Notes under the pieces: model-generated
What the model was told of the DNA's origin: nothing
Databases searched by the model: none
Seen by the model: the letters and a program-made list of their open reading frames with translations, nothing else
Part shown: positions 1 to 64,000 of the stretch, in pieces
Position numbering within the stretch: the first letter of the stretch is position 1
Layout: every line of letters starts with the position of its first letter
NCBI GenBank assembly: GCA_017569285.1
Contig: CP069419.1
Span: forward strand, 2,852,001 to 2,916,000
From: Clostridiales bacterium
Lineage (GTDB): Bacteria > Bacillota > Clostridia > Christensenellales > Aristaeellaceae
Length of the DNA stretch: 64,000 nt
Direction: 5' to 3'
Translations under genes and position numbers: made by a program

Positions 1-1290
1 CACTTCGACATCCTCGGCCTTCACATAGCCGAAGGAGCCGTTTTTGTACCCGTAGAGGCTGCCGTCCTGCGAGGCGAGCAGCAGTATCATGGAACCGTAT
101 TCGCAGCGGGAGACGCCCGACAGGGCCTTCCCGTTGGAATCGGTGAGCTTCGTACCCTTTTTGCCGGTGACCAGCGCAACGCGCGGGGCGGAGCCGTCCG
201 CAAGCTTCAGGGACCGGGTATCCACCCGGGCGGACTGGTCATCCCGGCTGACCTTGGTGACCATGGCACCGGCGTATTCCACGGAAACACCCGCGGGGCC
301 GTTCCCGAGATCGGCGAAGAGCCAGTGCGGCCGGATGAGCCGCATGTCTTTTTTGCCGATGTAGTCGGACGTCATCCAGTATTCCGCGCCGCCGTATTCC
401 TGGGTCTCGAAGAACCAGCGGAGGCCGGGCAGCTGGTCGGGGGTGACGGCCTCGGTGAAGGAGCCGTCTTCGTTCCGGTAGTAGATGTGCCCGATGTTCG
501 CCTTCCGGGAGGCCAGGCGCTCGTAGGTGGCGCTCAGGGCGCTGTCCACCACGTGCACGTATTTGCCGTCCTCGCTGACGCCGTTGAGCAGGGCGATGTG
601 GCCCAGCACATGGCCGACGGACAGCAGGTCGCCCCGGCGCAGGCAGGAGACCACTTCCTTTTCCCCGGTGATGACATCCCCGGATGTGTTGAAATCAAAA
701 TCCTTCCCGGCGGCCAGGATCAGGCCTTCATTGTTGGTGCCGCGCTCCTCCACATAGAAGCGGGCATAGGCTGTGGCGAGGGTTTCCGGCTGGCAGAGCT
801 CCGGATCCACCCCGATGCGCTGCAGGGCATGGCTCAGCGTGAAGATCGCGCAGCCGGCCTTCTGCAGGGAACGGTGGTGCTTCTTGTTGTAAATCTTGTC
901 CTTCCACCAGCCGTCGCGCTGGCTGTAGACCACGTCCGGTCCCATCTGGGCGGGCGCCTGCCCGGAGACGGGGATATCGACGGTGATGCTTTCCTTATCG
1001 CTCTTCCCGTAGCTGACGGTGACCTCCAGGGTGTAGTGCCCCTCCTGGCGGGGACGGAAGGAAGCGGTGAACTGCTTCACGGGCTTGCCCTCGGTAAAGA
1101 CGGGCTCGCCGTCCACCCGCAGGGTGTACGTCACGCCGGTGGCACCGTCGCGCCCGGGGGTGACGGTGACATCCACGTAGTCCCCCATGCGCGGGCTTTC
1201 CGGCACAAAGGTCACGGCAGGCTCAGCGGACGCGGCGCACACGCACAGCATCGCGCAGGCCAGCAGCAGGAAAAACAGGAACTTCTTCAT
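1..1290 (-). CDS. Secreted C39-like cysteine protease with C-terminal SH3-like region (3' end outside window)
   Basis: The frame is open from an ATG at 1290 to base 1, giving 430 residues with no stop, so the C-terminus lies left of the window. Residues 1-22 form a Sec signal peptide. An Ig-like beta domain (about 25-108) precedes a Peptidase_C39_2-like domain (about 120-300) with the candidate nucleophile Cys147 in KAGCAIFTLSHAL and His231 in GHIALLNGV. The end (about 370 on) looks SH3-like. Such exported proteins cleave peptides or act on the cell wall; the substrate is unknown. It starts 14 bp after the GH27 gene on the same strand, so it is probably co-transcribed, although its ribosome site (GAGG, far upstream) is weak. 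Confidence 0.8.
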   Translation of the reverse strand, partial: MKKFLFFLLLACAMLCVCAASAEPAVTFVPESPRMGDYVDVTVTPGRDGATGVTYTLRVDGEPVFTEGKPVKQFTASFRPRQEGHYTLEVTVSYGKSDKESITVDIPVSGQAPAQMGPDVVYSQRDGWWKDKIYNKKHHRSLQKAGCAIFTLSHALQRIGVDPELCQPETLATAYARFYVEERGTNNEGLILAAGKDFDFNTSGDVITGEKEVVSCLRRGDLLSVGHVLGHIALLNGVSEDGKYVHVVDSALSATYERLASRKANIGHIYYRNEDGSFTEAVTPDQLPGLRWFFETQEYGGAEYWMTSDYIGKKDMRLIRPHWLFADLGNGPAGVSVEYAGAMVTKVSRDDQSARVDTRSLKLADGSAPRVALVTGKKGTKLTDSNGKALSGVSRCEYGSMILLLASQDGSLYGYKNGSFGYVKAEDVEV

Positions 1291-1304
1291 ATCGGCAGCA
1301 AACC

Positions 1305-2561
1305 TCATTTACGGGATCCGGCGGAGAACCGGTACAGGACGGTATCATGGGCGGGAACGGAGGCGCGGATGCCATCCGCGAAGCGGACGGACTTTCCGGT
1401 CCACAGTTCCTTCACCTTCATGCCTTCCGCGCATTCCGGCGCGGCGGAGACGGTCTTCTTTTTATCGCCCAGGTTGAACAGCGCCAGGTAGAACCCGTCC
1501 CCGTCCTTCCGGGGAGCGATCCAGGTGCTGGCTTCGTCGGTGGTGTACAGCGGGTGCGCGCACCAGCTTTCCTTCAGGATGTCCAGCACTTCCGCGTTGG
1601 TGAGCAGGGACAGCGTGAACGGATCGTTCTTGGTCATTTCCGCCCCGATCATCAGCGGGGAGCGCATCATGCACCACAGCGTCATCATCGTGCGCTGCTC
1701 GGCGGGAGTGAAGTGGGTGCGGTCATCCGGGTTTTCGCACTGGCGCAGGGCGCCCAGGGGCAGCATGTCCGCGTCCGGCCAGTGGCCGGGGGCCGCGTGG
1801 ATGCACCACTTTTCCGCCCGCTCGAACATTCCCTTCAGCAGGCGCCATTCATCCCAGAAGTCGTCCGTGATGCGCCACATGTTGGCATAGGTCTTCAGGT
1901 GCTCCGCTTCGGTGAGCGGGGCGGGGCCGGGGCTGAGGCTGAGCACGATGTCCCGGCCGCAGGAGCGGCAGGCTTCGGAGATCAGCTCGATCTCCCGGCG
2001 GCAGTGGGGATATTCCCGGGCGATGTCGTCGCACTTGACGAAGTCCACGCCCCATTCCGCGTAGAGGCGAAAAATGCTGTTGTAGTAGGCGGCCGCTTCC
2101 GGGGTGTCGCACCGGAGACCGTACATATCGGGATTCCAGGCGCAGACGGAATTCGGGTTCGCCGCGTTCTGGCAGAAATACGGGCTGTCTGCGATGGGCA
2201 GGTGCCGGTGCGCCGCCATGCGGGGCATACCGCGCATGATGTGGATGCCGAATTTCAGCCCCAGGCTGTGGACATAGTCCGCCAGCGGTTTGAAGCCCGC
2301 GCCGTTCGCGGCGCTGGGGAAGCGGTTGACCGCGGGGATCAGCCGGCCGTACTCATCCATCGTCAGCTCGGAAAAAGGCTCGTAGCTGTGGTTGACGGCG
2401 GTGGGCTGGGCCCACTGGATGTCCACCACGATGTATTCCCAGCCAAAGGGTTTCAGCTTCTCCGCCATATACTCCGCGTTGCGGCGGACGGTGCCTTCCG
2501 TAACGGCGGCGCCGTAGCAGTCCCAGCTGTTCCAGCCCATGGGCGGTGTCTGCGCGATCAT
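1305..2561 (-). CDS. GH27 family alpha-galactosidase-like glycosidase
   Basis: A 418-residue cytoplasmic protein without a signal peptide. The opening TPPMGWNSWDCYG is the GH27 N-terminal signature. VDFVKCDD supplies the nucleophile (Asp178) and WRITDD the likely acid/base (Asp233). GH27 enzymes release alpha-galactose, alpha-N-acetylgalactosamine or beta-L-arabinopyranose from glycans; which one cannot be told here. The start at 2561 is chosen because AGGAGGGG lies 6 bp upstream; a frame extension to 2621 would run back through the promoter. It is divergent from a GH43 gene, suggesting joint use on an arabinose- or galactose-containing plant polysaccharide. Confidence 0.9.
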   Translation of the reverse strand: MIAQTPPMGWNSWDCYGAAVTEGTVRRNAEYMAEKLKPFGWEYIVVDIQWAQPTAVNHSYEPFSELTMDEYGRLIPAVNRFPSAANGAGFKPLADYVHSLGLKFGIHIMRGMPRMAAHRHLPIADSPYFCQNAANPNSVCAWNPDMYGLRCDTPEAAAYYNSIFRLYAEWGVDFVKCDDIAREYPHCRREIELISEACRSCGRDIVLSLSPGPAPLTEAEHLKTYANMWRITDDFWDEWRLLKGMFERAEKWCIHAAPGHWPDADMLPLGALRQCENPDDRTHFTPAEQRTMMTLWCMMRSPLMIGAEMTKNDPFTLSLLTNAEVLDILKESWCAHPLYTTDEASTWIAPRKDGDGFYLALFNLGDKKKTVSAAPECAEGMKVKELWTGKSVRFADGIRASVPAHDTVLYRFSAGSRK

Positions 2562-2592
2562 GAAACCCCTCCTTTTTTCCCTAAACGTCAAT

Positions 2593-2621
2593 ATTATACC
2601 AGAGAGACAGCACAAAGACAA
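2593..2621 (-). promoter_or_regulatory. Promoter of the GH27 gene
   Basis: On the minus strand TTGTCT (2621-2616) and TATAAT (2598-2593) are separated by exactly 17 bp. The predicted transcript starts near 2586, about 25 bp before the ATG at 2561, which leaves room for the AGGAGGGG ribosome site. Confidence 0.8.
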
Positions 2622-2630
2622 TCTTTTCCA

Positions 2631-2659
2631 TTGACAGGCGGGCGTTCCGGGCGTTTAAT
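2631..2659 (+). promoter_or_regulatory. Promoter of the GH43 gene
   Basis: TTGACA (2631-2636) and TTTAAT (2654-2659) with a 17-bp spacer. Transcription would begin near 2667, which excludes the in-frame ATG at 2658 as the start and supports 2691. It lies back to back with the GH27 promoter, so one regulator could control both. Confidence 0.8.
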
Positions 2660-2690
2660 GGAACCAAACAAGCCGAAAGGAAAAGCCGCC

Positions 2691-4118
2691 ATGAGTGAAA
2701 AGAAATGGATCCGGGGAGCCAACCCCTATATGCCGCTGTGGGAGCATGTGCCGGACGGGGAGCCGCGCACCTTTACGTACAACGGGGAAACGCGGGTATA
2801 CCTGTACGGTTCCCACGATACCCTGAAGACCGAATACTGCGGAATGGACTACGTGGTCTGGTCCGCGCCGGCAGACGACCTGACCGACTGGACCTGCCAC
2901 GGCGTATGCTACAAAGCGCTGGACGACAGTCCCCTGTACGCGCCGGACGTGGTGGAGAAGGACGGCATTTATTACATGTACGCGGCGGAGCGCCGCGGGT
3001 CCCGCATCATGGTGGCGAAGTCCGATAAGCCCTGGGGTCCCTTCACCGACCCGGTGGAGACCGAACTGAAGTTCGACCCCGGCATCCTCGTGGATGACGA
3101 CGGGCGCGTGTACGCCTACTGGGGCTTCTGCAAGAGCTGGTGCGCCGAACTGAACGACGACATGGCGACGATCAAGCCCGGCACCATCAAGGAAAACCCG
3201 ATCCCGCACTGCCGGGCGCAATGGGCGCCGGATGACGGCTGCGTGGGGGACGACGCGTTCTTCGAGGCGTCCAGCCCGCGGAAGATTTTCGGGAAGTATG
3301 TGTTCATCTATTCCCGCCGCGTGAACCGCCATGTGCCCGCGCTGGGCATCTATGAAGACTGCAACGGTTTCCTTTCCTACAAGTGGAGCGACCATCCGCT
3401 GGACGGTTTCCGCGACGGCGGGGACATCAGCTTCAACGGCGGCGAGATCATCCCCGGGGAGCACGGCTTCAACACCATGACCTACCGCTGGGGCAACAAC
3501 CACGGTTCCGTGATGCAGGTGAACGGCCAGTGGTACGTGTTCTACCACCGCCAGACCGGCACGGACGAGTATTCCCGCCAGGCGATGCTGGAGCCAATCG
3601 ACGCCGCGGAAGGGAAGGACGGGAAGATTTACCTCGGAAAGATCACCTACAAAGACGGCGAACCCGTTTCCTCCTGCCCGGTGGAAATGACCTCCCAGGG
3701 CGCGCACATCAACGGCCTGGACGCCCGGAAGTGGATCTCCGCCGGCTATGCCTGCCACCTGTACGGCGGCAAACAGAACGCGTATATCGCCCCGGTGTAC
3801 GAGCAGCGGGATGATATCTCCGCCCCGGTGAAGAATGTTTCCGACGGCCTCACCGCCGGATTCCGCTACCTGCAGTTCGGACCGAACACCCCGAAGACCG
3901 TGACCGTGAACCTCCGGACCGACGTAACGGTATCCGTCAGCGTCCGCATCGACGCGTATGACGGCAAGGAAATCGCCCGCCTCTATATGAACGCGGGCAC
4001 CCGCACCGAGACCGCCGACCTGATGAGCGCCGTCACCGGAAAGCACGCAGTGTATTTCCGCTTCATCATGCGCCAGGACAGCGAGAACACCGAATTCGAC
4101 AGCTTCACATTTGACTGA
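2691..4118 (+). CDS. GH43 family glycosidase with C-terminal CBM6-like domain
   Basis: A 475-residue protein with no signal peptide. The N-terminal five-blade propeller shows GH43 hallmarks: the start region ANPYMPLWEH, YAPDVV (pKa modulator region), FDPGILVDDDGR and FFEASSPRK (likely catalytic acid Glu). The last 120 residues form a beta-sandwich ending GKHAVYFRF, like CBM6 modules. GH43 enzymes are mostly arabinofuranosidases or xylosidases. Start 2691 is preceded by GAAAGGA and lies downstream of the mapped promoter. It is divergent from GH27 and followed by a strong terminator. Confidence 0.88.
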   Translation: MSEKKWIRGANPYMPLWEHVPDGEPRTFTYNGETRVYLYGSHDTLKTEYCGMDYVVWSAPADDLTDWTCHGVCYKALDDSPLYAPDVVEKDGIYYMYAAERRGSRIMVAKSDKPWGPFTDPVETELKFDPGILVDDDGRVYAYWGFCKSWCAELNDDMATIKPGTIKENPIPHCRAQWAPDDGCVGDDAFFEASSPRKIFGKYVFIYSRRVNRHVPALGIYEDCNGFLSYKWSDHPLDGFRDGGDISFNGGEIIPGEHGFNTMTYRWGNNHGSVMQVNGQWYVFYHRQTGTDEYSRQAMLEPIDAAEGKDGKIYLGKITYKDGEPVSSCPVEMTSQGAHINGLDARKWISAGYACHLYGGKQNAYIAPVYEQRDDISAPVKNVSDGLTAGFRYLQFGPNTPKTVTVNLRTDVTVSVSVRIDAYDGKEIARLYMNAGTRTETADLMSAVTGKHAVYFRFIMRQDSENTEFDSFTFD

Positions 4119-4140
4119 TCCATACATTTCACCACAATAC

Positions 4141-4172
4141 AAATGCACCTGCCCGATGCAGGTGCATTTTCC
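4141..4172 (+). terminator. Terminator after the GH43 gene
   Basis: AAATGCACCTG (4141-4151) pairs with CAGGTGCATTT (4159-4169), followed by T residues. The GCACCTGC stem sequence recurs in hairpins at 4438, 4931 and 19419. Confidence 0.8.
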
Positions 4173-4179
4173 ATTTTCC

Positions 4180-4209
4180 TTGTCAAATCCGACTTCATTG
4201 TGATATAAT
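4180..4209 (+). promoter_or_regulatory. Promoter of first (broken) tRNA-Ser copy
   Basis: TTGTCA (4180-4185), 18 bp, TATAAT (4204-4209). The tRNA-like sequence begins 15 bp after the -10 box, so the broken copy is probably still transcribed. Confidence 0.75.
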
Positions 4210-4223
4210 TCCGCCGTTGCCAT

Positions 4224-4428
4224 GGAGCGGTATCGAAGTGGTCATAACGGGGCTGACTCGAAATCAGTTTGACGGCAACGTCCGTGGCAAACGAGCCGAA
4301 TGTCAGCGCAGTGCGCTGTCCGGCGAAGCCGGAAATGAGGCGAGTTTGTTAGCGCGAAAGGGAGAACGGAGTCCGCTCCAAGGACTCCGGGCGACCATTG
4401 AGCGAACGGGGCTTCGAATCCCACCCGC
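4224..4428 (+). pseudogene. tRNA-Ser(CGA) copy interrupted between variable arm and T arm
   Basis: From 4224 the sequence matches the intact tRNA-Ser at 4517 through acceptor 5' strand, D arm, anticodon loop CTCGAAA and most of the variable arm. At about 4284-4288 it diverges into an inserted structured repeat. T-loop sequence (TTCGAATCCCACCCGC) reappears near 4413-4428, but the acceptor 3' strand CTCC and the CCA are missing. Maturation into a normal tRNA is therefore unlikely. Confidence 0.8.
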
Positions 4429-4430
4429 AA
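4284..4430 (+). repeat. Structured repeat, copy 1 (tRNA-Ser-associated)
   Basis: Runs from GTGGCAAACGA to CCCACCCGCAA. Hairpins: CAGCGC/GCGCTG (4304-4318), CCGGC-GAA-GCCGG (4320-4332) and GGAGTCC/GGACTCC (4368-4388). A longer-range pair CAAAC (4288) with GTTTG (4344) encloses the first two. Copy 2 at 4674 has the same layout with different stem bases, which is what selection on RNA structure produces. No coding potential was found. Function unknown. Confidence 0.75.
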
Positions 4431-4437
4431 TTATTAT

Positions 4438-4464
4438 TGCACCTGCAGAAGCAGGTGCATTTTC
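4438..4464 (+). terminator. Terminator-like hairpin between the tRNA-Ser copies
   Basis: TGCACCTGC (4438-4446), loop AGAA, GCAGGTGCA (4451-4459), then TTTT. It would end transcripts of the interrupted tRNA copy and its repeat. Confidence 0.75.
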
Positions 4465-4472
4465 CATTTTCC

Positions 4473-4502
4473 TTGTCAAATCCGACTTCATTGTGATATA
4501 AT
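4473..4502 (+). promoter_or_regulatory. Promoter of intact tRNA-Ser
   Basis: TTGTCA (4473-4478), 18 bp, TATAAT (4497-4502); identical to the promoter of the first copy. The tRNA starts 15 bp downstream. Confidence 0.85.
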
Positions 4503-4516
4503 TCCGCCGTTGCCAT

Positions 4517-4605
4517 GGAGCGGTATCGAAGTGGTCATAACGGGGCTGACTCGAAATCAGTTTGACGACAACGTCACGTGGGTTCGAATCCCACCCGCTC
4601 CGCCA
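4517..4605 (+). tRNA. tRNA-Ser, anticodon CGA
   Basis: GGAGCGG (4517-4523) pairs with CCGCTCC (4595-4601), discriminator G4602, encoded CCA 4603-4605. The anticodon loop CTCGAAA gives anticodon CGA (reads UCG serine codons). A long variable arm (GACG/CGTC stem) is typical of tRNA-Ser, and the T arm is GTGGG-TTCGAAT-CCCAC. It is followed by a rho-independent terminator. Confidence 0.97.
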
Positions 4606-4610
4606 ACAAA

Positions 4611-4640
4611 AACGCTCTCCCCTTGTGGGAGGGCGTTTTA
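4611..4640 (+). terminator. Terminator of tRNA-Ser
   Basis: AACGCTCTCCC (4611-4621) pairs with GGGAGGGCGTT (4627-4637), then TTT. It begins six bases after the encoded CCA. Confidence 0.85.
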
Positions 4641-4673
4641 TGTTGATGCAGGGGGGAGAGAACCCACGTGCAC

Positions 4674-4814
4674 GTGGCAAACGAAGGAAGCGTCTCCCCG
4701 GTGGGGAGTGCCGAAGGCAAGCGACCTGAGTTTGTTAGCGCGAAACGAGCATCGAGCGCGCCCCAAGCGCGAGAGGCGACGATTGAGCGAACGGGGCTTC
4801 GAATCCCAACGCAA
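4674..4814 (+). repeat. Structured repeat, copy 2
   Basis: Shares with copy 1 (4284) the segments GTGGCAAACGA, GAGTTTGTTAGCGCGAAA and CGAACGGGGCTTCGAATC, and ends in CCCAACGCAA. The equivalent hairpins have changed bases but intact pairing: CTCCCC-GGT-GGGGAG (4694-4708), TGCC-GAA-GGCA (4709-4719) and CGCGC/GCGCG (4757-4771). CAAAC (4678) again pairs with GTTTG (4730). The GAA loop is the same in both copies. It is not inside a tRNA here, but CACGTGG at its left end resembles the tRNA-Ser T-stem junction. Confidence 0.75.
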
Positions 4815-4867
4815 GCTCAATAGTCGCAGCTCCACACTGTGGAGACTGCTTCTTTTCGCTTGACCTC

Positions 4868-4907
4868 AGAACCGATGAAATTTCCGCCACAGGCGGTCAT
4901 CGGTTCT
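4868..4907. other. Long hairpin of unknown role
   Basis: AGAACCGATGA (4868-4878) pairs perfectly with TCATCGGTTCT (4897-4907), enclosing a second stem CCGCC-ACA-GGCGG (4884-4896). No T-run follows on either strand. The surrounding 4815-5020 holds no gene. Confidence 0.6.
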
Positions 4908-4930
4908 TCGCCCCGCTCCGCACAAATTAA

Positions 4931-4952
4931 GCACCTGCATTCTTGCAGGTGC
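4931..4952 (-). terminator. Probable terminator of the orphan XRE gene
   Basis: GCACCTGCA (4931-4939) pairs with TGCAGGTGC (4944-4952). On the minus strand it is followed by TTAATTT, a weak U-tract, and lies 70-90 bp after the XRE stop codon. Confidence 0.5.
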
Positions 4953-4974
4953 TATTACAATTGTTATTCTTTTT

Positions 4975-5002
4975 TGGACGAAAAGAACCGTCCCTCCGTC
5001 CA
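4975..5002. repeat. REP-type palindrome (TGGACG arms)
   Basis: TGGACG (4975-4980) and CGTCCA (4997-5002) flank the family core AAAGAACCGTCCC. It is 28 bp long, the same size and layout as the palindromes around the transposase at 47 kb. Confidence 0.7.
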
Positions 5003-5020
5003 TCCAGAAAAACATCCACC

Positions 5021-5296
5021 TTATGATCTTTCACGGACGACCTCCTCGATGGAATTGTATTTTACATCCGCAAACAACCGTTTCATATCCTCCGTGCAGT
5101 CCAGCGCGACAGCCAGCTTTGTCAGCGAAATCAAAGAAATTTGCCCCGTGGTTTCAAACCGTTTGATGCTTCCAAAGCTGACATTGCTTTTTTCGCTCAA
5201 TTGCTGCTGGGTAAGGTTTTTCCGCTTGCGGATGCCGCGCAGCCGCTGCGCCAGGGCCAAATTGATTTCTTCCGGTGTTTCCCAGATAAAACTCAT
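5021..5296 (-). CDS. XRE-family helix-turn-helix regulator, HipB-like, without toxin partner
   Basis: A 91-residue protein. Residues 8-65 form an HTH_3 fold (LAQRLRGIRKRKNLTQQQLS, NVSFGSIKRFE). Such small proteins usually act as antitoxin or repressor beside a HipA-like kinase toxin, but no toxin frame is present on either side, so it is an orphan or a remnant. Start 5296 has GGAGGAAGAA directly upstream; an upstream in-frame ATG at 5317 lacks a site. GATCA-type palindromes just upstream suggest autoregulation. The locus is AT-richer than its surroundings, consistent with transfer. Confidence 0.8.
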   Translation of the reverse strand: MSFIWETPEEINLALAQRLRGIRKRKNLTQQQLSEKSNVSFGSIKRFETTGQISLISLTKLAVALDCTEDMKRLFADVKYNSIEEVVRERS

Positions 5297-5310
5297 TTCT
5301 TCCTCCAAAT

Positions 5311-5367
5311 GGATCAAATATGATCCATATTAGATCAAATAGCCATTAAAAAGATCATATATTATCC
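5311..5367 (-). promoter_or_regulatory. Candidate operators of the orphan XRE gene
   Basis: GGATCA-AATA-TGATCC (5311-5326) is an inverted repeat immediately upstream of the ribosome site. A related site, GATCATATATTATCC (5353-5367), lies about four helical turns away, with a half-site GATCAAAT between. This arrangement fits an autorepressor, but binding is inferred only. Confidence 0.5.
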
Positions 5368-5483
5368 ATAAAAAAGCATATCATATGGATTTGAAATTGA
5401 CAAGCAGATCATACGGCAGGTGCTTTTCCAATTCTCCAAAACGAACAAAAGGGACCGTGTTTCTGTTTGCGCTGCTGTGCTGA

Positions 5484-5596
5484 TTGAGAACTTGAATAAT
5501 TTATTAGCCAACTTCTCAATGGGGCTGTTGACTTTCTTACAGAGGAGCGCATAATTCCTATTGAGAAGCAGCATCATTTATTAGCGAAGTTCTCAA
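5484..5596. repeat. Pair of related stem-loops in a gene-free stretch
   Basis: Two imperfect copies of an inverted repeat: TTGAGAA...TTCTCAA at 5484-5519 and again at 5561-5596, 77 bp apart, both containing ATTTATTAGC just before the right arm. The whole interval 5300-5733 is AT-rich and holds no convincing gene. Confidence 0.6.
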
Positions 5597-5635
5597 CGGG
5601 GAAATGGCGATTTGGGTTTTCTGCCTGATATCTTA

Positions 5636-5663
5636 TTGGATGAAAAGAACCATCCGTCTCCAA
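5636..5663. repeat. Degenerate REP-type palindrome (TTGGA arms)
   Basis: TTGGA (5636-5640) and TCCAA (5659-5663) flank GAAAAGAACCATCC. Same 28-bp size as the family, with one core change (ACCATCC for ACCGTCC). Confidence 0.5.
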
Positions 5664-5733
5664 ACCTGTACTATACAATACGCATATCAGGAGCCAAAGA
5701 CCTCAACATTCGGGATCCGTGGAAAGGAAACAT

Positions 5734-6495
5734 ATGGAAAAGCAGCAAATTGACAGCCTGATCAACGGTTTTGTCGAACAGTCAAAAGAGATACTCCGGG
5801 AGAACCTTGTTGGCGTTTATCTGCATGGTTCTTCAGTCATGGGCTGCTTCAATCCGCAAAAGAGCGATATCGACCTGATCATCGTGGTGAGTCATCCGCT
5901 GACTGACTCTGAAAAAAGAAAATACACGGACATGGTGGTTGAATTCAATGCGATCGGACCGGCAAAGGGGATCGAAATGAGCATTGTTCTCCGGGATGTC
6001 TGTAAACCCTTTGTTTATCCCACGCCTTTTGAACTGCATTTTTCGGCAGGGCACCTGAACTGGTATAAGGATGACCCCACTGAGTATATCCGCAGGATGA
6101 ACGGCACGGATAAAGACCTTGCGGCTCACTTTACGATCATCAACAAAAGGGGCAGGTGCCTGTATGGTACGCCGATCGAAGACGTGTTCGCTGAGGTTCC
6201 AAGCGGCGATTACATGGATTCCATCTGGTTTGATATTAAAGGAGCAGCGGAGGAAATAACGGAAAACCCCATGTACCTGATCCTGAACCTTGCAAGGGTG
6301 CTGGCTTATAAAGAAGACGGGCTTGTTCTTTCCAAGAAGGAGGGCGGTGAATGGGCACTCGAACACATGCCTGCCGAGTACCATCCGCTGATTGCAGACG
6401 CCATGCGCGAGTATTCCGAAAGCGCCGATATCGTCTACGATGACGCCCTTGCCAAACGCTACGCAGAATATGCAATTGGGAAGCTGGCACAGTAA
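5734..6495 (+). CDS. ANT/AadA-like nucleotidyltransferase
   Basis: A 253-residue protein. Residues 28-50 contain the nucleotidyltransferase active site GSSVMGCFNPQKSDIDLI, with Gly32-Ser33 and the metal-binding pair Asp45/Asp47. The C-terminal half is helical like the DUF4111 domain of aminoglycoside adenylyltransferases (AadA/ANT(9)). The family transfers AMP to streptomycin or spectinomycin; actual resistance is not established from sequence. The ATG at 5734 follows AAAGGA by 5 bp; a GTG at 5719 is less likely. Monocistronic. Confidence 0.85.
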   Translation: MEKQQIDSLINGFVEQSKEILRENLVGVYLHGSSVMGCFNPQKSDIDLIIVVSHPLTDSEKRKYTDMVVEFNAIGPAKGIEMSIVLRDVCKPFVYPTPFELHFSAGHLNWYKDDPTEYIRRMNGTDKDLAAHFTIINKRGRCLYGTPIEDVFAEVPSGDYMDSIWFDIKGAAEEITENPMYLILNLARVLAYKEDGLVLSKKEGGEWALEHMPAEYHPLIADAMREYSESADIVYDDALAKRYAEYAIGKLAQ

Positions 6496-6638
6496 AGCCG
6501 GAACGGCAAATGACTGCACCGTCTCTCCGTTCGTTCAAAAAGTCCACACAGGAATTCTGATATCAAAGCTTATGTTTCCGGTCAAACCAAACAGAAGGGA
6601 ACAGCTCTTCCGTTCACTGTTTTTTGCACTATTCACAA

Positions 6639-7367
6639 TCATGCTTTTTTCTGAAAGACCAGGTGATGGAAAAAAGCGATCCTTCTGTATTCCTCCATGG
6701 TGGCAGCCCTGGTTTCCAGCTCCAGCATTGCCCGGTACCATTCCTCTGTGTACTTGATTTCGTTGTTGGAAGAAAGACCGAAAAACGCCCTGATTCCATA
6801 GGTTTCGACAAGATCCGTCGTTTTCGCAAGGTGGCTGACAAGAGATTCATTGCTGTACATATTCCGGGTCCCGAAAGGACTGTCCTGGGTATGATCCGGA
6901 TTCAGAAGCTCCAGGGCAGCTTTCGGGTCATCGGCCAGTACCGCGGAGAACATTACCTTCCCGGGCAGGTTATGCTTGACCACAGACAGGATTCCCTCGG
7001 GCTTCAGCACCCGGACCAGCTGTTTCAGTACGCCATCGGAATCCTCGACATATTCCAGCACATTGTGGCAGATCACCACGTCAAAGGTATTTTCTTCTAG
7101 TGAATCCAGATATTCCGTGCCATGCGGTATCAGTTTGTAGAGATTGCTGTTTACCCGCAGGCTGGCCATCTCCGCATTCGGTTCCACCGCGGTTACCTCA
7201 TGGTGGGCTGCGTAGTGATCCGCTGTCAGGCAGAAGCCTGAGCCGAAATCCAGAATCTTCAGCCGTCTGTCCGAGGGAAGGTTCAGCTGCCTGTAAATCA
7301 GTTCATAGAACATCCTGCCCCAGGGCTGATCCACCATATTCCTGTAATTCTGCACAGAACTCGTCAT
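6639..7367 (-). CDS. Class I SAM-dependent methyltransferase
   Basis: A 242-residue protein with a Methyltransf_11 fold. Motif I is ILDFGSGFCLTA (Asp40, Gly42, Gly44), the acidic end of strand beta2 is VTAVEPN, and motif IV is FDVVICHNVLEYV. It resembles the CmoM/SmtA group acting on tRNA wobble uridine, but the assignment rests on general similarity only. GGAGC sits before the ATG. It is transcribed after the GNAT/TIGR04076 pair with a 37-bp gap, so may share their message. Confidence 0.8.
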   Translation of the reverse strand: MTSSVQNYRNMVDQPWGRMFYELIYRQLNLPSDRRLKILDFGSGFCLTADHYAAHHEVTAVEPNAEMASLRVNSNLYKLIPHGTEYLDSLEENTFDVVICHNVLEYVEDSDGVLKQLVRVLKPEGILSVVKHNLPGKVMFSAVLADDPKAALELLNPDHTQDSPFGTRNMYSNESLVSHLAKTTDLVETYGIRAFFGLSSNNEIKYTEEWYRAMLELETRAATMEEYRRIAFFHHLVFQKKA

Positions 7368-7404
7368 GTTTGCTCCGCCTTTATTTTTTTCTCCGGTTCA
7401 TTCG

Positions 7405-7653
7405 TTACTCTATCACTTCTCCATGAATGGAAACCCTGCCACCATCCGGGCATCTGGCATCAAAGGCCCTTGCGCGGCCTTCTCCATAATCAAGGGAAGC
7501 TCCGTTCTGCAACGCATAGACCATCGGATATATGTTGTTCCATAGTTCATGGCATAAAGGCGGGCATAAATCTTCAACGATAAATTCCTGCCCTTTTTTG
7601 AAATACTCGCATCTGCAGTTGCTCTCTGTGATTGTGAGCTTAACCTTTGTCAC
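7405..7653 (-). CDS. TIGR04076 family protein
   Basis: An 82-residue protein with features of the TIGR04076 family: an N-terminal beta strand MTKVKLTITES, conserved cysteines (Cys13, Cys15, Cys30, Cys34), and the core LWNNIYPMVYALQNGASL. The function of the family is unknown; the cysteines could bind metal. Translation begins at GTG with GGGGGG upstream, and it lies only 3 bp after the stop of the upstream GNAT gene, so the two are translationally linked. Confidence 0.8.
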   Translation of the reverse strand: MTKVKLTITESNCRCEYFKKGQEFIVEDLCPPLCHELWNNIYPMVYALQNGASLDYGEGRARAFDARCPDGGRVSIHGEVIE

Positions 7654-7656
7654 TGC

Positions 7657-8148
7657 TTATTCCCCCCTGTCGAATTCAAAGATGACGCCGTCTTCCTGCC
7701 TGTTTTCGTGACCGGTATCGGTTTTGACCACCACACCGCCCATGCGCTGATAGAAGCGCATGGCATTTTCATTGTAGGGACTGCAATTGCAGGCAAAACG
7801 GCTGATTCCGTTTTTCCTGCAGTAGTCGTTCAGGATGGAAAAGGCCAGCTTTCCGATTCCCCTGTGCTGATACTCCTGCAGCACATACAGGGAATGCAGC
7901 CATACCCCGGAACCGTCATGCCGGAAAATGAAATATCCGATATCCTCGCTGCCGTATCGAATCAGATATACCGTGAAGGATGGATCTGAGATCTTTTTCA
8001 GATCGCGCTGCTGATGCCAGTCAAAGTCGAAATCATCAATGACTGCATCCGGATAAATGCCCCGATACGTTGTATTCCAAATCCTCTGCCGGAGCGCACT
8101 GATGGCGGCCGCGTCAACTGCCTTTGCGGGGACAAAGTCAATGTTCAA
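7657..8148 (-). CDS. GNAT family N-acetyltransferase
   Basis: A 163-residue single-domain GNAT. Motif A reads LYVLQEYQHRGIGKLAFS (acetyl-CoA pyrophosphate loop Q/RxxGxG/A), and motif B follows as NENAMRFYQRMGG. The acceptor is unknown. The start codon is TTG at 8148, supported by AGGAG 9 bp upstream and by the absence of any ATG nearby. First gene of the pair with the TIGR04076 protein. Confidence 0.85.
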   Translation of the reverse strand: MNIDFVPAKAVDAAAISALRQRIWNTTYRGIYPDAVIDDFDFDWHQQRDLKKISDPSFTVYLIRYGSEDIGYFIFRHDGSGVWLHSLYVLQEYQHRGIGKLAFSILNDYCRKNGISRFACNCSPYNENAMRFYQRMGGVVVKTDTGHENRQEDGVIFEFDRGE

Positions 8149-8199
8149 CTTGTAATCTCCTTTTCGTTAGCGTCCTCCCGGCCTGTGCCGGTTCCATAT

Positions 8200-8778
8200 T
8201 CAGGACTTTTCCATCAGAATTGAATCATACGCTTTTCCACTGACCGTATATGCGCCTTTTTCTCTCCGGATCTCAACAAACCCCAGCTTTTTGGCACAGC
8301 CGAGCATCCGGGCATTTCCGCTCCATGTTTCAAGCAGGAAGCGATGCTCGCCGAGTTGCCGGTAATAATCCATAAAAGCGGTAAGCGACTTCCCGCCGAT
8401 GCCCCGGCCCCGGCAGTCCGCTTCGCAGATTTCAATGCCGAGTGCCCGGACGGAATGGCTTTCGGCTGCATTTTTACGCGGGTCAATCAGCTCCCAGGGC
8501 GTGGCCTGGAAGTGATCATCCAGCAGATAAGAGGACACGAACCCGACATGCCGGCCGTTCACTTCGATCTCAAGGCGCCAGCGGATGGCGTCATCGCTCA
8601 TGCCGGATATGATCTCCGTCATATCCCGGCGAAGCGTATCCGGGTCTGCCGGTTCCATGGTCATCCACGGCGTATCCTCATAGAACCAGGAAGTATCCAC
8701 AGTTGTCCAGCGGATTTCGTCTTCGATATCGGATACCTGGTAATCCCGTAAAGTGATTCCGTCGCATTCAATCTTCAT
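8200..8778 (-). CDS. GNAT family N-acetyltransferase (RimJ/RimL-like)
   Basis: A 192-residue protein that opens with the strand IECDGITLRDYQVSDI typical of the Acetyltransf_3/RimJ-like group. It carries the CoA loop CRGRGIGGKSLTAF and the C-terminal GNARMLGCAKKLGFVE. The substrate is unknown. The ribosome site is weak. It is followed by 51 bp and then another GNAT in the same direction; the two are not close paralogues. Confidence 0.85.
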   Translation of the reverse strand: MKIECDGITLRDYQVSDIEDEIRWTTVDTSWFYEDTPWMTMEPADPDTLRRDMTEIISGMSDDAIRWRLEIEVNGRHVGFVSSYLLDDHFQATPWELIDPRKNAAESHSVRALGIEICEADCRGRGIGGKSLTAFMDYYRQLGEHRFLLETWSGNARMLGCAKKLGFVEIRREKGAYTVSGKAYDSILMEKS

Positions 8779-8838
8779 ACTTTTCTACCCGCAGTATAAC
8801 TGATCTCCGGAACCATCCGGGAAAAGGGTATTCTATCC

Positions 8839-8867
8839 GGAGAGGCAGGGGACCGTCCCCCGTCTCC
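8839..8867. repeat. REP-type palindrome (GGAGA arms)
   Basis: GGAGA (8839-8843) and TCTCC (8863-8867) flank GGGGACCGTCCCC. It has the family core with its own arm sequence. Intergenic between the GNAT gene and the DUF134 promoter. Confidence 0.6.
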
Positions 8868-8946
8868 TTTGGTTGGAATGGTTGATTAATACTATAACAT
8901 ATTCCGGCCAAAGATACAGCAGATATGCTGTTTTCAAATATAGTTA

Positions 8947-8992
8947 TTGACATATGTCGAATATGATGTAAAATAGTTTCTGACAAATGTCA
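8947..8992 (+). promoter_or_regulatory. Promoter and paired operators of the DUF134-NifX gene
   Basis: TTGACA (8947-8952), 16 bp, TAAAAT (8969-8974). The -35 box is embedded in the palindrome GACATATGTC (8949-8958). A second copy, TGACAAATGTCA (8981-8992), covers the predicted start of transcription, 33 bp centre to centre from the first (about three helical turns). The placement fits repression, possibly by the encoded DUF134 protein. Confidence 0.65.
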
Positions 8993-9007
8993 GAAAGGGG
9001 AGAAAAT

Positions 9008-9736
9008 ATGCCGAGACCTGTCAGATGCCGGAGAATTGAGCGGCTGCCGGTCTACCGCAGCTTCTCACCTGACGATATCACAGCCGCTGAAAGTGTGCGG
9101 ATGACGGTGGACGAATTCGAAGCCTTACGCCTCCTGGATGACGAAGGACTCACGCAGGAAGCCTGCGCGGTCCGGATGAACATTGCCCGGACCACCGTGA
9201 CCGCGATCTACGACAGCGCAAGGAAAAAGGTCGCGGATGCCCTGGTTCACGGGAAACAGCTGCTGATCACAGGCGGCTGCTGTGAATTCACGCCGGTCGA
9301 AATGAAACAGTCCATTATGGAGAAAGGAAGCAATACAATGAGAATCGCGGTTACTTACGAGAACGGGGAGATCTTCCAGCATTTCGGACATTCAGAGCAG
9401 TTCAAGCTCTATGATATGGAGAACGGAAAGATCACCGGGGAACAGGTGGTCGATACAAACGGAAGCGGACACGGCGCGCTGGCGGGATTCCTGCAGGCGG
9501 CCAAAGTGGACGCGCTGATCTGCGGCGGTATCGGGATGGGCGCCCAGATGGCCCTGGTGGATGCCGGAATCAGACTCTATGCCGGCGTACAGGGATCCGC
9601 GGATGCAGCGGCACAGGCCCTTGCTTCCGGAACGCTGGAATATGATCCGGATGCCCGGTGCGATCATCACGGAGAGCACCATGACGGCGGCTGCGGACAT
9701 GATCACTGCGCGGATCATCACTGCCACGGGAACTGA
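9008..9736 (+). CDS. DUF134 DNA-binding domain fused to NifX/NafY-type dinitrogenase cofactor-binding domain
   Basis: A 242-residue protein. Residues 1-95 are DUF134 (MPRPVRCRRIERLP start; helix-turn-helix GLTQEACAVRMNIARTTV). Residues 111-210 form a Nitro_FeMo-Co domain (MRIAVTYENGEIFQHFGHSEQF, ICGGIGMGAQ). The tail (217-242) has 10 His and three Cys, a metal-binding stretch. Nothing nitrogenase-like lies nearby, so a metal-responsive regulator or Fe-S carrier role is more likely. ATG 9008 follows AAAGGGGAGA. An internal ATG at 9338 (Met111) has its own AAAGGAAG, so the second domain may also be made separately. Confidence 0.88.
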   Translation: MPRPVRCRRIERLPVYRSFSPDDITAAESVRMTVDEFEALRLLDDEGLTQEACAVRMNIARTTVTAIYDSARKKVADALVHGKQLLITGGCCEFTPVEMKQSIMEKGSNTMRIAVTYENGEIFQHFGHSEQFKLYDMENGKITGEQVVDTNGSGHGALAGFLQAAKVDALICGGIGMGAQMALVDAGIRLYAGVQGSADAAAQALASGTLEYDPDARCDHHGEHHDGGCGHDHCADHHCHGN

Positions 9737-9773
9737 TGAACAAATTCCAGCATAATATGGCTTTAAACCAGGG

Positions 9774-9803
9774 AAGCGCCTGTCCTTTGACAGGCGCTTT
9801 GCT
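9774..9803. terminator. Bidirectional terminator between DUF134-NifX and YhfC genes
   Basis: AAGCGCCTGTC (9774-9784), loop CTTT, GACAGGCGCTT (9789-9799), with T residues on the plus strand and TT after the stem on the minus strand. It serves two convergent genes. Confidence 0.85.
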
Positions 9804-9847
9804 CATTAAAAAAGAAAACCGGGAAATGTTCCCGGTCTCCTTCGGAC

Positions 9848-10666
9848 TTATGCTTCCATTTTCCGGTAAAGCTTCACAGCGATGAAACCGATGATGACGG
9901 CCCAGATGACACCCCATACCTCAACCGGCCACATCGGCAGGACGCCCCGCTGGTACAGTGCCGGGAAGGTATCCACCAGCATATGCAGGACGATGGCCAG
10001 GGGAAGGTAAGCCTTCCTTGCGCCTATGACACCGTAATATACGATCACCGTGAGTCCGATATGGACGGCCATCGCAAACAGGCGCTCCAGGACGTTCAGG
10101 GCCATTGTGCCGAAATCGAACGCGGCGGCCATCTGAACGGTGGGAAGTGCAGAAGCGGCTGTCTCCTCCGTGATTTTCAGGGTGCTGAGTGCGTTTTCCG
10201 TATTCCCGGAGGAGAACAGGACGGCAGATACCAGGGAGAGGATCATCGACGGCAGGAGCACCGCCAGGACTTCGATTCCGCCGTGGCCGATGCCGTACAG
10301 GACCGCGTTTTCACGGGTGCGGTTCTTCTTCAGAATATACTTCAGGATGATGTGCCGCCCGCACTCCTCGAAAACACCGGCCATGAGGGTTCCGTACAGG
10401 ACATAGGCGACGGTGTTCCCGTTGATGAACCGGGAAACCGGGTTATCTGCTATGATGCAGAGATAATGGACACCCAGCTCCAGCACGCGGGCGGAAACGA
10501 TAAACCCGACGGCACCGGTGATGAGCCAGAGGATCTTTGTCTGCGGTTTATGCTTCCTGCGCCAGCAGAGGAAGAACAGAACGGGGATTGCGATCATCAG
10601 GATCACCGTGAGAGCCAGGGACGGGATGGCAGCCGGGCCGATGACGATGTTCTCAAACTCCGTCAT
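9848..10666 (-). CDS. YhfC-family intramembrane metalloprotease
   Basis: A 272-residue polytopic protein with about seven hydrophobic segments. YhfC-family motifs are present: FEECGRHII (Glu-Glu and His), YGIGHGGIEV and a C-terminal His in LAIVLHMLVD, arranged as in CAAX/ABI-type glutamic proteases of the membrane. The substrate is unknown. Its ATG overlaps the stop of the upstream MerR-type regulator by 4 bp (ATGA), so the two are translationally coupled; that regulator carries two membrane helices and is an obvious candidate substrate or partner. Confidence 0.85.
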   Translation of the reverse strand: MTEFENIVIGPAAIPSLALTVILMIAIPVLFFLCWRRKHKPQTKILWLITGAVGFIVSARVLELGVHYLCIIADNPVSRFINGNTVAYVLYGTLMAGVFEECGRHIILKYILKKNRTRENAVLYGIGHGGIEVLAVLLPSMILSLVSAVLFSSGNTENALSTLKITEETAASALPTVQMAAAFDFGTMALNVLERLFAMAVHIGLTVIVYYGVIGARKAYLPLAIVLHMLVDTFPALYQRGVLPMWPVEVWGVIWAVIIGFIAVKLYRKMEA

Positions 10667-11388
10667 TTCCCGTCACCTCCCCAGGTTTCCACGCAGAATC
10701 CCTTGTGGCCGCATTTCACACAGGTCAGCTTCCGGGTTTTCGGGGTATGGTTCGCAAAGAAAGCTTCCTTAAACGTTGGCCGGAACACCTCGTGGCACTG
10801 GGGGCAGATATAGGCGGTATGGCGGAAATAATAACGGGACCAGAGAACACCCCAGGGAATGGCAGCCAGGGCCCAGATAACGAAGGGCCACCAGATCCCT
10901 TTGAAAATCCACAGCAGGATGGATGCGATCTGCAGGAGACTCAGGGGGAGTCCTGTCAGGAGCATATTCCGGTGCATTGCACTCATTTTCTTTTGGCCTT
11001 CCATGATGGTGGCTATGTCACCGATGGTTTCGACGGAGAATGATGAAGCGCTTTCGACCCATTTCTTCAGTTCTTCCAGCCGGTTCAGCTTTTCACGGCG
11101 CTCCGAGATCTCTTCCCGGAGCACCTGCTCCTGCTGCACCAGCAGGATGGAAATGGTGCTTTCCGGGTCATCTTCCTTCATCAGCTGGCCGATGGTGTCC
11201 AGGCTCAGTCCTGTGTCCCGCAGGAAACAGATGATTTTCATCTTCTTCAGGTCGTCCTCGGAATACAGCCTCCGGCCTCCCTCACTCAGCGCGCTCGGGA
11301 TCAGGATGCCTTTCTGGTCGTAGAACTGGACGGTGCGGACGGTGACGCCGCAGGCCTTCGCCATTTCTCCGGTTGTGTACTGTGACAC
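10663..11388 (-). CDS. MerR-family regulator with two membrane helices and a C-terminal zinc ribbon
   Basis: A 241-residue protein. Residues 3-72 are a MerR winged helix (TTGEMAKACGVTVRTVQFYD), and 80-112 a coiled coil. Residues 142-162 and 164-185 are hydrophobic membrane spans, and the end is a zinc ribbon with Cys195/Cys198 and Cys223/Cys226. A DNA-binding protein tethered to the membrane is implied. Translation begins at GTG 11388 behind AAAGGAGGTGG. It overlaps the intramembrane protease gene by 4 bp. Confidence 0.88.
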   Translation of the reverse strand: MSQYTTGEMAKACGVTVRTVQFYDQKGILIPSALSEGGRRLYSEDDLKKMKIICFLRDTGLSLDTIGQLMKEDDPESTISILLVQQEQVLREEISERREKLNRLEELKKWVESASSFSVETIGDIATIMEGQKKMSAMHRNMLLTGLPLSLLQIASILLWIFKGIWWPFVIWALAAIPWGVLWSRYYFRHTAYICPQCHEVFRPTFKEAFFANHTPKTRKLTCVKCGHKGFCVETWGGDGK

Positions 11389-11428
11389 AGCTTTCCACCT
11401 CCTTTCGGGCCATAAATTAGCACATGAC

Positions 11429-11440
11429 GTTACGTAACAA
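11429..11440 (-). promoter_or_regulatory. Palindrome in the MerR-gene promoter
   Basis: GTTACGTAAC (11429-11438) is a perfect palindrome overlapping a candidate -35 box TTGTTA (11440-11435, minus strand). TAATTT/TTATGG lies 15-19 bp further on. MerR proteins typically bind between -35 and -10 of elongated-spacer promoters, so this may be an autoregulatory site. Confidence 0.4.
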
Positions 11441-11468
11441 GCAATACCTGACGCAGGGGGATTTTATA

Positions 11469-11494
11469 TTTTTTCGGTATTTTTGCCGAAAAAA
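11469..11494. terminator. AT-rich hairpin with T and A runs
   Basis: TTTTTTCGG (11469-11477) pairs with CCGAAAAAA (11486-11494). It lies between the divergent MerR promoter region and the sigma-factor terminator and could stop read-through from either side. Confidence 0.5.
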
Positions 11495-11550
11495 GCAGTC
11501 TGAGCGGAATTCCATGATCATTTTTGGACGAAAAAGTTATACCAAAGGAA

Positions 11551-11577
11551 GCGCCTGCCGTCAATCACGGCAGGCGC
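11551..11577 (-). terminator. Terminator of the sigma-factor gene
   Basis: GCGCCTGCCGT (11551-11561) pairs with ACGGCAGGCGC (11567-11577). On the minus strand it is followed by TTCCTTT. It lies about 30 bp after the stop codon. Confidence 0.75.
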
Positions 11578-11606
11578 AGGGGAAATCACAGGGGATGAAC
11601 CGAACG

Positions 11607-13319
11607 TCACTCTTCGGCAATCACCATCAGTACGGGCGGTACGGGTTGGTCAACGCCCTTCAGGAACCGGCCCCGGCTCCTGGCTTCCAGGATCAGGACA
11701 GTGGGGAAGAAGCTGCATGAGAACATACAGCGGAGGAAACCGGGCACATCATCCTGCAGATGATTCGGAACATGGACGGGATTCCGGAACATTCCGGCAA
11801 ACTCACTGCGGAACGCTGCTAACAGCTTTTCCGCGTATTCATTGGTCAGGCTGAAGAACGCATTCCGGTTTTCCTCGCTCACGACGGGGATCATCAGCCT
11901 GAGTTTCCCATCGGAAGAGCGCTCCAGGAAATCCAGGTCCAGGAAGACATCCACATTCTCAAGCATCCTTCCGGGAATGGCGGAAAGCAAGCTCTCATCG
12001 TCGCGGTAAACAGCGTACAGGAGTTTCATCACAAATTCTCCACTCTCAGGGGAATTCACCGCAATCTGGTAAACCCTGTGGGCCTTGCCCAGGACCCGGT
12101 TGTCCACGTCATAATCATGCAGCCCGACTGTCCGGGCGCCCGGAAGGCGCTGCTCCAGGTACCGGCTGGCCTCGCCACTGATGTCATACAGGGTATAGGG
12201 GCAGCGGTCAAAATCATAATCCGCGGGATACCGGTTGCCCATGGCATACCATTTGCCGCCGTTCTTCCGGTCCGGGTACTCCTGGAGGGACAGATGGCCG
12301 GCAATTTCGTCCCGTGCCTTCAGCACAGACATATAGACGGATCGGAGTACGAAATACCCTTCCAGCTTCAGGCGGGCGGAAGCGTTCTGCCTCAGGTAAT
12401 ACGCCGTGCCGCGCAGGGCGGCCAGGCCTTCCTCCATGTACCGCCAGATGCCGTCAAAAAGCCTCGCTGCCAGTTGCTTCTGGAGTTCTAGGCCGGCAAT
12501 GCGGTCCTCTTCCGTGTAGATGATGAAATCCGTGTAGACCTTGTCTCCGGTCCGCTTCATCAGCTCTCCGTCCACCAGCCGTTCCACGATGGGTTCAATA
12601 TAGGTCGTGGAGATGCCGACTGCGTCCGCCAGTTCGGGCAGCGTGACCGGTTTTTCATAGGCCAGAATCAGGAGATTCATGGCGATTTTATCGTCTTTAA
12701 CCAGGGTATAGGGCTCATCATTGAATCCGGGAATCCCGGTGTTTGCCATGAACAGGGTTTCCGGTTCATAGCTCTGCTTTTCATACTTTTCCATCGTTAA
12801 TTCCTTTCTCAGCTTGTCCCTGCCAAGACGAAGGCGGCTCTTGACGGTGTTCCCGGGAATGGCCAGCTTTTCCGCGATCTCACTGATACTCTCGCTGCGG
12901 AAATAATGCCGGATCAGCACCTCCCGGTACTGCTTTGTCATGCGCGCGATCAGGCGGCGGAGGTCCTCCTCTTCCGTCAGCACGGTTCCGTCTGCGGCGT
13001 CAGGCTTAACTGCCTGCGGTGTGCCGGAGATGTTCGCGGCGCTTTCCTCAACGGTCTCAGCGCAGGTCAGGTCATAGCTCATCCCGTAGAAAACCAGGGG
13101 CTTCCGGTATTTGCCGCGCAGCATGTCATAATACCGTCTGTTCAATACCGTGACGAGCCAGTTTCGGGCGTTGTCAATCCTCTTTCCGTTCCGGACGGCC
13201 AGAAGGCCTTCCAGGAGTGTGGACTGGACCAGGTCCTGCGCGTCATCCCAGGAATCACATTTGCCGGCCGCCACGCCCAGCAGGTAATCCGCATGTTCCA
13301 TCAATTCTTCCGTTTGCAT
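11607..13319 (-). CDS. ECF-type sigma factor with a 390-residue C-terminal extension
   Basis: A 570-residue protein. Region sigma2 spans about 1-72 (WDDAQDLVQSTLLEGLL, ARNWLVTVLNRRYYDML) and sigma4 about 118-174 (ISEIAEKLAIPGNTVKSRLR). The remaining two thirds begin with a winged-helix-like segment (VTLPELADAVGISTTYIEPI) and have no obvious catalytic motif. Ordinary ECF factors are about 170-200 residues, so the extension probably senses a signal in cis; no anti-sigma gene is adjacent. ATG 13319 is preferred over GTG 13328 because AAGGGG is 8 bp upstream of the ATG and abuts the GTG. Confidence 0.85.
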   Translation of the reverse strand: MQTEELMEHADYLLGVAAGKCDSWDDAQDLVQSTLLEGLLAVRNGKRIDNARNWLVTVLNRRYYDMLRGKYRKPLVFYGMSYDLTCAETVEESAANISGTPQAVKPDAADGTVLTEEEDLRRLIARMTKQYREVLIRHYFRSESISEIAEKLAIPGNTVKSRLRLGRDKLRKELTMEKYEKQSYEPETLFMANTGIPGFNDEPYTLVKDDKIAMNLLILAYEKPVTLPELADAVGISTTYIEPIVERLVDGELMKRTGDKVYTDFIIYTEEDRIAGLELQKQLAARLFDGIWRYMEEGLAALRGTAYYLRQNASARLKLEGYFVLRSVYMSVLKARDEIAGHLSLQEYPDRKNGGKWYAMGNRYPADYDFDRCPYTLYDISGEASRYLEQRLPGARTVGLHDYDVDNRVLGKAHRVYQIAVNSPESGEFVMKLLYAVYRDDESLLSAIPGRMLENVDVFLDLDFLERSSDGKLRLMIPVVSEENRNAFFSLTNEYAEKLLAAFRSEFAGMFRNPVHVPNHLQDDVPGFLRCMFSCSFFPTVLILEARSRGRFLKGVDQPVPPVLMVIAEE

Positions 13320-13461
13320 CCGAGGCACCCCTTGCAGGTTATCTTTGAAGCTTCACCTGATAGTCGCAGGAATATGCACCAGGTTCACTGCTGCTACTCT
13401 TTTTTTTTATATCATACCATATAGGCAGCGTTTCAGCAGATTTGTTTTCCGGAAATGAAAA

Positions 13462-13485
13462 GCGGCGGGGAAGAATCCCCGCCGC
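13462..13485 (-). terminator. Terminator of the XRE gene at 13.5-14.1 kb
   Basis: GCGGCGGGG (13462-13470) pairs with CCCCGCCGC (13477-13485). On the minus strand TTTT follows at once. Confidence 0.85.
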
Positions 13486-13532
13486 CTGTGCTGAAATACC
13501 TATCTGTTTGTTTCGAACGGAATGAGGAACTT

Positions 13533-14078
13533 TTACTCCTCAATCCGCGTGCTTAACAGACTGCGTCTGCATTTGACGCTGTACTGCAGCTCATAGGAAG
13601 CTTCGCCCGCGTCCAGCGCGTTCTGGATCGCTTTGATCTCCTCCGTGACATCCTCCAGGTTCCGGTACCAGGCCAGGAATGTGTTCTGCACGCCGCCCCA
13701 GGGCGAAGTGTCATTCCCGTCGGCCGCGAACAGCGCGAATTTGGGACTTCTTTCGCCGCCCCGGAACTGCTGGGAACGGACGACCCTGGTAGTGTCCAGG
13801 ATCACGCCCTCATGCGGGGAAACAATCCGGATGGAGCGGGGAGAACCGCTCGTTTCAATATTTTCGGAAACGGGTTTCGCGGGCTCATTTCCCAGCAGGC
13901 TGTCCAGCGAGACGTTCAGCTTTTGGGAAAGAATCAGCAGCTTGTCGACTTCCGGGTAGCCTTCCCCGAGCTCCCACTTCGATACGGCCTGCCGGCTGAC
14001 GCTGAGCAGCTCCGCCAGGCCTTCCTGGGACATATGGTTCTTCTTACGAATGTTTTGCAGGTTTTCTCCAAAGTTCAT
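13533..14078 (-). CDS. XRE-family regulator with C-terminal ligand-like domain
   Basis: A 181-residue protein. Residues 6-60 form an HTH_3 (NLQNIRKKNHMSQEGLAELL, SRQAVSKWELGEGYPE). Residues 75-175 are a beta-rich region of unknown fold. The start is at ATG 14078 with GAAAGGAGGG. The upstream region holds a perfect 15-bp palindrome and a degenerate second copy 21 bp away, suggesting autoregulation. It is divergent from a phosphotransferase gene that may share this control. Confidence 0.85.
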   Translation of the reverse strand: MNFGENLQNIRKKNHMSQEGLAELLSVSRQAVSKWELGEGYPEVDKLLILSQKLNVSLDSLLGNEPAKPVSENIETSGSPRSIRIVSPHEGVILDTTRVVRSQQFRGGERSPKFALFAADGNDTSPWGGVQNTFLAWYRNLEDVTEEIKAIQNALDAGEASYELQYSVKCRRSLLSTRIEE

Positions 14079-14131
14079 GAGTTCACCCTCCTTTCAAGGG
14101 GGAGGATACCGTTTTTACGGCTCGCCCACCA

Positions 14132-14167
14132 CCAACCTCAGTTTGCGATTCCGCAACCTGAGGTTGC
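14132..14167. promoter_or_regulatory. Operator pair between XRE regulator and phosphotransferase
   Basis: GCAACCT-G-AGGTTGC (14153-14167) is a perfect palindrome. A degenerate copy, CCAACCTCAGTTTGC, lies at 14132-14146, exactly 21 bp away (two helical turns). CAACCTCA and TGAGGTTG also pair across the two sites. A TATAAT box follows at about 14182. Confidence 0.6.
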
Positions 14168-14319
14168 AAAATGGGATTTGGGATATAATTCTATCATATT
14201 GCCGGGAATCCTGCCCGGAGGTGGGAAGGTATTCTCCTGTCGGCCGTTTGGTCTTGCCATGCCGGGGTTTTCCCGGTAATATAGACGGCAGGATATATTC
14301 TATATGTGAGGTAACAGGA

Positions 14320-15186
14320 ATGGAAAACGGACTGGATTCCGCCCTTTTCCGGGAGGAACTGGAGTATTACGGACTGACCGGGGACGGCGCAGGCCTGATC
14401 CGGGAAAAGGACGGAGTGATTGTGGCCCGGGTGCCGTGGAAGAACGGCACGGCGGTGCTGAAATGCTTTGAGGATGAGGATTTCCGGAGGGAGATCCGGA
14501 ATTATGATATCCTGCGCGGCTGCGGCATCCCGACCATTGAAGTGCTGGGGCAGAGTGAACGGTCCATCCTGCTGGAGGATATTGACGCTTCGGACACATG
14601 GCGGCTGGGCCGGGAAGAGGATTTCGAAAACCCGGAAGTGATCCGGGCGATCGCGAAGTGGTATAAAACCCTGCACACGAACGGCATGGAGTATGTGCGG
14701 CAGCACGGGGCCGGGATGTATGAGGAATGGGATTCGTTTACCCGGGAGAATATTGAGGCAATCCGGGAGAAATTCAGCCTGCAGGATTCGGAAGGGCTGA
14801 AAGCCCTTGCGGATCATTACGCGGAGCTTCGGAAGCGGATGGATGCCGCGCCCCGGACGCTGACGTACAATGACTTCTACTATACCAATATGGTGGTGCG
14901 GAAGGACCACACAGCGGCCATGATGTTCGACTACAACCTGCTGGGCAAGGGAAACTGCATTACCGATCTCCGGAATGTGACTTACTGGTTCAGCGAGGAG
15001 AACAAACGGGAATTCTTCTCCGTATACGGAAAGCCGGATAAGGAGCTTGAACTCCTGGACCGGATCACTTCTCCGGTGATTACCCTTTGTTCCGCCATGA
15101 AGCGGGATATCTTCCCGGACTGGGCGGAGGAAGCGGTGAATGAACTGGCCGGGCTTCCGAAGCTTATTGCGGAACTGAATATGTGA
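14320..15186 (+). CDS. APH/choline-kinase-like phosphotransferase
   Basis: A 288-residue protein with a protein-kinase-like fold of the APH family. The ATP-binding Lys48 lies in TAVLKCF. The catalytic loop is TYNDFYYTN (Asp185, Asn190; the usual His of HGD is Tyr-Asn here) and the metal-binding Asp204 is in MMFDYN. The substrate may be an aminoglycoside, a small alcohol or a sugar; there is no evidence to choose. The ATG at 14320 follows GAGGTAACAGG. An earlier in-frame start at 14050 would overlap the divergent XRE gene and its operators. Confidence 0.8.
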   Translation: MENGLDSALFREELEYYGLTGDGAGLIREKDGVIVARVPWKNGTAVLKCFEDEDFRREIRNYDILRGCGIPTIEVLGQSERSILLEDIDASDTWRLGREEDFENPEVIRAIAKWYKTLHTNGMEYVRQHGAGMYEEWDSFTRENIEAIREKFSLQDSEGLKALADHYAELRKRMDAAPRTLTYNDFYYTNMVVRKDHTAAMMFDYNLLGKGNCITDLRNVTYWFSEENKREFFSVYGKPDKELELLDRITSPVITLCSAMKRDIFPDWAEEAVNELAGLPKLIAELNM

Positions 15187-15610
15187 TGAAAGTCTTGCTA
15201 TGGTAAGCGCTCCAACCCGGGGAATTCCGTTCCGGGACACGGCTCGCGCCTGTATTCCACACGCAGCAGATGCTAAGCTCTGTCTTCGCCTTCGGCTCGC
15301 CAATCGCTAAGCACTGGCGTGTTCCATAACGTCCCGTAACGAAACACCCCGGGCTTTCGCTTCCTGCTAAGTACAAGCAACCGAAAGGATTGACATCTGA
15401 TTCGAATGCGGTTTTTGCTGAACCGGAAAGATAAGTGTGCTTATTTCTTCCGATCCGGTCTGTATTGCGGATGAAAAACGGATATGATAGAGGCATAAGC
15501 AGGAACAGAATGTAAATCTCCGGATTCAACGAACGGTTGAAAAAATACTTGACAGATTATACCAATCAGGTGTTCAATCGGAGATGGGAGCTGCATATAA
15601 TATCCGTGTA
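15187..15610. other. Gene-free stretch with several hairpins
   Basis: No gene was found. Hairpins include CCCGG...CCGGG near 15217-15236, the minus-strand GCC-GAA-GGC around 15280 (like the GAA-loop hairpin of the tRNA-associated repeat) and an imperfect palindrome GTGTTCCATAACG/CGTAACGAAACAC at about 15319-15347. GCTAAG recurs three times. A TTGACA at about 15550 probably belongs to the next gene's promoter. A structured RNA is possible. Confidence 0.4.
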
Positions 15611-15689
15611 CGGAGGTGATACGGATGGAACATGCAATCCCGATGAAACATGAGATCAGGACCGGACGAAAGACCGCAGGGGGAAACGT

Positions 15690-16781
15690 ATGGAAAACAA
15701 CCTGGCTGAGAATATCCGCAGCTTCCGGAAGAGTATGGGATTCACTCAGGAGCAGCTTGCGGAACGGCTCGGCATCACGCTGGCAGCGGTTTCCAAGTGG
15801 GAACGCGGAACCTCTGAGCCGGACCTTGCGTACATCATGGACCTCGCCGAGATCTTCCACGTATCTGTGGATGCGCTGATCGGCTTTTCCATGCACAGCG
15901 GTGACGCAGACACGGAGGCGGAACGGCTTGAGGGAATGACGGGAGAGGATATCAGCCGGATCATCAGCGAATATGAGACGGCGCTGAAAAAGTTCCCCAA
16001 TCATTTCCGGATTGTGCTGGGAGCCGCCGAGAGCTATGCCCAAGCCGGCATCATGTACCGGCAGGACGACAAACTGAAAAGGGCGCTGGAGCTGTTCCCG
16101 CATGCCCTGGACCTGTTTTCCCAGAACCGGGACGAAGAGATTACCGAGGTGGGGATCCGCAACGATATCGCCCAGTGCTACGGCGCCCTGAAGGATTACA
16201 AAAAGGCAATTGAGCAATATAAGCGGGACAACATTGCCGGGATCAACAACGCGAAGATCGGCATTATGTACACGGTGTACGAGAGAAAGCCCGAGGAGGG
16301 AATCCTGTACACGACCAAGGCTTTCTTCAGCGACTTCAAAGATATGGTCTCCGCAATCGGCGGGTATATGGCCTACTACGGCCAGACGAAGAAGTATGAC
16401 GAGGGACTCCGGACCACGGAATGGGCTATCCGGCTCATGGAAAGCATGAAGAAATACCCGGACCGGAAGAGCTTCCTGGATAAGGTTCTCTGCCTGTACC
16501 ACCTGGACCTGGCCATGATGCAGGACGGCTGTGGAATGACCGAAGCATCGGAGGAAAGCCTGCGCCGGGCCGCAGAAATGGCCGTGGCGTTTGACCGGGA
16601 TCCGGATTATACGCTGGAGAACATGATCCTCCTGGACCACATGAAGCAGAAAAGCGTGTACGATGATGCGGGCGCAACCGCCGTGGAAGGGCTGCTCAAC
16701 GCCCTGGAGGAATGCGCCACATCCATCTCCCGGGAGTTCTGGGAGAAGGCAGAACACATCATCAAAGCGGCCGGGCAGTAA
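15690..16781 (+). CDS. XRE regulator with TPR-like C-terminal domain
   Basis: A 363-residue protein. The N-terminal HTH_3 (residues 3-60: NLAENIRSFRKSMGFTQEQL, LAAVSKWERGTSEPD) is followed by about 290 residues of paired helices with TPR-like periodicity (YETALKKFPNH, ALELFPHALDLF, QCYGALKDYKKAIEQYK). This layout is common in Firmicutes regulators that sense a peptide or partner protein through the TPR part. ATG 15690 has GGGGGAA upstream. A stronger site (GGAGGTGAT, 15611) serves a short overlapping frame starting at 15625, possibly a leader. Located 54 bp before tldD. Confidence 0.88.
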   Translation: MENNLAENIRSFRKSMGFTQEQLAERLGITLAAVSKWERGTSEPDLAYIMDLAEIFHVSVDALIGFSMHSGDADTEAERLEGMTGEDISRIISEYETALKKFPNHFRIVLGAAESYAQAGIMYRQDDKLKRALELFPHALDLFSQNRDEEITEVGIRNDIAQCYGALKDYKKAIEQYKRDNIAGINNAKIGIMYTVYERKPEEGILYTTKAFFSDFKDMVSAIGGYMAYYGQTKKYDEGLRTTEWAIRLMESMKKYPDRKSFLDKVLCLYHLDLAMMQDGCGMTEASEESLRRAAEMAVAFDRDPDYTLENMILLDHMKQKSVYDDAGATAVEGLLNALEECATSISREFWEKAEHIIKAAGQ

Positions 16782-16835
16782 GCCCGGGCGCTTTTCCCGG
16801 ATTCGGGAAACATATATGAAAGGAGAAAACACAAG

Positions 16836-18173
16836 ATGATCCAGTTCAGAAGCGGTTTTTACGCCGACGTCCGGGTGGAGGACCGGAGCCGGACCGTGAT
16901 TTCCTACAAGGCAGGCGCCCTGGAGGAAATGCGGAACCGCAGGGAAAAGCAGGCCTTCCTGCGCGTCTATGACGGGAAGCTCTGGTACTACGCCTCCACA
17001 ACGGACACCGACCGCCTGCAGAAAACGCTGGACGGCCTGTATGCCGCTGCGACGGAAAATCCGGCGATCCTGGAGGACCCGGTGGTGAAGCGCTTTGAGA
17101 AGAACCAGGACAAGGTGTACACCTTCGCGGATTGCTCCGTGCGGGATATTCCGCTGGCCGAAAAGCAGAAGCTGCTGCTCGGCTACCTGCCGGTGCTGAC
17201 GGAGGATTCCTGCGTGGTGCTGCCGACGGGAACATACCTGGACCGGAACAGCCAGTTCCACTTCCTGTCCAGCCTGGGCGCGGACATCGAATACGATTAC
17301 CAGACCTGCGGCCTGTCCTTCGGCTTCAGCATGGCGGAAGGGGAGAAGCAGTTCCAGGGCTCCTGGCAGAAGGGCGGTACGCGCTTTGACGAAATGACCG
17401 GCATCGAAGGGGAACTCCGGGAATCCGTGAAGGAGCAGGCGAATTTCCTGCGCAATTCCGTGCCGGCGGAGCCCGGGAAGTATCCCGTCGTCCTGTCGCC
17501 GATGGCCGCGGGCGTGTTTGCCCATGAGTCCTTCGGCCACAAGTCCGAATCGGACTTCATGATCTCCGACGAGACCATGAAGGAGGAATGGCAGCTGGGC
17601 AAGACGGTGGGTTCGCCGATCCTGTCCATTGCCGAATACGGCAATATTGTCGGTTCCGGCTTTGTGCCCTATGACGACGAGGGCACGAAGGCCCGGCAGA
17701 ACTACCTGATCAAAAACGGCGTGCTGGCGGGACGGCTGCACAGCGCCATGACCGCCGCCGTGCTGGATGAGGGACTGACCGGCAACGCGCGGGCCATCGA
17801 CTGCACCTTTGAGCCGATCGTCCGCATGACCACCACGTATATCGAGGGCGGTGACCTGGACTTCGACCAGCTGATCGCCCCGATTGAAAAGGGGTATTTC
17901 ATCAAGACCATCAACCACGGAAGCGGCATGAGCACCTTCACCATCGCACCGAGCGTTTCCTACGAGATCGTGAACGGGAAGCTCGGACGGCCGGTGCAGA
18001 TCAGCGTGATCACGGGCTCCGTGTTTGAAACCCTCGGCCTGATCGATGGGCTGACGAAGGATGTGGAGCTGCTGTCCTTTGTGACCGGCGGCTGCGGCAA
18101 GATGGAGCAGAGCGGACTTCCGGTCGGCTTCGGCGGCCCGTATGTGCGGGTCTCCTCCATGAACGTACAGTGA
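16836..18173 (+). CDS. tldD: TldD, catalytic subunit of TldD/TldE metalloprotease
   Basis: A 445-residue protein of the TldD/PmbA family. The zinc-binding motif HESFGH (from about His230; family HExxxH) identifies it as the active subunit of the TldD/E heterodimer, which degrades unfolded or modified peptides and matures some ribosomal peptides. Conserved C-terminal TGGCGKMEQSG is present. The ATG follows AAAGGAG. The TldE partner starts 10 bp downstream. No peptide-precursor gene was recognised nearby. Confidence 0.93.
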   Translation: MIQFRSGFYADVRVEDRSRTVISYKAGALEEMRNRREKQAFLRVYDGKLWYYASTTDTDRLQKTLDGLYAAATENPAILEDPVVKRFEKNQDKVYTFADCSVRDIPLAEKQKLLLGYLPVLTEDSCVVLPTGTYLDRNSQFHFLSSLGADIEYDYQTCGLSFGFSMAEGEKQFQGSWQKGGTRFDEMTGIEGELRESVKEQANFLRNSVPAEPGKYPVVLSPMAAGVFAHESFGHKSESDFMISDETMKEEWQLGKTVGSPILSIAEYGNIVGSGFVPYDDEGTKARQNYLIKNGVLAGRLHSAMTAAVLDEGLTGNARAIDCTFEPIVRMTTTYIEGGDLDFDQLIAPIEKGYFIKTINHGSGMSTFTIAPSVSYEIVNGKLGRPVQISVITGSVFETLGLIDGLTKDVELLSFVTGGCGKMEQSGLPVGFGGPYVRVSSMNVQ

Positions 18174-18183
18174 GGGCAGAAAG

Positions 18184-19401
18184 ATGGAAAAAGAGTATAT
18201 TATTGAGAAACAGCACAGCATTACGCTGAATGTGACCGCGGGGCAGATTGACAGCTACCGCGAACTGGAAAAGACCACCGGCACCGTGCGCGTATATGAG
18301 AACGGGTGCATCGGCGTGGCCGGGTGCCTGGGAGAGCCGGACGAGGAGGCGCTGACCGCGCAGGCGAAGGAAGCGCTGGCCTTCGGCATCCAGTATCCGT
18401 GCAGCCTGGAAGGCGAAGCGGAGATCATCGAAGACCACGACAAGGAAATCATTCCGGCGGCGGAACTGATTCCCGTGATGACGGACTTCCTGAAGCGCCT
18501 GGGCGAGCAGTGCCCGAAGATGGCGCTGACCAACAAGATCAGCCTGGTGCACGGGAAAACGGAATACCGCAACAGCCTGGGACGGCACCTGGTGAGCTCC
18601 GGCGCGAACCTTTCCATTGCGCTGGTCGGGCAGAACCGCGGATCCGGCAACCTGATGGACATGTTTTTCGCCTGGCAGGGTGATGACTTCGACGCGGACA
18701 AGATCCTGGCGGAGTTCAAGAGCGAGTATGACGCGTTCTATATCCCGGCGGACATCGAGTCCGGCCGCTGGCCCGTGGTGGCAATGCCCATGGACCTGTA
18801 CGGAAGGTTCCTGCAGCATTTTATCGGCGACCTGTACGCGGCCGGCGCGTCACTGCTGAGCGGCAAGCTGGGCGAAAAGGTTTTCAGCGACAAGCTGACC
18901 TTCTGCGACGACATGAACCCGGACTCCTCCTTCGAAAGCTGCTTCTTTGACGCAGAGGGCTGCGCGGCGAAGGATTACCGGCCGGTGGTCATCGAAAACG
19001 GCGTGCTGAAGGCGCTGATCACCACGAAGAAGACCGCGGAACAGTACGGGCTGCCGAATTCCGGCACTGCGAACGCGCCTTATGACGGCGTTCCGTCTCT
19101 CGGATTCCATGGCCCCTGGCTGGCGAAGACCGCCGGGAGCCTGAAAGAACTGGTGCCCGGCAAGGCAGTCCTGATGATGGTCGCCTCCGGCGGCGATGCC
19201 ACGCCCGACGGCCATTTCGCGACGCCCGTGCAGCTGGCTTACCTGCTGGAGGACGGAAAGCTGGTGGGCCGCCTGCCGGAAATCAGCGTTGGCGGGAACT
19301 TCTTTGACATGCTGGGCAAGGACTACATCGGCACAGCAATCGACTGGCCCTTCAAGAAGGTCCAGCTGTGTGCCGTGACAATGGACGTGACAAAGAACTG
19401 A
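18184..19401 (+). CDS. tldE: TldE/PmbA, non-catalytic subunit of TldD/TldE protease
   Basis: A 405-residue TldD/PmbA family protein lacking the HExxxH zinc motif; the equivalent position reads RFLQHFIGDLYAAGAS. That is the mark of TldE, which forms half of the substrate cavity. Its C-terminal ATPDGHFATPVQLAYL and SVGGNFFDMLGKDY segments match the family. It follows tldD by 10 bp and ends the operon at a strong UUCG-capped terminator. Confidence 0.92.
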   Translation: MEKEYIIEKQHSITLNVTAGQIDSYRELEKTTGTVRVYENGCIGVAGCLGEPDEEALTAQAKEALAFGIQYPCSLEGEAEIIEDHDKEIIPAAELIPVMTDFLKRLGEQCPKMALTNKISLVHGKTEYRNSLGRHLVSSGANLSIALVGQNRGSGNLMDMFFAWQGDDFDADKILAEFKSEYDAFYIPADIESGRWPVVAMPMDLYGRFLQHFIGDLYAAGASLLSGKLGEKVFSDKLTFCDDMNPDSSFESCFFDAEGCAAKDYRPVVIENGVLKALITTKKTAEQYGLPNSGTANAPYDGVPSLGFHGPWLAKTAGSLKELVPGKAVLMMVASGGDATPDGHFATPVQLAYLLEDGKLVGRLPEISVGGNFFDMLGKDYIGTAIDWPFKKVQLCAVTMDVTKN

Positions 19402-19416
19402 CGTGAAAAACCCAAC

Positions 19417-19444
19417 AAGGCACCTGCTTCGGCAGGTGCCTTTT
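19417..19444 (+). terminator. Terminator of tldD-tldE
   Basis: GGCACCTGC (19419-19427), UUCG loop, GCAGGTGCC (19432-19440), TTTT. Confidence 0.92.
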
Positions 19445-19525
19445 ATCAAATGTTTCCTTACATATGCTCTTTCGGGCTGTTATAATATGACAGAAGAAAA
19501 ACCCAAAAAACGGAGGACCGGAGAT

Positions 19526-20491
19526 ATGAAGAAACTGACGGCATTCCTGGCGGCGCTGGTGCTGTGCGCGGCGGTCCTGCCCGCGTTTGCGGCGGACGCG
19601 GTATCCTCGGCAACGCTGAACATCACGGAGCTGCCGGAGATCCGGGAGAACCCGGATGCAAAGATCCTGGTGATTTATTTCTCCACGGATGATACGGTGA
19701 AGGCGGCGGCCCGGACCATTGCGGACGCCCTGGACGCGGACGTGTTCGAGGCGGTTCCGGAGATCCCGTACAGCGAGGCGGACCTGGCTTACTACACCAA
19801 CTGCCGCGCGGACAAGGAACAGGCGGACAGCTCCGCCCGCCCGGCAATCTCCGCCTGGCCAGAGTCCATGGAGCAGTACAGCACGGTGTTCATCGGTTAT
19901 CCGATCTGGCACGGGCAGGCGCCGAAGATCCTGTACACCCTGGTCGAGGGGATTGACCTGGGGGGCAAAACCGTGATTCCGTTCTGCACCTCGGCTTCCA
20001 GCGGGGCGGGCTCCAGCGCGAAGAACCTGCAGGCGGTTTCCGCCGGGGAGACTGAATGGCTGGACGTGACGCGGATCAGTAACGGGAGTACGGCGGAGGA
20101 TATCCGGGCATGGGCCCTGTCGCTGGGCCTGGAAGGGGAGAAAACGATGAAGATGACGATCGGCAGCACGCCGGTGGAAGTGAAATGGGAGGACAACGAT
20201 TCCGTGGCGGCCCTGAAGGAGCTGGCGGCCGGCGGGCTGGAAATCCGGATGTCCATGTACGGCGGCTTTGAGCAGGTGGGACCGATCGGCAGCCACCTGC
20301 CCAGCAGCGACGTGCAGACCGTGACGGATTCCGGCGATATCGTGCTGTATGCAAGCAGCCAGCTGGTGGTGTTCTACGGCAGCAATTCCTGGGCGTATAC
20401 GCGCCTCGGGCATATTACCGATAAAACACCGGAAGAGATGAAATCCCTGCTGGGTAACGGCGACGTGACGATTACCCTGTTCATGGACTGA
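19526..20491 (+). CDS. Secreted flavodoxin with C-terminal cyclophilin-like domain
   Basis: A 321-residue protein. Residues 1-22 are a signal peptide (MKKLTAFLAALVLCAAVLPA). A flavodoxin fold follows (ILVIYFSTDDTVKAAARTIA as the FMN phosphate loop, IGYPIWHGQAPK, IPFCTSASSGAGSS). The last 110 residues (TMKMTIGSTPVEVKWEDNDS on) match cyclophilin_like2/DUF4430-style beta folds often fused to such flavodoxins. The exported location suggests an extracytoplasmic FMN quinone or electron-transfer role. ATG 19526 is preceded by CGGAGGA. It shares direction with the aldo-keto reductase 23 bp downstream. Confidence 0.85.
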   Translation: MKKLTAFLAALVLCAAVLPAFAADAVSSATLNITELPEIRENPDAKILVIYFSTDDTVKAAARTIADALDADVFEAVPEIPYSEADLAYYTNCRADKEQADSSARPAISAWPESMEQYSTVFIGYPIWHGQAPKILYTLVEGIDLGGKTVIPFCTSASSGAGSSAKNLQAVSAGETEWLDVTRISNGSTAEDIRAWALSLGLEGEKTMKMTIGSTPVEVKWEDNDSVAALKELAAGGLEIRMSMYGGFEQVGPIGSHLPSSDVQTVTDSGDIVLYASSQLVVFYGSNSWAYTRLGHITDKTPEEMKSLLGNGDVTITLFMD

Positions 20492-20514
20492 ACGACCCTG
20501 AAAGGAGAAATACC

Positions 20515-21654
20515 ATGATTTACCGTGAATTCCAGGATATTCAGCTTTCCAATCTGGGTATGGGCGCGATGCGCCTGCCCGTGATCGGCGGCGACGACAG
20601 CCGGGTGGACGAGGAAGCCGTCTGCCGCATGGTGGACAAGGCCATGGCCGGCGGCGTCAATTACTACGACACCGCGTGGGGCTACCATGACGGCCATTCC
20701 GAAACCGCACTGGGGAAGGCCCTGGCCCGGTATCCCCGGGAGAAGTTTTTCCTGGCGGACAAATTCCCGGGATATGACCTGCACAACATGGGGAAGGCGG
20801 AAAAGATCTTTGAGGAGCAGCTGCGCCGGTGCGGGGTGGAATACTTCGATTTCTACCTGTTCCACAACGTGTGCGAGATGAACATCGATGCCTACCTGAA
20901 CGATGAAAAATATGGAACCTATACTTATCTGATTTCCCAGAAGCGCAGCGGCCGCATCCGGCACCTGGGCTTCTCCGCCCACGGCAGCATGGAAGTGATC
21001 CGGCGGTTCCTGGAGGCTTACGGGAAGGACATGGAATTCTGCCAGCTGCAGCTGAACTGGCTGGACTGGGATTTCCAGGACGCGAAGGCAAAGGTGGCGC
21101 TGCTGAAGGAGTGGAACATCCCCGTGTGGGTGATGGAACCGCTGCGCGGCGGCAAACTGGCCCGGCTTCCGGAGGAGGACGCCGCGCGGCTGCGCGCCCT
21201 GCGGCCGGACGAAGGTATCCCGGCCTGGTCCTTCCGCTTCCTGCAGGGCATTCCGGAGGTGAAGGTGATCCTTTCCGGCATGTCCGACGAGGCGCAGATG
21301 GAGGACAACCTGCACACCTTTGAAACGGACAAACCGCTGAATGACGCGGAGAAGGAAACGCTGCTGTCCCTGGCGGCGGACATGACCCGCCGCACCGCGC
21401 TGCCGTGCACCGCCTGCCGCTACTGCACCACGCACTGCCCGAAGGGACTGAATATCCCGTGGCTGCTGGAACTGTACAACGAGCACAAGTTCACCGGCAG
21501 CAGCGGTTTCATCGCCCCGATGGCTCTGACGTCCCTGCCGGCGGAGAAGAAGCCTTCCGCCTGCATCGGCTGCCGGAGCTGCGAGAAGGTCTGCCCGCAG
21601 CAGATCAAAATCTCCGAAGCCATGAAGGAACTGAGCGCCAAAGCGACCTGGTAA
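20515..21654 (+). CDS. Aldo/keto reductase with C-terminal ferredoxin-like 4Fe-4S domain
   Basis: A 379-residue protein. Residues 1-280 are an AKR barrel (GMGAMRLPVI; NYYDTAWGYHDGHSE with catalytic Asp and Tyr; LGFSAHGS). Two 4Fe-4S sites follow: CTACRYCTTHCP from about residue 298 and CIGCRSCEKVCP from about 352. This AKR-ferredoxin architecture is frequent in anaerobic Clostridia; the substrate is unknown. AAAGGAG precedes the ATG. Likely co-transcribed with the secreted flavodoxin. Confidence 0.92.
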   Translation: MIYREFQDIQLSNLGMGAMRLPVIGGDDSRVDEEAVCRMVDKAMAGGVNYYDTAWGYHDGHSETALGKALARYPREKFFLADKFPGYDLHNMGKAEKIFEEQLRRCGVEYFDFYLFHNVCEMNIDAYLNDEKYGTYTYLISQKRSGRIRHLGFSAHGSMEVIRRFLEAYGKDMEFCQLQLNWLDWDFQDAKAKVALLKEWNIPVWVMEPLRGGKLARLPEEDAARLRALRPDEGIPAWSFRFLQGIPEVKVILSGMSDEAQMEDNLHTFETDKPLNDAEKETLLSLAADMTRRTALPCTACRYCTTHCPKGLNIPWLLELYNEHKFTGSSGFIAPMALTSLPAEKKPSACIGCRSCEKVCPQQIKISEAMKELSAKATW

Positions 21655-21666
21655 GCCAAACAGCCG

Positions 21667-21697
21667 AACCGGCAGGAGCATCTTCTCCTGCCGGTTT
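21667..21697 (+). terminator. Terminator of the aldo-keto reductase gene
   Basis: AACCGGCAGGAG (21667-21678) pairs with CTCCTGCCGGTT (21685-21696), then TT-AT. Confidence 0.8.
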
Positions 21698-21842
21698 ATA
21701 GAAAGGGCCCTGCAAAAAGCATTCCCGGGTCAACAGCACAATCCCCGGCAACAACATCCCAATGGGAGTCAATTACGAGCCGTTTTCACTGTGATAGAAT
21801 AAGCCCAACCGGAGAAAACTACAAAAAATGGAGGGCTTCACA

Positions 21843-23057
21843 ATGAAAAGGGTAATCTCTGTATTCCTGACCGCTGTACTGGCCTGCGCGCTGCTCCTGG
21901 GCGGCGCAGCTGCCGAAACGACCAAGGAGGAACCCGGCGTGACCGTTTACTTCCCGAACTGGAACATCTATTCCGATGCCCGGTGCGACGTGCGCAGCCT
22001 GCCGTGGGAGAGGCTGGACTGCGTAAACCACGCCTTCTGGGAAGTGGTTCCCGTGGAGGGCGGCTTCGCAGTGGCTTCCACCGACCCCTGGGCGGATACC
22101 GATGAGTACAACGCCAATGGGCACTTCGCCCAGTACGCGGAGTGCGCGGAAAAGTATCCGGACACAAAGATCCTGATCTCCATCGGCGGATGGACGGATT
22201 CCGGCCATTTCTCCGAGATGGCGCTGACGGCGGAAAGCCGCGGGACCTTCATCAAAAGCTGTATTGATACGCTGGACCAGTACCCTTTCCTGGGCGGCCT
22301 GGACATCGACTGGGAGTATCCCGGCGTGGAACGGGAGCCCGAGGACGAGAACGACGAGGGCAACCCCGTGGTGGGCGACGACCGGACCAACTACACACTG
22401 CTGCTGAAGGAAATCCGCGAAGCGCTGGACGAGCACTTCGGACAGGGAACGAAAATCCTGACCGTGTGCGCGGGCGCATCCGTGGGCTGGTCCCTGAGCC
22501 ATCAGGACTATGCCGCCCTGCATCCCTATGTGGACCGGATCAACCTGATGACCTATGACATGGCCGGCTCCTGGGAGGAGAACACGGGCCACCACACCGC
22601 GCTGTACGGCGAGGTTTCCGCGGACACGGCGGTGAAGTACCTGCTGGAGCAGGGTGTCCCGGACGAAAAGATTGCTATCGGCTCCCCGCTGTACAGCCAC
22701 GGCTGGAAGCTGAAGGAAGCGGCGGAAAACCCGGTAGGCGCGGAAGCGGAAGCGATCGGCGACATGGAATGGCATGACCTGGCTGCCATCGAGGCAGCTG
22801 CCGCCGAAGAAGGCACGCCCGGATGGCACAAGGGCTATGACGCGGAGAAGCAGGCGGCCTGGCTGTACAATGACGATCCGGCTTCCCCGAACTACCTGGA
22901 CTTCATTACCTATGACAGCGCCGAATCCCTGCAGGCCAAGCTGGACTACATCAACGAGAACAGGCTGGGCGGCCTGATCGTATGGCAGGTGCACGGCGAC
23001 AGCATCGACAATGACTGGCCGATGATCACCGAAATGCACAGGGGACTGCACCCGTAA
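21843..23057 (+). CDS. Secreted GH18-family protein with altered catalytic motif
   Basis: A 404-residue protein. Residues 1-24 are a signal peptide and the rest is a GH18 barrel (ILISIGGWTDSGHFSE, GGLDIDWEYPG, INLMTYDMAGSW, GLIVWQVHGD). The DxxDxDxE active-site motif keeps Asp154, Asp156 and the acid Glu158, but the first Asp is Gly151. The acid and the stabilising Asp are present, so activity on chitin or related beta-1,4-GlcNAc polymers is possible though perhaps reduced. ATG 21843 is favoured over 21828 because GGAGGG lies 8 bp upstream of it. Confidence 0.9.
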   Translation: MKRVISVFLTAVLACALLLGGAAAETTKEEPGVTVYFPNWNIYSDARCDVRSLPWERLDCVNHAFWEVVPVEGGFAVASTDPWADTDEYNANGHFAQYAECAEKYPDTKILISIGGWTDSGHFSEMALTAESRGTFIKSCIDTLDQYPFLGGLDIDWEYPGVEREPEDENDEGNPVVGDDRTNYTLLLKEIREALDEHFGQGTKILTVCAGASVGWSLSHQDYAALHPYVDRINLMTYDMAGSWEENTGHHTALYGEVSADTAVKYLLEQGVPDEKIAIGSPLYSHGWKLKEAAENPVGAEAEAIGDMEWHDLAAIEAAAAEEGTPGWHKGYDAEKQAAWLYNDDPASPNYLDFITYDSAESLQAKLDYINENRLGGLIVWQVHGDSIDNDWPMITEMHRGLHP

Positions 23058-23076
23058 GACCAAACCGTATCCGCAT

Positions 23077-23103
23077 AAAAAGCACCCCGCCGGGGTGCTT
23101 TTT
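23077..23103. terminator. Bidirectional terminator between GH18 and AraC genes
   Basis: AAAAAGCACCCCG directly followed by its complement CCGGGGTGCTTTTT, a near-perfect palindrome with T runs on both strands, between convergent genes. Confidence 0.9.
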
Positions 23104-23122
23104 GCGTGGAAAAAAAACGGAT

Positions 23123-24169
23123 TCAGGACCGGCGGTATTTCCGGCGGTATTCATTGGGAGTGATCCCGTTCTGCCGGCGAAACGCGCGGATGAACTGGTC
23201 GCTGCCTTCATAGCCGATCTGGATGGCAATGTCCAGGATGCTGACGGAGGTGTCCCGCAGCAGCTGTTTGGCGTTTTCCAGGCGGATGCTGGTGAGCAGC
23301 TGCATGAAGGTCTGCCCGGTGGTCCGGCGGATCATGCGCGAAGCGTGTTCAGGGGAATAATGGAAATCCTGCGCCAGGCTGGCCAGCGTGACATCTGCGG
23401 CGTGATCCTGGATATACCGCGCGATGCGGATGGCCGCGTCCGAATCCTCCGGCTGGTGGGCGGGAAGCTCGCAGTCGGACATGTACCGGCGCAGGAGCAG
23501 GACGAAAATCTTGGTGACAACGGCGTTGATGAGCTCGTTGTAATAGGCTTCCTGCGCAAAGGTCTCGCTGCACAGTTCAACAAAGGCATAGTGGAGGTCC
23601 ATGTCCTCCCGGGTATGGAACAGCAGGTAGTCAATGCCGGGTTTGCTGAGCAGCGTGCTCATGAAGAAATTGGAAAGGAGATTATCGCCCCGCAGGATGC
23701 TGTAGAAATACTGGCGGAAAGTGGAGCGGCGGATCAGCACGTCGATGATCACGCTCTCATCGTTCACATCCAGGGAATGGGTGACCTTGGGCTGGATAAA
23801 GCAAAGGTCGCCGGTGTGCAGGAGAGAACGGTTTTCGCCGACCTGGTGGATGCACCGGCCTTCCAGGACAAAGAACATCTCGAAAAAGTTGTGGTGGTGC
23901 GGAATGGCAGGCGTGTAGCAGTTGTGCTTGAACACATGGATGCCTTCCCGCCAGTCCGGCGCGAAAAACCAGTCCTCCAGGTATTCGGGCGGGATGGTAT
24001 CCTTCCATTCCGGTACCAGGAGCTTTTCCCGGTGCACCCGGTCCCTGTCAAGCCCGGCAAGGTATTCCTCAAAGCCGATGGGCGACGCCTTGGCCAGCCG
24101 GTAATTCCGGTAAAATACTTCGCTTTCGTTCAGGGTGTGCAGGCGGTTCATCAGCTGCTTTTCATCCAT
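23123..24169 (-). CDS. AraC-family transcriptional regulator
   Basis: A 348-residue protein. A cupin-like sensor domain (about 70-170: HHHNFFEMFFVLEGRCIHQV) precedes a C-terminal AraC double HTH (about 250-345: VTLASLAQDFHYSPEHASRM, SVLDIAIQIGYEGSDQFIRA with I for V). It is divergent from the sugar ABC operon, with a symmetrical site between them, so it very probably controls that operon in response to its sugar. GGAGGCC precedes the ATG. Confidence 0.93.
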   Translation of the reverse strand: MDEKQLMNRLHTLNESEVFYRNYRLAKASPIGFEEYLAGLDRDRVHREKLLVPEWKDTIPPEYLEDWFFAPDWREGIHVFKHNCYTPAIPHHHNFFEMFFVLEGRCIHQVGENRSLLHTGDLCFIQPKVTHSLDVNDESVIIDVLIRRSTFRQYFYSILRGDNLLSNFFMSTLLSKPGIDYLLFHTREDMDLHYAFVELCSETFAQEAYYNELINAVVTKIFVLLLRRYMSDCELPAHQPEDSDAAIRIARYIQDHAADVTLASLAQDFHYSPEHASRMIRRTTGQTFMQLLTSIRLENAKQLLRDTSVSILDIAIQIGYEGSDQFIRAFRRQNGITPNEYRRKYRRS

Positions 24170-24320
24170 CGGGAGGCCTCCTTTTGCTGCGGATCACGAC
24201 ACAGGATAAAGCCCGCGGACGATTTTGTCAATCATCAATGCAGGAATTAACACGTACCGGACATTCAGATCGGAATCTGGCCGGATATGACAAATCAAAT
24301 GCACAAAAAATCAAATATTA

Positions 24321-24374
24321 TCGATCAAATATGTCATAATTGATCGAATTTTGGCAGATGCAGCATGCTATAAT
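24321..24374 (+). promoter_or_regulatory. AraC-type site and promoter of the sugar transport operon
   Basis: TCGATCAA (24321-24328) and TTGATCGA (24340-24347) form an inverted repeat with an 11-bp spacer. TATAAT lies at 24369-24374, but the -35 position (24346-24351, GAATTT) is poor. The symmetrical site abuts that weak -35 box, its centre about 47 bp before the predicted start, which is where an AraC activator would touch RNA polymerase. ATCAAAT also repeats upstream. Confidence 0.6.
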
Positions 24375-24413
24375 GCAGTCAGAAAAGGAAATGTTCACAG
24401 ATGGGGTGACAGC

Positions 24414-25901
24414 ATGGAACCGATTTTAACCGTTCGCGGAATGGACAAGAGCTTCGGCGCGACTGTTGCGCTGCGACAGGTGGACCTGGACGTATATCCC
24501 GGTGAAATCCGCGGGCTGATCGGGGAGAACGGGAGCGGAAAGTCCACGCTGACGTCCATTATCGCGGGGATCCAGAAGGCGGATGCCGGGCAGATGGAAT
24601 TCCACGGAAAGCCCTGGCAGCCGGCCTCCATGATCGACGCCCTGGAGCACGGAATCGGCATGATCGTGCAGGAAACCGGCACAATTCCGGGTATTACCGT
24701 GGCGGAAAACCTGTTCCTGGGGGAAAGCGGACGATTCCGGAACCGGCTGGGGCTGGTAAGCCGCCGGGCCATGGAAGCGGAAAGCCGGAAAGCGCTCGAC
24801 GTGATCCATGCCGACCATATCAATCCGGGCATGCCGGCCGGAATGCTGGACCTGCAGGAACGCAAGCTGGTGGAAGTAGCCCGGGTTATGGTGAAGAAGC
24901 CGGAAATCCTGGTGGTGGACGAAACCACGACCGCGCTTTCCCAGAAAGGCCGCGAGCTGCTGTACCGGCTGATGGACAGCCTGAAAAAGGAAGGCCGGGC
25001 GGTGATTTTCATCTCCCATGACCTGGACGAGATCAAGCAGGTCTGCGATACGCTGACCGTGCTGCGGGACGGCCGGATTATCATCCACTTCACCCGGGAA
25101 ACCTATGACGATGACGCCATCAAAACCAGCATGATCGGCCGGGAAATGCAGGGCGACTATTACCGGGCGGACAATGAACCTTCCTGGCAGGAAACGGTGC
25201 TGCTGAAGGCGGACCGCCTGAACGGAAGCGGCCTGAAGGACATTTCCCTGGAGGTCCGGGCCGGTGAAATCCTCGGAGTCGGGGGACTCAGCGAATGCGG
25301 CATGCATACGCTGGGGAAGGCACTGTTCGGCAGCGCGATGCTGACCGGCGGAACCGTGGAAACAGAAGGAAAGGCCTTCAGCGACCCGAAACAGGCGACA
25401 CGGCTCGGAATCGGCTACGTATCCAAGGAGCGGGATACCGAATCCCTCTGCCAGCAGGCTTCTATCCGGGACAATATCGCGATCGGGGGCCTCCGGCATA
25501 TCCGGAAAGGAAAGCTGGTCCTGAAGAAGCGCGAAACGGCTTATGTGCAGAAGCAGGTCGATGCCCTGAGCATCAAGTGCCGCCATATGGAACAGCCGGT
25601 GAGCGCCATGAGCGGCGGCAACAAGCAGAAGGTGGTATTCGGGAAGTGGCTGGGCGCGGGAAGCAAGGTCCTGATCCTGGACTGTCCCACCCGCGGCGTG
25701 GATATCGGCGTGAAACAGAGCATGTACCAGCTGATTACGCAGATGAAGCGGGAAGGCAAGGCCATCGTGATCATCAGCGAGGAAATGGCGGAGCTGATCG
25801 GCATGTGCGACCGGCTGCTGGTGATGAAGGACGGGGCGGTGCAGAAGGAATTCCTGCGCGGGCAGATGAACGAGGCGGACATCATCCGCTGGATGATTTG
25901 A
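24414..25901 (+). CDS. Sugar ABC transporter ATP-binding protein (RbsA/MglA-like, two NBDs)
   Basis: A 495-residue protein with two ATPase domains. The N-terminal NBD is complete: Walker A GENGSGKST (37-45), signature-like LDLQERKLVEVARV, Walker B ILVVDETTTAL. The C-terminal NBD lacks a Walker A lysine (GVGGLSECGMHTLGKALFG) but has the signature MSGGNKQKV and ILDCPTRGVDIG, as is normal in this family. It energises uptake of a monosaccharide or short sugar. ATG 24414 follows GGGGTGAC. First gene of a seven-gene cluster. Confidence 0.93.
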   Translation: MEPILTVRGMDKSFGATVALRQVDLDVYPGEIRGLIGENGSGKSTLTSIIAGIQKADAGQMEFHGKPWQPASMIDALEHGIGMIVQETGTIPGITVAENLFLGESGRFRNRLGLVSRRAMEAESRKALDVIHADHINPGMPAGMLDLQERKLVEVARVMVKKPEILVVDETTTALSQKGRELLYRLMDSLKKEGRAVIFISHDLDEIKQVCDTLTVLRDGRIIIHFTRETYDDDAIKTSMIGREMQGDYYRADNEPSWQETVLLKADRLNGSGLKDISLEVRAGEILGVGGLSECGMHTLGKALFGSAMLTGGTVETEGKAFSDPKQATRLGIGYVSKERDTESLCQQASIRDNIAIGGLRHIRKGKLVLKKRETAYVQKQVDALSIKCRHMEQPVSAMSGGNKQKVVFGKWLGAGSKVLILDCPTRGVDIGVKQSMYQLITQMKREGKAIVIISEEMAELIGMCDRLLVMKDGAVQKEFLRGQMNEADIIRWMI

Positions 25902-25913
25902 GGAGGCGGCATT

Positions 25914-26873
25914 ATGGGAAAGCAAACATTCCGGGAGCGTATCCCGGCATTCGCCTCAATCCTGGGCCTGCTGGTGCTGATTGCCGCATACTACATCGTG
26001 GGCGCGGTGCGGGACGCGAACGTGGCGTACGGCCTGAAAGCGGTGATCAACCAGAGCGTCGTGGTGGCGCTGGTCGCGACCGGGGCGGTGTTCATCTACA
26101 CGCTGGGCAGCTTCGACATCAGCCTGGGCGCGGCCACGGGTGTCAGCGCACTGCTGGGCGCCATGGCGTATAACGCGACCGGCAGCCTGGTTGTGATGTT
26201 CCTGGTATGCGTCGGCGTCGCGGTGGCCATCGGGTTTATCAATTCTTCCCTGGCTTCGGTGTTCAACCTGCCGATCTTCGTGACCACGGTGGCCATGATG
26301 AGCGTGCTGAGCGCATTCATGCTGATGCTGATCGGCTGGAACGGCGCCGGCGACACCATCAAGGTGAAAGCCCGGGACGTCCGGCCGCTGGACAATATTC
26401 CGTTCAAGGTTGCGGTGCTGGTGATCTACATCGCGCTGTGCTGGTTTGTTTTCACCCTGCTGCCCACCGGCCGGGAAGCCCGGTTTATCGGCGGCAACCC
26501 GGTGTGCGCAAAGCTCAGCGGGATTGACGAGAAGAAACTGGCGGTAATCGCTTCCCTGATTTCCGCGGTGGGCATCGGCCTGGGCGCATTCCTGACCATT
26601 GTCTATGCCCCGACGCTGAACAAGGACACGGCGTCCTCCATCGGAATGGACGTGATCATCGCAATCGTATTCGGGGGAATGCCGGTATCCGGCGGTCCCC
26701 GGAGCCGGATCCTCTCCGCGGTGGTTGGCGCGTTCTCCATGGGCTTCCTGAGCCAGATCATGAGCATGCTCAACATGGGCAGCGGCTACGGCCAGATGAT
26801 CAAGGCAGCCATTTTCCTGCTGGTGGTGTTTATCGCCCTGGGCAGCCAGCGGGGCAAGCTTCTTACCCGGTGA
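25914..26873 (+). CDS. Sugar ABC transporter permease 1 (RbsC/BPD_transp_2)
   Basis: A 319-residue polytopic membrane protein of the BPD_transp_2 family. It shows the family pattern IYTLGSFDISLGAATGVSALLGA after the third helix, the central ARFIGGNPVCAKLSGID segment that docks the ATPase, and VIIAIVFGGMPVSGGPRSRI. GGAGG precedes the ATG, 12 bp after the ATPase gene. It would pair with the second permease at 28224 to form a heterodimeric channel. Confidence 0.92.
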   Translation: MGKQTFRERIPAFASILGLLVLIAAYYIVGAVRDANVAYGLKAVINQSVVVALVATGAVFIYTLGSFDISLGAATGVSALLGAMAYNATGSLVVMFLVCVGVAVAIGFINSSLASVFNLPIFVTTVAMMSVLSAFMLMLIGWNGAGDTIKVKARDVRPLDNIPFKVAVLVIYIALCWFVFTLLPTGREARFIGGNPVCAKLSGIDEKKLAVIASLISAVGIGLGAFLTIVYAPTLNKDTASSIGMDVIIAIVFGGMPVSGGPRSRILSAVVGAFSMGFLSQIMSMLNMGSGYGQMIKAAIFLLVVFIALGSQRGKLLTR

Positions 26874-26923
26874 TAACGCATCAAGCGTTACAGATATCAA
26901 ATAAACATAAAGGAGAAACGAAC

Positions 26924-28111
26924 ATGAAAAACCTGAAGCGTATCCTGTGCCTGGCCCTGTGCCTGATGCTCGTGCTGGCCTGCGTGCCCGCGATGGCCGC
27001 CGGCTCCGTGAAGATCGGCGTGCTGGTTTCCGACGCGACCTCTTCCGAAGCACTGGCCTTCCGCGCCTATTACACCGAGTATATTGCCAAGGCGTATGAC
27101 GTGGAATTCATCTATTCGGATGAGCTCTCCGACGCCGCCGGTGAAAAGAGCGCGATCGACAATTTCATCGTCAGCAACTGCAAGGCGGTGATCTCCTTCT
27201 CCAGCTTTGACCGTCCCGCCCAGATTGAGCAGTGCGACGCGGCCGGAATCTACTACGCGGTGGCGACCGGCACACTGACCGATGAGCAGTATGAGGAATA
27301 CAAGGATTACGAATACTATGTGGGCGCGATCGGACCCAGCATGGATATTGAATTCAAGGCCGGTTATGACATGGCGTCCTACTACATCGACCAGGGCATG
27401 ACCAAATTCGGCATGTTCGGCGGCGGTGTTCCGTACTATGTGGACATGCACATCTACCGCGCGGCCGGTATGCTGACCGCCATGGTGGAAAAGGGCGGCG
27501 AAGGCGCCAACTACAAGGGCGCGGACAATGCCGGCGCGATCATCGGCCAGATCTACACCGACGGTAACATTGAAACCTGCACGATCGGCAGCCTGGAGCT
27601 GGCAGCCTATGTCGGCGGCTATGACTTCAACGATGCCTGGTTCGGCAAGCTGGCCCAGATGGTGGGCACCGAAGGCATCCAGGCGATCCTCACTGTGGGC
27701 AGCGGCGTGGACGTGCTGGGCGGCTTCATCTCCGGATCCGGCGTCAAGCTGGCGACGGTGGACAGCTTCACTCCCGCCATGGGCGAAGCCATGGAAAACG
27801 GCATCCTGGACTACGTAGCGGGCAAATTCGCCGCCTCCGTCGGCCCGATCTTCGCCGCGGTGTACAACGCGGTAAACGGCAGCCCCATCCGGGACAATGA
27901 CGGCAACGCGCTGGCCCTGGGCCAGGGCTTCTGGGTCGCCACCAATTCCGAACAGTTCAAGGAATTCAGCGCGGTGGATTCCTCCAACACCGATCCGGCC
28001 TACACGAAGGAAATCCTGGACCAGTTCGCGGCTCCCGGCGTCAGCTACGACGACTTCGCCGCTTTCGTTGCCCGGTATTCCTTCGATGAAATCGTCGGGC
28101 TGAAGAAATAA
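26924..28111 (+). CDS. Sugar ABC transporter substrate-binding protein
   Basis: A 395-residue exported protein. A signal peptide (1-25, ending VPAMAAG) precedes a periplasmic-binding-protein fold starting SVKIGVLVSDATSSEALAF. The pattern is that of type I sugar-binding proteins (Peripla_BP_4). Cleavage looks Sec-type rather than classical lipoprotein, although LVLAC could serve as a weak lipobox, in which case Cys20 would anchor it. AAGGAG precedes the ATG. It sits between the two permease genes. Confidence 0.88.
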   Translation: MKNLKRILCLALCLMLVLACVPAMAAGSVKIGVLVSDATSSEALAFRAYYTEYIAKAYDVEFIYSDELSDAAGEKSAIDNFIVSNCKAVISFSSFDRPAQIEQCDAAGIYYAVATGTLTDEQYEEYKDYEYYVGAIGPSMDIEFKAGYDMASYYIDQGMTKFGMFGGGVPYYVDMHIYRAAGMLTAMVEKGGEGANYKGADNAGAIIGQIYTDGNIETCTIGSLELAAYVGGYDFNDAWFGKLAQMVGTEGIQAILTVGSGVDVLGGFISGSGVKLATVDSFTPAMGEAMENGILDYVAGKFAASVGPIFAAVYNAVNGSPIRDNDGNALALGQGFWVATNSEQFKEFSAVDSSNTDPAYTKEILDQFAAPGVSYDDFAAFVARYSFDEIVGLKK

Positions 28112-28223
28112 GCATTTCCTGCCGGGGCAGGGCAGCTCCCTGCTCCCGGCGCTCTTTCTGCGGGGATACCCGGCGGGCGTTTCCGCAGAAGGAGCGCCGA
28201 TACGCGCCAAAGGAGTGACCTGA

Positions 28224-29207
28224 ATGAAGAAGAAGAACCACCTGCTGAAAAACCTGCTGCTGAGCCTGCTGATTCCGTGCGCTGTGCTGGCGGTGCTGAA
28301 AATCATCGCGCTGGCCAAGGGCGTGCAGCTGTTTGCCAACGCGGACAGCTGGAAGCTGTTCTTCCGGGCGGTGGCCAATGTGACACTGACCACCTTCGCC
28401 CTTTCCATCAACCTGGATTCGGGCCGCTTCGATTTCTCCCTGGGCGCGGTGTCCATGCTTTCCGCCACGGTGGCGGGGACCCTCGCCCAGCAGTGGAATA
28501 TGGGCCCCTGGCCCACACTGGCCGTCGCGATCCTGGTGGCGGCGCTCCTGGGGCTGATCCACGGCGGCGTATATGTGATTACCCGGATTCCGCCCATCAT
28601 TGTGTCCCTGGGTATGGCCCTGTTCTATGAAGGCTGCGCGTTTGCCTTCACCGGCGGGAAAGGCGTTTCCCTGGTGACCCGGACGGACATCATCGGTTTT
28701 TCCACGATTTTCAACTATATCCTGGTAACCGCGGTGATTGTGGCGCTGGTGGTGCTGCTGTTTGACTATACCTGTTTCGGAGCGCATTACCGGGCGCTGG
28801 CCGGCGGCCAGAAGATCGCGGTGGAAACGGGAATCCGCGAGGTGGGCAATGCCCTTGGATGCTATACGGTGAGCGGCGCCCTGATGGGCGTGGTGGGTTT
28901 TATCAGCCTGGCCAACACCGGCAGCCAGCAGATGGCCCTGAACTTCGGTTCCATCGGCATCATGTTCACGGCTTTCCTGCCCATGTTCATCGGCGGATGG
29001 ATCGGCCGCTACATCAACAAGCGGGTGGGAATTATGCTGGGCGCTGTTTCCATGGCACTGATCTCCCTGGCATATGCCCGGTTTGACACCGCTTCCTCGG
29101 TGCAGAGCATTGTCTCCGCCCTGCTGCTGGTGCTGTTCCTGATCTACCTGAACAATGAGTTTGCCATTCTATCCAGATTCCGCAAAAAGCAGGAGGCCGG
29201 CGCATGA
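28224..29207 (+). CDS. Sugar ABC transporter permease 2 (BPD_transp_2)
   Basis: A 327-residue polytopic membrane protein of the same family as the permease at 25914 but divergent in sequence. LSINLDSGRFDFSLGAVSML corresponds to the conserved third-helix region, and YRALAGGQKIAVETGI to the ATPase-docking loop. Two different permeases in one operon imply a heterodimer. AAAGGAG precedes the ATG. Its end overlaps the GH3 start by 4 bp. Confidence 0.92.
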   Translation: MKKKNHLLKNLLLSLLIPCAVLAVLKIIALAKGVQLFANADSWKLFFRAVANVTLTTFALSINLDSGRFDFSLGAVSMLSATVAGTLAQQWNMGPWPTLAVAILVAALLGLIHGGVYVITRIPPIIVSLGMALFYEGCAFAFTGGKGVSLVTRTDIIGFSTIFNYILVTAVIVALVVLLFDYTCFGAHYRALAGGQKIAVETGIREVGNALGCYTVSGALMGVVGFISLANTGSQQMALNFGSIGIMFTAFLPMFIGGWIGRYINKRVGIMLGAVSMALISLAYARFDTASSVQSIVSALLLVLFLIYLNNEFAILSRFRKKQEAGA

Positions 29208-30880
29208 GCATTGACCTGAAAGCCAAACCGTTCTGCCTGGATGACGCACAGATCCGCTGGGTGGAGGAAACACTTTCCTCCATGACGGAGGATGAGAAAA
29301 TCGGGCAGCTGTTCCTGCCCATCGCGTACTCTTCGGATGAAAACTACCTGAGATATGAAATGCTGCGCTTCCACGTGGGCGGCCTGCTGTTCAAAACCAG
29401 CCCGTCCGGCGAGGTGCGTTCCGCCCTGCGGTTTATGCAGGACAACAGCCGCATCCCCCTGCTGTGCGCGGCCAACCTGGAGTTCGGCTCCACCGGATTC
29501 CTGGAGGACGGCACGATGTTCGGCCAGCAGATGGCTGTCGGCGCCGCGGGGAAGACGGAACACGCATACCGGCTGGGATATGTTTCCTGCCGGGAGGCGG
29601 CGGCCGCAGGCTGCAATTTTGCCTTCGCACCGGTCAGCGACCTGGACCTGAACTGGCGCAACCCCATTATCAATGTGCGCTCCTACGGGCGGGACCCGGA
29701 ACGGGTGCTGGAAATGTGCCGGGCGTACAAGCGCGGGGCGGATGAAAACCACGTGGCCGTTTCGGTAAAGCATTTCCCGGGCGACGGCGTGGACGAGGTG
29801 GACCAGCACCTGCTGGTGTCGGTGAACACCATGCCCATCCCCGAGTGGGAGGAAACCTACGGAAAGGTATACCGGGGAATGATCGAAGACGGGGCGATGA
29901 GCTTTATGATCGGCCACATCGACCACCCGGAATGGCGGCACAGGTTGAATCCCTCCCTGCCGGAGGGAACCGTGCCGGCCACGCTTTCCCGTGAACTGAT
30001 GACCGGCCTGCTGCGGGAACACCTGGGCTTCAACGGACTGATCATTACCGATGCCACGCCCATGGTCGGCTACAACTGTTCGATGCGGCACGCGGATGCC
30101 GTTCCCACGACCATCGCCGCGGGCGCGGATATGTTCCTGTTCAACAAGAGCCTGCCGGAAGACTTTGAGTATATGAAGGACGGGATCCGCCGGGGCCTGC
30201 TCACATGGGAACGGGTGGATGAGGCGGTGACCCGGATCCTCGCCATGAAGGCGGCGCTGGGACTGAACGGGAGCCCCATGCTGCCGGAAGAAGCCATGGC
30301 CTGCATCGGGTGCGGACAGCATCATGCCTGGGCCAGGGAACTGGCGGATGATGCCGTTACGCTGGTGAAGGATACCGAGGGGAACCTGCCCCTGGATCCG
30401 AAGAAAACCCCGCGCCTGCTGCTGGAGGTGCTGGGCGGCTGCCCTTCCGACGGGCATATCGCGGCATACATGCGGGAGAAGCTGGAAGCGGAAGGCTTTG
30501 AGGTGACCCTGTACCAGCCGGAGGATTTCGCCACTTACCAGTTCGGCGTCCGGCCGTTCACGGACCGGTATGACGCGGTGCTGTACCTGGGCAATGTGGA
30601 AAACGCCAGCAATAAGACGACCAACCGCATCAACTGGTTTACTTTCTGGGGACACGGAAACAACGTCCCGTGGTTTGTCCATGAGGTGCCCACGGTGTTT
30701 GCCTCCCTGGCCAATCCATACCACCTGGTGGATGTTCCCATGATCAAGACATACATCAACTGCTACTCCAACAACGATGAAACCCTGGACGCGCTGACGG
30801 AGAAGATGATGGGGCGGGAACCCTTCCGGGGCACGCCGCCCACGGACCCGTTCTGCGGAAAAGAATACCTGTGTTACTGA
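29204..30880 (+). CDS. GH3 family glycosidase, NagZ-like active site
   Basis: A 558-residue protein without a signal peptide. The GH3 N-terminal barrel carries KHFPGDGVDEVDQH (Lys189-His190, with the D-x-H dyad used as acid/base by beta-N-acetylglucosaminidases) and the nucleophile Asp283 in IITDATPMVGY. A second alpha/beta domain follows (about 380-540). The reading NagZ-like rather than beta-glucosidase rests on the Asp/His loop. It acts in the cytoplasm on sugar brought in by the transporter with which it is translationally coupled (ATGA overlap). Confidence 0.85.
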   Translation: MSIDLKAKPFCLDDAQIRWVEETLSSMTEDEKIGQLFLPIAYSSDENYLRYEMLRFHVGGLLFKTSPSGEVRSALRFMQDNSRIPLLCAANLEFGSTGFLEDGTMFGQQMAVGAAGKTEHAYRLGYVSCREAAAAGCNFAFAPVSDLDLNWRNPIINVRSYGRDPERVLEMCRAYKRGADENHVAVSVKHFPGDGVDEVDQHLLVSVNTMPIPEWEETYGKVYRGMIEDGAMSFMIGHIDHPEWRHRLNPSLPEGTVPATLSRELMTGLLREHLGFNGLIITDATPMVGYNCSMRHADAVPTTIAAGADMFLFNKSLPEDFEYMKDGIRRGLLTWERVDEAVTRILAMKAALGLNGSPMLPEEAMACIGCGQHHAWARELADDAVTLVKDTEGNLPLDPKKTPRLLLEVLGGCPSDGHIAAYMREKLEAEGFEVTLYQPEDFATYQFGVRPFTDRYDAVLYLGNVENASNKTTNRINWFTFWGHGNNVPWFVHEVPTVFASLANPYHLVDVPMIKTYINCYSNNDETLDALTEKMMGREPFRGTPPTDPFCGKEYLCY

Positions 30881-30889
30881 GGAACGAAC

Positions 30890-32362
30890 ATGTTTGAAGA
30901 GAAAAAAGCGGCCTGGCTGCAGAAGGCGGAAGAGCTGAAACCGGAACTCATCCGGGAAACGGTGCGCCCGGTCTCCGGCATGCCCGGCCGTGCGCTCACG
31001 GAAAACGAGAGCATTGTGCTGGATTTCGGAAACCATTATGTGGGACGCCTGACGCTGAAACTGGGAAGCGAGGGGAGCCACCCCGACGCGCCGGCCTGGC
31101 TGCAGGTCAAGTTCTGCGAAAACAGCCGGGAGCTGGATGAGACCCTGGACGGCTATACGGGGTGGATCAGCAAGGGCTGGGTCCAGCAGGAACAGGTGCA
31201 TATCGATGTCCTGCCCTCCGAACTGGCACTGCCCCGGCGGTATGCCTTCCGCTACGTCCGGATTGACGTGTTTGCGCTGTCCTCCCGGTACCGCCTGGTG
31301 GTTGAGGACGCTTTTGCCGAAACCGTGACCTCGGCGGATGACCGGGTGATCCGGCCGCTGGAGGGCGACACGCGCGATACGGCAATCGACCGGGCGGCCC
31401 TGCGGACCCTGCATAACTGCATGCAGGATGTGTTTGAGGACGGCCCGAAGCGTGACCGCCGCCTGTGGCTGGGCGACCTGAGACTGCAGGCACTGGCCAA
31501 CAGCGTGACATACCGGAATTTCAGCCTTGTAAAACGCTGCCTGTACCTGTTTGCCTGCGCCGCGGACACGGAAGGCCGCATTCCCGCGTGCCTGTTTACC
31601 GAGCCGCGCGTGGAAGGCGACGATACCTACATGTTCGATTATTCGCTGTTCTTTATCCCGGCACTGCTGCAGTATGTCCGGACAAGCGGCGACCGGGAGA
31701 CGATGGAGGACCTGCTGCCGCTGGCCCTGCACCAGCTCCGCCTTTCGGAAGAACAGTTTGACCCGGATACCGGGCTGATCCGGGACAGCGACCGGCTCGG
31801 CTGGTGTTTTGTGGACTGGAACCTCCGCCTGAACAAGCAGTTCTGCGCGCAGGCCATCTGGATCTTCTGCGCCCGGGCGGCCCTGGAAATGCGGGATGAT
31901 CCGGACCTTGCCCGGCTGGCGGAGCAGCGGAAGGAAGCCGCTCGCACCTACTGGTATGACGCGGAAAGGCATCTGTTTGTCAGCGGAAAGGAACGGCAGA
32001 TCTCCTGGGCTTCCCAGGTATGGGCGGTCCTGGCCGGCATTGCCGAAGGGGAAGAGGCAGCCGCTTGCCTGGAAGCGGCGCGGGCCTGCCCGGAAGCGGT
32101 GGAAATGGTAACGCCCTATATGATGCACCATTACGCGGAAGCCCTGTGCCGCGCAGGCCGGAAGGAAGAAGCACACCGGGTGATCCGGGATTACTGGGGC
32201 GGCATGATCGACCGGGGAGCGGATACCTACTGGGAACTGTACAATCCGCAGAACCCGGATGAGTCTCCCTACGGATCCCCGGTGGTGAACAGCTACTGCC
32301 ACGCCTGGAGCTGTACTCCGGCCTGGTTCCTGCGCAGCGGCATCCTGGAGGGGAAAGCATGA
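30890..32362 (+). CDS. GH78-like (alpha-L-rhamnosidase-like) (alpha/alpha)6-barrel protein
   Basis: A 490-residue cytoplasmic protein. Residues 40-150 are a beta-sandwich resembling the Bac_rhamnosid D/N domain. From about 170 an (alpha/alpha)6 barrel starts with EDGPKRDRRLWLGDLRLQ, equivalent to the catalytic-acid region DxPxRDERxGWxGD of GH78. Late motifs YWELYNPQNPDESPYGS and YCHAWSCTPAWFL also match. It is shorter than typical rhamnosidases (700-1,000 residues), so the specificity is uncertain. GAGGAACGAAC precedes the ATG. Confidence 0.75.
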   Translation: MFEEKKAAWLQKAEELKPELIRETVRPVSGMPGRALTENESIVLDFGNHYVGRLTLKLGSEGSHPDAPAWLQVKFCENSRELDETLDGYTGWISKGWVQQEQVHIDVLPSELALPRRYAFRYVRIDVFALSSRYRLVVEDAFAETVTSADDRVIRPLEGDTRDTAIDRAALRTLHNCMQDVFEDGPKRDRRLWLGDLRLQALANSVTYRNFSLVKRCLYLFACAADTEGRIPACLFTEPRVEGDDTYMFDYSLFFIPALLQYVRTSGDRETMEDLLPLALHQLRLSEEQFDPDTGLIRDSDRLGWCFVDWNLRLNKQFCAQAIWIFCARAALEMRDDPDLARLAEQRKEAARTYWYDAERHLFVSGKERQISWASQVWAVLAGIAEGEEAAACLEAARACPEAVEMVTPYMMHHYAEALCRAGRKEEAHRVIRDYWGGMIDRGADTYWELYNPQNPDESPYGSPVVNSYCHAWSCTPAWFLRSGILEGKA

Positions 32363-32997
32363 GATACAAAGGGATCATCTTTGACCTGGACGGTGTGATC
32401 TGCTCCACCGATGAATACCATTACCGCGCGTGGAAAACCCTGGCGGACCGCCTGGGGATCCCGTTTGACCGGGAACGGAACAACCGGCTGCGCGGCGTGA
32501 GCCGGATGGAAAGCCTGGAAATCGTCCTGGAAAAAGGCGGAAGGACCTATACCGGCGAAGAAAAGGCAGCCTTTGCCGAAGAGAAGAATACGCTGTACCG
32601 GCAGCTGCTTGCGCAGATGACGCCGGCAGACCTGGCGGACGAAGTGAAGGAAACGCTGGAATCCCTGCGCCGGAGCGGCCTGAAACTGGCCATCGGCTCT
32701 TCCAGCAAAAACACGCCCTTTATCCTGGAACGCATCGGGCTGGGCAGCTTTTTTGACGCGGTGGCGGACGGAAACTGCATCACCCGTTCGAAGCCGGATC
32801 CGGAAGTATTCCTGAAGGCCGCGGAGATGCTGGGGCTTGCGCCGGCGGACTGCCTGGTGGCGGAGGATGCTCGCGCGGGGGTGGAAGCGGCCGTGGCCGG
32901 CGGCTTTGACTGCGCGGCGATCGGGGATGCCCGGGACGATGAGCGGGCTAGGTGGCACCTGAACCGGTTTTCGGATATCCTGAAGAGCCTCGGCTGA
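32359..32997 (+). CDS. Beta-phosphoglucomutase-like HAD phosphatase
   Basis: A 212-residue HAD-superfamily protein, subfamily IA. Motif I FDLDGVICSTDEYHYRAWK has nucleophile Asp9 and acid/base Asp11. Motif II is IGSSSKN, and motif III/IV are KPDPEVFLKAAEMLG and VAEDARAGVEAA. The cap and the sequence after motif I match beta-phosphoglucomutase, which converts beta-glucose 1-phosphate to glucose 6-phosphate; a related sugar phosphatase is possible. It overlaps the GH78-like gene by 4 bp and ends the operon. Confidence 0.88.
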   Translation: MRYKGIIFDLDGVICSTDEYHYRAWKTLADRLGIPFDRERNNRLRGVSRMESLEIVLEKGGRTYTGEEKAAFAEEKNTLYRQLLAQMTPADLADEVKETLESLRRSGLKLAIGSSSKNTPFILERIGLGSFFDAVADGNCITRSKPDPEVFLKAAEMLGLAPADCLVAEDARAGVEAAVAGGFDCAAIGDARDDERARWHLNRFSDILKSLG

Positions 32998-33009
32998 GAC
33001 ACCTGTTCT

Positions 33010-33046
33010 GCACGGCGGGGAAAAGCTTTCCCGGCCGTGCTTTTTT
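33010..33046 (+). terminator. Terminator of the sugar uptake/cleavage operon
   Basis: GCACGGC (33010-33016) pairs with GCCGTGC (33034-33040), with GGGAAA/TTTCCC pairing inside, then TTTTTT. Confidence 0.9.
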
Positions 33047-33152
33047 GCGTGTAAAGAAGCTTTGACACAGGCGCCATGGGCGATGTAAAGTATATTGGAT
33101 GGACAATAATCCCCGGATTTCGGTAGGATGGGCCCGCAAGGAGGACGCGGAA

Positions 33153-33321
33153 ATGGAACTCGGAAAGCGGCTGAAGGAATACAGGGCCCGGGCAGGGATG
33201 ATACGGCATGCTGCTGATTGATGAGAGCCTGGATGATCTTGTGATTGAGACCATCTCTTCAATCCACATCCGGGGAAAAATCAAATGCTCGGACCGTATC
33301 AGGGAGCACTATCAGCTGTAA
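33153..33321 (+). pseudogene. Remnant of an XRE-family regulator
   Basis: An ATG at 33153 with AAGGAGGAC upstream reads MELGKRLKEYRARAGM, the usual N-terminus of an XRE regulator, then stops after six more codons. In another frame (33208-33321) 37 codons read MLLIDESLDDLVIETISSIH...REHYQL and stop. The middle of the gene appears deleted with a frame change. A TTGACA/TAAAGT promoter (33061 on) still precedes it. Confidence 0.6.
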
Positions 33322-33324
33322 AAA

Positions 33325-33380
33325 AAACGGGACTGTCCCCGGTGTTTCAAAATGAGTCAATGAGAAGTCCACATCGACTC
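33325..33380. repeat. Two degenerate REP-type palindromes
   Basis: AAAC (33325) and GTTT (33344) flank GGGACTGTCCCC. Immediately after, GAGTC (33354-33358) and GACTC (33376-33380) flank a worn core (GAGAAGTCC). The same two arm types (GAAAC and GAGTC) stand side by side at 38795-38860, which suggests copies of one dimeric unit. Confidence 0.5.
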
Positions 33381-33470
33381 CGGGAAGGAAACAGCCCGTT
33401 GCCGCGTTATATGGTTGTAGCCGGCAAGGAACGGAGAACCGCAAAGCCGGCGGCGAAAGGAGATTGATTT

Positions 33471-33968
33471 ATGCGTAACATGAAGAGATTTATTGCTTTC
33501 CTGATGCTGTTTGTACTGGCCGCGGGTGTGTGCCACGCGGATATTATCCCGCCCTACGGCGAAGGCCAGATCGGCCTGACGGCCGTGGTGCTGTGCTCGA
33601 ACCTGACGGTGCGCAAGGACCGCAGCGCCTCCTCCGAGGCGGTGACCACCCTGAACGCCGGCGCGCGGTTCATGGTGCAGAACCAGGTGGACGGCTGGGC
33701 GGACTGCTTCCTTTCGGATGACGTGGACGGCGGCTGCTCCGGCTGGGTGAACGCGGACTATGTCGTGGTTGATCCGGCTTGGTACCGGACGAACGGCGCC
33801 ACGGCGGTTTATGCCTGGAACGATACCAAGGCGCCCCGGGTGGGCCTGCTGGATGACGGCGAGATGCTGCCCATCCTGAAGGATGACGGCGACTGGCTGG
33901 TGGTCGGCCTGCGCGGCGCGGCTGGATGGATCCTCAAGACCGACGCGGACAAGGCGTCTCAGAAATAA
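33471..33968 (+). CDS. Secreted bacterial SH3-domain protein
   Basis: A 165-residue protein. Signal peptide 1-23. Residues 35-100 are an SH3b-like domain (LTVRKDRSASSEAVTTLNAG, GWVNADYVV), and a second, weaker repeat spans about 107-160 (GATAVYAWNDTKAPRVGLLD, GAAGWI). Such domains bind cell-wall peptides. Monocistronic, with AAAGGAG before the ATG and a strong terminator. Confidence 0.85.
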   Translation: MRNMKRFIAFLMLFVLAAGVCHADIIPPYGEGQIGLTAVVLCSNLTVRKDRSASSEAVTTLNAGARFMVQNQVDGWADCFLSDDVDGGCSGWVNADYVVVDPAWYRTNGATAVYAWNDTKAPRVGLLDDGEMLPILKDDGDWLVVGLRGAAGWILKTDADKASQK

Positions 33969-33986
33969 ATCAGTCCTGTAACACAA

Positions 33987-34018
33987 AGCGGCCTGCCCGG
34001 ATGGGCAGGCCGCTCCTT
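33987..34018 (+). terminator. Terminator of the SH3 protein gene
   Basis: AGCGGCCTGCCC (33987-33998), loop GGAT, GGGCAGGCCGCT (34003-34014), CCTTTT. Confidence 0.9.
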
Positions 34019-34094
34019 TTGTCCCGGGGTTTTATTCCGCTCGGTTCGAGTATATAATAGAAAAACAGAGAGAACAGGATAAGGGGGCGTCAAT

Positions 34095-36419
34095 ATGAAA
34101 CGGCTGATCCGGGGACTGGCACTGCTGCTGGCGGTATGCCTCGGCGCGGGATTGTGCCCGGCCATGGCGGAAGGGGAGACTCCGGCGTATACCGACGTGG
34201 CCGTCCTCTCCACCACGGATATGCACGGGAAGTGCTGGGAGACGAACGTGCTGACCGGCGGGGCGGAGAAGCACAACATGCTGCGGGTATCCACCGCGGT
34301 GAAGGAGATCCGGGCAACGTTCGGGGAGGAGAACGTTCTCCTGATCGACAACGGCGACCTGTACCAGGGCACGCAGGTGTCGGAATACCAGCTGCTGCAG
34401 CGCCACATGGGCCTCAGCGAAGATCCCCTGGTGATGGCCCTGTGCCTGAAGGAGATGCGGTATACGGCGTCCGTGCTGGGGAATCACGAGTTCAACTACC
34501 CGTGGGAAGTGATGAGCGAAACCTACCGGTGGCTGGAGGAAAACGGCGTGCCGGTGCTGGCAGCGAACGTCTGCCATGACGGCAGTGAAGCGGGAACGGA
34601 AGCGGGGCAGCAGGCTTTTACGCCATACATCATCCGCACCGTGACGGTGAACGGGCATGAGCACATAATCGGAATCCTCGGGCTGGAAAACTGCGACATC
34701 ACCCGCTGGGACCTGCCGTACAACTATCCCGGGCTGCAGTTCGTGCATCCCGGCAACGACGGCTTCTCCATGGCGGAGGAGGCAAAGCGTTTCCTGCCGG
34801 AAATGCGGGAGGCGGGCTGCGAGTTCATTATCGTATCGTATCACGGCGGGCTGGGGAATGCGGAAAGCCGCCTGGTTTTCGGCGGCAACTCCGAGAGCCA
34901 GGCCATGCGCCTGGTGGCGGAAACCGCGGACATCGACCTGCTGATCAACGGCCATGACCATTCCGACGGATATTCCGGCCAGCTGTTCGCGAACGCGGAG
35001 GGCCGGGAGATCCCCATGGTGAACGGCGGCGGGCAGGAGCTGACCCGCACGGTGTTCCGCTTTACGGAGAATGAAAACGGCGCCCTGGAATGGGAACTGC
35101 TGGAAAGCGCCAACCTGGATCCTGCCCAATACGACGTGGACGCGGAACTGGAGGAGAAGGTGCGGCCATACGCCGATATGGCGGAAAGATATGTGGAGCA
35201 GCCGGTGGGAATCGCCGGCGGCGAATGGGACGGGAGCCGGGACTACCATACCCGGCAGACGGATTCCATGGACCTGGTTGCCAAGGTGTGCATTGACATG
35301 ACGACGCTGCGGATTGCCGAAATGGCGGACGAGTACGGCGCCGATGCCGTGATGGCGGAAGCCGGAACGGACCACCTGGACACGGACATGTCCATTACCA
35401 CGGTGACGGTATCCGGAAACTACGTGGTGGAAGCCGGACCGGTCTCCATGAAGGATATCTACAAACTGTACCGCTATGCCAACAGCATCCTGGTGATCCC
35501 GATGACCGGCGCGCAGATCCGCGCGGTGATGGAGGAGAACGCCTCCGGACGGCTGGCCGCACGGGTGCACGGCGGCACGGCGTTTGCCTACGCGAAGGGC
35601 GACACCAACACCCACCTGATTTTCGGCGGGCTGAACTTCAGCTATGACCTGGCCAGGCCGGACGGGGAGAAGGTTGTGATCGAAGGCTTCGCGAACGGGC
35701 GGCCCTTTGAGGACGACCGGGTGTACCTCGCGGCAGTGAACAACTACATTCTGGGCAACGCGCGGTGCGGCCTGCGGAGCTTCTCCGCGGAGGACGCCAT
35801 ATGGGCGCAGATGGAAGGCGACGGCGAGATCGTGCAGGGCCTGATTGCTGAATACCTGACGCGGCAGGGCACCGTGACGCCGGCGGACTTCGGCTGGCAC
35901 TGGGGAATCACATATTCCGGCGACACGGAGGACGTGCAGCTGCCGGAAGGAACGGAAGCCGGCGCCAACATGGTGCTGATCCCCGCGGACGGGCAGCAGG
36001 TGATCATCTACCATGAGGCGGAGCAGCTGGCCATGACCGGGGAACCGGCCAACGGCGGGCTGGACGCCGTACGGTGGGAAGCCGCGGGCGAGGTGCTTGC
36101 GGGACCGATGCCTGAGGGCGCGGTGGTGTTCACCGTTCACGTGGATGAGAACTATGTGTTCCGGTTCAGCGACCCGGAGGGCCGGTGGCTGGTGACGACG
36201 CCCAGCGGGAACAGCCTCACACTGGAGAAGGAACCGGCGGACGAAAAGCTGGCCTGCTGGCACCTGGAGCCGGGATACGGCGGCTGGTATATCGTCAATG
36301 AGGGAGCACGGTACAGCCAGGCGCTGGAGCTGTACTCCGGCCGCTTCACCACCTACGGTCTCAGCCCCAGCGGGCTGTACACCTTCAACTTCTACGAGCC
36401 GGCCGAAGCCGGCCAGTAA
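34095..36419 (+). CDS. Secreted 5'-nucleotidase / cyclic phosphodiesterase-family metallophosphatase
   Basis: A 774-residue protein. Signal peptide 1-25. The metallophosphatase domain carries all five metal motifs: STTDMHG (Asp42, His44), DNGDLYQG, LGNHEF, SYHGG and NGHDHSDG. A 5'-nucleotidase C-terminal domain follows (about 370-600: YANSILVIPMTGAQIRAVME), then about 150 residues of beta-rich tail. It acts outside the cell, releasing phosphate from nucleotides or cyclic nucleotides. Monocistronic, with TATAAT about 40 bp upstream and a terminator after the stop. Confidence 0.92.
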   Translation: MKRLIRGLALLLAVCLGAGLCPAMAEGETPAYTDVAVLSTTDMHGKCWETNVLTGGAEKHNMLRVSTAVKEIRATFGEENVLLIDNGDLYQGTQVSEYQLLQRHMGLSEDPLVMALCLKEMRYTASVLGNHEFNYPWEVMSETYRWLEENGVPVLAANVCHDGSEAGTEAGQQAFTPYIIRTVTVNGHEHIIGILGLENCDITRWDLPYNYPGLQFVHPGNDGFSMAEEAKRFLPEMREAGCEFIIVSYHGGLGNAESRLVFGGNSESQAMRLVAETADIDLLINGHDHSDGYSGQLFANAEGREIPMVNGGGQELTRTVFRFTENENGALEWELLESANLDPAQYDVDAELEEKVRPYADMAERYVEQPVGIAGGEWDGSRDYHTRQTDSMDLVAKVCIDMTTLRIAEMADEYGADAVMAEAGTDHLDTDMSITTVTVSGNYVVEAGPVSMKDIYKLYRYANSILVIPMTGAQIRAVMEENASGRLAARVHGGTAFAYAKGDTNTHLIFGGLNFSYDLARPDGEKVVIEGFANGRPFEDDRVYLAAVNNYILGNARCGLRSFSAEDAIWAQMEGDGEIVQGLIAEYLTRQGTVTPADFGWHWGITYSGDTEDVQLPEGTEAGANMVLIPADGQQVIIYHEAEQLAMTGEPANGGLDAVRWEAAGEVLAGPMPEGAVVFTVHVDENYVFRFSDPEGRWLVTTPSGNSLTLEKEPADEKLACWHLEPGYGGWYIVNEGARYSQALELYSGRFTTYGLSPSGLYTFNFYEPAEAGQ

Positions 36420-36433
36420 AGCAAACCAAAGCA

Positions 36434-36463
36434 AAAGGGCCATGCAGCAGCATGGTCCTTTTT
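36434..36463 (+). terminator. Terminator of the 5'-nucleotidase gene
   Basis: AAAGGGCCATG (36434-36444) pairs with CATGGTCCTTT (36451-36461), followed by TTT. Confidence 0.8.
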
Positions 36464-36493
36464 GTATCCCCGGGCCGCAGTCTGTCCGGCAAC

Positions 36494-36530
36494 GGAAAAA
36501 GGGAGGCCGCCGATGGGGTTGGCGGCCTCC
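36494..36530 (-). terminator. Terminator of the FMN-binding rhodanese gene
   Basis: GGAGGCCGCC (36502-36511) pairs with GGCGGCCTCC (36521-36530). On the minus strand CTTTTT follows (36500-36495). Confidence 0.88.
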
Positions 36531-36567
36531 GAGGGAAAGAGGATAGGAACGTCGTTCGGAATGCGGC

Positions 36568-37908
36568 TTACGGGGCCGGCGCAATGCGGGTGAGGCCGTC
36601 GAAGCTGTAGGTGGCTGTGACGGCGATTTCCGGGGTGTCGGTGACGATGGAGCGGTATTCCGCGCCGGCGTAATGCGCCATGCCGCCGATGTTGTAGATC
36701 TTGGACATATCCCAGCCGCGGGCATTCAGGAGCTTCATCATATTGTTGACCCGGCCGCCGGACTGGCACATGAGGAAGATGGTCTTTCCCTTGGGGAAGA
36801 GCGCCTCGAGGATTTCATCCGATTCGGCGTATACCGGAATGGGATCGTCCGGGGATCCGCCGTAAAGCTGCGGCAGTGCCGGATCATTGGCGGCTTCCGC
36901 GTTGAAGATCAGGGCGAAATACGGGATGCACTCGAAGTTCCGGATATGCTTCTTGGCATAGTCGGTATAATCCCGCAGGTCGATGTACATGACATCCGTC
37001 CGGCCCAGGTACTGCTTCAGGTTCTCGCTGTTGATGGCCGAGCAGGTGGGCCCGAAGTTGCCGGGTTCGCAGACCGTTTCGGTGGGATCGTCCTTGTTGG
37101 CCTGGTAGGTTTTGGTGGTGTCCACGGGCGGAGGCAGCTCGGCTTCCTCCTGCGCGGAGGCGGCCGTCGCGGCGGCGGCAGCGACTTCCTTCTTTGCCTC
37201 GAAGACCTTCCGCAGTTCAGCGGATTCCGCGTCGCCGTCGAAGAATTCATCCGTCGCGTGGTAGGCATACAGCGCCTGGACAATCCGCAGGATGTTGTTG
37301 GAGGAGACGGTGGCGCCGGTGACCGCGTCCACGGTCATTGCCGCGCGGCCTTCGCCCTCGGCGTAATCGGTGAAGTCGTCGATGGTGCTCTTGTCCTTCA
37401 GCTGGTCATAGGTTTTGCCGATGTAGTAGGGGATCATTTCCGCCTTGACCAGGTCGTAGTTGGCGTTGGGCGCGGTGGGCGGAGGATTGCTGTCGCCCCA
37501 GAAGCCGCCCAGGTAGTGACCGGTGGAATCCGCGTCAAAGGACAGGGTGCGGATTGCCGAATCCCCGATCTTTCCGGAAGAGGGCAGCGTCAGCTCCACA
37601 TATGCCGTAGACCATACGTTGACGTCCGCGGACCGGCAGGTGCAGGAAATGAACGTGACCTGGTACTTGATGTAGTTCCGGGCTACATACTTGAAGGGGA
37701 CAAACGCGTAGAAGAGGTCTTCGTCCTTGGGCCCGTCAATATGGCTGAACGGGATCACGGCGATCTGGTTGGCCTTGCTGCCCGGGCCCACTTTGGCGGT
37801 GGTGTTGAGGAAATTGTTTACGTCACCCAGGGACAGATCGTCCGCTGAGGCACACAGGGGCATCAGCAGGAGCAGGCAGAGGAATAATGCGGTCAGTTTT
37901 TTGAACAT
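36568..37908 (-). CDS. Secreted FMN-binding (flavinylated) protein with rhodanese domain
   Basis: A 446-residue protein. Signal peptide 1-22. An FMN-binding domain has the ApbE flavinylation motif DAVTGAT (194-200; Thr200 would carry FMN). An Ala/Glu-rich linker (240-262) leads to a rhodanese-like domain (about 290-430) with Cys381 in LMCQSGGRVNNM. This combination suggests extracytoplasmic electron or sulfur transfer. GGAGGCATCC precedes the ATG. A Crp/Fnr-type palindrome lies at an activating position upstream, next to the regulator gene that probably controls it. Confidence 0.87.
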   Translation of the reverse strand: MFKKLTALFLCLLLLMPLCASADDLSLGDVNNFLNTTAKVGPGSKANQIAVIPFSHIDGPKDEDLFYAFVPFKYVARNYIKYQVTFISCTCRSADVNVWSTAYVELTLPSSGKIGDSAIRTLSFDADSTGHYLGGFWGDSNPPPTAPNANYDLVKAEMIPYYIGKTYDQLKDKSTIDDFTDYAEGEGRAAMTVDAVTGATVSSNNILRIVQALYAYHATDEFFDGDAESAELRKVFEAKKEVAAAAATAASAQEEAELPPPVDTTKTYQANKDDPTETVCEPGNFGPTCSAINSENLKQYLGRTDVMYIDLRDYTDYAKKHIRNFECIPYFALIFNAEAANDPALPQLYGGSPDDPIPVYAESDEILEALFPKGKTIFLMCQSGGRVNNMMKLLNARGWDMSKIYNIGGMAHYAGAEYRSIVTDTPEIAVTATYSFDGLTRIAPAP

Positions 37909-37945
37909 TGGGATGCCTCCTTATGAAGTTTTATCGGATGATATG

Positions 37946-37987
37946 ATTATACACAATTTCTCACTGGTTGTCTGTGACCTGGTCACA
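37946..37987 (-). promoter_or_regulatory. Crp/Fnr-type activated promoter of the rhodanese gene
   Basis: TGTGACC-T-GGTCACA (37973-37987) is a perfect 15-bp palindrome resembling Crp/Fnr half-sites. The minus-strand -10 box TATAAT is at 37951-37946, giving a predicted start near 37939. The palindrome is then centred about 41 bp upstream, the class II activation position. No good -35 box is present, as expected for an activated promoter. Confidence 0.75.
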
Positions 37988-37992
37988 TATTG

Positions 37993-38652
37993 CTAAATTG
38001 CCGCTTTTTCCAGCTTGTCCATATCCAGGACCAGGATGCCGCCCCGGCGGATCCGGATGATTCCGTCCGCGGCAAAGCGTTTGAGCATCCGGCCCACGGT
38101 TTCCCGGACGGAATTGACGCGTGCCGCCAGTTCCTCCTGCGTCATCCGGACTTCCGGGCATCCGTTTTCCCGGCAGGCGCTGAGCAGGAAACCCGCCAGG
38201 CGTTTGTCCAGCGGGAAGAAAAGCGTCTGCTCCATCACGGCGACCACAGAGGAAAAACGCCGGGTGGCCAGCTCGTAGGCAAAGCAGCGGACATGGACAT
38301 TCTGCGCGCACAGTTCACCGAACAGGCTGACGGGAACAATGAGGATATCGGAGGGCTTTGAAACCTCCATATGCGCCTCGAACCGGAGATGCGACAGCAC
38401 ACACGAGGCGGAGATGATGCAGTTGTCGTTTTCGGTGACCCGGAACAGCGTGACCTTCCGGCCTTCATCCGACAGCAGGTAAGCCCGCGTTTCCCCGCGC
38501 AGGATGTGGATCATTCCCACGCACTCCACACAGGGACCGTAAATCTGCGTGCCCGCTTCATAGTGCCGGATATAGGCGGCCGCGGTTACGCGTTCCTTTT
38601 CCTTATCCGTGAGGTCATCAAAATACGGAAGGTTTTTCAGCAGCTCAGTCAT
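37993..38652 (-). CDS. Crp/Fnr-family transcriptional regulator
   Basis: A 219-residue protein. A cNMP-binding-like beta-roll (about 10-125) is followed by a Crp HTH (about 165-210: RMTQEELAARVNSVRETVGRML). Cysteines Cys40, Cys43, Cys74 and Cys79 lie in the sensor domain, so a redox or Fe-S input is possible, but the classical Fnr cysteine set is not evident. Its stop is 5 bp from the palindrome upstream of the rhodanese gene, in the same direction. Confidence 0.9.
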   Translation of the reverse strand: MTELLKNLPYFDDLTDKEKERVTAAAYIRHYEAGTQIYGPCVECVGMIHILRGETRAYLLSDEGRKVTLFRVTENDNCIISASCVLSHLRFEAHMEVSKPSDILIVPVSLFGELCAQNVHVRCFAYELATRRFSSVVAVMEQTLFFPLDKRLAGFLLSACRENGCPEVRMTQEELAARVNSVRETVGRMLKRFAADGIIRIRRGGILVLDMDKLEKAAI

Positions 38653-38794
38653 ATTTCCCCCTTCCGGGCAGGACCCGGCGGATCTGTCTGTTCAGTACCT
38701 GAAAGGAAAAAACTCTCTGCCGTTATTTTACTATGAGGAATGGGAAAATGAAACAGCGAAAAGCGCTTTTTTATCAAAAAGAAATGCAGAAAAT

Positions 38795-38860
38795 GAGTCA
38801 TTGAGAACCGTCCCCGATGACTCTAAAGATGAAACGACGGGGACTGTCCCCATCGTTTCA
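38795..38860. repeat. Pair of REP-type palindromes with different arms
   Basis: GAGTCAT (38795-38801) / ATGACTC (38817-38823) flanks TGAGAACCGTCCCCG. Seven bases on, TGAAACGA (38830-38837) / TCGTTTCA (38853-38860) flanks CGGGGACTGTCCCCA. The arms differ in every position yet pair perfectly, while the cores are alike. Confidence 0.8.
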
Positions 38861-38866
38861 GGGCGG

Positions 38867-39268
38867 TCAGCAGCGCATGAAGCCGCAGCAGCCGATTTCG
38901 GAAAATTCGGTGAACCCCAGGGATTTGTAAAAAGCGATGGTTTTGGGCGTGTTGTCGGTGACCAGCTCCACCTGGCGAACAACCGGATACCGGGCAAGCA
39001 CCGCGCGGACCAGCACCGTGGCAATGCCCTGCCGCTGGTGTGCCGGATCCACCAGGAGATCCTGGATGAAGACGATGGTGGCTCCATCGCCGACCGCGCG
39101 GATGAGCCCGATGAGCTCATCCCCTTCATATGCCGCCAAAGTCAGCAGGGAATGGCGGAACCCCTGCTCCAGGGTATCGGGGTTATCCGTATAGGCCGTC
39201 CAGCCGACGGCGGTATAGAGCCGGAGGATTTCCTCCTCCCGGTATTCGGTGTATTCCCTGATTTCCAT
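38867..39268 (-). CDS. GNAT family N-acetyltransferase
   Basis: A 133-residue GNAT with CoA loop DLLVDPAHQRQGIATVLVRA and motif B PKTIAFYKSLGFTEF. The C-terminal ISEIGCCGFMRC-like tail (EIGCCGFMRC) is typical of a widespread small-GNAT group of unknown substrate. Start 39268 has GAGGTA upstream; frame extensions lack ribosome sites. It follows the ASCH gene by 22 bp, so the two form an operon. Confidence 0.85.
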   Translation of the reverse strand: MEIREYTEYREEEILRLYTAVGWTAYTDNPDTLEQGFRHSLLTLAAYEGDELIGLIRAVGDGATIVFIQDLLVDPAHQRQGIATVLVRAVLARYPVVRQVELVTDNTPKTIAFYKSLGFTEFSEIGCCGFMRC

Positions 39269-39290
39269 ATCGTACCTCAAAAAAGACTGA

Positions 39291-39713
39291 TCAGGCGTAG
39301 ACGACCTCGAACTCCTCACAGACGACCCGGGTGTTTCCGTCAAAGGTACGCCCGATGGAGGAAAGCTCTTCCTTCAGGAAGGATTCATGAACCTCCCGCC
39401 AGTACGCCAGGGAGCGGTCGCCTTCGCCTTCCCGGAAGGCATGCTCCGCGGCGACTTCGTCAAACGGAACGACATATACTCGGGTGGTCCGGATGATGCA
39501 GACCGCCTCATCCGCTGAATCCAGGATGACGCTGGTTTCCCCGGGCTGCGGAAGGTCTTCGCCTTCCGCCTCGTACAGGTCGTATGCCGAGCAGGTGGCG
39601 GTTTTGATTCCCGCTTTGACCAGGGCAGCCAGCTTGTCCGCCGCCTCCCCAAATGCCCAGGCGTCATATTCACCGGCCAGGCCGGACTGTTTCCACATTT
39701 CCTCTGCAGTCAT
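39291..39713 (-). CDS. ASCH-domain protein
   Basis: A 140-residue protein of the ASCH (PUA-like) family. GIKTATCSAYDLYEAEGEDL and the later DRSLAYWREVHESFLKEEL match the family. These proteins are thought to bind RNA or nucleotides; some cleave modified nucleosides. AGAAGGAG precedes the ATG. First gene of a two-gene unit with the GNAT. Confidence 0.87.
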   Translation of the reverse strand: MTAEEMWKQSGLAGEYDAWAFGEAADKLAALVKAGIKTATCSAYDLYEAEGEDLPQPGETSVILDSADEAVCIIRTTRVYVVPFDEVAAEHAFREGEGDRSLAYWREVHESFLKEELSSIGRTFDGNTRVVCEEFEVVYA

Positions 39714-39740
39714 GGATATCTCCTTCTGATTGAAATGCTG

Positions 39741-39844
39741 AAAATCGAACGAAAGGAACCTATCCGGGGCTGCCGCCCGTTCTCCGCTGAAAACTATCCA
39801 CCGGATAGTTTTCCGGGCGCTCCGAACCCCTGCGTTCGATTTTT
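39741..39844. repeat. Long (about 103-bp) REP variant, copy A
   Basis: Ends AAAATCGAACG (39741) and CGTTCGATTTT (39833-39843) are inverted complements. The left end reads as a normal element up to GAAAGGAACC, then about 70 bp intervene, including the hairpin AAAACTATCC-ACC-GGATAGTTTT, before the normal right end CTGCGTTCGAT. It overlaps the stop codon of the NUDIX gene. An almost identical copy is at 44354. Confidence 0.85.
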
Positions 39845-40379
39845 ACTTTCTCGTCGGGTCGCGGTAGGTTTCCACGCTGCGGTGGTTCCGCATGAAGAAC
39901 AGCAGGGAGACGAGGCCCTTCTCATAGGGGATGAACTGACGGTCATCGATCATCTGCAGGATCTCTTCCAGGGTGGCCCATCTGACCGCCTGGACCTCTT
40001 CCGGCTGCAGGCGCAGGGTGGACAGGTCCACGTCCTGGTTGACGGCATAGAAATCGTCAAACCCGCGATCGAAGTTGATCGTCAGCACCGGACGGACACC
40101 GGAAAGATCCACGGACAGGCCGATCTCCTCCCGGGTTTCCCGCTCCGCCGCGGCAATGCTGGTATCCCCGGCGACGGCGCAGCCGCCGACGCTCATATCC
40201 CAGTAATTGGACCAGCCGCTCTTGAAGGGCTGGCGCTGCTGGATGAGCATCCGGCCCTGGGAATCAAAAATGCAGACATGCACGACCAACCGGCACAGGC
40301 CCTCCGGCACGATGGTTCCGCGCACCATGGTCTTTCCGGTTCTTACCCGGTCCTCCGTATACAGATCCAACAGTTCCAT
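39843..40379 (-). CDS. NUDIX hydrolase (IPP isomerase-like subgroup)
   Basis: A 178-residue protein. The Nudix box spans GCAVAGD...RETREEIGL; the first Glu is Asp here, while the metal-binding RExxEE core is intact. The N-terminal LLDLYTEDRVRTGKTMVRG is typical of the group including isopentenyl-diphosphate isomerase-like NUDIX enzymes. The substrate is unknown. Start 40379 follows GGAGGGATC. Its stop codon lies within the long REP at 39741-39844. Confidence 0.87.
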   Translation of the reverse strand: MELLDLYTEDRVRTGKTMVRGTIVPEGLCRLVVHVCIFDSQGRMLIQQRQPFKSGWSNYWDMSVGGCAVAGDTSIAAAERETREEIGLSVDLSGVRPVLTINFDRGFDDFYAVNQDVDLSTLRLQPEEVQAVRWATLEEILQMIDDRQFIPYEKGLVSLLFFMRNHRSVETYRDPTRK

Positions 40380-40561
40380 GGAAGATCCCTCCATCCTGTA
40401 TTCCCCGGAAGGGGAAAACGTCCCGAAAATGATAGCACTTCCGGGAACACCGCGCAACCGCTTCGCAGGGCTTTCAGCGCAGGAAATTCAACTATTGCCA
40501 TAGAAAAGGAAGTGTGCTACAATCCCACTCACTTCACATCTGAACAGGGAGGCGAACGGCG

Positions 40562-41566
40562 ATGAAAACGGTGTCCGTTTCTGTTGCGAACTACTGCGTT
40601 CCGTGTCAGTGCCGCTGCCGGTACTGCCTGCTGGGATCCTGCGGGAAGAACACCGGAGTAGACCAGCAGGAGGGAATGGACTTTGCGGACCGGGTTCTCC
40701 GGGAAATCCGGGAAGAACGGCCGGAGATGACCAAAGGGTCCTATTACAACGGCTACTGCATGGACATGCCGGACCTGGCCGGGTATATCCGGTACGGCCG
40801 GGAGCGCGGGTATCCGTGCGGGCGCTTCCTGCAGATGAACGGGTTCGCATTCCGGACGGAGGAGGAACTGGACCGCCTGATGACCATGATCCGGAACGAG
40901 AAGGCGGAACTGATCGACCTGACTTTCTTCGGGACGGAGGAATACCATGACCGCTTTGCCGGGCGGAAAGGGGATTATCCCTTCCTGCTCCGGATGCTGG
41001 AGGCAGCGAACCGGATTGGGCTTCCGGTGACGATCAGCGTTCCGCTGATGCGGGAGAACCTCGGGCAGACGGAAGAACTGCTGCATACCCTGCAGGGATA
41101 TGAAACGCAGAATATCCGGTTCTTCCTGCCCCACAGCAAGGGGCGGGGACAGAGTATCCTGGATCAGCGGATTACCCGGGAGGAATTTGAGCGCCTGCCG
41201 GAGGAAGTGCGGAGCCGGTTCGCGAAGACAAAACATATGACAGAAGCCGAATGGCTGGCCTCCGGGGAAATCACCGAAGCACAGGGGCGGAACCTGACGC
41301 TGGTGCTGACACCGGAGGAATTCCCCCGGCTGAAGGAAATGAGCGGGGCGGAAATCCTCGCCATGCTGGAGGAACTGGACGACCGGTACCGGGCGCAGAT
41401 GCCTCCGGTGCATGAACTGGCGAAGCGATACGGCAATCCGGAAGGGCAGGAGCTGTACCGGATCCGGGACCTGACGCTGAAATGGGAACAGCAGTATATC
41501 GCGGATACCGGAAACACCATATGGGATATGCACGATGAAACCCACCACTTTGCGGTGGACGAATAA
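40562..41566 (+). CDS. Radical SAM protein
   Basis: A 334-residue protein. The radical SAM cluster CxxxCxxC is formed within NYCVPCQCRCRYCLLG (the run C-QCR-C-RY-C) near residues 15-23. GFAFRTEEELDRL and LTFFGTEEYHDRF follow as barrel strands. There is no recognisable accessory cluster or carrier domain, and the product is unknown. Monocistronic: GGGAGGC lies before the ATG and a hairpin terminator follows. Confidence 0.85.
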   Translation: MKTVSVSVANYCVPCQCRCRYCLLGSCGKNTGVDQQEGMDFADRVLREIREERPEMTKGSYYNGYCMDMPDLAGYIRYGRERGYPCGRFLQMNGFAFRTEEELDRLMTMIRNEKAELIDLTFFGTEEYHDRFAGRKGDYPFLLRMLEAANRIGLPVTISVPLMRENLGQTEELLHTLQGYETQNIRFFLPHSKGRGQSILDQRITREEFERLPEEVRSRFAKTKHMTEAEWLASGEITEAQGRNLTLVLTPEEFPRLKEMSGAEILAMLEELDDRYRAQMPPVHELAKRYGNPEGQELYRIRDLTLKWEQQYIADTGNTIWDMHDETHHFAVDE

Positions 41567-41570
41567 CAGG

Positions 41571-41602
41571 AAAGGGACCATGCGCAGTGCATGGCCCCTT
41601 TT
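41571..41602 (+). terminator. Terminator of the radical SAM gene
   Basis: AAAGGGACCATGC (41571-41583) pairs with GTGCATGGCCCCTTT (41587-41601) with small mismatches, ending in TTTT. Confidence 0.8.
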
Positions 41603-41612
41603 GTGAAGAACT

Positions 41613-41645
41613 GTGAAACGATGAGGACTGTTCTCAACGTTTCAC
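41613..41645. repeat. REP-type palindrome (GTGAAACG arms)
   Basis: GTGAAACG (41613-41620) pairs with CGTTTCAC (41638-41645) around ATGAGGACTGTTCTCAA. Intergenic, before the first propeller-like protein gene. Confidence 0.75.
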
Positions 41646-41729
41646 TTTTTTTGTTCCGGACGGCAGAAAACCGGCCTGAGATTCGTCTATATATACGGAG
41701 GACTACGATCCGAAAGGAAGTGGAGAACC

Positions 41730-43037
41730 ATGAGTATCCGAACAAAAGGAAAAGAAATTATACGGCGGGCACTGCTTCTGTGCCTGTGCGCTATGCTGGC
41801 GGCTGGCTGTGCCTGCGCGGAGAAAACGGAGGGCGTGAATCTTGGCAAAAGCGGGAAGAACTCACTTGTTTACGGAACCACACTGTCCGACGGCCGGATC
41901 CTGTTGGTGGGAACCCGGCAGGCTCCCGGGCAGGACGCAGGCTCCGGATGGCTGCTGTGCCTGAACCCGGACCGGACGGTGAGCTGGGAATACACAGGCG
42001 ATGCCGCAGATGACGAGTGTTTCGACGCTGCAGCGGAACTGGAGGACGGAACTATCGGCCTCATGTTCGGGCATACGGTGGAACATGAAGGAACATATAA
42101 ATATGAATATGCACTGCGCTTTTTTACAACGGACGGGAAACCAACGGGGAAAGAAGTCAGTATCCCGTTCCGGGAAGACGGGATGGTTATCCAGAATGCC
42201 ACAAAGTCCCGGCTACAGATGATTTGCACGACAATCCTCACGGAAGCAGGAGAAAACCAGTACAGATCTGTGCGTGATGACAGTTACCTGATCGACTGGG
42301 ACGGGAATGAGGCTGCTTCCCTGGAACGCTTCGATCTGAGTTATAGCAATAGTGACATGATTGAAGAGGCAGACGGCCTGGTTATGAACGGATTTGCCTA
42401 TGAACTCAACTTGAGGGAGGGAGTCCGAAAGACAGACCTGCAGGGCAACCTGATCTGGGAAACCAGGCTGGAGTGCGCATGGCCGGACACCACCCGGGCT
42501 GACGCGGAACGGATTATCCCGGCAGGGGACGGGGGATATATCGTTCTTCAGATGGAACCCGTTCAACCGAAAGAGGATACGGATTGGGAATACAGGGGTG
42601 CCCTGGTGAAACTGGACAGGGACGGAAATATCCTCTGGACCCGTACGGAAGGTTTTGAAGAAGTCATAATCGGGGGCGGGCTGCTTGCGATGGCCAACGG
42701 GAAAATCGCGGTATCTGTCATCCATGCTAATAAGGACGGGAAAACCTTCCGGGCGGACACTCCCCGGAGGATTGCCTGGTTCGACGAAAACGGAATGTTC
42801 CTGGGGAACGTGGAAATGGAATTCGGCACGGAGAACTTTCCCCAGCTGAAACGACCCAATGAGAAACCGACGTTCGGAATCGAAGAGTCCCTGAATTTCT
42901 ATGAAGACCGGATCATCCCCATGGAAGACGGAATGTGGATACTCGGGGGGTTCTACCTGGCACAGGCCGAAAAAGACGGTACGTGGAACAACATGGCATA
43001 CTATAGTTCAGGCCTGTTCAGGATCCCGGAACCGTGA
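41730..43037 (+). CDS. Exported propeller-like lipoprotein candidate, paralogue 1
   Basis: A 435-residue protein. The N-terminus (residues 1-30) is a signal peptide with a plausible lipobox LAAGC. The rest is beta-rich with WD/PQQ-like repeats: GWLLCLNPDRTVSWEY, TDLQGNLIWETRL, LDRDGNILWTRTEG, DENGMFLGNVEM. No enzymatic motif is seen. It is a paralogue of the next gene, which shares LLCLN..RTVSWEY and the repeat pattern. A sensor or scaffold at the cell surface is a guess. Confidence 0.75.
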   Translation: MSIRTKGKEIIRRALLLCLCAMLAAGCACAEKTEGVNLGKSGKNSLVYGTTLSDGRILLVGTRQAPGQDAGSGWLLCLNPDRTVSWEYTGDAADDECFDAAAELEDGTIGLMFGHTVEHEGTYKYEYALRFFTTDGKPTGKEVSIPFREDGMVIQNATKSRLQMICTTILTEAGENQYRSVRDDSYLIDWDGNEAASLERFDLSYSNSDMIEEADGLVMNGFAYELNLREGVRKTDLQGNLIWETRLECAWPDTTRADAERIIPAGDGGYIVLQMEPVQPKEDTDWEYRGALVKLDRDGNILWTRTEGFEEVIIGGGLLAMANGKIAVSVIHANKDGKTFRADTPRRIAWFDENGMFLGNVEMEFGTENFPQLKRPNEKPTFGIEESLNFYEDRIIPMEDGMWILGGFYLAQAEKDGTWNNMAYYSSGLFRIPEP

Positions 43038-43062
43038 AGCGATGGGGATTGGAGGAAGAACA

Positions 43063-44286
43063 ATGAAGCGGAACCATCATCCCGGAAAGATGATCCGGAT
43101 CCTGCTGCTGTGCCTGTGCGCGGCTATGCTGGCCGGAACGGCAGGTGCGGAAGAAATGGTGGATATCAATGAGTATGCTTTTTCCGACGTAATATACCAG
43201 GACACCCTGGCGGACGGGCGGGTCCTGCTGGCCGGATCAGGGGACCCAAGCGGCATGCCCCGGCCGAGGCTGCTGTGCCTGAACACGAACCGGACGGTGA
43301 GCTGGGAGTACCTGGATGAGACCGCTGGACGGTATATCGGCGCGGCGGTGCTTGCGGACGGCCGGATCGGCGCGGTTCTCTGGGAAGACGGGGAAGAACA
43401 GGATACCGGCTTTATCCTGCAGTTTTTTACCCAGACAGGGCTGCGCGCCGGAGAGGAAATCCGGATTCCGGTATCGGTTGACGCGTATTACAACAACCTG
43501 ACGGCAAACCGGCTGCTTTTTGAGGAACAGGGCGACGACGGGAAATACTACCTGTATGACTGGGACGGACATGAAATCGCGGTGCTGCGTGAACCGGGAA
43601 TGATGTTTACATTCAGAAACATGATCGAGGAAGAAGACGGACTGGTTCTGTTCGGTGTGGCCGGGGCCGGGAATAAATATATATCGTATACCCCGGAAAT
43701 CGTGAAGACGGACATGCAGGGCGGGACAATCTGGAAACAGGTGCCGGATCGCATATGGCCGAAAACATTCGAATTGGGTTTCATGTATGTCGTTCCGGCG
43801 GAAGACGGAGGATACCTGGCGATCCGGTCGGAACTCCAGAAGGAAGGGAAGAAGAATGGCCCGGCGGTTTACCGAAGCGCGCTGGAGAAGCTGAACCGCA
43901 GCGGGGAAAGCCTCTGGAGGAAAACGGAAGGCCTGGAGGATGAAACCGGAGCCTGCCGCGGGCTGGTCCGGTCCGGCGGGAAGATCGCGGCAATCTATCA
44001 TACGGCGGATCAGGAAGCGGAAAGCTATATCCGGGACGCCCCCCTGCTGTTCCGCTGGTTTGACGAAAACGGGAAGCCCCTGGGCACCACGGAACTGAAC
44101 CTCAGCCGGGAGGACTTTGAACGGCTGGGGCAGTACACAGACGCGGACAGCATCGTGGATGTGCGATATGATTACCACCTGGTTCCCATGCCGGACGGCC
44201 TGTGGACGACGGCTTCGCTGTTGGTTTCGGGAGCAGACGGAGATGTTGCAGCGGACCTGCTCCTGGTAAAAGTTCCGGAACTGTGA
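43063..44286 (+). CDS. Exported propeller-like protein, paralogue 2
   Basis: A 407-residue protein. A signal peptide (about 1-29, LLLCLCAAMLAGTAGAEE) lacks the lipobox Cys of its neighbour, so this copy is probably released. The repeat pattern is the same (RLLCLNTNRTVSWEYLDE, TDMQGGTIWKQVP, NRSGESLWRKTEG, FDENGKPLGTTEL). It follows paralogue 1 by 25 bp with GGAGGAAGAA, so they form an operon born by tandem duplication. Function unknown. Confidence 0.75.
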   Translation: MKRNHHPGKMIRILLLCLCAAMLAGTAGAEEMVDINEYAFSDVIYQDTLADGRVLLAGSGDPSGMPRPRLLCLNTNRTVSWEYLDETAGRYIGAAVLADGRIGAVLWEDGEEQDTGFILQFFTQTGLRAGEEIRIPVSVDAYYNNLTANRLLFEEQGDDGKYYLYDWDGHEIAVLREPGMMFTFRNMIEEEDGLVLFGVAGAGNKYISYTPEIVKTDMQGGTIWKQVPDRIWPKTFELGFMYVVPAEDGGYLAIRSELQKEGKKNGPAVYRSALEKLNRSGESLWRKTEGLEDETGACRGLVRSGGKIAAIYHTADQEAESYIRDAPLLFRWFDENGKPLGTTELNLSREDFERLGQYTDADSIVDVRYDYHLVPMPDGLWTTASLLVSGADGDVAADLLLVKVPEL

Positions 44287-44304
44287 AAATGGCAAAAGAG
44301 AGAT

Positions 44305-44337
44305 GTGAAACGATAGGGACTGTCCCTATCGTTTCAC
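44305..44337. repeat. Near-perfect 33-bp REP palindrome
   Basis: GTGAAACGATAGGGAC (44305-44320), single T, GTCCCTATCGTTTCAC (44322-44337). It is the most symmetrical member of the family. Confidence 0.85.
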
Positions 44338-44353
44338 TGTCCCCGTTAGTTCA

Positions 44354-44456
44354 AAAATCGAACGAAAGGAACCTATCCGGGGCTGCCGCCCGTTCTCCGC
44401 TGAAAACTATCCACCGGATAGTTTTCCGGGCGCTCCGAACCCCTGCGTTCGATTTT
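44354..44456. repeat. Long (103-bp) REP variant, copy B
   Basis: Almost identical to copy A at 39741-39844, including the inner AAAACTATCC-ACC-GGATAGTTTT hairpin and the TCGAACG/CGTTCGA ends. It lies 17 bp after the palindrome at 44305. Confidence 0.85.
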
Positions 44457-44570
44457 ACGAAAAGATGTACGGATTCGGTTTTTCCTTTGCAATGCCCTTG
44501 AATATCAAGGCCTGAACCGCTACAATACCCATAATCCCCCGGTTTGCACGCCGGGGAACGAGGAGAAGAA

Positions 44571-45251
44571 ATGGTCATTCAGATTGACGGGATTCCCGCA
44601 GAGGTTGTCCGGAAACGGATGAAAACCCTGCGGCTGACGGTGCTCCCGCCGGACGGGCGGGTGCGGATTTCCGCGCCATTGCTGCTGCCGAACAGTGTGA
44701 TCCTCGCCTTCGCGGAGTCGAAGGCTGACTGGGTTCGGAAGCAGCAGGAGAAGATGCGGGAACGCCAGGTACGGCAGCCGGCGGAAATGCGGTACGTCTC
44801 CGGTGAAACACTGGAGGTGTGGGGGAAACCGTACGTCCTGCGGGTGATGGAGGGAACCCGCTGGGCACTGTCGCTGGAAAGGGATACCGCCCTGCTGACC
44901 GCCCGGACGGGCAGCACGCAGGAGCAGCGGGAAGCCCATGTGAACGGGTGGTACCGTGAAATGCTGAAGGCCGAAACCGCAAGGCGCCTGCCGGTATGGG
45001 AGAATATAACCGGCCTGCGCTGCGCATCCTGGCAGGTGAAGAACATGAAAACCCGCTGGGGAACGTGCAACCCGAATACCCGGAAGGTATGGCTCAGCCT
45101 GCAGCTGGCCCGGAAACCGCTGGAGTGCCTGGACTATGTGATCCTCCACGAGCTGACCCACCTGAAGGTAAGAAACCATGGAAAGGACTTTCAGGCGTTT
45201 ATGGACCGGTATATGCCGGACTGGCGCGAGAGAAGAAAACAACTGAAATGA
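44571..45251 (+). CDS. YgjP/SprT-like zinc metallopeptidase (DUF45)
   Basis: A 226-residue protein of the YgjP-like M48-related family. The zinc motif HELTHLKVRNHGKDF (HExxH plus downstream His) lies at about residues 190-204, preceded by MKTRWGTCN, a family hallmark. Cytoplasmic. The biological substrate is unknown for this family. GAGGAGAAGAA precedes the ATG. It overlaps the next gene by 4 bp. Confidence 0.9.
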   Translation: MVIQIDGIPAEVVRKRMKTLRLTVLPPDGRVRISAPLLLPNSVILAFAESKADWVRKQQEKMRERQVRQPAEMRYVSGETLEVWGKPYVLRVMEGTRWALSLERDTALLTARTGSTQEQREAHVNGWYREMLKAETARRLPVWENITGLRCASWQVKNMKTRWGTCNPNTRKVWLSLQLARKPLECLDYVILHELTHLKVRNHGKDFQAFMDRYMPDWRERRKQLK

Positions 45252-45850
45252 CAAACCGAATCATCATTCGGCTGATTGCCGCGCTGGCGGTTCTGGCCAT
45301 GCTGGCCGGAATGGTCGTAGCCGCGGCAAACGCCGAAGACGGAAAGAACGGGACCGACTATGCCCTACGCCTGGAGCGCGCCCGGGAGAAGTATAACGGG
45401 AAAACCGTGAACGTCTACCGGAAAGGCTGGGGCTACATCCAGAGCAAAAAGATCAACGTGTGCTTCTACAAGTCCCCCAAAGAGAAGTACTACGCCATCA
45501 ACATCCGGGAGTCCCTGAAGATCACCGATGAGGCCGAAATGGAAGCGATCCTGGAGGTGATCATGCAGAACGAGAACTACGACGAAGCCGTGTACGGCGA
45601 TATGGCCTTCATGAAGGCCCAGTGGATCACACACAATATCGCCTACGAGCTGGCCACCGGAAACCCGGAGACCCGGAAGCTGATCGCCACCCTGGCCGGA
45701 GAGACCGCCGTGAAGGTGGCGGAACGGGCCCGGGAACTGGACCTGAGCCCGATCTGCAGCATGAGCGAGCAGGAAAAGGCGCTGACCGAAAAGATCATGC
45801 AGCTGTTCCCCGCACAGCAGGACCAGACGGAAAAAACCGCGCAGAAATGA
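45248..45850 (+). CDS. Exported protein of unknown function
   Basis: A 200-residue protein. Residues 1-30 form a signal peptide or N-terminal anchor (IIIRLIAALAVLAMLAGMVV, ANAED). The mature part is mixed alpha/beta with no recognised motif. Translation is coupled to the upstream YgjP-like peptidase (ATGA overlap), so the two may act together, although the peptidase is predicted cytoplasmic. Confidence 0.7.
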   Translation: MTNRIIIRLIAALAVLAMLAGMVVAAANAEDGKNGTDYALRLERAREKYNGKTVNVYRKGWGYIQSKKINVCFYKSPKEKYYAINIRESLKITDEAEMEAILEVIMQNENYDEAVYGDMAFMKAQWITHNIAYELATGNPETRKLIATLAGETAVKVAERARELDLSPICSMSEQEKALTEKIMQLFPAQQDQTEKTAQK

Positions 45851-45853
45851 AGA

Positions 45854-45889
45854 CAGCAGGCAGGAAATTTCCTGCCTGCTGCCGTTTTT
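45854..45889 (+). terminator. Terminator of the YgjP-like operon
   Basis: CAGCAGGCAGG (45854-45864), loop AAATTT, CCTGCCTGCTG (45871-45881), CCGTTTTT. Confidence 0.9.
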
Positions 45890-45898
45890 GGGGGAGTG

Positions 45899-46327
45899 TT
45901 ATTCGCGGTCGGTATCGTCCGGCTTCACTTCGATGGTGGGAATATCCTCTTCGGGATTTTTCTCTCCGTCCGGCTCGTCCTCGTTTTCCATGCCGAAGGG
46001 GCAGCCTTCCGGATCATCGGCGGACAGTTCGTCCCAGGCCTTCTCGATGGTTTCCTTCACGGATTTGGCCGCGTTTTCCGCGGTGTTCACGAAGGTATCC
46101 GCCGCGTTTTTCACGGCTTTGCCGAAGTCCACATCCCTGCCGGTTTCATTTTCCAGGTGGATGCTGCAGCCCAGCAGCGGCGCGGCCGCCATGCCGAGGA
46201 TGCCCGCCTTGGGCGCGGCCAGCAGGATTGGGAAGGCCAGGATTCCGGGCACATTCAGGACTTCCTTTCCGTCCTTCTGTACCTTGACGCGGTAACCGGT
46301 CAGTTCCTCAATAAAGCTCTTTGCCAT
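45899..46327 (-). CDS. DUF4342-family protein
   Basis: A 142-residue protein. The N-terminal 50 residues (FIEELTGYRVKVQKDGKEVLNVPG, then a hydrophobic stretch ILAFPILLAAPKAGILGMAAAPLLG) match DUF4342. The middle is an amphipathic helix (KAVKNAADTFVNTAENAAKS) and the end is highly acidic (EDEPDGEKNPEEDIPTIEV). Function unknown. AGGAGGAC precedes the ATG. Last gene of a three-gene operon of small proteins. Confidence 0.8.
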   Translation of the reverse strand: MAKSFIEELTGYRVKVQKDGKEVLNVPGILAFPILLAAPKAGILGMAAAPLLGCSIHLENETGRDVDFGKAVKNAADTFVNTAENAAKSVKETIEKAWDELSADDPEGCPFGMENEDEPDGEKNPEEDIPTIEVKPDDTDRE

Positions 46328-46343
46328 GTGTTTGTCCTCCTTT

Positions 46344-46505
46344 TCAGTCATTGGATATATATGAATGAACGGGCTTTCCGTCGACGGTGGCTTTCACCGT
46401 CCGGACGGCCGGTTCATTTCTCCCGGTGTTTCCTTCCGGCAGGGCGGTTTTCCTGAAGAACAGGAAGCCCAGGACCAGTCCGATCATGATGGCTGGCAGC
46501 AGCAT
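46344..46505 (-). CDS. Small 53-residue membrane protein
   Basis: An ATG at 46505 preceded by GGGAGG opens a frame reading MLLPAIMIGLVLGFLFFRKT and ending HSYISND. One N-terminal membrane span is followed by a short polar tail. It lies 5 bp after the zinc-ribbon gene and 16 bp before the DUF4342 gene, all in the same direction, which supports it as real. Function unknown. Confidence 0.7.
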   Translation of the reverse strand: MLLPAIMIGLVLGFLFFRKTALPEGNTGRNEPAVRTVKATVDGKPVHSYISND

Positions 46506-46510
46506 GTTTT

Positions 46511-46744
46511 TTACCTCCCGATTTCCGTATCAAAAATCATCTTTTTGCAGGCGGCGCAGTAGCAGGCGTTGTCAATCGTGAAGGCCCCGAGCCTGCGCTT
46601 TGCGGCCTTGACCGCCCCGATGCCCACAATCTGGTCCACCAGGGAGGCTTTCCGCTCTCCGGCCTTCCAGTACACCCCGGTGCGGCCGTCGCCGGATATT
46701 ACTCCCCGCTGCATCTCTCCGTGGCAGAACGGGCAGGTCATCAT
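46511..46744 (-). CDS. Small zinc-ribbon protein (DUF6487-like)
   Basis: About 77 residues. Two Cys pairs (CPFC near the start; CYCAAC later) can form a zinc ribbon, and GEMQRGVISGDGRTGVYW matches the PF20097/DUF6487 type. ATG 46744 is favoured because AAAGGAG is 6 bp upstream; the ATG at 46750 abuts the site. First gene of the small-protein operon. Role unknown. Confidence 0.75.
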   Translation of the reverse strand: MMTCPFCHGEMQRGVISGDGRTGVYWKAGERKASLVDQIVGIGAVKAAKRRLGAFTIDNACYCAACKKMIFDTEIGR

Positions 46745-46902
46745 TTCCATCTCCTTTGCTCAACCGGCCATTCCCTGACCGTGAAACAAGCATAACATCA
46801 AAGAAGGTCAAAATACATGACCCGGTGGGAAAAATAGGGGCGGTTATTCCGCCAAAACGCAAAAAGAACGGCTGCTTCCGTTCCGCTGAATTGCCATTTC
46901 TG

Positions 46903-46930
46903 GGAACGAAGGGACGGTCTTTTTCGTTCC
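46903..46930. repeat. REP palindrome left of the transposase (inverted orientation)
   Basis: GGAACGAA (46903-46910) / TTCGTTCC (46923-46930) flanks GGGACGGTCTTT, the reverse complement of the core found on the right side of the transposase. The two sides are thus inverted relative to each other. Confidence 0.85.
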
Positions 46931-46981
46931 GGTTGTTGCTGTTTCAGCCTGTATCTGATAAAGTAGCAGAAGGTGATGAAA

Positions 46982-47824
46982 ATGCCAAGGACAGCAAGAA
47001 GAATCAATGAATCAAATATCTATCATGTGATGCTGCGTGGGGTCAACAGACAGAATATATTTGAGGAAGACGCGGACCGATATCATTTTATGTCCGTGCT
47101 TGCTTTATGCAAAAAAATATCCGGCTTCCGGCTGCATGCATTTGTCTTGATGTCAAATCACATTCATTTGTTGATTGAACCGCATGAGGAAGCACTGGAT
47201 ATGATCTTCAAAAGAATCGGGACGAGATATGCTGTATGGTATAACCGGAAGTATCAACGAGCCGGCCATCTGTTTCAGGATCGCTTCAGGAGCGAAGCCG
47301 TCTCCACAAACCAATACTACCAAACAGTTCTGAGATATATATTGCAGAACCCGATGAAAGCCGGGCTGGAGAAACACCCGGGAGAATACAGGTGGAGCAG
47401 TTATCTCGCATATGAGAACGGGAAAGGGACCATAACGGATACACAATACGCAATTGATCTGTTTGGCGGCAGAGAAGCGCTGGTTCAATACCTGAAACAG
47501 GATAATGATGATATGGCTATGGATGAAGGGGATCATGACTGGCGGCTTCGGGATGATGTGGCTGGACAGATCATGGAGAAGATAACCCAGTGCGCATCCG
47601 CCTCTGATTTCCAAAAGCTTGATTTGGAACTACAGAAGAAATATGCTGGTGAAATGTATCGTGAAAGACTTTCAATGGGTCAGATTGCCCGATTGACTGG
47701 CATGTCCAAAACAACAGTTTTCAGAGCTGTTCAACAAATCAAGGACGATCCAACAGAAGAAAGTAAGTTGACTTTAAATGAATCTGAAACCGATTTGTTA
47801 TATAATGCCGGAATAATTTGGTAG
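46982..47824 (+). CDS. REP-associated tyrosine transposase (RAYT, Y1_Tnp family)
   Basis: A 280-residue protein. The Y1/HUH transposase core has SNHIHLLIEP (metal-binding His-x-His) and QYYQTVLRYILQNPMKAGL (catalytic Tyr). The opening ARRINESNIYHVMLRGVNRQ is the RAYT signature. A C-terminal helix-turn-helix (MGQIARLTGMSKTTVFRAVQ) may bind DNA. RAYTs nick single-stranded palindromes and are single-copy domesticated enzymes linked to REP spread. ATG 46982 follows AAGGTGAT. Flanked by matching palindromes. Confidence 0.93.
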   Translation: MPRTARRINESNIYHVMLRGVNRQNIFEEDADRYHFMSVLALCKKISGFRLHAFVLMSNHIHLLIEPHEEALDMIFKRIGTRYAVWYNRKYQRAGHLFQDRFRSEAVSTNQYYQTVLRYILQNPMKAGLEKHPGEYRWSSYLAYENGKGTITDTQYAIDLFGGREALVQYLKQDNDDMAMDEGDHDWRLRDDVAGQIMEKITQCASASDFQKLDLELQKKYAGEMYRERLSMGQIARLTGMSKTTVFRAVQQIKDDPTEESKLTLNESETDLLYNAGIIW

Positions 47825-47825
47825 T

Positions 47826-47881
47826 GGAACGAAAAAGACCGTCCCTTCGTTCCGGAACGAAAAAGACCGTCCCTCCGTTCC
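47826..47881. repeat. Two abutting REP palindromes right of the transposase
   Basis: GGAACGA/TCGTTCC at 47826-47853 and GGAACG/CGTTCC at 47854-47881, each 28 bp with core AAAAGACCGTCCC, joined with no spacer just after the RAYT stop codon. Confidence 0.88.
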
Positions 47882-47894
47882 CCCGATAACTCAG

Positions 47895-47922
47895 AAAGGC
47901 TCTCCAGCAGGAGAGCCTTTTG
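47895..47922 (+). terminator. Terminator of the RAYT gene
   Basis: AAGGCTCTCC, loop AGCA, GGAGAGCCTT, then TT. Confidence 0.85.
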
Positions 47923-47934
47923 AATTTCCGGGGT

Positions 47935-47962
47935 GGAACGAAAAAGACCGTCCCTCTGTTCC
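47935..47962. repeat. Third REP palindrome right of the transposase
   Basis: GGAACG (47935-47940) and TGTTCC (47957-47962), one arm mismatch, around AAAAAGACCGTCCC. It ends 10 bp before the stop codon of the convergent HExxH protein gene. Confidence 0.8.
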
Positions 47963-47971
47963 TTCGTTCGA

Positions 47972-49630
47972 TTATTCCGTCCAGCGGATGAGATCCAGCG
48001 TATCCTGGACGTTGTCAAACATGAAGTTCGATATGTTGATGATCCCCATGTGGTCATCCTCCAGCCAGATGAGGATTTCATCCCCGGAGGAAACGCCGCC
48101 GGAAACGTAGTCGAACCGGATCCCGGGCAGGGTGCGGCCGTCGACGCTGCGCTCGACGCGCCCGATGGAGTATTCCTCGCACTGGTACTGGACGGCCCAG
48201 CGCTCATAGTTCTTCTGCAGGAGCTGGAAGTAAGCATCTTCGCCGTTTTCCCGGATAAACGGAACTGGGGAAGATCCGGCCGCGAGGGTTACGGAAACGG
48301 GTTCATCCGCATCGGCGGCGATCAGCACCGGGATCGTATCATTGTTCTTCATAAAGTCCGGATCGTCCTCAGCGGGCTCGATGGAAGACGTCCTGTAGGG
48401 CATATTGCCCGGGGTATAGGTATTCCAGCCGGCGAGGTTGAGGGTCAGCCCCATGTACGGGTTGTCATAGATGCCGTTGACCTCATCCAGGGTGCCGAAG
48501 ACCTCGGGATTCACATCCGCGAGGGCGGTTACGGCGGCGGGTTCCGCCTCCGGGGCCGGAGTGGCCGGAGCGGCGGGGGCTTTCTCCTGCTGCAGGGAGG
48601 AGAGGTTCAGCTGGGCATATTTGGTCGGCTTGTACTGCCAGGCGTCCGCGGGGACCCCGATGTACCGCCCGTCCTCCGAGACGGCGGTCATGGTGAGGAT
48701 ATCCCGGAAAAGGCCGTGGTCCAGGCCGCCGTTTTCCTCATAGGGAAGGTAGCCGTATTTATCCGGTTCGTCCGGGTCGGGAACATCCAGGTGGTATGTT
48801 TCATACAGGAAGACCAGCTGGTGGATCCATTCGTGGACGCAGACGTCCCGCTCGTACTCAACAGTGGACAGGGAGAGAAGATCGTCCCCGAAAATCGGGA
48901 CAAAGGAATACCCCGGCGTCTCCTTGGGGTTGTCCACCTGCACGGTGATTCCGTCAAAATGGCGGAGGATATGCTCAAAGCGCCCGATGACGAAAACGGA
49001 ATCATATTTGCGCATGGCGTAATGCTTCATGTCGCAGTTATCCGGGTCGACGTAATAACCGTTATCAGGATAGTATTCCAGCTCCGTAATGGGGGCATCC
49101 AGCGCCATGCGGGTGATCTGGATGTCCACCCGGCCGAGGGTCAGCTCCTCCGCGAAGGCCTCAAACGCCTGGGCGATTTCCCCGGAAGATTTGAAATTGG
49201 CTTCGCTCATTTGGGTGGTATATCCCCGGAAGTCAATCACCGGGGCGTCGATCCACAGGACCTTCCAGACGCTGGGACCCGACGGGGTGGGAGAGGGAGC
49301 GGCTCCCTTCCAGCCGGCGGGCAGGTTGCCCTTTTTCCTGGCGTAGTGCAGCTGGAAGGTGTATTCGGCGCCTTCCTCGACATCGATCCGGTAGGACGCG
49401 GTGTCCACCGGGAAAACATCGCTCTGGATCTCGCCGGTGGTCTCATTTTTCCAGAACAGTTTGTAGTATCCCTTATCGGCATAGCCCGCAGGCGGGGTGA
49501 CCGTGATGGTGTTCCCGTCCCGATCCACGGTGTACTCCTCCACCGGTCCGGCAGGGGCCGCCCAGGCCGTCGGAATGACGGCAACGAGCATGACCGCCAG
49601 GATGATCCAGGTGACAATCCGCTTTTTCAT
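47972..49630 (-). CDS. Secreted protein with HExxH zinc-peptidase-like motif
   Basis: A 552-residue protein. Signal peptide 1-24. An Ig-like N-terminal domain (about 30-110) leads into a domain with VCVHEWIHQLVFL (HExxH) near residue 265, plausibly a metallopeptidase; the third ligand was not identified. An Ala/Pro-rich linker (EKAPAAPATPAPEAEPAA, about 350-367) leads to a C-terminal beta domain. Function unknown beyond this. Preceded by GGAGGAACGG. Confidence 0.75.
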   Translation of the reverse strand: MKKRIVTWIILAVMLVAVIPTAWAAPAGPVEEYTVDRDGNTITVTPPAGYADKGYYKLFWKNETTGEIQSDVFPVDTASYRIDVEEGAEYTFQLHYARKKGNLPAGWKGAAPSPTPSGPSVWKVLWIDAPVIDFRGYTTQMSEANFKSSGEIAQAFEAFAEELTLGRVDIQITRMALDAPITELEYYPDNGYYVDPDNCDMKHYAMRKYDSVFVIGRFEHILRHFDGITVQVDNPKETPGYSFVPIFGDDLLSLSTVEYERDVCVHEWIHQLVFLYETYHLDVPDPDEPDKYGYLPYEENGGLDHGLFRDILTMTAVSEDGRYIGVPADAWQYKPTKYAQLNLSSLQQEKAPAAPATPAPEAEPAAVTALADVNPEVFGTLDEVNGIYDNPYMGLTLNLAGWNTYTPGNMPYRTSSIEPAEDDPDFMKNNDTIPVLIAADADEPVSVTLAAGSSPVPFIRENGEDAYFQLLQKNYERWAVQYQCEEYSIGRVERSVDGRTLPGIRFDYVSGGVSSGDEILIWLEDDHMGIINISNFMFDNVQDTLDLIRWTE

Positions 49631-49707
49631 ATCCGTTCCTCCATGGGATATTATTTCTGATCATTAGATCACAGTATACGGTCTATGGGATGAAAGATCA
49701 AATCCGG

Positions 49708-49920
49708 TCATTCCTGGTCCAGGTCGGTCAGGTGATGGGGACGGTTGGTGAGGGTGAAACCGAACACCGCGCCGCATTTCCGGCAGGCCAGGGCACGGAT
49801 ACGGGAGCCGTGCAGGAACAGCCGGTCCTGGTTGCTTGGGATAAAAGCCACGCCGTCCATCGCACCCAGGGTGCCTTCGATCAGTTCCGTACAGCCGCAT
49901 TCCGGGCATTTCTTCTCCAT
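49708..49920 (-). CDS. Small zinc-ribbon protein
   Basis: A 70-residue protein with two Cys pairs: CPECGC near the start and CRKCGA at about 46-49, a zinc ribbon. The centre GTLGAMDGVAFIPSNQDRL is beta-rich. AAAGGAGGGG lies before the ATG. Alone in its transcription unit; role unknown. Confidence 0.78.
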   Translation of the reverse strand: MEKKCPECGCTELIEGTLGAMDGVAFIPSNQDRLFLHGSRIRALACRKCGAVFGFTLTNRPHHLTDLDQE

Positions 49921-50136
49921 GATATGCCCCTCCTTTCGTTATTCCCATTATGCCCCGGCCCCAAGCCGGAATAAATGACGCCTTCGGCAAATTAACCCCG
50001 GTTATTCCTCAGCACATTTATTTTTTTGTTCGCTTGTTCAGCCGGTTCCAAAATGCTATAACCAGGATGACGGTTTTTTGCCGCATTGGAAATGGATAAT
50101 GGAGATGGGATCAGATTTCGAGGGATTCTGCCCAAA

Positions 50137-50168
50137 AATCGAACGAAAGGAACCGTCCCCGCGTTCGA
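50137..50168. repeat. REP palindrome in the 5' leader of the AAA ATPase gene
   Basis: ATCGAACG (50137-50144) / CGTTCGAT (50161-50168) flanks AAAGGAACCGTCCCCG. It ends 3 bp before the AAAGGAGA ribosome site of the next gene. Confidence 0.85.
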
Positions 50169-50187
50169 TCTGAAAGGAGAAACCAGC

Positions 50188-50949
50188 ATGCGCGACCTGT
50201 ATATCCGCCGGATGTCCCTGGCGGAACCCCTGCCGCGGGACAGCTACCTGAACGGCCTGCCGGTGGTGAAGCACCTGGCGGAAAAGGGAATTGACTTCCA
50301 CAGGCAGGTGACCTTCTTCGTCGGGGAAAACGGCAGCGGCAAATCCACATTGATCGAAGCCCTGGCCATTTCCCAGCACTTCAACCCGGAAGGCGGGACG
50401 AAGAACTTCAGCTTTTCCACGGAGGATTCCCATTCCGAGCTGTGCAGTTACCTCGGCGTGGTCCGGGGCGCCGTCTACCCCCGGGACGGATTCTTCCTGC
50501 GGGCGGAAAGCTTCTACAACGTGGCCACCAGCATTGACCGGATGGACCGGGAGGGCGGATGCGGCGCCCCGGTGATCAACTCCTACGGCGGGGTTTCCCT
50601 GCACCGGCAGTCCCACGGGGAAAGCTTCCTGACGCTGGTGGAAAAGCGCTTCGGCGGGCATGGCCTGTACATCCTGGACGAGCCGGAGGCGGCCCTTTCC
50701 CCCTCGGGCATCATCCGCCTGATCCGCCATATCGACCGCCTGGTGAAGGCGGACTCCCAGCTGATCATCTCCACCCATTCCCCGATGCTCCTGGCCTTTC
50801 CGGGGGCAGAGATTTACCAGATCACAGCAGGCGGCATCACCGCCGTACCCTATACACAGACTGACCACTACCGCACCACCGTGCGATTCCTCCAGAACCC
50901 GGAATCCGCCATAGAGGATATCCTGGGCATTCCGGCGGCGGAGGAATAA
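50188..50949 (+). CDS. Stand-alone AAA-type ATPase (ABC/SMC-like fold)
   Basis: A 253-residue protein. Walker A FVGENGSGKSTLIEA (about 45-56), an ABC-like signature region QSHGESFL, Walker B LYILDEPEAALSP and the H-loop-like ISTHSP identify an AAA_21/SMC-like ATPase. Partners of such single-domain ATPases are varied (repair, phage defence, transport-independent roles). It is 30 bp upstream of a zinc-ribbon protein in the same direction, possibly its partner. AAAGGAGA precedes the ATG, and a REP hairpin sits in the leader. Confidence 0.87.
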   Translation: MRDLYIRRMSLAEPLPRDSYLNGLPVVKHLAEKGIDFHRQVTFFVGENGSGKSTLIEALAISQHFNPEGGTKNFSFSTEDSHSELCSYLGVVRGAVYPRDGFFLRAESFYNVATSIDRMDREGGCGAPVINSYGGVSLHRQSHGESFLTLVEKRFGGHGLYILDEPEAALSPSGIIRLIRHIDRLVKADSQLIISTHSPMLLAFPGAEIYQITAGGITAVPYTQTDHYRTTVRFLQNPESAIEDILGIPAAEE

Positions 50950-50979
50950 CCCCATAAAAGAGCAAAGGAGGAGCACCAT

Positions 50980-51474
50980 ATGGGATGGGGACGGGTATTC
51001 CGCTGTAAGGAATGCGGCTGGACGGATGAAGTCTACCTGGGCTCCGGCTCCACCTATCCGGAACTGTACGAGATGGCGGAGCATAAGATTACCAGCGGCA
51101 AATGCGGCAGGGAATTCAAGGAGCTGTTTGAGAAAACCCCCGGGGCTGCCACCAACGCGGACAAGCGCCTGCACGTCTGTGGAAACTGCGGCACCTTCCA
51201 CACCTGCTTTGACCAATCGATCTACGAACCGAAGGAGCCGGGCGTTACCAAGCTCCACACCGAGCCCTTTTCCCAGTTCTGCCCGGCCGTGGGGCAGGAA
51301 TACGCTACGCCGGACGAGATCAAGCACCAGTACCGGTTGGTGAAGGAATTCGTTTACAAATGCCAGCGGTGCGGAAGCCCCATGCACCGGTACGACGGCC
51401 ATGAGAAGCTGCGCTGCCCCTGCTGCGGAAAGATCGCCTTCGAGGAGATCAACGGATACGTCCACTGGAGCTGA
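50980..51474 (+). CDS. Multi-zinc-ribbon protein
   Basis: A 164-residue protein with four Cys pairs: CKECGW near the N-terminus, CGNCGT in the middle, CQRCGS and CPCCGK near the end, able to bind two or more zinc ions. No catalytic motif. GGAGGAGC precedes the ATG, and it shares an operon with the AAA ATPase. Function unknown; nucleic-acid or protein binding is typical of such ribbons. Confidence 0.78.
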   Translation: MGWGRVFRCKECGWTDEVYLGSGSTYPELYEMAEHKITSGKCGREFKELFEKTPGAATNADKRLHVCGNCGTFHTCFDQSIYEPKEPGVTKLHTEPFSQFCPAVGQEYATPDEIKHQYRLVKEFVYKCQRCGSPMHRYDGHEKLRCPCCGKIAFEEINGYVHWS

Positions 51475-51490
51475 AAAACCCAAAACCAAA

Positions 51491-51517
51491 ACAAAAGCGC
51501 CGAAAGGCGCTTTTGTC
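51491..51517. terminator. Bidirectional terminator
   Basis: ACAAAAGCGCC, GAAA tetraloop, GGCGCTTTTGT: a perfect stem with T runs on both strands between convergent genes. Confidence 0.92.
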
Positions 51518-51532
51518 ATATCCGCAGATCCC

Positions 51533-52012
51533 TTACTCATCCAGCCCGTAGGTCCGTTTTTCCTCCCGGGCCCTGGCCCGGGCCACCGCCTCGGAAAGGG
51601 GATACAGGTCCAGTCCGAAATCCGCGTACCCGGTCTTGCACACTTCCAGGTACTGCTCCGTGGGCCCCTGCACCGGGAACCCCGCGTTCATGATGTATAC
51701 CATGGCCTCGATGGTTCCCTCGAAGTGCTCCCCGGAGGCATCGTACCCCATGAAGGGGACCGTCATCTCCTCCTTGAAGTACAGCCGCGGGTATCCCTCA
51801 TACCGGTCCAGCGCGCGCTCATTCTCCTCCGAGATGCGGTATACCCCGGCGGGAACAGCGCAGCCTTCCTCCGGTTCGATCGTCAGGTACGTGCGCCGGA
51901 AGGCCAGGCGGTATCCCTCAATGACCGCCCGCCCGACGGCTTCCGCCCCCGGGCAGCGCCCGGCCATCTGCTCCCGGTTGAGGTTGGAACCGTACGCCAG
52001 GTAATACTTCAT
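51533..52012 (-). CDS. Gamma-glutamylcyclotransferase-like protein
   Basis: A 159-residue protein. The family signature YLAYGSNL (residues 4-11) forms the substrate loop, and RYEGYPRLY places Glu72 as the candidate general acid/base. Members remove 5-oxoproline from gamma-glutamyl amines or peptides. ATG 52012 is the only start before the YGSN strand. A 48-codon gene lies 51 bp upstream in the same direction. Confidence 0.88.
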   Translation of the reverse strand: MKYYLAYGSNLNREQMAGRCPGAEAVGRAVIEGYRLAFRRTYLTIEPEEGCAVPAGVYRISEENERALDRYEGYPRLYFKEEMTVPFMGYDASGEHFEGTIEAMVYIMNAGFPVQGPTEQYLEVCKTGYADFGLDLYPLSEAVARARAREEKRTYGLDE

Positions 52013-52063
52013 TTTCCATCCCGTCCTTTCCCGGCGGCCGCGCCGCCGGAGTCCTCCATCAGT

Positions 52064-52210
52064 TTACCGCGTTTCCAGCCGTTCGGAAATCTCTTTTTTC
52101 TGTTTTTCCAGGGCTGCCCTGGTTTCCGGATCCGGAATCCGGTCAATCGCCGTCTGCAGGATAAAGAACTGTTCCAGGTCCCGCATCCTGGATGCCTGAA
52201 ATGCCGTCAC
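52064..52210 (-). CDS. Small 48-residue helical protein with GTG start
   Basis: A GTG at 52210, 5 bp after GGGAGGGA, opens a frame reading TAFQASRMRDLEQFFILQTA then IDRIPDPETRAALEKQKKEI, ending SERLETR. The product is charged and helical without a membrane span. Codon use matches neighbouring genes. It lies just upstream of the cyclotransferase gene in the same direction. Function unknown. Confidence 0.6.
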   Translation of the reverse strand: MTAFQASRMRDLEQFFILQTAIDRIPDPETRAALEKQKKEISERLETR

Positions 52211-52332
52211 AAAAATCCCTCCCGTTTCTCATTGGCAGGGCCGGCCCGCCCCGCCGCCTTCACCTTCCATTATAGATTTCGGATGGCACATTTTTTGCGC
52301 ATCGCCCCGGAATCCCGTTATTGACTTTTTAC

Positions 52333-52360
52333 CGAACGAAAGGAACCGTCCCTGCGTTCG
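52333..52360. repeat. REP palindrome
   Basis: CGAACG (52333-52338) / CGTTCG (52355-52360) flanks AAAGGAACCGTCCCTG. Confidence 0.85.
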
Positions 52361-52370
52361 ATTTTCCTCG

Positions 52371-52416
52371 AATCGAACGAAAGGAACCGTCCCTGCGTTC
52401 GTCCCTGCGTTCGATT
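52371..52416. repeat. REP palindrome with an internal 12-bp tandem duplication
   Basis: AATCGAACG (52371-52379) / CGTTCGATT (52408-52416). GTCCCTGCGTTC occurs twice in tandem (52389-52400 and 52401-52412), so the right arm exists in two copies. It lies 10 bp after the previous palindrome. Confidence 0.85.
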
Positions 52417-52423
52417 CTGTTCC

Positions 52424-52452
52424 TTGTTTTTCGCCTGTTTTTCCGGTATAAT
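52424..52452 (+). promoter_or_regulatory. Promoter of the secreted flavoprotein gene
   Basis: TTGTTT (52424-52429), 17 bp, TATAAT (52447-52452). It begins 8 bp after the last REP palindrome. Confidence 0.75.
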
Positions 52453-52506
52453 CAGACTGTGAGGAAAAACCAATAATACCCACAATACTGACAAGGAGGA
52501 TACCCT

Positions 52507-54393
52507 ATGATGAAACGGATCCTGTCCCTGTTTACTGTACTTGCCATGCTGCTGACATGCGGCGCGGCGTTTGCCACCGCCACGGAGACGGCCACCGTCG
52601 GCACCGCCACCGTGATGGGCTTCGGCGGTGATATCACCGTCTCCGTGAAGCTCGAAGACGGCGTGATCACCGCGGTCGAAATGGAAGGCCCCGGCGAAAC
52701 CGCCGGCATTGGCAGCAAGATCCTGGAAGAGTGGCCCCGTGTGTTTGTGGAAAACAACGGCATCGTGGACACCTATACGGGCGCGACCTTCGCCGGAGTG
52801 ACCCGCGCGGCAGTCATCGAAGCGATGCGTGCCGCCCTGACGAACGCCGGCGTGAACCCGGACGACTATCTCCGGGAGATGGCGGCGGACGACAATACCG
52901 CTGAAGTGATCATCGAAACCGACATCGTTATCGTCGGCGCCGGCGGAGCCGGCATGACCGCGGCCCTGGTCGCGGCCGACGCGGGAAAGAGCGTCCTGGT
53001 GCTGGAAAGCCAGCCGGCCGTGGGCGGCAACTCCGTGAAGTCTACCGGCGGCATGAACGCCGCCAAGACGGTCTACCAGGATGCCAACGCGTTCGCGGAG
53101 AACGCCGGCGTCGAGAAGACCCTGGCCGCGGCGGCCAACTACGCCGACAATGAGGCGATCACCGCCCTCGCCGCCAAGGTGAAGGAACAGTGGGACGCCT
53201 GGCAGGCAGCCCCCGAAGGATACTTCGATTCCCCCGAGCTCTTCGCCCTCGATACCCTGATCGGCGGCAAGGGCCTGAATGACCCCGAGCTGGTGAACAC
53301 CCTGGTGAACAACAGCGAAGCGGCCATCGAATGGCTGCGCTCCATTGACATCAAGCTGGACAACGTGGCGGCCTTCGGCGGCGCTTCCGTGAAGCGCATC
53401 CACCGCCCGGTGAACGACGAAGGCAAGACAGTTTCCGTCGGCGCCTATACGATCCCGCGGCTGGAGGCGGCCTGCGCAACGCGCAGCAACCTGGCCCTGC
53501 TGACCGACGTCACCGTGACCAAGATCTTGACGGATGACACCGGCGCGGTATGCGGCGTGGAAGGCGTCGGCAAGGCCGGCAATCCCGTGACCGCGAAAGC
53601 CAAGGCCGTGATCCTCGCCACCGGCGGATTCGGCGCGAACCTGCCCATGGTGGCCAGCTACGCCCCGCAGCTGGAAGGCTTCATGACCACCAACGCCGCC
53701 GGCATCCAGGGCCAGGGCATCCAGATGGCCGTTGAACTGGGCGCGGCGACCGTGGACATGGACCAGATCCAGATCCACCCGACCGTCCAGGCGGACACCG
53801 CTTCCCTGATCACTGAAGGCCTGCGCGGCGACGGCGCGGTCCTGATCAACGCCAACGGCGAACGCTTCATCGACGAAGTGGGCACCCGCGACGTGGTCTC
53901 CGCGGCGGAAATCGCGCAGCCCGGCTCCTTCAGCTGGCTGGTCGTCGACCAGAAGATGGTGGACGCTTCCTCCGTCATCCAGGGCTACATCAACCGCGGC
54001 CTGATGATCTCCGGCGAGACCTATGAAGACCTGGCCAAGAACCTGGAGATCCCCGCGGAAGCCTTCGCGGCAACCATGGAGAAGTGGAACGGCTATGTAG
54101 CGGCAAAGAACGACCCCGACTTCGGCCGCACCAGCTTCGCGAACCCCCTCGACAACAGCCCCTACTACGCTGTCAAAGTCACCGCCGGTATCCACCATAC
54201 CATGGGCGGCCTGAAGATTGACACCCAGACCCGCGTCCTGAAGGAAGACGGCACCGCCATCCCCGGCCTGTATGCGGCCGGTGAGGTCACCGGCGGCGTC
54301 CACGGCGGCAACCGCCTGGGCGGCAACGCCGTCGCCGACTTCGTGGTCTTCGGCCGCATTGCCGGCGAGCAGGCAGCCGAGTACGTCAAGTAA
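52507..54393 (+). CDS. Secreted flavin-dependent reductase (fumarate reductase/urocanate reductase-like)
   Basis: A 628-residue protein. Signal peptide 1-24. An FMN-binding domain (about 28-115) has flavinylation motif DTYTGAT (88-94, Thr94). An FAD_binding_2 domain (about 135-620) has the GAGGAGMTAAL nucleotide loop, GIHHTMGG and VHGGNRLGGNA. This architecture is that of extracytoplasmic flavocytochrome-c-like reductases that use fumarate, urocanate or similar acceptors for anaerobic respiration. No cytochrome CxxCH is present, so electrons would arrive through the bound FMN. AGGAGGATACCCT precedes the ATG. Confidence 0.92.
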   Translation: MMKRILSLFTVLAMLLTCGAAFATATETATVGTATVMGFGGDITVSVKLEDGVITAVEMEGPGETAGIGSKILEEWPRVFVENNGIVDTYTGATFAGVTRAAVIEAMRAALTNAGVNPDDYLREMAADDNTAEVIIETDIVIVGAGGAGMTAALVAADAGKSVLVLESQPAVGGNSVKSTGGMNAAKTVYQDANAFAENAGVEKTLAAAANYADNEAITALAAKVKEQWDAWQAAPEGYFDSPELFALDTLIGGKGLNDPELVNTLVNNSEAAIEWLRSIDIKLDNVAAFGGASVKRIHRPVNDEGKTVSVGAYTIPRLEAACATRSNLALLTDVTVTKILTDDTGAVCGVEGVGKAGNPVTAKAKAVILATGGFGANLPMVASYAPQLEGFMTTNAAGIQGQGIQMAVELGAATVDMDQIQIHPTVQADTASLITEGLRGDGAVLINANGERFIDEVGTRDVVSAAEIAQPGSFSWLVVDQKMVDASSVIQGYINRGLMISGETYEDLAKNLEIPAEAFAATMEKWNGYVAAKNDPDFGRTSFANPLDNSPYYAVKVTAGIHHTMGGLKIDTQTRVLKEDGTAIPGLYAAGEVTGGVHGGNRLGGNAVADFVVFGRIAGEQAAEYVK

Positions 54394-54468
54394 GCGACAA
54401 AACAACTCCAAACCCAAACGACCAAACAAAAAAGCAACCAAACAAACAAAACAACCAATCAACCACCC

Positions 54469-54498
54469 AGGGGCACGGCACACGCCGTGCCCCTTTTC
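54469..54498 (+). terminator. Terminator of the secreted flavoprotein gene
   Basis: AGGGGCACGGC (54469-54479), loop ACAC, GCCGTGCCCCT (54484-54494), TTTT. Confidence 0.92.
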
Positions 54499-54654
54499 CG
54501 TGAAGTAATAAAATACCGTCTTGTCCCAAAAACGTAACAAACAGCCCCAAAGTTAAGCGAACCGTAACAAATTTGACCGCTTTTGAGCGAGATTAACACC
54601 TGCCGTTTGTAGTATGATATACTCACGAAGGAAATAAACCCAGATGAACCCCAG

Positions 54655-54683
54655 CCTCCCGGCAAAAAGCCAGGAGGTTTTTT
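54655..54683 (+). terminator. Attenuator-like hairpin before the DUF6291 gene
   Basis: CCTCC-C-GGC-AAAAA-GCC-A-GGAGG followed by TTTTTT. The right arm AGGAGG is also a ribosome site for a five-codon frame (MPKNK, 54685). It lies 45 bp before the DUF6291 start. The 54394-54729 interval otherwise holds only the previous terminator and a probable promoter near 54600-54625. Confidence 0.6.
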
Positions 54684-54729
54684 CATGCCCAAAAACAAAT
54701 AGGACCCGCCGCAGGAGGAGTATTCAGCT

Positions 54730-55473
54730 ATGGCAGAAAGGTACATCCCGCTTTTTCTCGACTTCAACGAAACCACCCAGGACCTGACCGACGAGGAATG
54801 CGGCCGCCTGATCCGCGCCGTCGTCCGCTATGCCAACGGCGAGGACACGGAATCCCTCCTCACGGGCGTGGAGCGCATCGCCTTCCGCTTCATGAAGGGC
54901 AATGTGGACCGCAACATCCAGCTCTCCGAAACCCGGGCAGACGCCGGCCGGAAGGGCGCCGCAGTTACGAACGGCAAAATCCGGCAAACGCCGGCAAAAC
55001 CCGGCAAAAAACCAACCAAAACCAAAATCGATACCAAAACCAAAACCGAAACTCAAACCGATACCAATACCGAAACCAACCCCGGCACCGAATCCGCCCC
55101 GGACACTGTGCCCGACACTGAACGCAACACTGAACCCAACACCGAGCCCTTCCTCCCGGACGAAGAAGCCGCAGACATCCAGGACGGCCATAACCAGGTG
55201 CTGGAAGCGGCCCAGGACGCCGGATTCAAATCCTCGCCGGCGGAACGGGCCGGCCTGCTCCGGCTTTGCGCCGACTACGGCCCGGAGAAAACCGTCCACG
55301 GGATCGGGGAGTGCGTGCGGCACTCCGCGCCGACCCTGGCCTACCTGGAAGCCGTCCTGAAAGGGACGGGGAAGAAGAAACCACCCTTCACCGACAGCAA
55401 AACCTACCAGCAGCGGGACTACACCGGCGAGCAGGATACCGCTGTCACCCGGATGATGACCCTCGACTGGTAA
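54730..55473 (+). CDS. DUF6291-type phage-like protein
   Basis: A 247-residue protein. Residues 1-85 match DUF6291 (FLDFNETTQDLTDEECGRLI, RAVVRYANGED), seen in phage and plasmid replication modules. A low-complexity Lys/Thr/Glu tract (about 90-140: PTKTKIDTKTKTETQTDT and following) links to a helical C-terminus resembling DnaD-like replication initiators. It is probably a remnant of a prophage or mobile plasmid. GGAGGAG lies upstream of the ATG. Confidence 0.75.
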   Translation: MAERYIPLFLDFNETTQDLTDEECGRLIRAVVRYANGEDTESLLTGVERIAFRFMKGNVDRNIQLSETRADAGRKGAAVTNGKIRQTPAKPGKKPTKTKIDTKTKTETQTDTNTETNPGTESAPDTVPDTERNTEPNTEPFLPDEEAADIQDGHNQVLEAAQDAGFKSSPAERAGLLRLCADYGPEKTVHGIGECVRHSAPTLAYLEAVLKGTGKKKPPFTDSKTYQQRDYTGEQDTAVTRMMTLDW

Positions 55474-55507
55474 CGAGCCCAAAGAAGAAAAGGGGAGAAG
55501 AAAACAA

Positions 55508-55786
55508 GTGAAGAAACCCGGACTCCATATTGAAAAACACAGCTCTTTCTGCGGCGTGGACGTCTTCCTCATCCGGGGCCTGACCGAAGCGGAAACCCAA
55601 ACCATCCTGGACGCCCCGGACGAAGGAAAAGACAAACGGGATGTCCTGGCGACTCTCCTGGACACCCGTACCAATGACTACCGGCCCGGCCGCCTGGGCA
55701 CCGCCTGGCGCTGCGGAAACGGCATCTATGCTGTCCAGAAGTGGCGGAACCAGCTCCTGGTGGAAGTTGGCCGCAGCTGTGACTGA
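55508..55786 (+). CDS. Small protein of unknown function
   Basis: A 92-residue protein with a GTG start 8 bp after GGGGAG. It is mixed alpha/beta (VDVFLIRGLTEAETQTILDA, RCGNGIYAVQKWRNQLLVEV) with no recognised family. It follows the DUF6291 gene by 34 bp and probably belongs to the same mobile remnant. Confidence 0.6.
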   Translation: MKKPGLHIEKHSSFCGVDVFLIRGLTEAETQTILDAPDEGKDKRDVLATLLDTRTNDYRPGRLGTAWRCGNGIYAVQKWRNQLLVEVGRSCD

Positions 55787-55789
55787 GCC

Positions 55790-55990
55790 TCAGTCATAGT
55801 CATACCCGACGTCAATGGTAACCTTTGAAAACGCCTCTTCCCCCATGGCATCACGGACCTTCCGGAAATACGCGGCATTCCTCCGGACTGCTTCCTCCAT
55901 CTCAGGACTCAGCCCCTCCGGCATCTTTCCCCCGCGCATCACATCCAGTGCAATCTGCGTTACCCAGTTCCGTTCATGCTCATTCAGCAC
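55790..55990 (-). CDS. Small protein of unknown function (GTG start)
   Basis: A GTG at 55990, preceded by GGAGGGATTCAG, gives 66 residues (LNEHERNWVTQIALDVMRGG, PEMEEAVRRNAAYFRKVRDA). It is helical and acidic. Longer in-frame starts (ATG at 56110 or 56122) lack ribosome sites; the extension would include a Trp/Gly-rich hydrophobic stretch, so a 108-111-residue form is an alternative. No family recognised. Confidence 0.55.
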   Translation of the reverse strand: MLNEHERNWVTQIALDVMRGGKMPEGLSPEMEEAVRRNAAYFRKVRDAMGEEAFSKVTIDVGYDYD

Positions 55991-56123
55991 CTGAATCCCT
56001 CCTTCCGGGCTACTGCCCACAGACAACATACCAGCCCCACTCCCCAAAAACCAGCAACCCCAAATTGAACCCGCAAAAAAAGATTCAGGCGCAGCCTGAA
56101 TCTCTTCCATGGACGCATTCATC

Positions 56124-56477
56124 TTACCACCGGCCGGGAGGCAGTTCGCCCTCCACCTTGCCGGTTTCTTTGCTGAAGACCACCCTGAGCGAGTAAAAAT
56201 CAAATGCCGCCAGTTTTCCGTCCTCAAAGTATATGCCTTCAAAGGGACAATAGTCATATTGATAAACAAGATGCGGATCCTCATTCTGCCATATGACCTT
56301 CCCATCCCGGATTCCATAGATATTCGTGGACTCATGCCGGTATTTTTTCTCCATGGGAAGATCCAGCCGGACAAACACATATTCACCGTCCGTGATCACC
56401 TGACCGATGTCAAACGGAAAGATGAAGGATTTGCCATCCACATCCAGCACACTGCCGCTGTAAGAAATATCCATCAC
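56124..56477 (-). CDS. Protein of unknown function
   Basis: A beta-rich protein of 117 residues (SYSGSVLDVDGKSFIFPFDI, GQVITDGEYVFVRLDLPMEK, NIYGIRDGKVIWQNEDPHLV). It resembles single-domain proteins found as satellites of toxin/immunity loci, but this is only an impression. GGGGAGGAATAA lies upstream of both GTG 56477 (spacing 8, preferred) and ATG 56474. It lies 32 bp after the HELGH protease in the same direction. Confidence 0.65.
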   Translation of the reverse strand: MMDISYSGSVLDVDGKSFIFPFDIGQVITDGEYVFVRLDLPMEKKYRHESTNIYGIRDGKVIWQNEDPHLVYQYDYCPFEGIYFEDGKLAAFDFYSLRVVFSKETGKVEGELPPGRW

Positions 56478-56509
56478 CCATTATTCCTCCCCGGAAATCT
56501 CCCGAAACA

Positions 56510-57370
56510 TCAATCCAGTTCCGCCTGCATAAACCGCATGAACCCGTCCCGCACTTCCTCCATGCCGTACCGGACCAGGCGGTCGAAATCATCGCTCTCC
56601 AGCAGGAACCGGACAAACCGCGTGCCCAGGTAATAACCGGTATCACCGTGCCCCTCAAACCGCACCCAGTCCCCGAAATAGCGCTGGGTATCATTCGTCA
56701 TGGTATCCAGGTCCCGGAAAAATGCCTCCCGGATTTTTTCAACATTATGACGGCACCATTCCTTCCACCCACCCTGATCCTGGTGGAAGTATTCCGGATC
56801 CCCGACGACCTCCTGCTCAAAGACCATGGCGATCCCCTCGGTAAACAGCTGCCATATGAACGCATCCCGGCCTGTACCGGTTTCCATATCCAGGTTCCCG
56901 TACTGCGAATGGTACACATGCCCCAGCTCATGGACAATGAGCCCGGTCATGGCATCCATGCCGCCCCAGTCCAGCTCCAGGATCTTTTCCATCCCCAGGA
57001 GCACCGTGGTTCTGCCGTTGACCGGCGTCACCCACCCGGCACCGGCACACAGCCCCAGGTACAGCACAATATCCGCATCCACCGTGCGGCCGAAACGCGA
57101 GACAATCCGCCCGTCCAGCCCGTCCGTTACCCGGTGGAAGGACCAGACTGCCTCCTCCCGTTTCGCGGATGACGCATAACACGCATCCAGCACCGGCAGG
57201 AATTCCTTCTCCCAGGAATATCCCGCGGCCACCGTCTCCCGCATCTCCGCCAGGTTCAGTTCCCCGGCACCGGGCACACACCGCCCGATATACTCTTCCC
57301 ACCGCTCCAGGCAGAAGTGCCCGCCCTCATACGCAGACAACATCTCCGCGGAAGTATCCATCACATTCAT
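56510..57370 (-). CDS. Putative zinc metalloprotease (HELGH; DUF2268-like)
   Basis: A 286-residue cytoplasmic protein. GLIVHELGHVYHSQYG places HExxH at residues 147-151, and LFTEGIAM 25 residues later offers the third ligand Glu, as in gluzincin-type DUF2268 proteins. The C-terminal DTGYYLGTRFVRFLL also fits that group. ATG 57370 follows GGAG by 6 bp. It is divergent from a serpin gene; serpins target serine or cysteine proteases, so a direct enzyme-inhibitor pairing is not implied. Confidence 0.8.
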   Translation of the reverse strand: MNVMDTSAEMLSAYEGGHFCLERWEEYIGRCVPGAGELNLAEMRETVAAGYSWEKEFLPVLDACYASSAKREEAVWSFHRVTDGLDGRIVSRFGRTVDADIVLYLGLCAGAGWVTPVNGRTTVLLGMEKILELDWGGMDAMTGLIVHELGHVYHSQYGNLDMETGTGRDAFIWQLFTEGIAMVFEQEVVGDPEYFHQDQGGWKEWCRHNVEKIREAFFRDLDTMTNDTQRYFGDWVRFEGHGDTGYYLGTRFVRFLLESDDFDRLVRYGMEEVRDGFMRFMQAELD

Positions 57371-57501
57371 ACCAATCTCCAACAAAAAGCATTACCGGAA
57401 ACCATCATACCCGAAACCCGCACTTCCGTCAAAGAGGACAGCCCGCTGACAGCACTGCCTGGTTTTGCCGGACAAGCCAAGCGGAAAAAACGATCCCGAT
57501 G

Positions 57502-57532
57502 TTGGTTTTCTGTCGCATCCAAAGCGTATAAT
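57502..57532 (+). promoter_or_regulatory. Promoter of the serpin gene
   Basis: TTGGTT (57502-57507), 19 bp, TATAAT (57527-57532). A leader rich in AACCC runs to the start codon at 57639. Confidence 0.6.
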
Positions 57533-57638
57533 GAAATTGTAAAGGGGAACAAAACCAACCCAAAGCCACACCCCAGCACCAACCCAACCCCCAACCGCAC
57601 AAACCCGCAGGAAGACCACCCACAGGAGGCCAAACGCC

Positions 57639-58802
57639 ATGAACAGACAGGACTTTCTCAACCGGTACAATCACCTGGCCGCCCAGTTCCTCCGTTCACT
57701 CACCACACAAACACCGGGGGAGAATATCGTCTTTTCTCCCTTTTCGATCATCTCCATACTCTCCATACTGGCAGACGCCGCAAATGGAAAAACCCGGGAA
57801 GAAATCCTGCAGGTCCTCTGCGGCAGCATGAACCCGGAAGGCTTGCCGGAACAGCTGCAGAAAACCCAAAAAGAACTGACCAAGATCGACTTTGCCAATA
57901 TCACCGCATACGAAAACCCCTTCGGCAGCAGCCCCGTCATCCCGGACTACAGCCGCCACCTGGATACCGCCAATGCGGTATTCGTTCGTGACGACATCCA
58001 AAACACCTTCAACCCGGCATTCGGAAACTACTTCGCCGACACCTATGACGGAACCCTCATGGGGACCAACAATGTCGAAGCCGCAATGGAAGCCTGGTTC
58101 AACGCCATGGAACACGGACGCCTGGAACTCCCGAAAAACACCACGCCCTCCGATACCATCCTGGCGCTTGCCAATACCGTTCTCTTCGAAGCCATGTGGC
58201 TGGCCCCCTATACAAACAGCCAGGTTAAAAAGCGCGTATTCACAAACAGTGACAATACCAAAGCCAGAGTGAACATGATGTACAGCACAGAAAACAACTA
58301 CATCGAAACCGACCTGGCCACCGGATTTATCAAGGACTTCCAGCAGTGTGACTACTCCTTCGCAGCCCTGCTCCCCAAAGCAAAACGCCTGGAAGCCCTC
58401 CAGCAGCTGATCTCAGCCACCAACTTCCAGAGGCTTCAAAAACGCAGCACCTATGCAATCGTCCACACTGCCATGCCTGAATTCACCATTGAAACCGAAA
58501 CCAACATAAAGCAGACCTGCGCCGACCTGGGCATCACGGAAGCCCTCACAACAAACGCCGACCTCTCCACCCTGACCACTGCAAAACACACATCCAAACA
58601 GATCATCCACAAAGCCAAGATCGAACTGGACCGCAACGGCGCGAAAGCAAAAGCTGCCACAGCCATCCATCTCCTCGGCAGCCTCCCTCCGGACGAGGAA
58701 AAGGAAGTCATCCTCAACCGCCCCTTCGTCTTCGCCATCCTGCACCGCACTATGAACATCCCTGTGTTTATGGGGATTGTTAACAGGATGAAAGACGCCT
58801 GA
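57639..58802 (+). CDS. Serpin-family protease inhibitor
   Basis: A 387-residue protein covering the full serpin fold. Characteristic segments are NIVFSPFSIISILSILADAA, ANTVLFEAMWLAPY and VILNRPFVFAILHRT near the C-terminus. The hinge of the reactive loop, NGAKAKAATA, has the small residues expected of inhibitory serpins. No signal peptide, so it acts in the cytoplasm or is released by lysis. CAGGAGGCC precedes the ATG. Bacterial serpins are uncommon outside gut and thermophilic groups. Confidence 0.93.
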   Translation: MNRQDFLNRYNHLAAQFLRSLTTQTPGENIVFSPFSIISILSILADAANGKTREEILQVLCGSMNPEGLPEQLQKTQKELTKIDFANITAYENPFGSSPVIPDYSRHLDTANAVFVRDDIQNTFNPAFGNYFADTYDGTLMGTNNVEAAMEAWFNAMEHGRLELPKNTTPSDTILALANTVLFEAMWLAPYTNSQVKKRVFTNSDNTKARVNMMYSTENNYIETDLATGFIKDFQQCDYSFAALLPKAKRLEALQQLISATNFQRLQKRSTYAIVHTAMPEFTIETETNIKQTCADLGITEALTTNADLSTLTTAKHTSKQIIHKAKIELDRNGAKAKAATAIHLLGSLPPDEEKEVILNRPFVFAILHRTMNIPVFMGIVNRMKDA

Positions 58803-58924
58803 GAACTATACGAAAAGCAAATGAAACAAAGTTACTACCTCTACACTAAAAAGGATAACGAGATACTATATAGAAATACTATCTGAGAAAATAAACGAAA
58901 AATCCATATACCAAAGGAGAGAAA

Positions 58925-61063
58925 ATGTTGGATTCTGTAGGTTACTTGGCTCATAGTGCAACGAATGAAACACCGGAAGGACAAAAACTGGTGGTTCATC
59001 TGAAAAATGTTGCGCATTTGACAGGAATATTCTGCTCTTCTTTTGGAATAAAAGATGCTGGTGAAATATGTGGTATGTTCCATGATATCGGAAAATACTC
59101 ACAGGCTTTCCAAGCACGCCTCAATGGCAGCAACAACAAAGTAGATCATTCGACTGCCGGTGCTTTTGAACTGTTCAAAGCAAATAATATACCGGCAGCA
59201 ATCTGTATAGCTGGACATCACGGAGGACTTACAGATCTTGGCACTCGCAATGATATGGAAGGCACGTTCATGGCCAGAATAAACCATGCAAAAGCAGGAG
59301 AACTGGAAGAATACAATGCTTGGCATCAAGAGATTGAATCTCCTGAAACATTTCATTATCCAGATCTGACGGGACTCGATTATTACTATCTGATCAGAAT
59401 GATGTTTTCCAGCCTGACAGATGCAGACTGGTTGGATACTGAAGCATATTTTTCAGGATGTTCATATGCAATCCCAGAGGCGAATATGAATGACCTGAAA
59501 AGAAAACTTGATCTGTATGTAGAGAAGTGGTGGGATGCAAAAGAGGATATTAATATCCGGCGTTGCAAGATACTGAGGGCAGCAATGGATGCAGGTTCCT
59601 GGACACCAGGTCTTTTCAGCATGGCGGTGCCGACAGGAGGTGGGAAAACAATTTCATCGATGGCGTTTGCACTGAATCATGCTGCGGTACACAATAAACG
59701 CCGAATCATCTATGTAATTCCATATTGTTCAATATTGGAGCAAACACAAGGGGTCTTTGAGGAAGTCTTTGGGAGGGACCAAATTACCGCTCATTATTCT
59801 GGAGCTGAATATCAACGCGGAGAAAACGATTCGGATAATGACAAAAAGGCCTTTGCAGTTGAAAACTGGGAAGCACCGATAATCCTGACAACAGCAGTGC
59901 AGTTTTTTGAATCGCTGTATGCTGCACAACCGGGGAAAAGCCGAAAAATACATAATATCGCTAATAGCGTGATTATATTTGATGAAGCACAGATGCTTCC
60001 GGTTCCATTGCTTGAAGCCTGTATCTCTGGGATATGCCAACTGGTGCAACATTTTAAGTGCTCGGCAGTTTTATGTACGGCAACACAGCCGGCAATCGGG
60101 CCACTTATAAAAAAATATGCAGAAGATGCTGAAATACGGGAATTGTGCCCCGAACCGGAACAAATGTACGAAGCTTTTCGGCGAGTACATTATAAAGATG
60201 AAGGATATTTGCCAGATGAGCAACTGATTGAACGAGTGAAAGGAACACAACAGGTTCTGTGTGTTGTAAACAGCAGGCGGCAGGCGCAATCTCTTTACTC
60301 ACTTTTAGAGACAGAAGAAGGGACATTTCACCTGTCAACTATGATGACCCCGTACGATCGCAAAGAAAAGTTAAGGCTGATACGGGAACGGCTAAAGAAC
60401 GGAGAAACATGCCGCGTCATTTCGACCAGCCTGATTGAAGCAGGGGTGGATGTTGATTTCCCTGTTGTCTGGCGTGCTCTGGCAGGACTGGATTCAATTG
60501 TCCAGACGGGCGGCAGATGTAATAGAGAGGGGAAACGCTCAGCGGAAAACAGCATTGTCCATGTATTCAGAACAGAAGACAAAGCACCCAAAATGCTGGA
60601 GCAGAACATTGCTGCCACGGAAAGAATACTTCGCTGTTATGAACAGATCGATTCTCCCGATGCAATACATGAGTATTTTCAGTTTTTGCTATATACGCTG
60701 AAAGATGAGAAACAGTTGGATGAGAAAGGTATTCTGCACGATGCGGAAAAACTGATGTTTGAAACTGTGGCAAGACATTTCAGAATGATTGAAGGCGCAG
60801 GATATACAATTTATATTCCAATCAGCGAGGGGAAAGCATTGGCACAACGATTACGCGAAGAAGGCCCATCCCGGACCATTCTTCAAAAGCTGGGGCAGTA
60901 TTCTGTATCTGTTTACCATCAGTACTTTGAGCAGTTGGAACGAAAAGGCATGATTGATAAGATTACTGATACATCCGGAATACTGACAGATATCAGTATT
61001 TATTCACAAGAAACGGGACTTCCGTTTACGGTTTCCGAACAAGACCAGGCAATATTCATATAA
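58925..61063 (+). CDS. cas3: Cas3 nuclease-helicase, type I-C CRISPR system
   Basis: A 712-residue protein. The N-terminal HD nuclease domain (about 20-110) has MFHDIGK (His53, Asp54), DHSTAGA and AGHHGG. The SF2 helicase follows: Walker A PTGGGKT (about 236-242), DEAQ box IIFDEAQMLP (about 353-356) and motif VI QTGGRCNREG. It degrades DNA opened by Cascade. AGGAGAG precedes the ATG. From here on the DNA is clearly AT-richer, consistent with acquisition of the whole operon. The upstream 58803-58924 is AT-rich promoter region. Confidence 0.96.
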   Translation: MLDSVGYLAHSATNETPEGQKLVVHLKNVAHLTGIFCSSFGIKDAGEICGMFHDIGKYSQAFQARLNGSNNKVDHSTAGAFELFKANNIPAAICIAGHHGGLTDLGTRNDMEGTFMARINHAKAGELEEYNAWHQEIESPETFHYPDLTGLDYYYLIRMMFSSLTDADWLDTEAYFSGCSYAIPEANMNDLKRKLDLYVEKWWDAKEDINIRRCKILRAAMDAGSWTPGLFSMAVPTGGGKTISSMAFALNHAAVHNKRRIIYVIPYCSILEQTQGVFEEVFGRDQITAHYSGAEYQRGENDSDNDKKAFAVENWEAPIILTTAVQFFESLYAAQPGKSRKIHNIANSVIIFDEAQMLPVPLLEACISGICQLVQHFKCSAVLCTATQPAIGPLIKKYAEDAEIRELCPEPEQMYEAFRRVHYKDEGYLPDEQLIERVKGTQQVLCVVNSRRQAQSLYSLLETEEGTFHLSTMMTPYDRKEKLRLIRERLKNGETCRVISTSLIEAGVDVDFPVVWRALAGLDSIVQTGGRCNREGKRSAENSIVHVFRTEDKAPKMLEQNIAATERILRCYEQIDSPDAIHEYFQFLLYTLKDEKQLDEKGILHDAEKLMFETVARHFRMIEGAGYTIYIPISEGKALAQRLREEGPSRTILQKLGQYSVSVYHQYFEQLERKGMIDKITDTSGILTDISIYSQETGLPFTVSEQDQAIFI

Positions 61064-61084
61064 CTGAGAAAGGGGGTGTAAAGA

Positions 61085-61738
61085 ATGGGATTTATGGTAG
61101 AAGTTTGGGGAAAATACGCTTTGTTTACAAGACCGGAAATGAAGGTGGAACGCGTCAGCTATGACGTGATGACACCATCAGCTGCACGCGGATTGCTTGA
61201 AGCGATTTACTGGCATCCGGGGATTCAATGGGTTGTTGATAAAATCTATGTCCTGAATCCAATCCGCTTCACAAATATCCGGAGAAATGAAGTTTCCGCG
61301 AAGGCATCCGCTTCCAAAGCCAGAAGTGTGATGACCGGTGGGAAAGGAGAACTGTACCTCTGTACTCAGGAGTGTATTCAGCAAAGAGCCTCTATGCTTT
61401 TGGAAGATGTGCATTATGTGATTGAAGCACATTTTGTGATTACTGAAAAAGCATCTCCTGAAGATAATCATGGCAAGATCACAGACATTGTTCATCGGCG
61501 ACTAAAAAAGGGACAGTGCTATCACCAACCATATCTTGGAACTCGCGAATTCCCAGCGAATTTCAGGGAATGGTCGGGGGAAGAACTAAAAACGGCTTAT
61601 CCAAATGATCGGAGAGATTTGGGATTTATGCTCTACGATATGGATTATTCCGATCCGGAAAACATCCGGCCACAGTTTTTCCGCGCAGTGCTGGACTCTG
61701 GTGTGCTAAATCTGACTGATTGTGAGGTGTTTACATGA
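61085..61738 (+). CDS. cas5c: Cas5c, pre-crRNA endonuclease of type I-C
   Basis: A 217-residue Cas5d/Cas5c protein (opening VEVWGKYALFTRPEMKVERV, YDVMTPSAARGLLEAIYWHP). In type I-C systems Cas5 replaces Cas6 and cuts the repeat RNA, staying bound to the 5' handle; no Cas6 was found, in agreement. AAAGGGGGTG precedes the ATG, and its stop overlaps cas8c by 4 bp. Confidence 0.95.
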   Translation: MGFMVEVWGKYALFTRPEMKVERVSYDVMTPSAARGLLEAIYWHPGIQWVVDKIYVLNPIRFTNIRRNEVSAKASASKARSVMTGGKGELYLCTQECIQQRASMLLEDVHYVIEAHFVITEKASPEDNHGKITDIVHRRLKKGQCYHQPYLGTREFPANFREWSGEELKTAYPNDRRDLGFMLYDMDYSDPENIRPQFFRAVLDSGVLNLTDCEVFT

Positions 61739-63483
61739 TTCTCCAGGCCTTGACAGATTATTATGAACTGTTGGCAGGGCAAGGCAGAATCGGACGTCCA
61801 GGATGGTCAAATGTCAAAATATCCTGGGCAATCGAGATAAACAAAGACGGACAATTAGTCAGTGTCTTGCCCCTCAGACATCCCAGTGAAGATGGTAAAA
61901 AATTGCTTCCCAGAGAGATGAATATGCCAGCACCTGTTAAACGGTCTTCCGGCATTGCTCCTAACTTCATGTGGGATAATACATCCTACATTCTTGGCGT
62001 GGATACGAAAGGAAAACCGGAACGAGCCAAAGCATGCTTTATGACAGCAAAGGATCTTCATTGCTCGCTTCTTAAGAAAGCAGATTCTTTACCTGCAGAA
62101 GCACTGATCAACTTTTTTATGAACTGGGATCCGCAATTGGCGGAAAACCATCCTGTTCTTTCTGAATGTGCGGAAGATCTTCTTGCCGGGGATAATTTGA
62201 CGTTTTTCTTTGATGGACAAATGATTTCAGAAGATCCCAAAATCAGAGCAGTATGGTCAGAAGCTTACGGGAATAAGGCAGATGGAGAAGAAATGCGCTG
62301 CCTTGTAACCGGCAAAAGAACAGTTCCGGAACTTGTACATCCCGCGATTATGCATGTTCGCGATGCGCAATCTTCCGGAGCAGCACTTGTTTCTTTCAAT
62401 GCCCCCGCATTTTGTTCATTTGGTCATGAGCAAAACGCAAATGCCCCGATCAGCAAGTATGCTGCTTTTGCATATACCAGTGCATTGAATTATCTGACTT
62501 CAGACAGAGATCATGTAAAGGTAATCGGCAATACAACCGTGGTATATTGGGCTGCTTCTGGAGGCCCGCAATACCAGGATGCCTTTGCAGCATTGCTGGA
62601 TGGAAATAGTGATCAGGTGACAGATGCAGATTTGAATAGCCTGATGGACGCTGTTACAAGCGGCAAGCCCTATAACTTCGAGGGCTTACCAGTTATGCCG
62701 GATAATGAGTTCTATATTCTGGGAATATCACCGAATGCTGCACGCCTGTCTGTTCGCTTTTTCTGGCACAGCAGGTTCGGAACAGTTATTTCCAATCTTA
62801 AAAGGCACTACGATGGTATCAGTATTATTTCCGACAATAGAAGCAAGTGGCTGAACATCCCATTGTGGGCTTTGCTCAGGGAGACAGTCAATCAAAAATC
62901 CAGTGACAAAACCCCGCTACCGCAGTTGGCCGGAGATGTGATGAGGAGTATGATTTCAGGCACACGATATCCGGAAACACTCATGAACCAGACTCTTCTG
63001 CGAATTCGTGCCGAGCATGATGTGACACGTGGACGAGCAGGAATTATCAAAGCATACCTGATAAGAAACACGGGAGATTATGCAAACAATAAGATTAAGG
63101 AGGTGACGACCGTGTCATTAAACCAGGAAAGCAGTTTTACACCGTATGTGCTAGGACGCTTATTTGCTGTACTTGAAAAAGTCCAGAAGGATGCCAATCC
63201 AGGAATCAACGCAACAATTAAAGACCGCTTCTTCAATTCGGCGTGTGCCACACCTGGAGCGGTTTTCCCGATATTGTTGAAACTGTCAAACAGCCACCTG
63301 AAAAAACTCGATACGGGGAAATCATTATATTGGACAAAGCAAATAGGCGAATTGACCGAACGCCTGAGCATGCAGTTCCCAACGCATCTTTTGTTACAGG
63401 ATCAGGGTGCATTTATTCTGGGTTACTATCATCAGACTCAAAAACTTTACGAAAAGAAGACGACAGAAACGGAGGAAAAGTAA
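61735..63483 (+). CDS. cas8c: Cas8c (Csd1), large subunit of type I-C Cascade
   Basis: A 582-residue Csd1-family protein. The N-terminal ILQALTDYYELLAGQGRIGRPGW-like opening (ILQALTDYYELLAG) and LGVDTKGKPERAKACF are family typical. It recognises the PAM and opens the target. The C-terminal 123 codons are also predicted to be translated separately as Cas11c from an internal site at 63112. It starts within the cas5c stop (ATGA) and ends 1 bp before cas7c. Confidence 0.95.
   Translation: MILQALTDYYELLAGQGRIGRPGWSNVKISWAIEINKDGQLVSVLPLRHPSEDGKKLLPREMNMPAPVKRSSGIAPNFMWDNTSYILGVDTKGKPERAKACFMTAKDLHCSLLKKADSLPAEALINFFMNWDPQLAENHPVLSECAEDLLAGDNLTFFFDGQMISEDPKIRAVWSEAYGNKADGEEMRCLVTGKRTVPELVHPAIMHVRDAQSSGAALVSFNAPAFCSFGHEQNANAPISKYAAFAYTSALNYLTSDRDHVKVIGNTTVVYWAASGGPQYQDAFAALLDGNSDQVTDADLNSLMDAVTSGKPYNFEGLPVMPDNEFYILGISPNAARLSVRFFWHSRFGTVISNLKRHYDGISIISDNRSKWLNIPLWALLRETVNQKSSDKTPLPQLAGDVMRSMISGTRYPETLMNQTLLRIRAEHDVTRGRAGIIKAYLIRNTGDYANNKIKEVTTVSLNQESSFTPYVLGRLFAVLEKVQKDANPGINATIKDRFFNSACATPGAVFPILLKLSNSHLKKLDTGKSLYWTKQIGELTERLSMQFPTHLLLQDQGAFILGYYHQTQKLYEKKTTETEEK
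63112..63483 (+). CDS. cas11c: Cas11c, small subunit encoded inside cas8c
   Basis: TAAGGAGGTGA (63096-63106), a full-strength ribosome site, sits inside cas8c and is followed 8 bp later by GTG in the cas8c frame (codon 460). The product is 123 residues (SLNQESSFTPYVLGRLFAVL...YEKKTTETEEK), helical and the right size for Cas11. Internal translation of Cas11c from cas8c is established for type I-C systems; the signal here is unusually explicit. Confidence 0.85.
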   Translation: MSLNQESSFTPYVLGRLFAVLEKVQKDANPGINATIKDRFFNSACATPGAVFPILLKLSNSHLKKLDTGKSLYWTKQIGELTERLSMQFPTHLLLQDQGAFILGYYHQTQKLYEKKTTETEEK

Positions 63484-63484
63484 A

Positions 63485-64000
63485 ATGGCAGATGTGATTA
63501 AGAACCGTTATGAGTTTGTAATTCTCTTCGATGTGGAAAATGGAAATCCCAATGGTGATCCCGATGCCGGCAATATGCCCAGAGTTGATCCGGAAACAGG
63601 ATATGGCATTGTTACAGATGTGTGCCTGAAGCGTAAAATCAGGAATTATGTGGAAACCGTGAAGGAAGACGATCCGAATTATCACATTTACATCAAGGAT
63701 GGAGTGCCGCTGAACCAAAGCGACAGAACCGCCCTTGAAGCTTATGGCATTACAGAAGATAAGATCAAGGAAGCAAAGAAAAATGACAAAGACCTTGATG
63801 TGAAAGTACGGGATTTTATGTGTCAGCATTTTTTCGATATTCGTACGTTCGGCGCAGTGATGACCACGTTTACAAAAGGCGCCTTGAATTGCGGCCAGGT
63901 ACGTGGCCCTGTGCAGATTTCCTTTGCCAGAAGCATTGATCCTATTGTACCGCAGGAACTCACCATTACGCGCACTGCAATCACAACAATAGCGGATGCA
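63485..64000 (+). CDS. cas7c: Cas7c (Csd2), crRNA-binding backbone of type I-C Cascade (partial)
   Basis: 172 codons are visible; the 3' end lies right of the window. The start YEFVILFDVENGNPNGDPDA is the Csd2/Csh2 signature, and DVKVRDFMCQHFFDIRTFGA, GQVRGPVQISFARSIDPI and TITRTAIT follow. It polymerises along the crRNA spacer. GGAGG near the end of cas8c acts as its ribosome site. cas4, cas1, cas2 and the array are expected further right but are not seen. Confidence 0.96.
   Translation, partial: MADVIKNRYEFVILFDVENGNPNGDPDAGNMPRVDPETGYGIVTDVCLKRKIRNYVETVKEDDPNYHIYIKDGVPLNQSDRTALEAYGITEDKIKEAKKNDKDLDVKVRDFMCQHFFDIRTFGAVMTTFTKGALNCGQVRGPVQISFARSIDPIVPQELTITRTAITTIADA

Follow-up and report, generated by a model that had tools for sequence, protein, structure and literature searches.

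The window, a stretch of 64,000 nucleotides from a Clostridiales bacterium (contig CP069419.1, positions 2,852,001 to 2,916,000), contains two close copies of an approximately 120-bp repeat, at 4288-4409 and 4678-4794. Both are found beside tRNA-Ser sequences. The features of the locus are:

4180..4209, + strand: promoter-like TTGTCA-18-TATAAT of the split tRNA copy (11 of 12 match); the pattern recurs at 4473-4502
4224..4287, + strand: 5' part of an interrupted, duplicated tRNA-Ser copy, ending in ...CGTGG (by comparison with the intact tRNA-Ser)
4288..4409, + strand: element copy 1, CAAACG...GAACGG, with a Y domain of two hairpins and a domain with a single hairpin
4413..4428, + strand: remnant of the 3' half of the T arm, TTCGAATCCCACCCGC; the remaining acceptor end is absent
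4438..4459, + strand: terminator-like hairpin 3' of the split tRNA-Ser copy
4517..4605, + strand: intact tRNA-Ser(CGA), between copies 1 and 2
4660..4677, + strand: inverted T-stem piece of 11 bases, GAACCCACGTG, then CACGTGG, immediately left of copy 2 (by eye, together with longer mirrored pieces at other loci)
4678..4794, + strand: element copy 2, behind the tRNA terminator
4798..4807, + strand: T-arm remnant TTCGAATCCC, to the right of copy 2 and to the left of the minus-strand element that faces it
about 4808-4907, - strand: distantly related element of another class, a long hairpin plus domain 2 with the stem AAGC GAAA...TTGA GCTT

An earlier note on this DNA had rightly placed two copies with fixed segments here, but its size of about 145 bp was too large; the element proper measures about 117-122 bp. 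The T-arm-like ends which it described are present, but they are remnants of the flanking host tRNA rather than parts of the element. Nor does copy 1 split the tRNA exactly between the variable and T arms, as had been proposed. The break falls after the fourth base of the T stem 5' strand (between GTGG and the following G, tRNA position 65), and the split tRNA copy has lost its acceptor 3' end. The sequence GAGTTTGTTAGCGCGAAA is found in the genome six times exactly and twice with one mismatch; the control read backwards is found twice within three mismatches. The minus-strand element at 4808-4907 has a fold z of -6.2 with RNA and -7.5 with DNA parameters. An inverted-repeat search of 4480-4720 returned no pairs of at least 14 bases, a length below which the 11-base T-stem piece falls.

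Fold and covariation

Seven of this genome's eight close copies share a single plan in their lowest-energy RNA fold; the eighth, L008, deviates outside the hairpins. Domain 1 consists of CAAAC, GA, three variable pairs, AA and two pairs, then two hairpins, and is closed by GTTTG; one of its hairpin loops is AGT and the other is GAA. Domain 2 consists of CGC, GA and AA, a long variable hairpin (loop GCYCCAA), and the closing TT, GA and GCG. Comparison of the window's two copies agrees with the earlier description: pairing survives in all three hairpins although their sequences differ, GAA is the loop of hairpin 2 in each copy, and the first two hairpins are enclosed by CAAAC/GTTTG. None of 200 shuffles folds as well as copy 1 (RNA z -5.5). 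Copy 2 alone folds weakly (z -1.7; 13 of 200 shuffles are equally good), and its second domain takes a different fold under DNA parameters.

A covariance model was built from the eight close copies. A search with this model of 71 of 107 loci at E 1e-9 gave 89 matches, 73 of them distinct. Pairing is kept in 95.7% of the 2400 pair cells of these 73 sequences, and double-sided changes are seen at 28 of the 34 pairs. The covariation score, which is the main evidence for the fold, is 0.484, against a shuffle mean of 0.150 (none of 500 shuffles reaches 0.484) and at most 0.075 for slid partners; it should be noted that this alignment is biased towards the structure of the model. A MAFFT alignment of the eight copies, made before any structure was assigned, already has double changes at 18 of the 34 predicted pairs. 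Among the model matches, whose selection leans to structure, no copies lacking the paired changes were seen.

The tandem G-A internal loops are near-invariant (68/73, 70/73, 73/73 and 72/73). A G-A loop becomes a C-T mismatch when the opposite strand is read, which assigns the fold to the sense strand; the energies agree, with the sense strand more stable than its complement (-58.9 vs -44.5 and -46.0 vs -37.7 kcal/mol). The near-invariance of these loops suggests selection on a single strand in its folded form. Watson-Crick pairs make up 2116 of 2264 cells, with 54 G-T and 30 A-C; a further set, comprising 93 domain-2 hairpins, has 11 G-T and 3 A-C. The G-T share is 2.4% in the element and 7.3% in tRNAs (65/893 cells in 39 tRNAs from the examined loci), a control limited to the G-T share since ARAGORN brackets hold no mismatched pairs. 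Low G-T leans to DNA, whereas the excess of G-T over A-C leans to RNA, or at least leaves RNA possible. The conserved fold with covarying stems proposed earlier is upheld by the 73 sequences and their G-A loops, but it need not be a fold of RNA; it is compatible with RNA and single-stranded DNA alike.

Insertion sites and inheritance at tRNA genes

A T-arm motif lies within 30 bases to the right, in the same orientation, in 32 of 71 distinct copies, compared with 321 of 20,000 random windows from the same loci; the motif list was drawn up after the loci had been seen. The right-hand motif is absent in the other 39. In a stricter parse, 18 of 45 copies match one nearby intact tRNA by both flanks, all in the sense orientation (Ser 8, Pro 5, Val 5); these are not 18 independent insertions. 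In the 18, the break follows GG and falls between tRNA positions 45 and 68; for Val it is in the variable loop, for Pro and Ser in the T stem, and 1-3 target bases are replaced there. No clean target-site duplication could be defined. Ala, Arg and Asn tRNAs are also associated with copies, by eye or as neighbours, and at Ala and Arg the T-arm pieces agree by eye with the adjacent tRNA.

The T-arm pieces are best read as target because they match whichever tRNA adjoins (Ser, Val, Pro; Ala and Arg by eye). This speaks against both descent of the element from tRNA-Ser and mimicry of that tRNA, and it favours the other possibility raised at the same time, namely that the tRNA 3' part is a target (32/71 with a T-arm, 18/45 matched on both sides). 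Other copies do sit at tRNA-Ser genes, a point that the note had proposed to check, but also at Pro, Val and further tRNAs; placement is non-random without being confined to tRNA-Ser.

A functional tRNA intron was considered and rejected: the split copies in the window and in L079, L088 and L092 have no acceptor 3' end, and the split tRNA-Val copies of L042 have broken stems (by eye). When the flanks were joined across the element, no tRNA was found in 54 rows. In genome G005, split tRNA-Val copies with altered stems lie beside an intact tRNA-Val (partly by eye). Two structural classes occupy one tRNA-Val junction in different genomes (L037, L077), both ending in CGGA (by eye).

Other positions are also used. 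The insertion site of L074 is inside a D loop. In L034, L046, L062 and L039 the element lies behind a tRNA terminator, within a mirrored partial tRNA 3' end (by eye). Many copies that have no T-arm sit within other repeats, including a large hairpin module, 7-base repeats and a tandem array of the element itself, and relatives of the element are found after stop codons.

Several of these loci have peculiarities of their own. The tandem array (L086, 2422-3443) is spacer-free, and in it GATC/GATC replaces CAAAC/GTTTG. In one MAG (L065, L066, L072, L075, L076, L093, L097, L098, L102) many copies are found within or next to GAGAGTG-type repeats of 7 bases, and their closing helix has changed to GAGCGAGC / GCTCGTT. 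The tRNA-Ser terminator hairpin is extended by an inverted acceptor/T-arm copy in L185, L192, L046 and L062, so that it mirrors the tRNA 3' end; in L185 and L192 the mirrored end is present without the element, and the window retains just the 11-base piece of such a mirror. A tRNA-like 3' end stands beside copies in L007, L034 and L105, with no tRNA called by Rfam, nor by ARAGORN in L007 and L034; L034 has a weak sub-threshold match to a tmRNA 3' end.

The intact tRNA-Ser locus was taken from 30 genomes, in 27 of which a pattern recovered the full tRNA. The element lies within 420 bases of it, on either strand, in eight of the 27 (G000, G001, G002, G005, G008, G017 and G024, plus G036 in the opposite orientation); among the 19 without it, the sequence available downstream is short in G025, G030 and G009 (11-61 bases) and in G031 (254 bases). 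The upstream CDS end is as in the window (by eye), and the element absent, in G031, G023, G011, G021 and G004. In G031 part of the tRNA is mirrored, with arms of 28 bases that are 89% complementary, without the element.

A tree of the copies was built from 64 rows, and 32 of its 61 inner branches are unresolved; in it, L101 and seven tRNA-Ser copies belonging to several species form a single group. Few insertions and much vertical descent are therefore likely at the tRNA-Ser site. The window's copy 2 is placed outside this group, in what is a weakly resolved tree. Copies at tRNA-Val and tRNA-Pro are dispersed over the tree, and the site label changes 30 times on it (labels were given by hand, with no control). 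Old insertions passed on by descent are likely, and so are repeated insertions into the same positions of tRNAs.

Distribution across genomes

With permissive filters, the model finds 19 matches in this genome at E 0.001, and 15 of these score at least 56 bits. The earlier note had proposed a covariance-model search of the genome and its relatives. At E 0.01 with stricter filters, this search gave matches in 29 of 61 genomes, every one in the window's genus (29/37); the 24 genomes of the order that belong to other families gave none. Matches per genome range from 0 to 36 (E 0.01); the eight genus genomes without a match at this threshold are 57-89% complete. An exact pattern was found in 45 stretches of a collection of 84,980 species genomes; the titles of all 45 name Clostridia, Clostridiales or Lachnospiraceae bacteria, and many of the 45 come from ruminant guts. 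A wider superfamily with a common domain 2 (ACC GAAA ... TTGA GGT TGCG) has 15 matches here and is present in 28 of the 37 genus genomes; its pattern read backwards gave no match.

Searches of phage and plasmid records with copy 1 as the blastn query gave no match. One copy lies on a 45.5 kb IMG/VR contig (L107), adjoining a tRNA-Pro-like 3' end; the contig may be prophage or host DNA. At gathering score, Rfam 15 reports tRNA and rRNA only and no family on the element, where matches are all sub-threshold. Among the open-licence papers listed by the literature searches, none was recognised as dealing with this repeat.

Probable mobility, alternative explanations and known systems

The best reading of the repeat is as a small mobile element of about 120 bp which is non-autonomous and structure-dependent, in that its sense strand must fold for recognition. 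The probability of this reading is put at roughly 0.6. It is preferred because a fold of one strand is kept by covariation and fixed G-A loops, because copy number differs between species and one tRNA locus is polymorphic, and because sense insertions follow GG in three kinds of tRNA with the loss of 1-3 target bases.

The best surviving alternative is a structured non-coding RNA, a transcribed unit (in the window running from the copied tRNA promoter to its own terminator) yielding a small RNA that perhaps touches tRNA processing. Promoter-like (11 of 12) and terminator-like sites do surround copy 1, and the split tRNA-Ser copies of L079, L088 and L092 are likewise flanked by promoter-like sequence and a terminator-like hairpin (by eye). 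The strand-specific fold with its G-A loops and the excess of G-T over A-C (54 vs 30; 11 vs 3) also suit an RNA. However, the contexts of the copies are diverse, from other repeats, 7-base repeats and tandem arrays to relatives after stop codons; eight of 37 genus genomes (57-89% complete) have no match at E 0.01, the G-T share is 2.4% where tRNAs have 7.3%, and no Rfam family reaches gathering score. A non-coding RNA is thus considered unlikely. Passive spread by replication slippage is less probable again. It would involve hairpin-templated strand switching without a dedicated enzyme, stem changes being matched via quasi-palindrome correction. Mirror copies of tRNA 3' parts next to terminators and elements (by eye; in L185 and L192 by inverted-repeat search) and near-perfect stems (2116/2264 cells Watson-Crick) are what slippage might leave, but correction should remove the G-A mismatches, which are near-invariant, and the GG insertion position recurs in the tRNAs of several species.

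It is very improbable that a host RAYT or IS200-type transposase moves the element, as happens with REPs and palindrome-type derivatives: Y1 transposase genes are present in 24 of 37 genus genomes, high-copy ones among them, but the loci around Y1 genes (31 of 32 searched) hold only three model matches, in L135 and L121, GGGAC-type palindromes stand at the RAYT-like gene in 21 of 28 tblastn rows, the seven of these 28 rows flagged by a loose element motif (six without the palindrome pattern) proved on inspection to contain other palindromes (TTGACAGAGGGACGGGG...) and chance or unrelated motif matches, and in G032, which is 91% complete and carries 11 copies, no Y1 gene was matched.

Individual enzymes were also weighed as mobilisers. 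RAYT was rejected as RAYT-like genes carry their own palindromes and not the element. A palindrome-type derivative of IS200/IS605 does not fit, there being no ends in common with resident IS200 at the examined loci; the short-Y1 (IS200-like) loci L108-L114 gave no model match, and the gene surroundings in L108, L111 and L112 were read by eye. Reverse transcriptase (PF00078) is present in some copy-bearing genomes, such as G005 and G027, but was not found in G000, G001, G002, G008, G023 and G036, which are near-complete and have 16-36 element matches each; these six make a SINE-like retroposon unlikely. The IS110 transposase (PF01548) is present in G001, G002 and G024 but was not found in high-copy G000, G008, G023 and G036, and an IS110/IS1111 derivative is accordingly unlikely. 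Among ORFs near copies at 45 loci, no family occurs in more than four loci, and the widest clusters share the same tRNA sites. No enzyme for the element was found among these candidates: the resident genes for RAYT, IS200, IS110 and reverse transcriptase are all a poor fit.

Small hairpin elements are common, and the mechanism by which they move is mostly unsolved. If the repeat is a mobile element, an enzyme would recognise the folded strand, most likely as single-stranded DNA, for instance at a replication fork, and would join it 3' of GG. The preferred sites may themselves be hairpins, such as the tRNA T-arm region, tRNA-derived palindromes and other repeats. Surviving insertions would lie mainly in spare or palindromic duplicates of tRNA 3' ends, and an intact tRNA would therefore remain adjacent. 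The 3' end would be CGG or CGGA, common to the two structural classes at the same tRNA-Val site. A bolder and more doubtful proposal, which we offer tentatively, is a new class of bacterial mobile element comprising several structural classes with one 3' domain, in which a G-A-stabilised folded single strand would be the transposition substrate, the hairpin-rich 3' part of tRNAs the target, and the enzyme of an undescribed kind. Since the family has some 70 distinct copies with a well-defined fold, a target that recurs and a polymorphic locus, it becomes possible to test which strand moves, what rule governs the target and which enzyme acts. Inside one genus, tRNA 3' ends are shown to have been invaded, duplicated and mirrored.

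Double-hairpin elements are found in the mitochondria of Allomyces. For yeast mitochondria, a two-base AG target is reported for the GC cluster GC42 (PMC4478555), and for sponge mitochondria repetitive hairpin-forming elements are reported in spacers and inside rRNA genes (PMC2800124). Like the present repeat, these mitochondrial elements are tiny, built of hairpins and said to be mobile. They are organellar, whereas the present repeat is on a bacterial chromosome, has a fixed three-hairpin fold with G-A loops and inserts after GG in tRNA 3' parts. The likeness appears to be one of behaviour; common descent is no part of the claim.

Rickettsia palindromic elements are structured repeats of about 100-150 bp which enter genes and spacers. 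By description, they are alike in size, structure and entry into genes; they belong to another lineage. Integrative elements at tRNA 3' ends target the T-arm region and leave remnants of the tRNA 3' end at their border. Target and border remnants are alike here, but the present repeat is only 120 bp and has no coding sequence of its own. REP and REPIN sequences, which are moved by RAYT, are also bacterial hairpin repeats that are lineage-specific and intergenic, and in both cases a folded single strand is likely to be recognised; the present repeat differs in that it is not found at RAYT-like genes, which have their own palindromes. The window itself encodes a RAYT-like Y1 transposase of 280 aa (46982-47824, + strand), flanked by GGGACGGTCTTTTTCGTTCC-type palindromes which are presumably its own REPs. 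RAYT-like genes elsewhere in the genus have different palindromes, and a common leader, TTGTTCGCCTTGAGTT, lies upstream of those in L115, L121, L125 and L132.
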